Shown one piece after another: positions 1-33,053 of a stretch of 33,053 nt of DNA. A program made the position numbers and the translations under genes. Each line of letters opens with the position of its first letter. Position 1 is the stretch's first letter. Below the pieces are notes generated by a model. That model was not told the origin of the DNA and ran no database searches. It saw only the letters and a program-made list of their open reading frames with translations. This DNA is from Rhizobium sp. Q54 (GTDB taxonomy: Bacteria > Pseudomonadota > Alphaproteobacteria > ATCC43930 > CGMCC-115725), in contig CAMATN010000048.1 in NCBI GenBank assembly GCA_945861155.1, forward strand, positions 1-33,053, read 5' to 3'.

Positions 1-23
1 CCATAAACACAGGCCTCTGGAAT

Positions 24-62
24 ATGGATTCCGGGTTCCGGCTTCGCCGGCCCCGGAATGAC
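24..62. repeat. Short palindromic intergenic repeat, family A
   Basis: This is an imperfect palindrome reading ATGGATTCCGG ... CCGGAATGAC, with a CGGCTTCGCCGG core. It resembles the copies near 16568-16630 and 18357-18384, which read GTCATCCCGGCG ... CCGGGATCCAT. It lies outside any gene and is a small dispersed repeat able to form a hairpin. The function is unknown. Confidence 0.6.
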
Positions 63-80
63 AGATGTGTCGGCGTGTGG

Positions 81-287
81 CTACCTCGCCGGCGTGTCGA
101 TCGGGCCGCAATTTCGCCGCCCGGACAGCAGGCAGTCTTCGAGATCGGAGTTTCGTTGCAGCGCCCCAACAAGAAAATAGGCGCCGACGACCAACGCCAG
201 GATGACAACCAGCCCGATCACCGCCGGCCGGCGCGAATCCGGCGCGCTGCCATCCTCTCCAGTACCCTCGTCGCGCGGATTGCTCAT
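81..287 (-). CDS. Small single-pass membrane protein of unknown function
   Basis: A 68-residue protein. Residues 1-20 are polar and contain acidic residues. Residues about 21-44 form one hydrophobic helix (VIGLVVILALVVGAYFLVGA), followed by a short tail with two cysteines (DCLLSGRRNC). It starts 10 bases after the epmA stop codon on the same strand, with a purine-rich AAGGGGG just upstream of the ATG, so it is probably co-transcribed with epmA. Small proteins with a similar helix plus Cys tail are, from memory, common hypothetical proteins in Rhodospirillales. I cannot assign a function. The tail cysteines could form a disulfide if it faces the periplasm, which is inference. Confidence 0.7.
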   Translation of the reverse strand: MSNPRDEGTGEDGSAPDSRRPAVIGLVVILALVVGAYFLVGALQRNSDLEDCLLSGRRNCGPIDTPAR

Positions 288-297
288 CCGCCCCCTT

Positions 298-1338
298 TCA
301 CATCACCGGCGCCCATAGCACCTCCTCGATATGCTCGGCTCCGGTCGCGAGCATGACCAGACGGTCGAAGCCGAGCGCGATGCCGGCGCATTCGGGCAGG
401 CCATGGTCGAGCGCCGCCAGGAAATCCTCGTCGATCGGATAGGTTTCGCCGTAGAGCGCCTGTTTTCTGGCCTGATCGGCGGCGAAGCGGCGGCGCTGCT
501 CGGCGGGGTCGGTCAACTCGCCGAACGCATTGGCCAGTTCGAGACCGCAGACATAGAGCTCGAAACGCTCGGCAACGCGCGGATCGTCGGGCTTTGGGCG
601 GGACAGCGCCGCCATCGCAATCGGATAATCATAGAGGATGGTCGGCGCGCCGATCCCGAGTCGAGGCTCGATGCGCTCCAGGAAAATGCGGAAGAACAGC
701 GTCTCCCAATCGTCGCCCGGATGTGGCGGAAGGCCGATCCGCGTCGCCGCGGCGGCGAGCAAAGCCGCATCTGGGCGTTCGGGATCGAGGGTGGTCGCCA
801 GCAGGTCGATGCCGGCATGACGCGCGAACGCCTCGGCCACGGTAACGTGCGGCCACGGTCGGCGCGCATCGGCGCTCTGTCCCCGCCAGCGCAGCGTCTC
901 GGCGCCGGCGGCGTCCTGGACGCGGCGCAGCAAGATTTCGCATTCGTCCATCAAGTCGCAATATGTGGCGCCGACCCGGTACCATTCGAGCATCGAGAAT
1001 TCGGGATGGTGCGTCGCGCCGCGCTCGCCGTCGCGGTAGACATGCGCCAGCTGCCAGATCCGCGTCATGCCGCCGGCCAGCAGCTTCTTCATCGCGAACT
1101 CGGGCGAGGTGTGCAGATAGCGCGTCTGGGCGCCGCCATCGCGCGGGTCGTGCAAAATCGTCGCGAAGGCGCGCAAATGCGGTTCGAGTCCGGGGCTCAC
1201 CTGCAAGGCCGGGGTGTCGACCTCGACATAGTCCGAAGCGGCGAAGAAATCGCGCACCGCGCGCAGGATATGTCCGCGCGCGACAAGGTTGGCGCGGCGC
1301 TCGGCGAGCCGGTCGGGCCGCCGCCACGGCGTGGTCAT
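298..1338 (-). CDS. epmA: Elongation factor P--(R)-beta-lysine ligase (EpmA/PoxA/GenX)
   Basis: A 346-residue class II lysyl-tRNA-synthetase-like protein without the anticodon-binding domain, which is the family's usual architecture. Motif 2 is visible as YRDGERGATHHPEFSMLEW. Motif 3 is the C-terminal GIALGFDRLVMLATGAEHIE. EpmA activates (R)-beta-lysine with ATP and attaches it to a conserved lysine of elongation factor P in the cytoplasm. The start at 1338 is preferred over an upstream ATG at 1404 because it has GGGAGAGG at suitable spacing and begins where family homology begins (MTTPWRRPDRL). It is divergent from efp, its substrate, across about 117 bases. The aminomutase EpmB that makes beta-lysine is not in the window. 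Confidence in the family is high. Confidence 0.95.
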   Translation of the reverse strand: MTTPWRRPDRLAERRANLVARGHILRAVRDFFAASDYVEVDTPALQVSPGLEPHLRAFATILHDPRDGGAQTRYLHTSPEFAMKKLLAGGMTRIWQLAHVYRDGERGATHHPEFSMLEWYRVGATYCDLMDECEILLRRVQDAAGAETLRWRGQSADARRPWPHVTVAEAFARHAGIDLLATTLDPERPDAALLAAAATRIGLPPHPGDDWETLFFRIFLERIEPRLGIGAPTILYDYPIAMAALSRPKPDDPRVAERFELYVCGLELANAFGELTDPAEQRRRFAADQARKQALYGETYPIDEDFLAALDHGLPECAGIALGFDRLVMLATGAEHIEEVLWAPVM

Positions 1339-1455
1339 CGCCCTCTCCCGTTTCGCCGCCACGGAGCAAGATCGGGTGCATTCCGCTTTGCGCGGTGTTC
1401 CCAAGCTGATAGGAAGCGCGCCAAAGCTCTACCTTCCTTCGCGAGACTGCGGTCC

Positions 1456-2022
1456 ATGAAAATAAACGCCATCGACCTTAAACCCGGCAACGTCCTCGAA
1501 CACCAGAACAAGCTCTGGATGGTCTTGAAGCGCGAATTGGTGCAACCGGGCAAGGGCGGCTCGTTCGCCCAGGTCGAATTGCGCGATTTGCGCGGCGGCG
1601 CCAAGCTCAACGAGCGGTTCCGCACCCAGGAGACCGTCGAGCGCGTGCGCCTCGACGAAAAGGACATGCAATTCCTCTATATGGAGGGCGACCAGGCGAC
1701 GTTGATGGACAACGACACCTTTGAACAGGTCAGCGTGCCGCGCGACCTGATCGGCGATCCGGCCGATTTCCTGCAAGACGGCATGGTGTGCAAGGTCATG
1801 CTGTACGAAGGCACGCCGCTGTCGGTCGAGATTCCGGGCTCGGTCGTGATGCAGATCGTCGAAGCCGATCCGGTGGTGCGGGGGCAGACCGCGTCGTCGT
1901 CCTACAAGCCCGGCCGGCTCGAAAATGGCCGTCGCGTCATGATCCCGCCGTTTATCGAGACCGGCACCCGCATCGTCGTCAATACCGCCGACGCCACCTA
2001 TGTCGAGCGGGCGAAGGACTGA
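1456..2022 (+). CDS. efp: Translation elongation factor P
   Basis: A 188-residue protein of normal family length with the three-beta-barrel layout: an N-terminal KOW-like domain, the OB domain around residues 65-127, and the C-terminal OB fold. EF-P enters the ribosomal E site and relieves stalling at polyproline stretches. The loop PGKGG carries Lys33, equivalent to the modified Lys34 of E. coli, so this is the beta-lysyl type rather than the rhamnosylated-arginine type. That agrees with epmA lying divergently next door. The ATG at 1456 begins the canonical MKINAIDLKPGNVLEH. The same frame is open far upstream, but that part is only the antisense of epmA. The identification is secure. Confidence 0.97.
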   Translation: MKINAIDLKPGNVLEHQNKLWMVLKRELVQPGKGGSFAQVELRDLRGGAKLNERFRTQETVERVRLDEKDMQFLYMEGDQATLMDNDTFEQVSVPRDLIGDPADFLQDGMVCKVMLYEGTPLSVEIPGSVVMQIVEADPVVRGQTASSSYKPGRLENGRRVMIPPFIETGTRIVVNTADATYVERAKD

Positions 2023-2060
2023 CCGGGGGCGTCTCGGGCAGGAAGGGGATTTAAGCCGGC

Positions 2061-2876
2061 GTGGCGCGCACCTCGCCCACCGTCAACGTCATGGCCGCCG
2101 CGGCGCGCAAGGCGGCGCGCGCGCTCAACCGCGATTTCGGCGAGGTCGAGCAGTTGCAGGTCTCGGTCAAGGGGCCGGGCGAGTTCGTCTCGACCGCCGA
2201 TCTGCGCGCCGAACGCACGCTCAAAACCGAGCTGCAGCGCGCGCGCCCCGGCTACGGCATGCTGCTGGAGGAGAGCGGCGCGGTCGAGGGGACCGACCCG
2301 CACCATCGCTGGATCGTCGACCCGCTCGACGGCACGACCAATTTCCTGCACGGCATCCCCCATTTTGCGATCTCGATCGGGCTCGAGCGCGACGGCGAGA
2401 TCGTCGCCGGCATCGTCTACGAGCCGACCCGCGACGAGATGTTCTGGGCCGAGAAGGGCATCGGAGCCTATGTCAACGACCGTCGCCTGCGGGTATCGGC
2501 CCGCCGCCAGCTCGGCGATGCGGTGATCGGCACCGGGATCCCGTTTCGCGGCCGCGGCGACCACCCGACCTATATCGCGACCCTGGCCCGGATCATGGAA
2601 GCGACGAGCGGAGTGCGCCGGCTTGGCGCGGCGGCGCTCGACCTCGCCTATGTCGCGGCCGGGCGCTATGACGGGTTCTGGGAATTCGGGCTCGCGCCGT
2701 GGGATGTCGCGGCCGGTCTCTTGCTTGTGCGCGAAGCCGGCGGCTTTGTCAGCGATCTCGCGGGCGGGCAGACGATGATGACGAGCGGCGATGTGCTCGC
2801 CGCCAATGGCCATCTGCATCTACCGCTCGCCGCGCTTATCCGGGAGGCGATGCGGAGCGCCCAGCCGGCGCCATAA
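2061..2876 (+). CDS. Inositol-1-monophosphatase family protein (SuhB-like)
   Basis: A 271-residue Mg2+-dependent sugar/inositol phosphatase, close to the family norm. The metal-binding motifs are present: LLEESG around residue 71, IVDPLDGTTNF around residue 90, and the C-terminal WDVAAGLLLVREAGG. The start is a GTG at 2061 with GGAAGGGGA about 11 bases upstream. An in-frame ATG at 2091 has no visible ribosome binding site. It follows efp by 38 bases on the same strand, so it may be co-transcribed. The substrate within the IMPase/FBPase superfamily (myo-inositol phosphate, histidinol phosphate, or an RNA-associated SuhB role) cannot be decided from the sequence. Confidence 0.92.
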   Translation: MARTSPTVNVMAAAARKAARALNRDFGEVEQLQVSVKGPGEFVSTADLRAERTLKTELQRARPGYGMLLEESGAVEGTDPHHRWIVDPLDGTTNFLHGIPHFAISIGLERDGEIVAGIVYEPTRDEMFWAEKGIGAYVNDRRLRVSARRQLGDAVIGTGIPFRGRGDHPTYIATLARIMEATSGVRRLGAAALDLAYVAAGRYDGFWEFGLAPWDVAAGLLLVREAGGFVSDLAGGQTMMTSGDVLAANGHLHLPLAALIREAMRSAQPAP

Positions 2877-2881
2877 CGCCC

Positions 2882-2910
2882 AGCGCCATCACGCCCGGCG
2901 CGATGGCGCT
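2882..2910 (+). terminator. Perfect 9-bp hairpin just after the IMPase-family gene
   Basis: AGCGCCATC at 2882-2890 is the exact inverse complement of GATGGCGCT at 2902-2910, with an 11-base loop, starting 5 bases after the stop codon. No U-tract follows, so it may be a weak intrinsic terminator or an mRNA-stabilising hairpin. It also buries the ATG at 2903, which argues against that codon as the start of the next gene. Confidence 0.45.
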
Positions 2911-3016
2911 CGCCGGCAAATTTCGGTGTCCCGTCGCGGAGGCTTCGGTTAACCTGCCGCCCGGTTCGCAATCTGCGTCCGACGTTCCAGCTGCGCATCA
3001 GGGGGTGTCACAAGCG

Positions 3017-3754
3017 ATGGCGACTGCGCTCGTCCGGCAGCCGCGCGTCAGGCGGGCGGCAGGGGCGATCGGCGCCCCAGCGTGTCTGTTGGGCGCCGTC
3101 GTTGCCGTGAGCCTGCTGTCGCTGCCGTTTGCCGCCGGCCATCTGTTCCCGACCCGCACGCGTTCGACCTCAGCCGCGCTTTCAGTCGAGCAAATCCAGG
3201 CTTCCGCGACGTCGTCGCTTACCGACGCTGCTGCCATCTCAGCAACTCCGGCATCGCCCTCTTTCACGAATTCGGCCGCGGCCGATGTCGAGACCGCCTT
3301 CACCGACCTGCCGTTCACGGCGCCGCCGGCGAACGAGCCGCCCCGCCAGCCAGACCCGGGGGTGGCTCCAGCGACCGGTCAAACTTCCGTACCAGCTAGC
3401 ACATTGGTCAGCGGGTTGAGCGGTGCGGCGGCCACCCGCGGCAATGCGGTCGCGTTGGCGTTGACGTTGCCCGCCGAATTGCCGCGGCAGCCGGTTGCCC
3501 CGACCGAAGCGGCCGCTGTTGCCGGGTCGTACGCGGCGGCCGAGAATCCCCGCTCGCCGCCGCCGGTCCCGCCGCGACGGGCGAGCGCCCCGCCTCTCGG
3601 GCCGGCGCCGGAACGACGCGCGCCGTTGCCGCTCGAAACCGATCTGCTTGCCTCCGAACCGTCCCGAATCGGCGCTCCGGCGCGACCGGGCTCGACCCCG
3701 GCCGCCGGCAGCCTGCCTGTTGATGAATCGTCGCCGACCGCTCGCCGCGGCTGA
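3017..3754 (+). CDS. Pro/Ala-rich, membrane-anchored protein of unknown function
   Basis: A 245-residue protein from the ATG at 3017, which has GGGGGTG 9 bases upstream. The frame stays open further upstream, but those starts lie in or before the hairpin at 2882-2910. After a basic N-terminus comes a hydrophobic segment at about residues 20-43 (CLLGAVVAVSLLSLPFAAG), then about 190 residues of low-complexity Ala/Pro/Ser/Thr sequence with proline clusters. This looks like one membrane anchor followed by an extended periplasmic region. It overlaps the MotA/TolQ-like gene by 32 bases, which suggests co-translation and an envelope role. G/C at third positions is high in this frame, which favours coding, but I recognise no family. 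A non-functional open frame in GC-rich DNA remains possible. Confidence 0.5.
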   Translation: MATALVRQPRVRRAAGAIGAPACLLGAVVAVSLLSLPFAAGHLFPTRTRSTSAALSVEQIQASATSSLTDAAAISATPASPSFTNSAAADVETAFTDLPFTAPPANEPPRQPDPGVAPATGQTSVPASTLVSGLSGAAATRGNAVALALTLPAELPRQPVAPTEAAAVAGSYAAAENPRSPPPVPPRRASAPPLGPAPERRAPLPLETDLLASEPSRIGAPARPGSTPAAGSLPVDESSPTARRG

Positions 3755-4976
3755 GCGCGACGCCCCAGTGGCTCGCGAGGGGGTGGCGCGCGACGTGGCG
3801 CCGCCGGCCGGCCGGCGCAGCATGCGCGGCCCGCATCGCTTTCTGGTGCGGATGGCGGTGTTCCTGGTCATGGTGGCGGGGCTCGCCTATGCGCTGGGCG
3901 GTCCGCTGCTCGCCGCCTTCATGGGCAATCCGGCGGTCAACGGGCTGATCCTCGGCATCCTGCTCGCCGGCATCGCCTTCATCTTTCGCCAGGTCTTGCT
4001 GCTCGAACCGGCGAGCGAGTGGATCGAGAGTTTTCGCGAGCGGCTCGCGGACCGCGACCTGACGGCGCCGCCGGGGCCCGCGCCGCGCATCCTCGCGCCG
4101 ATGGCCCGCATGCTCGGCAGCCGGCAAAGCGGACGGGTCAGCCTGTCGGCGACCGCGCTGCGCACGCTGCTCGACGGCATCGCCTCGCGCCTCGACGAGA
4201 CCCGCGAGACCTCACGCTACCTGATCGGCGTCCTGGTCTTTCTGGGTCTGCTCGGGACCTTTTACGGACTCCTCGAGACGGTGCACGCGGTCGGCGGCGT
4301 GATCGGCTCGCTCAACATCGGCGGCGGCGATCTCGCGCGTGCCTTCGCCGATCTGAAGAACGCGCTGGCGTCGCCGCTGCACGGCATGTCGACAGCGTTC
4401 AGCGCGTCGCTGTTCGGTCTTGCCGGCAGCCTTGTGCTCGGTTTTCTCGATTTGCAGGCGGGCCAGGCGCAGAACCGCTTCTACAACGATCTCGAAGAGT
4501 GGCTGTCGACCTATACGAGGCTGTCCTCGGGCGCGTTCGGCGATACCGGCGACGGCTCGACCCCGGCCTATCTTCACGCGCTGCTGGAGCAGACCGCCGA
4601 CAGCCTGGAAAACCTGCAGCGCATCATGGCGCGGGGCGAGGAGGGCCGCATCGTCGCGAACACCACCCTCGCCGGCCTGACCGACCGGCTGGGTGTTCTC
4701 GGCGAGAACATGAAGGCGGGGCAGCTCTTGATGCTGCGGCTCGCCGAAAACCAGATGGAGCTGAAGCCCTCGCTGTTGCGGCTGGCGACGATCGCCGAAA
4801 ATTCGCTCGGCCAGGACGACGTGTTGCGCACCCATCTGCGTAATATCGAGGCTTATCTGGCGCGGCTGATCGAAGATGTCGCCGAGGGACGGGTGCAGAG
4901 CGTGCAGGAGGTGCGCGGCGAAATACGCCTGCTCGCCCGCACGATCGCCGCCCTCGCCGAGGACAGCAGAAGCTGA
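3723..4976 (+). CDS. MotA/TolQ/ExbB-like proton channel protein
   Basis: About 417 residues with four hydrophobic segments. Two lie near the N-terminus (MAVFLVMVAGLAYALGG and GLILGILLAGIAFIF). Two form the conserved core, LIGVLVFLGLLGTFYGLLE and GMSTAFSASLFGLAGSLVLG, which match the MotA/TolQ/ExbB channel signature. A long helical cytoplasmic tail (about residues 265-417) follows. It is separated by 33 bases from the OmpA-like gene, as in the alphaproteobacterial pairs usually annotated as MotA-like plus peptidoglycan-binding protein. The start is uncertain: ATG 3723, GTG 3783 and ATG 3822 are all in frame, none with a strong ribosome binding site. A non-flagellar envelope function is likelier than motility, since no flagellar genes are nearby. 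Confidence 0.85.
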   Translation: MNRRRPLAAAERDAPVAREGVARDVAPPAGRRSMRGPHRFLVRMAVFLVMVAGLAYALGGPLLAAFMGNPAVNGLILGILLAGIAFIFRQVLLLEPASEWIESFRERLADRDLTAPPGPAPRILAPMARMLGSRQSGRVSLSATALRTLLDGIASRLDETRETSRYLIGVLVFLGLLGTFYGLLETVHAVGGVIGSLNIGGGDLARAFADLKNALASPLHGMSTAFSASLFGLAGSLVLGFLDLQAGQAQNRFYNDLEEWLSTYTRLSSGAFGDTGDGSTPAYLHALLEQTADSLENLQRIMARGEEGRIVANTTLAGLTDRLGVLGENMKAGQLLMLRLAENQMELKPSLLRLATIAENSLGQDDVLRTHLRNIEAYLARLIEDVAEGRVQSVQEVRGEIRLLARTIAALAEDSRS

Positions 4977-5009
4977 CCCCGCATTGGTCGCGGATTTGAC
5001 GCATCGCCT

Positions 5010-6122
5010 ATGCCGCTAGCCAGCCGCCGCTCGCGCCGCTCCAGCATCGATATCTGGCCGGGCTTTGTCGATGCCCTGGCGCAGCTGTTGATGGTCATCA
5101 TCTTTATGCTGCTGGTATTCACCGCCGGGCAGTTCTTTCTGTCGGACGCCCTGTCGGGGCGCGACAAGGCGTTGCAGGAGTTGCAGCAGCAGGTCAGCGA
5201 GCTAAACAACCTGCTGACCCTCGAACAAAGCGCCGGCGAGGCGTTGCGCGCCACTGCCGCCAGCCTCTCGACCCAGCTCAACGCCTTGCTGGCGGAACGC
5301 GATGCCGCGGCCGCGCAATTGCGCGACGCCAACGTCCGCTCGGCGGAGATGGCGAGCCGACTCGCCGCCACGCAGGAGACGGCCGCGCGCGCGCAAACGG
5401 ACATCGACCAACGCGACATCCGCCTGCGCGAACTCGGCGGCCGCGCCGAACAGGCCGAGAAAGCGCTTGCCGGCGAGCAGCAGAAGAGCGCCGCGGCGCG
5501 CGCGCAGGTCGAGCTGTTGACCGCCGCGGTCGCCGCGCTGCGCGAGCAGCTCGCCAGGATCGGCGCGGCGCTCGACCTGTCCGAAGTCAAGGCCAGGGAG
5601 CAGCAGACCCAGATCGCCGACCTCGGGCGCAGGCTCAACCTGGCGCTGGCGTCGAAGGTGCAGGAACTGGCCCGCTACCGCTCGGAGTTTTTCGGCCGGC
5701 TGCGCGAGATCCTCGGCGATCGGCCCGATATTCGCATCGTCGGCGACCGCTTCGTGTTCCAATCCGAGGTGCTGTTCGCGCCCGGCAACGCCGAACTCGG
5801 CGACGCGGCGAAGCACCAGCTCGACCCGGTCGTCGCCGCGCTAAAGGAGATTACCGACAAGATCCCGAAAGACCTGAACTGGGTGCTGCGCGTCGACGGC
5901 CACACCGATCGCCGGCCGATCAGCAACGCGCAGTTTCCATCGAACTGGGAACTATCCGCCGCGCGGGCGATCTCGGTCGTGCGCTACGCGATCGCGCAGG
6001 GCATAGCGCCGAACCGGGTCGCCGCCGCCGGTTTTGCCGACAACCAGCCGCTCGAATCGGGCGACGGCGAGGATTCGTATCGGCGCAATCGGCGGATCGA
6101 GCTGAAGCTGACCGAGCGATAA
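5010..6122 (+). CDS. OmpA-family peptidoglycan-binding protein with coiled coil (PRK09039-like)
   Basis: A 370-residue protein. Residues about 20-44 form one transmembrane helix with a MotB-like start (IDIWPGFVDALAQLLMVII). Residues about 50-215 are a long heptad-rich coiled coil. Residues about 230-368 are an OmpA/MotB C-terminal domain with VLRVDGHTDRRPI and a terminal RRNRRIELKL, the residues that grip peptidoglycan diaminopimelate. It should sit in the inner membrane and reach across the periplasm to the wall. The preceding gene is its likely channel partner, giving a MotA-MotB-like or ExbB-linked stator without obvious flagellar context. The start ATG at 5010 gives the usual short basic N-terminus. 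The family call is secure; the biological role is not established. Confidence 0.9.
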   Translation: MPLASRRSRRSSIDIWPGFVDALAQLLMVIIFMLLVFTAGQFFLSDALSGRDKALQELQQQVSELNNLLTLEQSAGEALRATAASLSTQLNALLAERDAAAAQLRDANVRSAEMASRLAATQETAARAQTDIDQRDIRLRELGGRAEQAEKALAGEQQKSAAARAQVELLTAAVAALREQLARIGAALDLSEVKAREQQTQIADLGRRLNLALASKVQELARYRSEFFGRLREILGDRPDIRIVGDRFVFQSEVLFAPGNAELGDAAKHQLDPVVAALKEITDKIPKDLNWVLRVDGHTDRRPISNAQFPSNWELSAARAISVVRYAIAQGIAPNRVAAAGFADNQPLESGDGEDSYRRNRRIELKLTER

Positions 6123-6350
6123 GGGCACCGCGGTGGAGCCGCGAGGCTGCACCGAGCCCGGAGATGCCGGGAGATTCGGCGCCTCGCCGGTATGGTTACC
6201 GTTCCGCGACACCTACCCCAAAATGGGTGAGGCATTTTCGCATGGCTGCGGTAGAGTGGGTGCAGCAATACCCGAACCGGGTTAAGATCCACGACGCGAC
6301 GGCAGGCGGCCTGCGGGCGGTCCGGCGCGAAAGATGAGGAGAGCATCCGA

Positions 6351-7280
6351 ATGGCCGACGCCGTAGCCAGCGACGTACGCGTCAGTACGGCCCGCCGCCC
6401 GACGGGCGCACGCGCCTTTTTGCGCCGCAAAGAGATGATCGCGTTTTTCTTCGCGTTGCCGCTGATCTTGATCGTGTTGACGCTGGTGATCTATCCGGCG
6501 TTCTACGCGCTGCACCTCGCCACCCTCAATAAGTCGATGCAGCACTTTGTCGGCTTGGGTAATTTTACGTTCCTGTTCAAGCGCAACACGTTCTGGATGG
6601 TGGTCGAGCAATCGGTGCTGTTCGCGGTTACCGCGGTTATGTTCAAGGCGGTGATCGGGTTCATCGTGGCCCATTTCGTCCACAACATCCCGCAGAAGGG
6701 CCAGCGCAAGTGGCGCGGCATGCTGCTCATCCCCTGGGTCATTCCGCCGGCGATGAGCACGCTGGCGTGGCTTTGGCTGTTCGATCCGTCCTACAGCGCG
6801 TTCAACTGGGTCCTCACCCATATCGGGCTCGACGGGATCCCGTGGCTCGGCAATCCCTATTGGGCGCGGTTCGGCGTGATCCTGGTCAATGTCTGGGTCG
6901 GCTCGCCGTTTTTCATGATCATGTACCTGGCGGCGCTGAAATCGGTCCCCGAGCAGCTGCATGAGGCGGCGGCGATCGACGGCGCCAGCTGGTTCCAGAA
7001 GATCTGGTACGTCAATCTGCCGATGATGCGGAACATCATCCAGATCACGGCGCTGTTCTCGCTGATCGTGACTTTTGCCAATTTCGACATCGTCAAGATC
7101 CTGACCAATGGCGGCCCGGTCGACCAGACCCACGTGTTTGCGACGTGGTCGTTTACGCTCGGGATCTGGGGCAACGACCTGCCGCTCGGCGCCTCGGTAT
7201 CGCTGTTCATGTTCCCGATCCTGGCGATCGCCGCCACCCTGATCCTGCGCAACGTCCGCAAGCGCGGCAACGAGGCCTGA
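6351..7280 (+). CDS. Carbohydrate-type ABC transporter permease 1 (MalF/UgpA-like)
   Basis: A 309-residue inner-membrane permease with six predicted helices. The cytoplasmic coupling motif at residues 205-224, beginning EAAAIDGASWFQ, docks onto the ATPase. The ATG has GAGGAGA 8 bases upstream. It is the first gene of a three-gene operon, with the second permease starting one base after the stop. CUT1-type importers usually include a periplasmic binding-protein gene, but none lies within the window; the preceding 228 bases contain no gene. The substrate is unknown: sugars, polyols and glycerol-3-phosphate are typical of the family. Confidence 0.92.
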   Translation: MADAVASDVRVSTARRPTGARAFLRRKEMIAFFFALPLILIVLTLVIYPAFYALHLATLNKSMQHFVGLGNFTFLFKRNTFWMVVEQSVLFAVTAVMFKAVIGFIVAHFVHNIPQKGQRKWRGMLLIPWVIPPAMSTLAWLWLFDPSYSAFNWVLTHIGLDGIPWLGNPYWARFGVILVNVWVGSPFFMIMYLAALKSVPEQLHEAAAIDGASWFQKIWYVNLPMMRNIIQITALFSLIVTFANFDIVKILTNGGPVDQTHVFATWSFTLGIWGNDLPLGASVSLFMFPILAIAATLILRNVRKRGNEA

Positions 7281-7281
7281 G

Positions 7282-8193
7282 ATGACAACCGCAACCGCAC
7301 AAATCGGCGGCGCCGGCGGCGCCGTCCGCTACGGCAGCATGGCCCGCGCCAACAAGCGCGCGCTCCGCTGGTCGTATTTCTTTCTGACCCTGTTCGTCAT
7401 CTTCTTCCTGATGCCGCCGATCTACATGTTCATCACCTCGCTGAAGACCAGCGCGGAGATTGGGGCGGTGACCAACCCGTGGTGGGTCTACAACCCGACC
7501 CTGGAGAATTACACGACGCTGTTGACGCAAAAATCGTTCCTGACCTTCTTCAAGAACTCGGCGATCGTCTCGGTGCTGGTCGTCTCGGTCACGATGGTGG
7601 TCAGCGTGCTGGCCGCCTTCTCGCTGGCGCGGATGAGGTTCTGGGGTTCGGCGACCTTGGCGACCGGCGTGTTCCTGACCTATCTGGTCCCGGAAACCCT
7701 GTTGTTCATTCCGCTCTTCAAGATCTTCGCAACCTTCCATGACTACACCGGGATCGCGCTGATCAATCATTGGTGGGTGCTGATCGTTCTCTACCCGACC
7801 TTGACGGTGCCGTTTTGCACCTGGATCATGATCGGCTATTTCTCCAGCATTCCGAAGGAACTGGACGAGGCGGCGCTGATCGACGGAGCCAGCTATTTTC
7901 AGATCCTGACCAAAGTGTTCATTCCGGTGGCGCTGCCCGGCATCATCGCGGCGATGATCTTCTGCTTCACGGTGTCGTGGGCGCAGTTCCTCTATCCGCT
8001 CGCCTTTACGACGTCCGAGGATCAACTCGTCCTGCCGGTCGGCATCGTGACCACGTTGATCAAGGGCGATGTGTACAATTGGGGGCAGATCATGACGGGC
8101 GCGCTGCTTGGCGCCGCCCCGCCATTGATCATCTACGCGTTCCTTATGGACTATTACATTGCCGGTCTGACCGCCGGCGCGACGAAGGGATAA
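7282..8193 (+). CDS. Carbohydrate-type ABC transporter permease 2 (MalG/UgpE-like)
   Basis: A 303-residue permease with about six helices. The EAA loop begins at about residue 192 (KELDEAALIDGASYFQ), and the MalG-family helix region AAFSLARMRFWG is at residues 111-122. One base separates its ATG from the stop of permease 1, indicating tight translational coupling. With permease 1 it should form the heterodimeric transmembrane channel of the importer. The N-terminal 25 residues are basic and disordered-looking, as is usual for this subfamily. Nothing suggests truncation. Confidence 0.92.
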   Translation: MTTATAQIGGAGGAVRYGSMARANKRALRWSYFFLTLFVIFFLMPPIYMFITSLKTSAEIGAVTNPWWVYNPTLENYTTLLTQKSFLTFFKNSAIVSVLVVSVTMVVSVLAAFSLARMRFWGSATLATGVFLTYLVPETLLFIPLFKIFATFHDYTGIALINHWWVLIVLYPTLTVPFCTWIMIGYFSSIPKELDEAALIDGASYFQILTKVFIPVALPGIIAAMIFCFTVSWAQFLYPLAFTTSEDQLVLPVGIVTTLIKGDVYNWGQIMTGALLGAAPPLIIYAFLMDYYIAGLTAGATKG

Positions 8194-8199
8194 CCAACT

Positions 8200-9297
8200 A
8201 TGGCGCAAGTCGCCCTGCGTAAGATCGTCAAAATGTTCGAGAAGACCCCTGCGGTGCAGGGGATCGACCTCGACATCGCGGATCGCGAGTTCATCGTGCT
8301 GGTCGGCCCCTCGGGCTGCGGCAAGAGCACCACGTTGCGGATGATCGCCGGCCTCGAAGAAGCGAGCTCGGGCGAGATCTACATCGGCGACCAGCTGGTC
8401 AACGATGTCCCGCCGAAGGACCGGGACATCGCGATGGTGTTCCAGAACTATGCTCTCTACCCGCATATGACGGTGTTCGAGAACATGTCGTTCGGGCTCC
8501 GGTTGCGGAAGTTTCCCAAGCCCGAGATCAAGGAACGCGTCGACAGCGCCGCGCGCATCCTCGACATCACCGATCTGCTCCAGCGCCAGCCAAAGCAGCT
8601 TTCGGGCGGCCAGCGCCAGCGCGTCGCGATGGGTCGCGCGATCGTGCGCAACCCCAAGGTGTTCCTGTTCGACGAGCCGCTGTCAAACCTCGACGCGAAG
8701 CTGCGCGTCCAGATGCGCACCGAGATCAAGAAGGTGCATCAGAAGGTCACGACGACCACGGTCTATGTCACCCATGACCAGATCGAGGCGATGACGCTCG
8801 CCGACCGGGTCGTCGTGATGAACCACGGACGGATCGAGCAGATCGGCACCCCGCACGAGGTCTACCACAACCCGACGACCCACTTTGTCGCCGGGTTCAT
8901 CGGCTCGCCGGCGATGAATTTTCTGCCCTGCCAACTCACCGAAAACGGCAATGGGTTGTCGGTCCGGGTGTCCGACAAACTGACCTTTCCGGTCCCGCAA
9001 GAACGGCTCGCCCGTTATCGGCCTCATGCCGGCCGCGAATTGCTGTTCGGCCTGCGTCCCGAGGACATCATCGAACGGCGCGGCGAGCCGGAGCCGGGCC
9101 GCGCCGCTTTCGAGGTTCAGCTCGAGGTTGTCGAGCCGATGGGCATGGAGACGATGGTTTATTTCGTCGTCGACGGGGTCGAGGTTTGCGGTCGCGTCAA
9201 CCCGAATGCGGCCCGCAACGCCGGCGAGATCATGCCGCTCGTCGCCGACCTCAATCACATGCATCTGATCGATCCGCGCACCGACCTCGTTCTCTAA
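8200..9297 (+). CDS. ABC transporter ATP-binding protein (MalK/UgpC/MsmK family)
   Basis: A 365-residue ATPase with every nucleotide-binding motif intact: Walker A GPSGCGKST (36-44), Q-loop Gln82, signature LSGGQ (134-138), Walker B VFLFDEP (154-160) and switch His192 in THDQ. The C-terminal about 120 residues form the TOBE/MalK-type regulatory domain. It starts 6 bases after permease 2 and energises that importer. The operon ends at a strong hairpin at 9343-9374. MalK-type ATPases can serve several importers, so the substrate cannot be inferred from this subunit. Confidence 0.95.
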   Translation: MAQVALRKIVKMFEKTPAVQGIDLDIADREFIVLVGPSGCGKSTTLRMIAGLEEASSGEIYIGDQLVNDVPPKDRDIAMVFQNYALYPHMTVFENMSFGLRLRKFPKPEIKERVDSAARILDITDLLQRQPKQLSGGQRQRVAMGRAIVRNPKVFLFDEPLSNLDAKLRVQMRTEIKKVHQKVTTTTVYVTHDQIEAMTLADRVVVMNHGRIEQIGTPHEVYHNPTTHFVAGFIGSPAMNFLPCQLTENGNGLSVRVSDKLTFPVPQERLARYRPHAGRELLFGLRPEDIIERRGEPEPGRAAFEVQLEVVEPMGMETMVYFVVDGVEVCGRVNPNAARNAGEIMPLVADLNHMHLIDPRTDLVL

Positions 9298-9342
9298 GGT
9301 CGCCGTCCCGATTTTGCCGGGGCGGGCCACGCCAGGAAAGTC

Positions 9343-9374
9343 GTAAATCCCCGAGCGCGTGCCCGGGGATTTAC
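9343..9374 (+). terminator. Strong hairpin ending the ABC operon
   Basis: GTAAATCCCCG at 9343-9353 is perfectly complementary to CGGGGATTTAC at 9364-9374, an 11-bp stem with a 10-base loop, 45 bases after the ATPase stop codon. Only a short T-rich run (CGTTTA) follows. It is most likely a transcription terminator between the transporter and the SDR genes, and the symmetrical stem could work in both directions. Confidence 0.7.
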
Positions 9375-9454
9375 CGTTTATGCGCCGACCCCACCGCGGG
9401 CGAGCGGCTTCTCATAGCCAGCCTGGGACCCGGCCAAGCCCGGCGGAGACAGCG

Positions 9455-10228
9455 ATGGACGTTGGGGACAAAGTTGTCGCGATCACCGGTGCGGCGCGCG
9501 GCCTCGGACAGGAATTCGCGCGCAGCCTCGCCGCCGCCGGCGCTCGGGTAATCGTCGCCGACATCAATGATTGCGCCGCCACCCTCGACCTCGTCGCCGG
9601 CGAAAACGGGCGCGGCATCGCCGTGCGACTCGACGTCACCGATGCCGCCTCCGCCCGCGCGATGATCGCGGCCGGGGTAGAGGCCTTCGGGAGGGTCGAT
9701 GCGCTGATCAACAACGCCGCGCTATACGGCGCCCTCCATGGCGGCCGCTTCGACGCGATCGACGATGCCGAGTGGGACGCCGCCATGGCGGTCAACGTCA
9801 AGGGAATCTGGAACTGCTGCAAGGCCGCGGTCCCGGCGATGCGGCAGCCTATCGCCAACGGGCCCAGCGGCGGCAGCATCGTGAACATTGCCTCGCTCGC
9901 CGCGACCTACGGCATGCCCTACGGGCTGCATTACACGACCTCGAAGGCCGCCGTCATCGGCCTGACCCGCGGGCTCGCCCGCGAACTCGGGCGCGAGGGC
10001 ATTCGCGTTAACGCGCTCGCGCCGAGCGCCGTCATTACCGAGGGAACGCGCGAATTTTTCGGAGACAAGCTCGACCGTGCTCTCGACGCGATCAAGGCTG
10101 GCCAGACAATTCAGCGCAATCTGATGCCCTCGGACCTGGTCGGCGCGGTGATGTGGCTGGTGTCCGATGCCAGCGGGTTCGTTACCGGCCAGACGATCGC
10201 GGTCGATGGCGGCACGGTAATGCTGTGA
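9455..10228 (+). CDS. Short-chain dehydrogenase/reductase (SDR) 1
   Basis: A 257-residue classical SDR. The cofactor motif TGAARGLG is at residues 11-18 and NNAA at about 86-89. The catalytic set is Ser147, Tyr160 and Lys164 (YTTSK), and the C-terminal substrate/cofactor segment is SGFVTGQTIAVDGG. Asp36 at the end of beta-2 (VADIND) suggests a preference for NAD(H), by family rule. The start at 9455 has GGAG 7 bases upstream; an earlier in-frame GTG at 9359 falls inside the terminator hairpin and is rejected. It lies 25 bases before a second SDR, so both probably form one operon. The substrate is unknown; a polyol or hydroxy-acid would fit the neighbouring importer, which is inference. Confidence 0.93.
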   Translation: MDVGDKVVAITGAARGLGQEFARSLAAAGARVIVADINDCAATLDLVAGENGRGIAVRLDVTDAASARAMIAAGVEAFGRVDALINNAALYGALHGGRFDAIDDAEWDAAMAVNVKGIWNCCKAAVPAMRQPIANGPSGGSIVNIASLAATYGMPYGLHYTTSKAAVIGLTRGLARELGREGIRVNALAPSAVITEGTREFFGDKLDRALDAIKAGQTIQRNLMPSDLVGAVMWLVSDASGFVTGQTIAVDGGTVML

Positions 10229-10253
10229 TTGCTGCGCGATCGGGGGAGAGAAG

Positions 10254-11009
10254 ATGCAACTGAGGGGCAAGACCGCACTGATAAGCGGCGCCGGCGGCGG
10301 CATCTGCCGGGCGATCGCGATGGCTTTCGCCAATTCCGGCGCAGCCGTCGCCTGCGTCGACATCGATGCGGCCGCCGCGACCGAGACCGCGCGGCTCGTC
10401 ACCGAAGCCGGCGGACAAGCGCTGTCGCGAGCCTGCGATGTCGCCAGCGAAAGCCAGACGCTGGCCGCCGCCGAGGCGACGCGTCAAGCGTTCGGCCGGC
10501 TCGACATCCTGGTCAGCGGCGCGGCGCCGCACGATCCGAGCGGGACCGTGGTCGAGACCGCTCTGGCCGATTGGCAGCGCGTGCTCGACATCAATCTGAC
10601 CGGCTCGTTTTTGCTGAGCCGCGCGGTGCTGCCCTTAATGATCGCCGGCGGCGGCGGCTCGATAATCTTTATCGCATCACAACTCGGCCGGGTCGGCAGC
10701 GCCGGGCGCGCCGCCTATTGCGCGACCAAAGGGGGCCTCATCCAGCTCGCGAAAGTCATGGCGATCGACCACGCCGCCCAAAATATCCGGGTCAATACGC
10801 TGTCGCCGGGCGGGGTCGAGACTCAGCGCACGCTGAACCGCTACGGCTCATTCGCCGCGGCGAACGAGACGCTGGGGGCGAAGCACCTGGCCGGGCGGCT
10901 CGGCCGACCGGACGAGATCGCCGGGGCCGCCGTATTTCTCGCGAGCGACGCGGCAAGCTTTGTGACCGGCAGCGATCTGCTGGTCGATGGCGGCTATACG
11001 GCGATCTGA
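10254..11009 (+). CDS. Short-chain dehydrogenase/reductase (SDR) 2
   Basis: A 251-residue classical SDR with catalytic Ser142, Tyr155 and Lys159 (YCATK) and the C-terminal ASFVTGSDLLVDGG. The glycine motif is SGAGGGIC, so the last glycine of the usual TGxxxGxG is replaced by Cys18 and the Thr by Ser. The NNAG tetrad is also altered, to SGAA. Asp36 (CVDID) suggests NAD(H). The ribosome binding site GGGGAGAG precedes the ATG. It probably forms an operon with SDR 1. It converges on the minus-strand gene ending at 11016 with only six bases between stops. The motif drift may mark a specialised or weak enzyme, but the rest of the fold is intact. Confidence 0.92.
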   Translation: MQLRGKTALISGAGGGICRAIAMAFANSGAAVACVDIDAAAATETARLVTEAGGQALSRACDVASESQTLAAAEATRQAFGRLDILVSGAAPHDPSGTVVETALADWQRVLDINLTGSFLLSRAVLPLMIAGGGGSIIFIASQLGRVGSAGRAAYCATKGGLIQLAKVMAIDHAAQNIRVNTLSPGGVETQRTLNRYGSFAAANETLGAKHLAGRLGRPDEIAGAAVFLASDAASFVTGSDLLVDGGYTAI

Positions 11010-11015
11010 CGCATT

Positions 11016-11822
11016 TCACGCATCGAGCAACTCCAAGACCGCGCCGTTGCTATCCATCGCGGCGGCAAGCAGGGGGCCGCCGCGCCCGGCCCCACCATCG
11101 ATCGAGACCGCGAACTCGCGCTCGACAAGACCGCGTTGCTGCCGGTCAAACCCGCGGATTACCCGGCCAAAGCCGTCGAACCGCGCGGTGAGATCGAGAA
11201 TGTCCCGCTCGCCCCACCAGAACGCATCGTTTTGCGCGGCAAGCGAGCGCGACGCATCGACCCCGGCGTGGACGAACAGCAATTGCCGGTCCTCGGTCAT
11301 CGCCGCATGGCGCAGCGTGGCGAACAACGCCGTATGTCCGGGCGCCACATTCATCGCGTCGCGCAATGCACTGGTCCACCGGGTCATCGTGCGCGGGCCG
11401 TCACGGCTCGCCGCAAATCCTTGCCGCAACTCTCCGCCATAGGCCTGCACGGTGGCTTCGACGCCTTCGCGCACCATCCAGTCCAGGACTTCGCCGGGGT
11501 TGGACGCGAATTGCAGCTGCAACAGTTTTTGCCACATCTCTTCCTGCGCCCCGCGCAGGAACGCGACATCGCAGGCATACCCGCGCGGCCTCGCCAAAAC
11601 GCGGCGCCGGAAGTCGAGCAGTTCGTCGATGGTCGCCGCAACCCGGCTGCCGCGGCCGAGATAGTTGCCGAGATAAACGATCCGGTCGCCGCCCTCGAAC
11701 CGCTGGGCGATCCGGTCATGCAGGCGGCTCAGCCGCTCAGCTTCGCCGTGGATCGCGGCGACCGCCCAGATTCGCCGTGCTCCCCGCAGCCGGGCAAATC
11801 TTGCGTCGCCGCTGCCGCTCAC
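11016..11822 (-). CDS. Metallophosphoesterase-fold protein with degenerate active site (probable pseudophosphatase)
   Basis: 268 residues from a GTG at 11822, which has GGAG 7 bases upstream and lies 34 bases after carD. An ATG at 11924 would overlap carD and has no support. The sequence tracks the PPP/serine-threonine phosphatase fold, but the metal ligands are changed. GDxHG is AAIHG (22-26), GDxxDRG is GNYLGRG (52-58), GNHE is GAQE (91-94), and the late HGH is RGF (223-225). HAGVD (185-189) and IDGGAGRGGPL (241-251) are kept. Loss of the aspartates, Asn, His and HGH should abolish dinuclear-metal catalysis. It is probably co-transcribed with carD. I infer a binding or regulatory role; no function is known to me. 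Confidence 0.85.
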   Translation of the reverse strand: MSGSGDARFARLRGARRIWAVAAIHGEAERLSRLHDRIAQRFEGGDRIVYLGNYLGRGSRVAATIDELLDFRRRVLARPRGYACDVAFLRGAQEEMWQKLLQLQFASNPGEVLDWMVREGVEATVQAYGGELRQGFAASRDGPRTMTRWTSALRDAMNVAPGHTALFATLRHAAMTEDRQLLFVHAGVDASRSLAAQNDAFWWGERDILDLTARFDGFGRVIRGFDRQQRGLVEREFAVSIDGGAGRGGPLLAAAMDSNGAVLELLDA

Positions 11823-11856
11823 CCCGGCGCTCCGGGCGCGGCCGCTGGGCCGCCGA

Positions 11857-12354
11857 TCAGGCCGACAGCAATTGTTCGACGCGCTGGGTCGCGGTGCTCT
11901 CGTCGATCCGTTCGACCGCGGCAAACTCGCGCACGAAGCGATCGAGCGCCGCCTGATAGATCTGGCGCTCGCTGTAGGACTGCTCCGGCTGACCGGTATT
12001 GCGGAACAGGTCTCGCACCACTTCGGCGATTGATGCCGGGTCGCCGGAGGCTATTTTGGCCTGATACTCCTGCGCGCGCCGGCTCCACATCGTGCGCTTG
12101 GCCCGCGAGCGACCGCGCAGCTTGGCGAGCGCGGCGTCCATTTCCTTGCGGCTCGACAGCTTGCGCAATCCCGAAACCTTTGCCTTCCCCAACGGCACCC
12201 GCAGGGTCATGCGGTCCTTGTCGAAATTCACGACAAACACGCTGAGCGTATGGCCTGCGATTTCCTGTTCCTCGATGGCGGTGATCAGGCCCACGCCATG
12301 GGTGGGGTAGACCACGAGATCGCCCGTCGCGAATAGCACCTTTTCGATAATCAT
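11857..12354 (-). CDS. carD: CarD/CdnL family transcriptional regulator
   Basis: 165 residues, typical of the alphaproteobacterial CdnL type. The N-terminal RNA-polymerase-interacting domain (residues 1-60) begins MIIEKVLFATGDLVVYP and includes HGVG. The C-terminal helical domain is rich in basic residues (RGRSRAKRTMWSRRAQEY). CarD binds the RNAP beta subunit and stabilises open complexes, notably at rRNA and other housekeeping promoters. The ATG at 12354 has GAGAGACG upstream; an open frame continuing to 12561 has no family homology. fdxA lies upstream on the same strand, which is a recurrent alphaproteobacterial arrangement. The 234 bases between them include an AT-rich patch (12485-12500, TATATAT core) that could hold the carD promoter. 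Confidence 0.94.
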   Translation of the reverse strand: MIIEKVLFATGDLVVYPTHGVGLITAIEEQEIAGHTLSVFVVNFDKDRMTLRVPLGKAKVSGLRKLSSRKEMDAALAKLRGRSRAKRTMWSRRAQEYQAKIASGDPASIAEVVRDLFRNTGQPEQSYSERQIYQAALDRFVREFAAVERIDESTATQRVEQLLSA

Positions 12355-12588
12355 ATTCGTCTCTCGCACAACCGACCCGATTGGCGCTGGCACGACGCGT
12401 CCCATGGGCCGCCCAACGCGGAGCAGCCGTCCACACCTCAACGAAGAGCGGAACCGAGAGGGAAGGCGTCGAGAGCGCCCGCTCGAATATATATCACAAA
12501 ATCCGGGAACGGACCAGCAGATCAGCCATGCGTCGCCCATGCCCGCCCGACGGGCAGGCACGGTCCGGTCGGCGGCGGGGCGCGCCGG

Positions 12589-12924
12589 CTAGCGGTTGCC
12601 GGGGTTTGGGCTGAAGAACTTCTCGTACTTGTCCTCAACCCCTCTCCATTCGTCCGCGTCCTCGGGAGGGGGCTTCTTGCGGGTGATGTTCGGCCAGGCA
12701 GCCGCGTATTCGCGATTGAGCTCGAGCCATTTCTCCGCCACCGTCTCGCTATCGGGAATGATCGCTTCGACCGGGCATTCGGGCTCGCATACCCCGCAAT
12801 CGATGCACTCGTCGGGATGGATGACGAGCATGTTCTCGCCTTCGTAAAAGCAATCGACCGGGCACACCTCGACGCAATCCATTAACTTGCACTTGATGCA
12901 GGCTTCGGTAACAACGTAAGTCAT
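12589..12924 (-). CDS. fdxA: 7Fe ferredoxin ([3Fe-4S][4Fe-4S], FdxA)
   Basis: 111 residues, very close to Azotobacter FdI-type ferredoxins. By comparison, Cys9, Cys17 and Cys50 should hold the [3Fe-4S] cluster. Cys21, Cys40, Cys43 and Cys46 should hold the [4Fe-4S] cluster. The CPVDCFYEG and [16 protein letters not shown] motifs are intact. The C-terminal tail (about residues 60-111, with [11 protein letters not shown]) matches the family extension. It is a small cytoplasmic electron carrier whose partner is not evident here. It lies upstream of carD on the same strand. The ribosome binding site is weak: GAGGAG is about 14 bases from the ATG. Confidence 0.96.
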
Positions 12925-13085
12925 GGCGTCAGGTTCTACTCCTCGGGTTCGTCACCCCGTTGATATGGGGTTGCCCAGTCACCGCCGCTGGCAAGCGCTT
13001 TTCCGAACTCGCGGCCTTGCCTAGCATGCGTGTCGTCGCCGGAGCAAGCCTATCGGGGCGCCCGTCGGGAGTCACCCTGTCTGAG

Positions 13086-14531
13086 TCACCGCCCCGGCAA
13101 CGACGCGGCGATCGGCGGCTGCGTCAGGCGGAACTCGCTCGCCTGCTCGAAGGCGAAACCGGCGCGCAGCACGCCGGTCTCGTCGAACGGCTTTCCGGCG
13201 ATCTGAAACGCCAGCGGCAGGCCGCTCTCGAACCCGATCGGAATCGCCAGCGCCGGCAAGCCGGTCAAATTGTAGGGCGCGGTATACGACGCGCGCTCAA
13301 AGGTCGCATAGGTCGCGACCGCGTCGATGCGTGGCGCCGGGCCGGTCGCGCTGGCCGAGACGACAACATCCACCCCGGCCAGCGCCCGCGCGGTCTCGAC
13401 GCATAGCTCGCGGCGCTGGCGCACCGCCTCGACGTAATCGGCCGCGCTGAGAAAGGCGCCGAGCCCGATGCGCGCGAACATATGCCGGCCGAACAAATGA
13501 GGCCGTTCGCGAAAATCGCGCTCGTGCAGCGCATAGGCTTCCGCCAACAGGATGACCCGGGTGGCGTCGGCGTAGTCGACGAGCGGCGACAGTTGCAGAT
13601 CGACCAGCCGCGCCCCGAGGCTTTCGAGCGCACGGCAGCCGGCGTCGAACGCCGCGACATAGGTCGGCGATGGGGCGCTGTCGGCGCCGAACCCGGCGAC
13701 CGCGTCCCTCTCATGCCAATGGCGGATGACCCCGACCCTTACCCCGTCAAGGCGCTTGGCCAGCGCCGCCGCGTAATCGGGCACCGGCATATCGGCCGAG
13801 GCCGGGTCCTGCGGATCGTGACCGGCGAGCGCCTGCATCATCAGCGCGCAATCTTCGACCGTGCGGGTCAACGGGCCGCAATGGTCCAAACTGTACGACA
13901 GCGGGAAGACGCCGCGCCGGCTGACCCTGCCATAGGTCGGCTTCAACCCGACAATGCCGCAATAGGCCGCGGGCCCCCGGATCGAGCCGCCGGTGTCCGA
14001 GCCCATGCCGGCGGCGCACAGATGCGCGCCGACCGCCGCCGCGGTGCCGCTCGACGACCCGGCCGGGTAATGCTCGGTGTTCCACGGATTGCGCGCCGGC
14101 GGGAAGGGCAGCGTGAAATCGGGACCGCCGATCGCGAATTCGTGCGTTTCCTGCTTGCCGAGCAGGATCGCGCCGGCGTCGCGCAACCGCACCCAACTCT
14201 GCGCGTCCTCGTCCGGCACATGGTCGAGATAGACGCGCGAACCGGCCGTCGTGCGGATGCCGCGCGTCTTGTAAATGTCCTTGAGGCCGATCGGGATGCC
14301 GTGCAGCGGTCCGCGCGAGCGGCCGGCGCCGATCTCGCGCTCGGCGTCGCGCGCCGCGGCGAGCGCTTCGTCGCGCAGCACCAACACATAGCTGTGCAGC
14401 TCGCCGTCGAGCGCGGTAATGCGGTCGAGATACGCCTCGGTCAACGCGACCGGCGACAGGCTGCCCGCGGCAATCGCGCGGCTCACCTCGGCGACCGAAA
14501 GTCGGGTCGGGTCCCCAGTGGATTGAGCCAT
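13086..14531 (-). CDS. Amidase (amidase-signature family, AtzE/GatA-like)
   Basis: A 481-residue amidase-signature enzyme with an intact Ser-cisSer-Lys triad: Lys84 in GLKDIYKT, cis-Ser159 in AGSSSGTAAAVG, and nucleophile Ser183 in GSDTGGSIRGPA. It hydrolyses a carboxamide in the cytoplasm. The small upstream gene, 9 bases away, resembles AtzG, the partner of the amidase AtzE, so a two-subunit hydrolase is likely. The ribosome binding site GAGG lies within the end of that gene, implying translational coupling. The D-aminoacylase-like gene heads the same operon, so the pathway may degrade N-acyl or N-carbamoyl compounds. GatA of the tRNA amidotransferase is less likely because gatB is absent and the sequence lacks GatA's usual context. 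Confidence 0.9.
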   Translation of the reverse strand: MAQSTGDPTRLSVAEVSRAIAAGSLSPVALTEAYLDRITALDGELHSYVLVLRDEALAAARDAEREIGAGRSRGPLHGIPIGLKDIYKTRGIRTTAGSRVYLDHVPDEDAQSWVRLRDAGAILLGKQETHEFAIGGPDFTLPFPPARNPWNTEHYPAGSSSGTAAAVGAHLCAAGMGSDTGGSIRGPAAYCGIVGLKPTYGRVSRRGVFPLSYSLDHCGPLTRTVEDCALMMQALAGHDPQDPASADMPVPDYAAALAKRLDGVRVGVIRHWHERDAVAGFGADSAPSPTYVAAFDAGCRALESLGARLVDLQLSPLVDYADATRVILLAEAYALHERDFRERPHLFGRHMFARIGLGAFLSAADYVEAVRQRRELCVETARALAGVDVVVSASATGPAPRIDAVATYATFERASYTAPYNLTGLPALAIPIGFESGLPLAFQIAGKPFDETGVLRAGFAFEQASEFRLTQPPIAASLPGR

Positions 14532-14540
14532 CGGGCGGCC

Positions 14541-14738
14541 TCAGGCTTTCGGGTGGACGAAGATGTGCGCCGGCTCGGCGGCGCGATCTCGCGGCCGCCG
14601 CACGCTTTGCTGGAATTGCGCCAGGAAACGCGTGCCCTGGCGCAATTCCTCGAACCGCTCGGCGCCGATCTTGTTCGGGTCCAACCCGGCGCGCTCGGCG
14701 AGATAGAGGAAGCGCTCGGGGGTCATCGGCTCGGCCAT
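14541..14738 (-). CDS. AtzG/GatC-like small amidase subunit
   Basis: A 65-residue protein. It is helical and charged in the middle, with a C-terminal AEPAHIFVHPKA that resembles the EPA-x-F tail of AtzG-like (DUF4089) proteins. These wrap around a partner amidase much as GatC wraps GatA. It lies between the D-aminoacylase-like gene (19 bases upstream) and the amidase (9 bases downstream), with a good GAGGGAGA ribosome binding site. The position directly before an amidase is the strongest support. Similarity is by eye only and the protein is short, so the family call is moderate. Confidence 0.65.
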   Translation of the reverse strand: MAEPMTPERFLYLAERAGLDPNKIGAERFEELRQGTRFLAQFQQSVRRPRDRAAEPAHIFVHPKA

Positions 14739-14757
14739 CGGCGGTCTCCCTCGGTCG

Positions 14758-16476
14758 CTATTTCGCGGCGGTCGCCAGCGCCGAGGCGCGGGCCGGCAGG
14801 AAGCGGTCGAGCACCCGGCCCGGCCCCTTCCCGAGCTTCACGTAATCCTTGCCGTCGAAAACCCGGGTCCCGTTGACGAAGACACCGTGCACGCCGAGCG
14901 GGTCGCGCAGCGTCCGCGCCCCGCCAGCCGGCAGATCGTTGACCCGGCGCGCCTTTGAGATGCCGACCGTCGCGGGATCGAACAGCAGCAGGTCGGCCCA
15001 GGCGCCCGGCGCGATATGGCCGCGGTCGGGGATGCCGTAGAGCCCGGCCTGGTGGCTGGTCAGCCGCCGCACCCCCTCGGCCAGGTCGAAGGCGCCGCGC
15101 TCGCGCACCCAATGGCCGAGGAAATAGAGCCCAAACCCAGCATCGCACAGATAGACGAGGTGTGCCCCGGCATCGGACAGCGCGATGACCCCGGCCCGGT
15201 GCTTGACCAGCGGCTCGACCCCGTCATCGACCGCGTTGAAAAAGCGCCCGATAAATCCGGTGTCGAGGTCTTCGTCGAGCCCCAGATCGAGCATCGCGTC
15301 GAGCGGATCGCGCCCCGAATCGCGCGCGATGTCGGCGATCGTGCGGTCGGCAAGACCGGCGTTTGCCGGCTTGACCGGCGCGGCGACGATGACCCGCTGC
15401 CAGTTGCCCTGGAACACGGTGCCCGGCAGCGGCGCCTTCAGATCGGCGCGGAAGCGATCGCGAAAGCTCTGATCGCGATACGCCGCCTTGAGCTGCTCGC
15501 GGTCATAGGCCTTGATCGGGTCGAAAGCCGGGTGGCTGTAGAACGGATAGGCGCTCGCCAAGGTGAAATCGAACGACAGCGGCTGGCAGGTGATCTGGAT
15601 ATAGAGCTCGTTGCCGCGCGCCTGGGCCGCGGCGCAGGCGTCGAACACGCCGAGCGCGCGCTGCGGGTACTGCTCGTTGTAGAGCGCGATCGCCGTGCTC
15701 ATGAAGATGCGCCTGCCGTGCCGGGCGGCGATTCCCTCCATCGTCTCGGGCGTAATCGGCCCCGACGAGATCTCGACCACGCCGCGCCCCGGCCCGCCCA
15801 TCGCTCCGACCAGCGCGTCGAATTCCGAGATATCGCTGATCGTCGACGGCATCGGCACGCCGCCATAGCCCGAGTGATTTAGCGAATAAGAGGCGCCGAG
15901 GCCGATCGCCCCTTGATCCATCGCCTCGCCGACGAGGCGCTTCATTTCGGCCAGCTCGTCGGCGGTCGGCTGTTTGCGGACAGAGGCATCCTCGCCCATG
16001 ACGGCGGTGCGCACCGCCGAATGCCCCACCAGTACCGCGAGGTTCATGTAGGGACCGCGGCGGCGCAGCATGTTCATATATTCCGCGAAGGACTCAAACT
16101 GCCAATCGGTGCCGGCGCGCAGCGCGTCGAGATCCATGCCCTCGACGACCGACAGATTGCGCAGGATCAGATCGCGCACCGGCGGCGGGCTCGGTACGAT
16201 GCCGAAGCCGCAATTGCCCATCACGACCGAGGTGACCCCGAGCGAGGGCGATGGCGACAGGGTCGGATCCCAGGTCACCTGTGCGTCGTAATGTGTGTGG
16301 ATGTCGATGATGCCGGGCATCAGCGCGAGCCCGCCGGCATCGACGATCTCGGCGGCATCCTTACCGACATTGCCGACCGCCGCGATCCGCCCGTCCTTGA
16401 CCGCGACATCGGCGCGGACCGGATCGCGGCCGAGCCCGTCGACCACCATCGCCCCGCGGATCACCAGATCATGCAT
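14758..16476 (-). CDS. N-acyl-D-amino-acid deacylase-like amidohydrolase (D-aminoacylase family)
   Basis: A 572-residue zinc amidohydrolase. The N-terminal beta-sandwich leads into GIIDIHTHYDAQ (His60, His62). GNCG (Cys89) is the metal-ligand cysteine typical of D-aminoacylases. A later SDAGAH carries the conserved catalytic Asp, and the C-terminus returns to the sandwich (GAWADLLLFDP). These enzymes release free D-amino acids from N-acyl-D-amino acids; related members act on N-acyl-D-glutamate or on dipeptides, so the substrate is open. The start has GGGGAGA upstream. It is the promoter-proximal gene of a probable operon with the AtzG-like protein and amidase. The length is slightly above the roughly 480-530 residues of characterised relatives. 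Confidence 0.9.
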   Translation of the reverse strand: MHDLVIRGAMVVDGLGRDPVRADVAVKDGRIAAVGNVGKDAAEIVDAGGLALMPGIIDIHTHYDAQVTWDPTLSPSPSLGVTSVVMGNCGFGIVPSPPPVRDLILRNLSVVEGMDLDALRAGTDWQFESFAEYMNMLRRRGPYMNLAVLVGHSAVRTAVMGEDASVRKQPTADELAEMKRLVGEAMDQGAIGLGASYSLNHSGYGGVPMPSTISDISEFDALVGAMGGPGRGVVEISSGPITPETMEGIAARHGRRIFMSTAIALYNEQYPQRALGVFDACAAAQARGNELYIQITCQPLSFDFTLASAYPFYSHPAFDPIKAYDREQLKAAYRDQSFRDRFRADLKAPLPGTVFQGNWQRVIVAAPVKPANAGLADRTIADIARDSGRDPLDAMLDLGLDEDLDTGFIGRFFNAVDDGVEPLVKHRAGVIALSDAGAHLVYLCDAGFGLYFLGHWVRERGAFDLAEGVRRLTSHQAGLYGIPDRGHIAPGAWADLLLFDPATVGISKARRVNDLPAGGARTLRDPLGVHGVFVNGTRVFDGKDYVKLGKGPGRVLDRFLPARASALATAAK

Positions 16477-16500
16477 GCCATATCTCCCCTCTGAGAGGTG

Positions 16501-16528
16501 TCATCGCGAGCGTAGCGACGCAATCTCG
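16501..16528. repeat. Short intergenic repeat, family C (first copy)
   Basis: TCATCGCGAGCGTAGCGACG-type sequence, inverted relative to the copies at 16692-16724 and 19710-19742. It pairs with the 16692 copy to bracket the family A pair. It lies between the D-aminoacylase-like gene start and the rhodanese stop. Confidence 0.65.
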
Positions 16529-16567
16529 TGCCGACTAATAGTCCGAGCCAGACGCTCCACCCCACCT

Positions 16568-16630
16568 CGTCATCCCGGCGGAGGCCGGGATCCATGTCTG
16601 CCGTGGATACCGGCCTTCGCCGGTATGACA
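16568..16630. repeat. Inverted pair of family A palindromic repeats
   Basis: The first copy, CGTCATCCCGGCGGAGGCCG followed by GGATCCAT, is at 16568-16595. An inverted second copy, TGGATACCGGCCTTCGCCGG followed by TATGACA, is at 16604-16630. Each is itself palindromic and together they form a larger inverted pair, resembling REP/BIME-type elements. The sequence family recurs at 24-62 and 18357-18384. Confidence 0.7.
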
Positions 16631-16691
16631 AGATTATGACAAGATAAGGGGTGCATTACGTTTGGATTCATCCACTAGCATAACCGATCGG

Positions 16692-16724
16692 GATTGCGTC
16701 GTCGCTCCGCTCCTCGCAATGACA
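16692..16724. repeat. Short intergenic repeat, family C (second copy)
   Basis: GATTGCGTCGTCGCTCCGCT followed by CCTCGCAATGACA. It matches the 19710-19742 copy closely and is inverted relative to the 16501 copy. Confidence 0.7.
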
Positions 16725-16742
16725 ATGATGTGGGAGCGGTAA

Positions 16743-18341
16743 TTATCCCGCCGCTATCCGGAAGCCGGCGAGGCCGTCGCGGGCGACCTCGCCGGGCAGT
16801 TCGGTCTCCCAGCGCAGATAGGCGCGCATCGCATCCTGATTGCCGGCGTGGCGGTCGTGGTTCCAGAAGATGTAGTCGATGCGATCCGCATCAGGCGGGG
16901 CATCTGGCGAGGCGGCAAACGGGGGTCCCGCCGCGCGCCACGCCGCGACTCCACCCCGCACCAGCGCGACCGGCCCGGCGGCGATTTCCGCGAGATCGGC
17001 CGCCGCCAGCGCCCCGACAGCGGCATCCTCCGCGAAAACGGCGATGCGTCTCGCGCGCAGAACGCTCGTCGGCAAGCGGTCGAGACGCGGGCGGATGGCC
17101 CACACCGAATCCTCGGGATGCGCCGTCCGGTAATCGGCGCTCGGCGCGATGACGACTGACGCGGCGCCGTCATTGAGCCAGTGCGCCGCTTCGGCCACCC
17201 CGATTTGCAGCACATCGGGGAGTGCGACCGGGGGTTCGCCGGAGCCGGTTTCCAGCGCCTCTGCGTCGAACGGGCGGTCGAGCACGAATGCGTCCCAGCC
17301 CATCTGCGTCGGCCATTGCGCGGTGATGACGGCCCGCGCTTGCGCATCGTCGACCAGTACGAGCCGGGCGCCGCGGGTGGCGACCCAGCGATCGATCGCC
17401 TGCACCAGCTGACCGCCCGGCGCCGACACCGACCCCGGCAGATGCCCGGCGGCGAACTCGTCTGGGGTGCGCACGTCGAGCAGATAGGTCGTGCGCTGCT
17501 CGGATTCGCCCCGCCACGCGGCGAGCGTCGCCATATCGATGCGGCGGACCCCAAACCGGGCGGCGACGGCGTCGGCGCGCTGTCGCGCCTGGGTCAGCGC
17601 CATCGGGCTCGGCGGCCGCAATGTTGTCGTGGCGCCGTGCTCCAATTCGAGCCCGGCGAGGCGCCAGCCCTGGGTCCCGCCTTCGAGCGACATGACCGGG
17701 TTCGGCACACCGGCGGTCAGCAGCGCTTGCGCGCCGATGATGCCGCGGGTGCGCCCGGCGCAGGAGACGACGACCAGCGCGTCGGGGTCGGCGACCAGAT
17801 CGCTAAAGCGCAGCACCAATTCGGCGCCCGGGCAGGTCACCGCGCCCGGCACATGGAAGCGCGCGTATTCGTCGAGCGGCCGGCTGTCGAGGACGATCAC
17901 CTTGTCGCCGGCGCGGCGCCGCCGGTCGAGTTCGGCCGCGGTGATCGCCGGCGTGCCGTATTCGTGCTCGACGATTTCGGCGAAGGCCTTGCTCGGGACA
18001 TTGGTGCTCGGGAACAGCGGGTGTCCCGCTGCCGACCAAGCATCAATCCCGCCCTGCAGAACATGCACCGCGCCGTAACCGAGCCCCGCGAGGCGGTGCG
18101 CGGCCTTGTCGGCGATGCCGTCGCCATCGTCGACCAGCGCGACCCGGCACGAAAGCCGCGGCACCAGCGGGCCGATGGCAATTTCGAGGCGGCTATACGG
18201 GAGGTTTACGGCGAGCAGCGGGTGGCCGGCGCCGTGCTGCCCCTCCTCGCGCACATCAAGGAACGCGACCTCGCCGCCATCGCCGAGCCATCGCCGCAGG
18301 GTCGCGACGTCGATCGCCTTCGGTTCGGAGTCTACGGCCAT
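16743..18341 (-). CDS. Four-domain rhodanese-like protein
   Basis: 532 residues made of four tandem rhodanese domains (about 8-108, 128-232, 265-355 and 375-480) plus a tail containing DRIDYIFWNHDRHAGNQDAM. Only domain 2 has a catalytic-loop cysteine, Cys194 in VVSCAGRTRG. The matching positions in domains 1, 3 and 4 read LVDDGDG, LVDDAQA and FAEDAAV, so those are probably inactive. The protein would transfer or bind sulfane sulfur in the cytoplasm; no signal peptide is visible. The start at 18341 is set by GAGGAGA 6 bases upstream; an extension to 18398 runs into a family A repeat and is rejected. Neighbours do not point to a sulfur pathway, so the role is open. Confidence 0.88.
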   Translation of the reverse strand: MAVDSEPKAIDVATLRRWLGDGGEVAFLDVREEGQHGAGHPLLAVNLPYSRLEIAIGPLVPRLSCRVALVDDGDGIADKAAHRLAGLGYGAVHVLQGGIDAWSAAGHPLFPSTNVPSKAFAEIVEHEYGTPAITAAELDRRRRAGDKVIVLDSRPLDEYARFHVPGAVTCPGAELVLRFSDLVADPDALVVVSCAGRTRGIIGAQALLTAGVPNPVMSLEGGTQGWRLAGLELEHGATTTLRPPSPMALTQARQRADAVAARFGVRRIDMATLAAWRGESEQRTTYLLDVRTPDEFAAGHLPGSVSAPGGQLVQAIDRWVATRGARLVLVDDAQARAVITAQWPTQMGWDAFVLDRPFDAEALETGSGEPPVALPDVLQIGVAEAAHWLNDGAASVVIAPSADYRTAHPEDSVWAIRPRLDRLPTSVLRARRIAVFAEDAAVGALAAADLAEIAAGPVALVRGGVAAWRAAGPPFAASPDAPPDADRIDYIFWNHDRHAGNQDAMRAYLRWETELPGEVARDGLAGFRIAAG

Positions 18342-18356
18342 TGGGCTTCTCCTCAA

Positions 18357-18384
18357 TGTCATCCCGGCGAAAGCCGGGATCCAT
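18357..18384. repeat. Family A palindromic repeat
   Basis: TGTCATCCCGGCGAAAGCCG followed by GGATCCAT, 15 bases upstream of the rhodanese start. It is nearly identical to the 16568 copy. Confidence 0.7.
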
Positions 18385-18516
18385 TTCTCCGCGGGCAATA
18401 CTATCCAAGCCGCCCCGATGTCGAAACGATCCTTGCCGCGCCGAAACCGACGGCACCATGGATCCGCGGCATTCGAGGTTGTCGGTAGATCGCCGGCAGC
18501 GCTGCATCGGCAATTT

Positions 18517-18630
18517 GCGTCCTTCGAGACGGCCGCTTCGCGACCTCCTCAGGATGACGGTATGTATTTGATGGCATTGAGAAAGAACGTCATCCTGAGG
18601 AGCGCCCCAAGGGTGCGTCTCGAAGGACGC
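18517..18630. repeat. Nested inverted-repeat element, family B (copy 1)
   Basis: Outer arms GCGTCCTTCGAGACG (18517-18531) and CGTCTCGAAGGACGC (18616-18630) are perfectly complementary. Inner arms CTCCTCAGGATGACG (18545-18559) and CGTCATCCTGAGGAG (18588-18602) are too. The 114-base element has the same layout as the copy at 19786-19909. The loop GATGGCATTGAGAAA resembles the reverse complement of the other loop. An 11-base direct repeat CATCGGCAATT flanks it at 18505-18515 and 18647-18657. This accounts for most of the 365-base gap between the rhodanese gene and the amidohydrolase gene; no gene is visible there. Confidence 0.75.
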
Positions 18631-18706
18631 ACGGCTTCTATCCAGCCATCGGCAATTGTTACAGCCTCCTGCGCCGGGATGACATCGAGGGGGTTGCCGA
18701 CTCGGC

Positions 18707-19669
18707 TTACATCTTCAGCAGCCGCTTGGCGTTGCCGCTCAGGATTTTCGCGCTATCTTCGGCGCAAAGCGGGATGCGGTGCACCCATTCGGTGCCGGGC
18801 GCGTTCTCGACGAACGGGTAGTCGACCGAAAAGAGGATGCGGTCGACCCCCATCTCCATCACGCAGAGCAAGAGCGCCGGGTCGGAGAAAAAGCCGCTCG
18901 TCGTGATCCAGAAATGCTCGCAGAACGCGTCGCGGAACCAGTTCGGGCCGGCGCCGTCGCGCACCAGCCCCATGTTGATGCGCCAGAGATAGAACGGCAG
19001 GCCCTCGCCCAGATGGCCCAGTATGATCTTGAGGCCGGGGTGCTCGTCGAAGACGCCGCTCAGTATCAGGCGGATGCCCTGGGTCGCGGTCTCCACCGTA
19101 AAGCCCCAGGCGGCGCGCAGGATCGTCGGGTATTTATCGACGTAATCCTTGTAATACGCCTCGATCACGGCCGGGTGCGGGATCGAGGGGTGCAGATAGA
19201 GCGGCACGTCGAGCGCCGCGGCGCGCTCGAAGATCGGCCAGAACCGGCGGTCGTCTAGAAACAGGCCGTTGGTCAGCCCGTGCACCATCGCGCCCTTGAA
19301 ACCGAGCCGGGTCACCGCGCGCTCGAGTTCGTCGGCGGCGGCCTTGGGGTCGGGGGTCGGCAAGGTCGCGAAGCCGGCGAAGCGGTCGGGGTGGGCGCGG
19401 ACGGTCTCGGCGAGCCGGTCGTTGGCGCCGCGCGCCAGCCGCACCGCGAGTTCGGCGTCGGCGATCTTCTGCACCGACGGGGCGCCGTGCGACAGCACCT
19501 GGATGTCGATCCCGGCGGCATCCATCTCGGCGATGCGGCCCTGGCCGACATCGTCGAGCCGCTCGGCGACACGCGGACCGCCGGTCCGGTCCATGCCGGC
19601 GATGTGCTGCTTTATCTCGGGGTCGAGATAATGCTCCTCGAGGGCGATGACCTGCGGTTTGGGCGCCAT
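18707..19669 (-). CDS. Amidohydrolase_2 family, gamma-resorcylate-decarboxylase-like metal enzyme
   Basis: A 320-residue TIM-barrel enzyme of the ACMSD/dihydroxybenzoate-decarboxylase group. The metal ligands by comparison are Glu11 and His13 in ALEEHY (E-x-H, the resorcylate-decarboxylase type, rather than the H-x-H of ACMSD), His160 in LYLHP, His219 in GHLGEG and Asp283 in SVDYPF. Members carry out non-oxidative, reversible decarboxylation of hydroxybenzoates, and others hydrolyse lactones, so the substrate is uncertain. The start ATG at 19669 is preceded by GGAGGGAAAC-type sequence. It is on the same strand as the rhodanese gene but separated by 365 bases with repeats, so it is probably an independent unit. 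It is likely cytoplasmic. Confidence 0.88.
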   Translation of the reverse strand: MAPKPQVIALEEHYLDPEIKQHIAGMDRTGGPRVAERLDDVGQGRIAEMDAAGIDIQVLSHGAPSVQKIADAELAVRLARGANDRLAETVRAHPDRFAGFATLPTPDPKAAADELERAVTRLGFKGAMVHGLTNGLFLDDRRFWPIFERAAALDVPLYLHPSIPHPAVIEAYYKDYVDKYPTILRAAWGFTVETATQGIRLILSGVFDEHPGLKIILGHLGEGLPFYLWRINMGLVRDGAGPNWFRDAFCEHFWITTSGFFSDPALLLCVMEMGVDRILFSVDYPFVENAPGTEWVHRIPLCAEDSAKILSGNAKRLLKM

Positions 19670-19709
19670 GTTTCCCTCCGGCTCTGCGCGGCGAGATTGA
19701 GTTTGCCGA

Positions 19710-19742
19710 GATTGCGTCGTCGCCGCACTCCTCGCAATGACA
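19710..19742. repeat. Short intergenic repeat, family C (third copy)
   Basis: GATTGCGTCGTCGCCGCACT followed by CCTCGCAATGACA, almost identical to 16692-16724. Confidence 0.7.
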
Positions 19743-19785
19743 ATTCCGTTGGTAGTTTCTCAGTTTTCGATTGGAGAAACGGCGT

Positions 19786-19909
19786 GCGTCCTTCGAGACG
19801 CCCGCTTCGCGGGCTCCTCAGGATGAGGATTTTTCTTAATGCCATCAAAGAAGTACCTCATCCTGAGGAGCGCTTCCGGCGAACGCCGGGAGCGCGTCTC
19901 GAAGGACGC
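19786..19909. repeat. Nested inverted-repeat element, family B (copy 2)
   Basis: Outer arms GCGTCCTTCGAGACG (19786-19800) and CGTCTCGAAGGACGC (19895-19909) are perfectly complementary, as are inner arms CTCCTCAGGATGAGG (19814-19828) and CCTCATCCTGAGGAG (19856-19870). Each half also contains its own small hairpin (GCCCGC-TTC-GCGGGC on the left), so the 124-base unit could fold as a branched cruciform. With the family C copy it fills most of the 364-base gap before the nucleotide-sugar dehydratase gene; no gene is visible. AT-rich sequence at 19984-19998 could serve as that gene's promoter. Confidence 0.75.
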
Positions 19910-20033
19910 ACAACGCTGATGCAATTCAAACTGAGGCACTACTCCGTTTCGCGGCGCCGCTGCGATTTCCCGGCCGCGCCGATCTTTGCTATAGAAAGCG
20001 TGCTCTCTGGAAACCGCCGGGCTGATCCGCCGC

Positions 20034-22007
20034 GTGTCGATCCTCCCAAAATCCCGCCGCGCCGTTCTGGCGTTTCTGCACGATGTCGCGATGGCCGCGC
20101 TGTCCTTCGCGCTGGCGCTTTATCTGCGGCTCGGCGACGAGGTTCTCTCGAACGAGCCGCGGCTGACGATCCTCTACGGCGTCGCCTTTACCGGGATCGC
20201 CGCGATCGTCTTCCTGGTGACCGGGCTTTACCGCGGCATCTGGCGCTATGCCTCGCTCCCGGATCTGTTCAACATCGCGCGCGCCGCGACCCTGACCGAG
20301 CTGATTTTCCTGCCGGTGATGTTTCTGTTCACCCGGCTCGACACGTTGCCGCGCTCGTTCCTATTGATCGACTGGCTGGTGCTGATCGCGCTATTGGGCG
20401 GGCCGCGGCTCGGCTACCGGTTGTTCAAGGATCGCGGCCTCGACCATCTGCTGGAGCGCGACCGCGCCGCCAGCGTGCCGGTGCTGCTGATCAGCACCAA
20501 GGACGGCGCCGACACGCTGATCCGCGAGACCGTGCGCGACCGCAACGCGGTCTATCGGGTGGTCGGGATGCTGTCCGATACGCCGTCGCGGGTCGGCCGT
20601 CAGATCTATGGCGTGCCGGTGCTCGGTACCATCGATTCGCTGGAGACCGTCGTCGCCGCGCTCGACCGCCGCGGCCGTCGGCCGCAAAAGCTCGTGGTCA
20701 CCGCACAGGGCCTCGCCGGCGCCGAAATGCGCCGTTTGCTCGACCGCGCCGACGCGCTGGCGATCCCGCTCGCCCGCCTGCCGCGGCTGACCGAATTCCA
20801 GCAGACGCGGGCGGACGCATCGCCGGCGCCCATTGATCTCGCCCGGCCGATCGCGCTCGAGGATCTGCTCGGACGGCCGCAGGCGGTGCTCGACCGCGAC
20901 GCGATGGCCGGGCTGATCCGCGGGCGGCGCATCCTCGTCACCGGCGCCGGCGGCACGATCGGGTCCGAGCTGGCCCGGCAGATCGCCGCGCTCGCGCCGG
21001 CCCGGCTGGTGCTGGTCGATAACAGCGAGTTCCTGCTGTACGCGATCGACCAGGAGCTGCGCGAAAGGTGGCCCGCGCTCGCCGTCACTCCGCTGTTGGG
21101 CGATACGCGCGACCGCTGCCGGATCGATACGATCGTCGGGGCCGAGCAGCCGCAGATCGTGTTCCACGCCGCCGCGCTCAAGCACGTGCCGATGGTCGAG
21201 GCCAACCCGATCGAGGGCGTCTTGACCAACGTAATCGGCAGCCGCAACGTTGCCGAGGCGGCGCGCGCCTTTGGCGCCGCGCTGGTCGTGATGATCTCGA
21301 CCGACAAGGCGGTCGATCCGGCAAGCGTGATGGGCGCCACCAAGCGGCTCGCCGAGCGGTTCTGCCAGGCGCTCGACCTCTATGAGGCGCGCCGGCCGGC
21401 GCCGGGAACCCGGTTCGTGACCGTGCGCTTCGGCAACGTCCTGGGCTCGACCGGGTCGGTGGTGCCGCTGTTCAGCCGCCAGCTCGCCGCCGGCGGCCCC
21501 CTGACGGTGACCCATCCCGAGGTCAGCCGGTTCTTCATGACCGTGCGCGAGGCGGTCGAACTGGTCCTCGAAGCCTCCGCGACGGCGCCCGACCCCCCCG
21601 AGGACAAAGGAGACGGCGATGCGCGCGGTAAGATCTTCGTCCTCGACATGGGCGAGCCGGTCCGAATCGTCGATCTGGCGCGCCAGATGATCCGCCTCGC
21701 CGGTCTGCGCCCGGAGCGCGACATCGCGATCGCCTATACCGGCCTGCGCCCCGGCGAGAAATTGCACGAGGCGCTGTTCCACGCGGCCGAGTCGCCGATC
21801 CCGACGCGAAATCCCGCCCTGCGCCTGGCCGCGCCGCGCACCGCCGATTACGCGGTGCTGGCCCGCTCGATCGACGAATTGGAAGAGCAGGCGCGCGGCG
21901 GCCACCAGGCGCGGGTGCTCGATTTGCTGCATCTTCTGGTGCCGGAGTACCGCTCGGAGCCGGCGGCGGCGCGAGCCGCGCCGGCGGTTGCGGCGCGCTC
22001 GGGTTAG
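20034..22007 (+). CDS. Membrane-bound nucleotide-sugar 4,6-dehydratase (CapD/WbpM/FlaA1 family)
   Basis: A 657-residue protein. Residues 1-125 contain four hydrophobic helices. Residues about 145-255 form a CoA-binding-like Rossmann domain. Residues about 295-600 form an extended-SDR domain with TGAGGTIGS (303-311), HAAALKHVPMVE and STDKAVDPASVMGATK, where Met replaces the usual catalytic Tyr of the Yxxx K motif, as is normal for inverting UDP-GlcNAc 4,6-dehydratases. The enzyme acts on UDP-GlcNAc (or similar) at the inner membrane to supply rare sugars for surface polysaccharide or glycoprotein. The start is a GTG at 20034 without a strong ribosome binding site. No glycosyltransferases neighbour it, so it sits outside a polysaccharide cluster here. 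Confidence 0.93.
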   Translation: MSILPKSRRAVLAFLHDVAMAALSFALALYLRLGDEVLSNEPRLTILYGVAFTGIAAIVFLVTGLYRGIWRYASLPDLFNIARAATLTELIFLPVMFLFTRLDTLPRSFLLIDWLVLIALLGGPRLGYRLFKDRGLDHLLERDRAASVPVLLISTKDGADTLIRETVRDRNAVYRVVGMLSDTPSRVGRQIYGVPVLGTIDSLETVVAALDRRGRRPQKLVVTAQGLAGAEMRRLLDRADALAIPLARLPRLTEFQQTRADASPAPIDLARPIALEDLLGRPQAVLDRDAMAGLIRGRRILVTGAGGTIGSELARQIAALAPARLVLVDNSEFLLYAIDQELRERWPALAVTPLLGDTRDRCRIDTIVGAEQPQIVFHAAALKHVPMVEANPIEGVLTNVIGSRNVAEAARAFGAALVVMISTDKAVDPASVMGATKRLAERFCQALDLYEARRPAPGTRFVTVRFGNVLGSTGSVVPLFSRQLAAGGPLTVTHPEVSRFFMTVREAVELVLEASATAPDPPEDKGDGDARGKIFVLDMGEPVRIVDLARQMIRLAGLRPERDIAIAYTGLRPGEKLHEALFHAAESPIPTRNPALRLAAPRTADYAVLARSIDELEEQARGGHQARVLDLLHLLVPEYRSEPAAARAAPAVAARSG

Positions 22008-22062
22008 TTGCTGGTAGTATGGCAACGGCGCCCGCGCGGCGGACGATTGAGGAGCCTGGCTG

Positions 22063-22266
22063 GTGAGAGCAGTCGTGTTGATGCTGGGCCTGGGGGTGCT
22101 GGCGACGATGCTGGCAAGCGGGTGTTCCGACGACAAACCTGCCGCGACCGCCGCGAGCAAGGCCAGTTCGGAAGAAATCCTCAAGCGGAATTGCGCCGAC
22201 CCAAAATGGCGCGAGCAGAACCTCGGGCTGTGGTACTCGGTGTGCCGTCAGCCGGTACGTTGGTAG
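22063..22266 (+). CDS. Small putative lipoprotein
   Basis: 67 residues from a GTG with GGAG 8 bases upstream. A short positive N-terminus, a hydrophobic core (VVLMLGLGVLATML) and the lipobox LASGC give lipidation at Cys21 and a mature chain of 47 residues. The mature part is polar, with two more cysteines (Cys44 and Cys61, in RNCADPKW and WYSVC) that could form a disulfide. The residue after Cys21 is Ser, so outer-membrane sorting is expected by the usual rule. No family recognised with confidence. It sits 55 bases after the dehydratase gene and 32 before the GST gene. Confidence 0.75.
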   Translation: MRAVVLMLGLGVLATMLASGCSDDKPAATAASKASSEEILKRNCADPKWREQNLGLWYSVCRQPVRW

Positions 22267-22298
22267 ATTGGGGGTTGGTCGATAGAAGGACGAGCGTC

Positions 22299-22928
22299 AT
22301 GCTTAGACTTTACTATGCTCCCGGCACGTGCGCGCTCGCGACGCACATCGCGCTGGAAGAGGCCGGCGCGCCTTACGAGGCGGTTCTGGTCGATTTCCGG
22401 TCGCAGAGCCAGCGGAGCGCCGAATACCTCGCGGTAAACCCGAAAGGGCGCGTTCCCGCGCTGGTGACCGAAAGCGGCACGCTTACGGAAACGCCCGCGC
22501 TGCTGTGCTTTGTGGCGCAGCGCTTTCCAAACGCCGAACTCGCCCCCCTCGATGATCCGTTCGCCCTGGCGCAGGTGCAGGAATTCAACAGTTATCTTTG
22601 CGCGACCGTGCATGTGGCGCACGCGCATGGCAGGCGCGGCACAAGGTGGGCGGACGACGCCGCGGCGATCGAGGCGATGCAGCGCAAGGTGCCGTCGACC
22701 ATGACGGAATGCTTTGAGCTGATCGAGCACAAGCTCGTGAAGGGTCCGTGGGTCATGGGCGACCGGTATACGATCTGCGATCCGTATCTGTTCACCATCG
22801 CGTCCTGGATCGAAGGTGACGGCGTCGACACCACCAAAGTGCCGCGAATCATGGAGCACCGCAGACGCATGCTGGCGCGTCCCGCCGTGCAAAAGGCGGT
22901 GGCTGCCGAAGGCACGCAGATTCCTTGA
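22299..22928 (+). CDS. Glutathione S-transferase, beta-class-like
   Basis: A 209-residue cytosolic GST. The thioredoxin-like N-terminal domain begins MLRLYYAPGTCALATHIALE, with Cys11 at the position of the beta-class catalytic cysteine (Cys10 in the classical enzyme). NPKGRVPAL carries the cis-proline, followed by the glutathione-contacting TETPALLCFVA. The C-terminal helical domain contains the conserved MGDRYTICDPYLFTIASW. AGAAGGA stands 8 bases before the ATG. It probably conjugates or reduces electrophiles with glutathione. The next gene overlaps or abuts its stop, so the two are likely co-translated. Confidence 0.93.
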   Translation: MLRLYYAPGTCALATHIALEEAGAPYEAVLVDFRSQSQRSAEYLAVNPKGRVPALVTESGTLTETPALLCFVAQRFPNAELAPLDDPFALAQVQEFNSYLCATVHVAHAHGRRGTRWADDAAAIEAMQRKVPSTMTECFELIEHKLVKGPWVMGDRYTICDPYLFTIASWIEGDGVDTTKVPRIMEHRRRMLARPAVQKAVAAEGTQIP

Positions 22929-22939
22929 CGCGCCAGGCA

Positions 22940-24244
22940 ATGGCCTCTGTGGATTTGACGCATTTTCTTGTCGTCGGCGCCGGCGCGGCGGGGCTGATGA
23001 CGGCCCGCGAGCTTGCGCGCGCAGGCAAGCGAGTGACCATCATCGAGGCGCGAGACCGATGCGGCGGACGCATCTTCCCGCTGCCGTCCGAGGAATTCGG
23101 ATACAAGGCGGAGGGCGGCGCCGAGTTTGTCCATGGCGCCGCCCCGGTAACGCGAGCCGTGATGCGCGAAGCGCGACTGTCGCTGTCGCCGCGCCAGGGT
23201 ACGCGATGGAGTGCCCGCACCGGTGCGTTGTCGCCCGACGAGCCTTCGCTTCCCGACGCGGATCGGTTCTATCAAGCCTTGACGGAGGTGAAAGCCGATC
23301 TGCCCGTCGCCGAATTCCTGGAGACGCATTTTGCCGGTCGGCGGTACGACGAGCTGCGGCGCTCGGTCACCCGAACGGTCGAGGGCTACGACGCGGCCGA
23401 CCCGCACCGCTTCAGCACAATGGCGCTGCGCGACGAGTGGATTTCTCGGGACGATGGCGAGCACGGCCGGATCGCGCAAGGCTACGGCGCGCTGATCGAC
23501 TATCTCGCATCCGAATGCCGCTTGCAGGGCGCCGCGATCCATTTCGGCGCGGCCGTAACTTCCGTCGACATGGTCCGGGGACGCATCGCCGCACGCTGTC
23601 GCGACGGCGCCGTCTTCGAGGCCGATGCCGCGATCCTCGCCGTGCCGCTCCCGCTCCTGTCCGACATCGCGCTTCCGTCGGCGACGCGCGAGCGGGTAGC
23701 GGCCACGGCCGATATCGGGTTCGGCAACGTTGTCAAGATCCTGCTGCGCTTCGAAACGAAATGGTGGGCCGATAGCGGCGGTCGAAATCTGGGCGATTTG
23801 TCGTTCCTAATGTCGAACGCGCGGGTCCCGACCTGGTGGACACAGCATCCGGACGAATATCCGGTGCTGACCGGCTGGTTCGCCGGGCCCAAGGCCGACA
23901 GGGTGTCGGCGCTCACCGAGGCCGAACTGATCGACATGGGGCTCGCCTCGCTCGCGGAGATTTTCGATCTGCCTCCAGACCGCATCAGCACGAACCTCGC
24001 CGCGTCGCGAGCGATCAACTGGGGCAACGATCCGTTCGCGCGCGGCGCTTATTCCTACGCCACGCCCAGGACGCGCGACGCGCTGTCGGTGCTCAGAGCC
24101 CCGAGTGGCGACGCCATATTCTTGTCCGGCGAGGCGCTCTATGCCGGACCGGATATGGGCACGGTCGAGGCGGCGCTGGCCAGCGGCCAGGAAACAGCGC
24201 AGACGATCCTCAGAGGGTCTCCGGCGACATCACCCCGCGCCTGA
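22940..24244 (+). CDS. Flavin-containing amine oxidase family protein
   Basis: About 434 residues. The FAD-binding Rossmann motif VVGAGAAGLMTARELARAG is near residues 11-29, then EARDRCGGRI, which continues the dinucleotide fold. The C-terminal GEALYAGPDMGTVEAALASG contacts the flavin as in monoamine oxidases. Reaction: oxidation of an amine (or a related C-N or C-C bond) with FAD; the substrate is unknown. Start: ATG 22940 or a TTG at 22925 overlapping the GST stop; neither has a clear ribosome binding site, so coupling to GST translation is likely. No signal peptide is evident, though the N-terminal strand is the FAD fold itself. It converges on maeB with 43 bases between stops. Confidence 0.9.
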   Translation: MASVDLTHFLVVGAGAAGLMTARELARAGKRVTIIEARDRCGGRIFPLPSEEFGYKAEGGAEFVHGAAPVTRAVMREARLSLSPRQGTRWSARTGALSPDEPSLPDADRFYQALTEVKADLPVAEFLETHFAGRRYDELRRSVTRTVEGYDAADPHRFSTMALRDEWISRDDGEHGRIAQGYGALIDYLASECRLQGAAIHFGAAVTSVDMVRGRIAARCRDGAVFEADAAILAVPLPLLSDIALPSATRERVAATADIGFGNVVKILLRFETKWWADSGGRNLGDLSFLMSNARVPTWWTQHPDEYPVLTGWFAGPKADRVSALTEAELIDMGLASLAEIFDLPPDRISTNLAASRAINWGNDPFARGAYSYATPRTRDALSVLRAPSGDAIFLSGEALYAGPDMGTVEAALASGQETAQTILRGSPATSPRA

Positions 24245-24287
24245 AAGCGCCCTGGCTACAATGATCGACCGTCGGGCTTGACCATGC

Positions 24288-26570
<2,283 letters not shown>

Positions 26571-26815
26571 AATCGCCGATGCTCCTCATCCGGCCCGTTA
26601 ACAGCGGTGAGGGCCCGTCGGCAATGTAGAGGAGTGGGCGTCTTTAGGTCAAAGCCGCACGCCACCAAAGCACCGGTGCTCCACGCCAGTGGAGATGGTG
26701 TCCAGTCATAAGTCCCCTTCGGGGTAGCGGCGGACATGAGGCGGCACCGCGCGGTGCTCGCGGGTTTGAGACAAATTTGTTACTATCGGCGGCGTTCAGA
26801 GGTCGAGGGGTGCCA

Positions 26816-27610
26816 ATGCCCGACGAGCTTTCCTTCCGAGCGGAAGCCGCCGCTGAGTATGACCGTGCTGTCTCCCATGTCTCGGCCTACTTCCTGCCGT
26901 TCCTGCTGCGCGCCGCGCGGCTCGCGCCAGATCAGCGCGTCTTGGACGTGGCGACCGGGACCGGGATAGCGGCGGAAGCCGCGCTCGGCATCGTCGGTCC
27001 AGCCGGATCGGTGGTCGCCACGGACCTGTCGCCCGAGATGGTGGACGAGGTGCGTCGGCGCATCGAGCACTCGCCTAACGCTACCGTCGCGGTCGAGGAT
27101 GGGCAGGCGCTCTCCTTCCCCGATGAAAGTTTCGACGCAGTGCTGTGCAGCCTCGGGCTCATGTTCTTCCCTGACCCAGCCCGGGCTTTAGCCGGCTTCC
27201 GCCGCGTGCTGCGGCCCGGCGGGCGGGCGGCTGTCTCCGCCTTGACTGCCTCGGAACGCTCCTACAACGGTCGCATTAACGTCATTGTGGCGCGGCATAT
27301 GCCAGACTTGGCGCCAGCCATAGCCCGCACTTTTGCACTCGGCGACGCGGCGCGGCTCCAGCAGCTCTTCGTCGAGGCCGGCTTTCTGGACATCGAGACT
27401 GGCACCGAGAAGCACAGCTTTGTGCTGCCGTCCTTCGACGCCTATTACGGCCCCTTTGAGCGCGGCGGGGGCTCCACCGGTCAGGTGCTGGCCTCGTTGC
27501 CCCAGGCGGTGCGGCACGCTGTTCGGGAGGAGATGCGGCAGGCGCTCAGCGATACCGGCGGGCCGGTAGAGATCGAGGTAGAGATCAGGATCGCCAGCGG
27601 CCGGCGGTAG
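26816..27610 (+). CDS. Class I SAM-dependent methyltransferase (UbiE/Methyltransf_11-like)
   Basis: 264 residues. The SAM-binding motif I VLDVATGTG is at 42-50, VVATDLSPEMV is motif II, and DGQALSFPDESFDAVLCSLG spans motifs III-IV. The post-IV segment FRRVLRPGGRAAV is typical of UbiE/COQ5-like small-molecule methyltransferases. The start ATG at 26816 has GAGGGG 5 bases upstream. It stands alone, with 130 bases before the next gene and 245 bases after the maeB start on the other strand. The C-terminal 110 residues are diverged, so the substrate is unknown. Confidence 0.9.
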   Translation: MPDELSFRAEAAAEYDRAVSHVSAYFLPFLLRAARLAPDQRVLDVATGTGIAAEAALGIVGPAGSVVATDLSPEMVDEVRRRIEHSPNATVAVEDGQALSFPDESFDAVLCSLGLMFFPDPARALAGFRRVLRPGGRAAVSALTASERSYNGRINVIVARHMPDLAPAIARTFALGDAARLQQLFVEAGFLDIETGTEKHSFVLPSFDAYYGPFERGGGSTGQVLASLPQAVRHAVREEMRQALSDTGGPVEIEVEIRIASGRR

Positions 27611-27739
27611 GTAGCCCTCGGCACCCGTCGAACCCGGCGGGGGACTCAAGCGTGTGATTTTGACCACTAGGCTCAACTGAACCGAAAAGTAGCGGCGGCG
27701 ATGCAACCACCGCATCAGCGCCATGACAGGAGCGACGCC

Positions 27740-28816
27740 TTGAAATACGGCAAAACCCAAATCTTCGCCGGTGCGGGAGCCGCCCCCTCCCGCGAGGGTG
27801 TCCTGTTGCGCGGCGGATTGTTCCGCTGCGCTGCCGGAGAAGGCAGGTGGGAGGCGCTGAACGCGGGTCTTCCCGAGAACGCCGAAGTGCATGTGATCCT
27901 CGTGCATCCCACCGACCCGGATGTGATCTTCGTCGGTACGCAGGACGGTCCCTACCGCAGCACCGATGGCGGCGATCATTGGCAGCCTCTCGGGTTTCCC
28001 GATCGCGGCGTCATGATCTGGTCGCTGAGCGTTCATCCGACCCGCCCGAACATCATGTATGCCGGCGCGGCGCCGGTCGCGCTGTATCGCAGCCTCGACG
28101 GCGGCGATACCTGGAGCCGGCTGCCGAAGGCGATATCGCCGGCGCATTGCGAACGTGCCGGCTTCGACTCGCGGGTGCTGCGCATCACGGTCGATCCCAA
28201 CCGGCCGGACGACATTTATGCCGCGCTCGAGGTCAGCGGCGTCATCCGCAGCAGCGATGGCGGCGAAACCTGGTCCGACATGTCGGCGCCGCTGATCGCG
28301 CTCGCCGAGCAGCCGCATCTGCAAAGCAGCGTCGGCGGACGCCATTGCGGGCATTGCGAGGGCATGCTCGATTCGCATGCGACCGCGATCAGCGCGGCGG
28401 CGCCCGATACCGTGTTTCTCGGGCTCAGGATGGGGCTGTTCCGCAGCGATGACCGGGGCGCGAATTGGTACGATGCCGAGATCGGCCGGTTTTCGCCGCT
28501 GACCTATTGCCACGATGTCGTCGTGTCGCCGCACGATCCGCGAATCATGTATGTCTGCCTGTCGCCCGCGGCCTTCAGCGACGACGGGTCACTTTACCGC
28601 AGCGACGATCTCGCGCAGAGCTGGCGGCGCATCGACCACGGAATCAAGGCCAACTCCACCCTAATGGCCCTCAGCGTGCATCCGAGCGATCCGGCGCAGG
28701 TTTATTGCGTCACCCGCGGCGGACAGGTTTTCGGGACGGACGATTCCGGCGGTTCCTGGCGGGAATACCCGCTGCCCGGCGGTGTCGAGGATGTCTACGC
28801 CGTCGCCTGCCGCTGA
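27740..28816 (+). CDS. BNR/Asp-box beta-propeller protein (sialidase/Ycf48-like fold)
   Basis: About 358 residues from a TTG at 27740 with CAGGAG 7 bases upstream; an ATG at 27701 lacks such a site. Six Asp-box repeats recur: RSTDGGDHW, RSLDGGDTW, RSSDGGETW, RSDDRGANW, RSDDLAQSW and GTDDSGGSW. Most are preceded by a VHPxxPxxxY-type strand, so the protein should form a six- or seven-bladed propeller. An insertion holds a Cys/His cluster (RHCGHCEGMLDSH, residues 201-213) that could bind a metal. No signal peptide is seen. It may be a binding protein or a hydrolase, but the sialidase arginine triad cannot be confirmed by eye. It sits 85 bases before the duplicated-module gene, with possible co-expression. 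Confidence 0.8.
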   Translation: MKYGKTQIFAGAGAAPSREGVLLRGGLFRCAAGEGRWEALNAGLPENAEVHVILVHPTDPDVIFVGTQDGPYRSTDGGDHWQPLGFPDRGVMIWSLSVHPTRPNIMYAGAAPVALYRSLDGGDTWSRLPKAISPAHCERAGFDSRVLRITVDPNRPDDIYAALEVSGVIRSSDGGETWSDMSAPLIALAEQPHLQSSVGGRHCGHCEGMLDSHATAISAAAPDTVFLGLRMGLFRSDDRGANWYDAEIGRFSPLTYCHDVVVSPHDPRIMYVCLSPAAFSDDGSLYRSDDLAQSWRRIDHGIKANSTLMALSVHPSDPAQVYCVTRGGQVFGTDDSGGSWREYPLPGGVEDVYAVACR

Positions 28817-28833
28817 CGGCTCGGCATCGTTCA

Positions 28834-28857
28834 TGACAGTTCCAAATTCGAATGTCA
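28834..28857 (+). promoter_or_regulatory. Inverted repeat upstream of the duplicated-module gene
   Basis: TGACAGTTC (28834-28842) is inverted as GAATGTCA (28850-28857) with one bulged base. It lies between the BNR gene stop and the start at 28902. It could be an operator half-site pair or a weak terminator; the sequence alone does not decide. Confidence 0.3.
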
Positions 28858-28901
28858 GCTTCTAAACTCTAGCGATCATCTCAAGAAGGGAGTGTCCGGA
28901 C

Positions 28902-29840
28902 ATGATGACAGTGGTGCAGAAGACAAGTTTCACGGCCGGCCCGTTAACGTTCGCCGTCAAGCACGAATTGTGGGACGGCAACATCCAGGATCATCCGGAT
29001 CAGGGTGTCGCGATCACCGTGGCGGCGCAGATCGACGGCAAGCAGACGACCCTGTTGCGGTTCAACTGCTTTGATTTCGAAAAAAGCTACATCTACGGCC
29101 CGGAAAATGCCGAGCTGGAGCTTGAAGGACCCGAGATGCTGGGCGGGGCGCCCTTGACCAACCTCTACCGAATGGACCCGATCGCCGACGGGAACCCGAT
29201 CGGCTGGACCGTCAAGACCCTCGGGACCAAGCTCTCGAAGATGCTGGAGCGGGCCGGCTATCCGCAGATCGCCGCCGCGACCGATCCCGCCAAGGTGGCG
29301 AGCATCCTGCCCGATGTCGAAGCCTGCGCCCGCGAGCTGTATGCCACCAAGCGAAACACGGTCAAACACAACCGCGGCACGCATATTTTCGACGCCGGCA
29401 ACATCCGGTTCGGGCTCGAGATGCGGCGGCTGCCGATGGGCGATGGCGGCCTCGCCATCCACGTCCTGGCCGATATCGGCGGGACGCCGGGCAAAGCCTA
29501 CACGGAAGAAACCGAGCTTCTGGCCTTTGATCACTTCTGGAACGGCGCGCATTACCATTACGGCCCCCGCAACAAGAACCATCGGATCTATTGGGACCGG
29601 ACATTGGTCGAAGATCCGCTGGCGTGGACGTTGGAGCAGTTCGAGACCGGGAAACTGCGGGCGATGATCGAGCGGGCAGGCTATCCGGGGATCGCGGCCG
29701 ATCTCGACGCTGAAAAAATAGCCTCCGTCTTTCCGGCGATGAAGAAGCAGGCGCTCGATATGTGGGCGGAAGGCGAGAGGTTGACCGGACATCCGGGGCT
29801 GCCACTGGAGGCGACACCGAACATGGCCGCAGCCGAATAG
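28902..29840 (+). CDS. Tandem-duplicated protein of unknown function
   Basis: 312 residues made of two copies of one module (about 10-147 and 163-289). The clearest matches are ERAGYPQIAA (116-125) against ERAGYPGIAA (257-266), FTAGPLTF against FDAGNIRF, and the core FNCFDFEKSYIYGP (54-67) against FDHFWNGAHYHYGP (209-222). Module 2 keeps a His-Tyr-His pair (217-219) that is absent from module 1 (Ser-Tyr-Ile-Tyr region). There is no signal peptide or membrane segment, so it is likely cytoplasmic. The start has AAGGGAG about 9 bases upstream. A single-module relative lies at 31007-31441. I recognise no named family or activity. It converges with the TauD-family gene across a strong hairpin. Confidence 0.85.
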   Translation: MMTVVQKTSFTAGPLTFAVKHELWDGNIQDHPDQGVAITVAAQIDGKQTTLLRFNCFDFEKSYIYGPENAELELEGPEMLGGAPLTNLYRMDPIADGNPIGWTVKTLGTKLSKMLERAGYPQIAAATDPAKVASILPDVEACARELYATKRNTVKHNRGTHIFDAGNIRFGLEMRRLPMGDGGLAIHVLADIGGTPGKAYTEETELLAFDHFWNGAHYHYGPRNKNHRIYWDRTLVEDPLAWTLEQFETGKLRAMIERAGYPGIAADLDAEKIASVFPAMKKQALDMWAEGERLTGHPGLPLEATPNMAAAE

Positions 29841-29935
29841 CGTAGCAGGCCGAGCTGTAAACCAGTAAGGGCTGCGGCCGCTGCTCTCGTTCGCAGCGCC
29901 GCAGTCCGGAACCCGGCCCCCGCCAATTCGGTCGG

Positions 29936-29966
29936 CCTCCGGTCCTGGGCACGCCAGGACCGGAGG
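29936..29966. terminator. Strong bidirectional terminator-like hairpin
   Basis: CCTCCGGTCCTGG (29936-29948) is perfectly complementary to CCAGGACCGGAGG (29954-29966), a 13-bp stem with a 5-base loop, between the convergent genes ending at 29840 and 29990. No long U-tract follows on either side, but position and stability fit a shared terminator. Confidence 0.7.
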
Positions 29967-29989
29967 ACCTAGCGTCGCCTAGAACCCAT

Positions 29990-30889
29990 CTAGATCGGCA
30001 TTCCGACCTCGGATTGGGCAAGCCTGCCGTCGGGCATGACGTGGCGATAGCGGTCGAGCGTCATCGTCATCCGTTTCATCAGGCGCCTCGCGCCCGGGTC
30101 GAACGGGGTGCGGCGGTGCATCGTAAAGCCGTTGTCCCACATCACCAAGTCGCCGATTTGCCATTGGTGGGCGTATACGTACTCGTCGCTTGTGGCGCTT
30201 TCGTAGACCTCATCCAGCACGGCAAGGCCTGAGGCCGTGTCCATGTAATCGATGCCGATTGTCGTCGTCGAATCAAGGTAGAGCGAGCGGTCGCCGGTCT
30301 CGGGGTGGGCGCGGACCAGCGCATGCGTCACCGGCGGCGTCAACCGTTTCGTCTCTTCCGAGATCTGCTGATCCGCCGCGCGCCCGTACCCCGCGAGCCG
30401 CTTCGTGTAATCGAAAATACCGCGCTTGCCGGCGATTCTCGCCCGCAACTGGCGCGGCAGGCCCGCATAGGCGGCGCGCAAATCGACCCAGAAGGTTTCG
30501 CCGCCCTCGGGCGGCAGTTCGAGCGCGTAGAGCGCCGCACCGGTCGCCGGGTTCAGCATATAGGACTGGTCGGAGTGCCATTGCAGCTCGCCGTCGCCGA
30601 GCCCGCCGATGGCTCGCCCGAGCCCATCCTTCAGATTGGAGAGAACCGTCACCTCGGGCGTCGCAGGCGATGCCCAATCGCTCCGCACGGTGCGCTCCAG
30701 CGGCCCAAACAGACCGCAGAACGCCGCGAGCTCTATTTCGCTCAGCGCCTGGCGACGAAACACCAGGACGCCGTATTGCGCGTAGAGAGCGCGCAATTCC
30801 GCGACAGTCGCATCGTCCAGCCGATCCCATAGACTGAGGCCGACGACTTCCCGCGCCAGGGTCGGGTGGAGCTGTCGCGTTTCGAGCAT
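29990..30889 (-). CDS. TauD/TfdA-family 2-oxoglutarate/Fe(II) dioxygenase
   Basis: A 299-residue jelly-roll dioxygenase. The iron facial triad is His105, Asp107 (WHSDQSY) and His258 (FTMHRRTPF), and Arg268/269 in PGARRLMKR should bind the 2-oxoglutarate carboxylate. The start has GAGGA 6 bases upstream. Reaction: hydroxylation, usually followed by cleavage, of an unknown substrate using O2 and 2-oxoglutarate, in the cytoplasm. The upstream same-strand gene at 31007-31441 is a single-module unknown protein, 117 bases away, so they may share a transcript. Taurine and 2,4-D-type substrates are only two of many in this family, and this context supports neither. Confidence 0.92.
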   Translation of the reverse strand: MLETRQLHPTLAREVVGLSLWDRLDDATVAELRALYAQYGVLVFRRQALSEIELAAFCGLFGPLERTVRSDWASPATPEVTVLSNLKDGLGRAIGGLGDGELQWHSDQSYMLNPATGAALYALELPPEGGETFWVDLRAAYAGLPRQLRARIAGKRGIFDYTKRLAGYGRAADQQISEETKRLTPPVTHALVRAHPETGDRSLYLDSTTTIGIDYMDTASGLAVLDEVYESATSDEYVYAHQWQIGDLVMWDNGFTMHRRTPFDPGARRLMKRMTMTLDRYRHVMPDGRLAQSEVGMPI

Positions 30890-30936
30890 GGCTGCGTCCT
30901 CGGTAACCGGCGAGGTGGAGGATCGTCACTCTTTGC

Positions 30937-30956
30937 CCGCGCGCGCAAGCGCGCGG
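30937..30956 (-). promoter_or_regulatory. Hairpin between the single-module gene and the TauD-family gene
   Basis: CCGCGCGC (30937-30944) pairs with GCGCGCGG (30949-30956) around GCAA, which is a GNRA-type loop on the plus strand. It is UUGC on the minus-strand transcript, where the genes lie. No U-tract follows. It may attenuate or punctuate the two-gene unit. Confidence 0.35.
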
Positions 30957-31006
30957 TTCGTTATCAGGCGCGCAGCGCAGCGCCAAGGATCAGAAAATTC
31001 GCGGTG

Positions 31007-31441
31007 TCACCGTCCCTGGTGCGCGGCGCTGAGCGCGCGGATCTGGCTGGCGGCGTTCGTCAACTCCTGATCGCGCAGCTGCGACGCCACGCCGTCCTCC
31101 TCGGCCAGGGCAAGGAGCCCCCGGAACCGAAGCGGCTTTTCAAAAAATGCCATCGTGGCGTCGAGCGGGCTTTGCCCCTGCGCGACCGGAAGCGGGATCT
31201 GATCGGCGAGGCCCGGCCGGATGTGGTAATGGGCGCCCATGCTGAACGGGTCAAAGCGCAGCGCCTGCTGCCGCTTGCCGGCCACGGCAACCACGATCGA
31301 GGGTCGCTCGATCTGGTCCGGCTCGCGGCCGGCCGGCGATCGATCGGGGTGGAACAGGATCTCGATATGCGGCCCGGCATTGATCATGTGCCATCCGGTC
31401 CGGTCCTCGGGCATTGTCTGCTGCATTCGCACTGGCTGCAT
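31007..31441 (-). CDS. Single-module relative of the duplicated unknown protein
   Basis: 144 residues. The core FDPFSMGAHYHIRP (63-76) lines up with FDHFWNGAHYHYGP in module 2 of the 28902-29840 protein, including the His-Tyr-His. The flanking regions also fit: an N-terminal AGPHIEI strand and a C-terminal PLDATMAFFE region followed by an amphipathic helix. The ATG at 31441 has GGGAGGT 5 bases upstream; the longer frame to 31684 has no support. It is on the TauD strand, 117 bases upstream of that gene. It lacks a signal peptide. The two His residues could be ligands or catalytic, which is inference; no family recognised. Confidence 0.75.
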   Translation of the reverse strand: MQPVRMQQTMPEDRTGWHMINAGPHIEILFHPDRSPAGREPDQIERPSIVVAVAGKRQQALRFDPFSMGAHYHIRPGLADQIPLPVAQGQSPLDATMAFFEKPLRFRGLLALAEEDGVASQLRDQELTNAASQIRALSAAHQGR

Positions 31442-31711
31442 GGCGCACCTCCCTATATGCGTCGAACCCCGCCAGGTTTCGACGCGAGCCGACATCTCTC
31501 TGCATCGGCGCAATAGTGCGGCAAAGTCAAGCGGGCGCTGAAGCCGGCTGCGACCCGGTACGCCCGGGACCCTCTGCACGGCGACTGCACGGCGGCGGTA
31601 GGCTTGCGTCAGGGTGCGAGCGCAGCTAAATTCCCGAGCGCCAAACGGCGCGGCGCCAAATCGGCACCAAAGGAAAAGGAGCAAGGGCTAAGTACTGAAT
31701 TTACAGAATTT

Positions 31712-31785
31712 GCGGGTGTAGCTCAATGGCAGAGCAGAAGCTTCCCAAGCTTACGACGAGGGTTCGATTCCCTTCACCCGCTCCA
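31712..31785 (+). tRNA. tRNA-Gly (anticodon CCC)
   Basis: A 74-base cloverleaf with an encoded CCA. The acceptor stem GCGGGTG pairs with CACCCGC. The D-arm is GCTC...GAGC. The anticodon stem GAAGC/GCTTA brackets the loop TTCCCAA, with anticodon CCC reading GGG. The T-arm is GAGGG-TTCGATT-CCCTT. It is on the same strand as, and 114 bases before, a tyrosine-recombinase gene, so it probably serves as the integration site of the element to the right. Confidence 0.95.
31749..31785 (+). other. Probable attachment-site half (3' part of tRNA-Gly)
   Basis: Integrative elements of the tyrosine-recombinase type commonly use the 3' end of a tRNA gene. The intact tRNA next to an integrase reading away from it fits that pattern. 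No second copy of this segment is in the window, so the exact core cannot be set. Confidence 0.3.
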
Positions 31786-31899
31786 TAATCCCGGGCCGGT
31801 TTGTCAAAGATTACAACAAACTAGCAAGCATTCCGGGTGCTTGGCACGGTGGGTTGGCGCGAAACTGTCTAACATTTCGTCCAACACACCTTGTTGCGC

Positions 31900-32907
31900 A
31901 TGCCCGATTTCCTCACCCGCCGCGGCGGCGTCTGGCACTTCGTCCGACGCGTCCCAGCCGAGTTCGAAACCGTCGATCCGCGCGGCATCATCCGGCATTC
32001 GACGCGCATCCGGATCGCCGACGACAGGTCCGGCCGCAGGGCTGCGCGGGTAGCCGAGGAACTCAATGGGGCTCTCGAGTGCCACTGGAAGTCCCTCGTC
32101 GACGGTCCATCGCGGTCGACTAGCAGCAGGTATGACGACGCTCGCCGCTGCGCTCGCGCGCTCGGCTATGATTACATTCTCAATGCGCAGCTGATCTCCC
32201 TTCCGATCGAAAGGACCCTGGAGCGGCTGGAGGCGCTCGTCGCGAAGGGGGTGGCGCAGGATCCAATCGCCCGCACGGCCTTGCTTGGAACCGAGAAACG
32301 GCCAAGCTTTTCCCTGTCCCGGCTATTCGAGGAATACGAGGCCGCGACGCGGGACGAGATCCGGGACCTGTCGCCGGATCAGTTGCGGATTTGGCGGAAC
32401 GGCCGCATCCGGGCCGTCGCGCAATTCGTCAAGGTGGTTGGCGACAAACCGATTACAGAGATCACGGAGAGCGACGGCATCGACTATGCCGAATGGTGGC
32501 GCGAGCGCATCGTCGAAGAGGATGGCGCGGCGAAGACCGCGAACAAGGATATCGGCCAGCTGAGCCGGATGCTGAAGGAAATGAGCATCCGCCGTCGCCT
32601 CAACCTCCCGGACATTTTCAAAGGGCTGCGGCTTCACGGCGAGATCGAAAAATCCCGCCACCCCTATGATCCGGCCTTCATTCAAGGACGCTTTCTCACG
32701 GGCGATGCGCTCGCCGGCCTCAACGAGGACGCCCGGCTCGTCCTCTATGTGATGATCGAAACCGGCCTGAGGCTTTCCGAGATCGTCAATCTACGCGAAG
32801 GCACCATTCTGCTCGACGCTGGTATCCCGCATGTGAAAGTTGCCGCAGACGGACGGCGGCTGAAGACCGAAGACTCCGCGCGCGAGATGCCGCTGGTGGG
32901 CGTAGCG
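31900..32907 (+). pseudogene. Tyrosine recombinase (phage/ICE-type integrase), truncated by an IS end
   Basis: About 336 integrase codons remain. The N-terminal half is a core-binding region, with a short start like alphaproteobacterial phage integrases. VMIETGLRLSEIVNL holds catalytic Arg I, and LKTEDSAREMPLV holds the beta-hairpin Lys region. The frame then enters the IS-like sequence at about 32908 and stops at 32964, so the HxxR, the second His/Trp and the nucleophilic Tyr are missing. The enzyme should be inactive unless it is rescued elsewhere. Start: ATG at 31900, with TTG 31891 and 31894 also in frame and no strong ribosome binding site. The gene reads away from the tRNA-Gly, as in an integrated island. 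Confidence 0.88.
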
Positions 32908-33053
32908 TGTAAATTCGCGGGCAATAGTGACCCCCTGAGGGGCGGTTTTCGCGTCCAATCGTGACCCTCTGACGCGGTGTGTCAGCGTCCCTTCCTTTTC
33001 GGCCGGTGCCGGCTGGGAAGGGTTGGGGGATGATTGCGGTGGACACGATCGGC
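32908..33053 (+). mobile_element. IS21-like element, left end (continues beyond the window)
   Basis: The segment begins TGTAAATTCGCGGG, as IS21-family termini usually begin with TG. Two imperfect direct repeats follow: CGCGGGCAATAGTGACCCCC plus TGA (32916-32938) and CGCGTCCAATCGTGACCCTC plus TGA (32950-32972), with 19 of 23 bases alike. Multiple internal terminal repeats are characteristic of IS21. The window then ends in a G-rich stretch and a start codon. The right end and any target duplication are not visible. Confidence 0.75.
33030..33053 (+). CDS. istA: Start of an IS21 transposase gene (istA), partial
   Basis: Eight codons, ATG ATT GCG GTG GAC ACG ATC GGC (MIAVDTIG), follow GGGTTGGGGG. 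IstA proteins often begin MIAVDTI-like. The call depends on the preceding IS21-like end repeats and is limited to the first 24 bases in view. Confidence 0.55.

Follow-up and report, generated by a model that had tools for sequence, protein, structure and literature searches.

The window analysed here, a stretch of 33,053 nucleotides from Rhizobium sp. Q54, represents a single contig; the draft genome to which it belongs comprises 4.88 Mb. It contains two genes, hereafter the double and the single, which encode three copies of one protein module (Table 1). Approximately 1.2 kb separates the two genes; the single gene (31441 to 31007) is followed on the minus strand by a gene for a TauD-family dioxygenase (30889 to 29990), on which the double gene converges, as a first-pass annotation of this DNA had described. 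The match of the TauD-family protein to PF02668 is full length (residues 3-275 on profile positions 1-267), and inspection of its translation by eye located WHSDQSY and MHRRTPF, which correspond to the HxD...H iron ligands.

Table 1. Coordinates of the features considered in the window.
Feature	Position	Strand	Evidence
Double DUF7700 gene, subfamily A	28902..29840	+	ORF, 312 aa; PF24777 208 bits, two stretches
Module 1 of the double, degenerate, without the Arg-Asp-His-His set	28929..29327	+	PF24777 92.3 bits
Module 2 of the double, keeping R175, D210, H217 and H219 (also E173, H187)	29385..29750	+	PF24777 115.6 bits
Module 1 core FNCFDFEKSYIYGP, residues 54-67	29061..29102	+	translation
Module 2 core FDHFWNGAHYHYGP, residues 209-222	29526..29567	+	translation
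Single DUF7700 gene, divergent, 144 aa	31007..31441	-	PF24777 26.9 bits
Single-module core FDPFSMGAHYHIRP, residues 63-76	31214..31255	-	translation
TauD-family dioxygenase gene, neighbour judged outside the system	29990..30889	-	PF02668 201.8 bits
Flavin amine oxidase gene (PF01593)	22925..24244	+	72% homologue in relative L048

The repeated module corresponds to Pfam PF24777 (DUF7700), with two copies in the 312-residue protein and one in the 144-residue protein, although the first-pass annotation had recognised no named family. All three modules exceed the curated gathering cut-off of 25 bits, the single narrowly, and a search of the draft genome at E 0.001 matched no DUF7700 module besides them. 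The family is named in Pfam yet uncharacterised, with no assigned function; a search of the open-access literature by the names DUF7700 and PF24777 found no paper, no NCBIfam family matches the window double or single, four DUF7700 proteins had no match in PHROGs, and the plasmid and phage collections searched held no match to the double protein. The window resembles the Pfam family in that its three modules score above the cut-off and in that double and single forms both recur, but differs from it in that its single belongs to a divergent branch and the first half of its double has lost the core polar set.

The tandem duplication previously read in the 312-residue protein is visible in the translation as ERAGYPQIAA and ERAGYPGIAA, and the two halves match each other by BLASTP at E=7e-17 (34% over 124 positions). 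The third copy of the core, FDPFSMGAHYHIRP, was also correctly placed in the 144-residue protein, which matches the double at E=1e-5 (27% over 128 positions). In profile-profile comparisons, window-type singles matched SAR202-type singles with a probability of 91% (E=1.2e-6), and the modules of subfamily B, described below, with one of 96% (E=1.3e-8). Among the relatives of the window single, L043 scored 34.3 bits against PF24777 and L048 scored 23.4 bits, under the cut-off. The scores of the window single (26.9 vs 25) and of L048, barely over and just under the cut-off, are what could be expected if the likeness of the three copies were due to chance or low-complexity similarity; this reading is contradicted by the BLASTP values, the profile-profile matches, the alignment of the single (A6) and its structural model, and we regard it as already refuted, its probability being negligible. 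Furthermore, third codon positions differ most in 12/12 comparisons with relatives (five relatives for each of the two modules of the double, and two for the single), which indicates constrained genes, both halves of the double included; across these comparisons, change is more rapid in its first half than in its second half.

The modules are distinguished by a set of four polar residues, namely R175, D210, H217 and H219 of the second half of the double, which the single retains as R34, D64, H71 and H73, and which are replaced in module 1 by E22, N55, S62 and I64. In the alignment of subfamily A, to which the window double belongs (A3), the set is absent in 77/77 first halves and present in 77/77 second halves, with E173 and H187 of module 2 equally invariant in the 77 rows; in the first halves, E or Q occupies position 22, N or H replaces D at position 55, S, G or T occurs at position 62, and position 64 carries any of I, V, T, E and D. 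A count across classes gave the four residues in 58/58 other modules vs 0/13 window-type first halves, and is partly circular, as the rows of subfamily B and of SAR202-type singles had been chosen by a motif containing the histidines. The count was therefore repeated with an all-module profile whose four relevant columns had been blanked; it was applied to six-frame ORFs of the loci fetched by earlier searches and yielded 224 domains from 122 ORFs, where an ORF truncated at the end of a locus may be counted twice. By this masked-profile count, all four residues occur in 102/102 second halves, and the first halves fall into 18/102 with all four, 83/102 with none and 1/102 lying in masked sequence, with no intermediate residue sets. 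The 18 constitute subfamily B, from Chloroflexota-type genomes, which displays FDCF...HYHY in both halves, and the 83 are of the window type; single-module proteins with the same core as subfamily B are also present in the Chloroflexota-type genomes. Among single-domain rows, 15/20 have all four residues; the other five are cut or partly aligned, comprising ORFs truncated at the end of a locus, the L045 copy, which is broken, a fragment of a masked double, and the window-type single, whose Arg lies outside the local alignment and aligns as R34 in A6.

Other positions are less uniform, H187 being absent from subfamily-B first halves and window-type singles, and E173 variable in several classes; therefore, the site is not identical throughout DUF7700. 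The first halves of subfamily A have a set of invariant residues of their own, present in 77/77 rows and including W24, D25, N27, H31, D33, Q34, C56 and D58, and because of this set the first half of the window-type double has probably been repurposed, not simply decayed.

AlphaFold2 models were obtained for the double (pLDDT 88.2, pTM 0.78; 77-row alignment) and for the single (pLDDT 87.5, pTM 0.84; 55-row alignment, most rows of which are modules of other proteins). In all three modules, five short strands are predicted, followed by three or four helices, in the same main order, and an insert in module 1 contributes a further short strand, 88-90; a shared fold of the two halves and the single is thus upheld at the level of the order of predicted elements. 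R175, D210 and H217/H219 fall, in that order, in predicted strands of one module, which suggests that the four residues could form one pocket. Foldseek searches of both models against the PDB and of the single model against the viral BFVD returned no hit at E 0.001 or better, and a sequence-profile search of the PDB gave a best E of 0.43. The best VIA-align scores were Z 4.8 (rmsd 4.0, 85 aligned) and Z 4.6 (rmsd 4.5, 96 aligned), to the PUR repeat and p32/C1QBP; these folds have a sheet-plus-helix arrangement in common with the DUF7700 models, but the scores are too low to establish a shared fold and were treated as no match.

For the phylogeny of the modules, six signature columns were removed, and the rows for subfamily B and SAR202-type singles were those picked with the motif containing the histidines. 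In this tree the second halves of subfamilies A and B group together (support 100/99), the first halves form one group with moderate support (83/72), and the singles form another (96/99); in another module tree the window-type singles are on a very long branch (length 4.3). Since second halves group with second halves and first halves with first halves, the tree places the duplication ahead of the split between A and B. Under the simplest history, the four-residue site was then lost once, in the first half of the window-type doubles, a direction taken from the tree. The previous claim that copy 1 had lost its histidines agrees with this result and with the 18 subfamily-B first halves in which they are kept; the support of the first-half group, just 83/72, and the very long branch of the window-type singles weigh against the loss.

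DUF7700 was found in 10/99 genomes of a search among relatives, restricted to two genera of one family and counting the genome of the window, and in an even draw of the phylum (398 genomes) only in the window genome. A scan of named genomes produced 152 candidate stretches and, from these, 97 relatives, 80 of which were retained; its profile was built from ten doubles and its search words, RNTVKHNR and RFGLEMRR, were taken from the window type, so the scan could find little besides that type. These relatives come mostly from drafts labelled as Acetobacteraceae, Alphaproteobacteria, Betaproteobacteria, SAR202, Dehalococcoidia and Chloroflexi/Chloroflexota. Identity to the window double ranges from 58 to 83% across the 76 other sequences of A3, which is high for a gene spread over several phyla. 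The 50 genomes reached through double loci have 2-9 DUF7700 domain matches apiece, and Chloroflexota-type genomes often carry several DUF7700 paralogues.

Among the 38 other genomes of the family, three contain a relative of the single, and the copy at L045 is split between frames. Single and double are located on different contigs in three genomes (G034, G035 and G036), these contigs being short, and are 9-25 kb apart in four Chloroflexota-type genomes; the linkage between single and double is not general.

It had been suggested that the DUF7700 genes and the dioxygenase constitute a small pathway or an enzyme-plus-partner system. The tight layout of the window, in which the single and TauD genes share a strand and are separated by 117 bases, is in line with such a partnership. 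The neighbourhood survey, however, located a TauD gene in only 4/82 double loci, the window counted, and in 0/55 additional DUF7700 contigs and loci, a set with partial overlap both internally and with the 82; as many of the surveyed loci are short, these counts refer to near linkage. The TauD profile used was built from 25 genes of the window genome and recovers 28/30 TauD control loci, most of which are its training set. In addition, relatives of the window TauD gene occur in four genomes of the same genus (85, 81, 80 and 64% identity), with no DUF7700 in the surrounding stretches of 5-16 kb that were examined; two of these genomes (G002, and G006, which is just 74% complete) lack any DUF7700 match, whereas the other two have DUF7700 on other contigs. 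The locus counts and these same-genus relatives do not support the pairing and largely refute it, and since the window genome holds 33 TauD matches, a chance neighbour is unsurprising. Thus, the TauD gene is best explained as a chance neighbour of the DUF7700 genes, a functional partnership or short pathway being highly improbable.

No other gene was a constant partner of the doubles in the 82 loci. The largest neighbour cluster, of luciferase-like monooxygenases, was present in 19/82 loci, in 13 of them within 1.5 kb. Among 164 scanned genes within 1.2 kb, there were at least 13 luciferase-like, 6 ThuA, 5 Ldh_2, 4 glyoxalase, 4 TctC and 3 amidase genes; these 164 were hand-picked from 231 called, the window omitted, those dropped being mainly short, very long or duplicate-looking, with at least one (L062) from the luciferase cluster. 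The home-made gene caller took antisense frames in places, and missed the window genes at 27701-28816 and 26777-27610. In 18 fetched loci, mostly of subfamily B, the neighbours included 13 SDR and 11 luciferase-like genes, together with the housekeeping genes purH (14), purM (12) and purF (12). The genes next to DUF7700 are often catabolic, which favours the enzymatic interpretation given below. SAR202 genomes are reported to carry very many luciferase-like monooxygenases (PMC5395668). Because of this abundance, and because many of the neighbour genes come from syntenic Chloroflexota loci, the luciferase-like genes were rejected as a partner and are considered context.

As the best explanation, we propose that DUF7700 is a small alpha+beta domain of approximately 115-140 residues, with some five short strands and then three or four helices, whose conserved core would place the Arg, the Asp and the His-x-His pair on successive predicted strands. 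This set may act as a catalytic or metal-binding site, and the family would most likely be enzymatic. The double protein would have arisen by an old tandem duplication. Both halves retain the site in subfamily B; in subfamily A, the second half retains it, and the first half, which has its own invariants and an insert, would have lost all four residues and most likely now completes the substrate pocket, regulates or dimerises. The 144-residue protein is read as a rapidly diverging paralogue with one module, in which the core set is retained. The homology of the modules, their common order of elements, their conservation and distribution and the lack of linkage to TauD genes are observed directly. 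Catalysis is what we infer from this arrangement, and the treatment of the four residues as one site follows from the order of the predicted strands. For the account as a whole, comprising an enzymatic domain with an Arg-Asp-HxH site, an old duplication, a degenerate first half and a TauD gene adjacent by chance, we estimate a probability slightly above even. A broader proposal is made tentatively, and we would not yet back it over its negation: that DUF7700 constitutes a hitherto unrecognised family of enzymes with an Arg-Asp-His-x-His active site and a fold new to the PDB, expanded in SAR202-type Chloroflexota and patchy in Proteobacteria, and that in the asymmetric double of the window an ancient second active site became a non-catalytic partner half.

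The enzymatic interpretation is weakened in that nothing found here points to a reaction, be it a constant partner, a cofactor motif or a solved relative; in that H187 and E173 are not uniform, so that the site differs between classes; and in that a conserved polar set may also serve in ligand or nucleic-acid binding. Accordingly, DUF7700 proteins could be binders of small molecules, metals or nucleic acids, with the double as a two-site binder that has one site altered, which we consider possible but on balance doubtful. Besides the lack of any reaction or cofactor hint, one half of a binder could shed residues without decay of the protein, and the best of the weak structural alignments, to PUR repeats and p32, are with binding proteins, although their scores are too low to count. 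The strict Arg-Asp-His-x-His set, kept in every second half of the masked-profile count, was judged more typical of catalysis or metal binding. A remote kinship to the TumE (DUF6516) toxins, by which DUF7700 may act on RNA, was also considered on account of a similar local pattern seen by eye, [YF]D-x(n)-HxH and then a helix. PF24839 (DUF7718) is matched weakly (E 0.046-0.12) by two subfamily-B proteins, of which one was used as a query in full and also as its module alone; one of the two matches collinearly over approximately 60 positions, and DUF7718 has a TumE-like pattern, with an hhalign probability of 7% to TumE. However, the profiles of DUF7700 compared with those of TumE (from 8, then 14 sequences) and DUF7718 (from 4 sequences) gave probabilities under 1%, which at best ranked near the middle of 120 comparisons with unrelated profiles, and ten DUF7700 proteins or modules had no match to TumE (PF20126) at E up to 10; one row of an hmmsearch reached E 0.019, the next just 0.19. 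Furthermore, TumE is described as the toxin of a bicistronic toxin-antitoxin pair (PMC10584680), whereas DUF7700 doubles have no constant neighbour. Kinship to TumE and DUF7718 was rejected on the profile scores, and an RNA-directed role through it appears quite unlikely. DUF7718 itself was unmatched in 299 genomes of the phylum, by a type of search that does not prove absence, and had matches in 6/201 genomes around G532, five of them over the cut-off.

Returning to the enzymatic interpretation, DUF7700 can now be divided into asymmetric doubles, symmetric doubles and singles, with four candidate site residues named and with some Chloroflexota genomes shown to hold several copies. Should the site prove catalytic, DUF7700 would contribute an as yet unknown reaction to organisms in which paralogous catabolic enzymes are notably numerous, and would offer a clear natural case of a double protein in which one half has lost its site.

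Regarding the single, a tight row of amidohydrolase, single and flavin amine oxidase genes was observed in the relative L048, in which the amine oxidase, directly after the single, is a 72% homologue of the window gene at 22925-24244. The other two relatives with a single have different neighbours, so the link is present in 1/3, and a linkage between the single and the amine oxidase is weakly indicated.

Among the doubles of subfamily B, the second group of two-module DUF7700 proteins, from Chloroflexota-type genomes, many of those at loci L167-L170, L172-L173, L175-L176, L178, L186 and L188 carry at the C-terminus a short heptad-like tail resembling KTKAQLIQELESLREQVAAL, as might be expected of a coiled coil for dimerisation or of a fusion that has since been lost. 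Two doubles (L050 and L049) display 82% identity to the window double and derive from drafts labelled Rokuibacteriota and Actinobacteria, which may reflect either horizontal transfer or misbinned contigs. Furthermore, the one-module gene of the related genome G035 (L045, 1734-2269) is broken across two reading frames, which would mean that this copy has suffered a frameshift or that the contig was wrongly assembled.

Within the window, the double gene is adjoined on its upstream side by a propeller gene, homologues of whose product were absent from 13 relative contigs at E 1e-3. The open frame lying directly after the tRNA gene gave 0 Pfam matches at E 1e-4; together, these two features (31712-32964) may mark the border of an integrated element.

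Additional features of the window
Feature	Length (residues)	Position	Assignment
BNR/Vps10-type propeller protein	371	27701-28816	PF15902 match
tRNA-Gly(ccc) gene		31712-31785	
Open frame	357	31891-32964	integrase-like by eye

The TauD family constitutes a large paralogous set in the draft genome containing the window, with 33 matches within 4.88 Mb, and a search of the same-genus genome G003 with the window TauD protein (29990..30889) retrieved 37.
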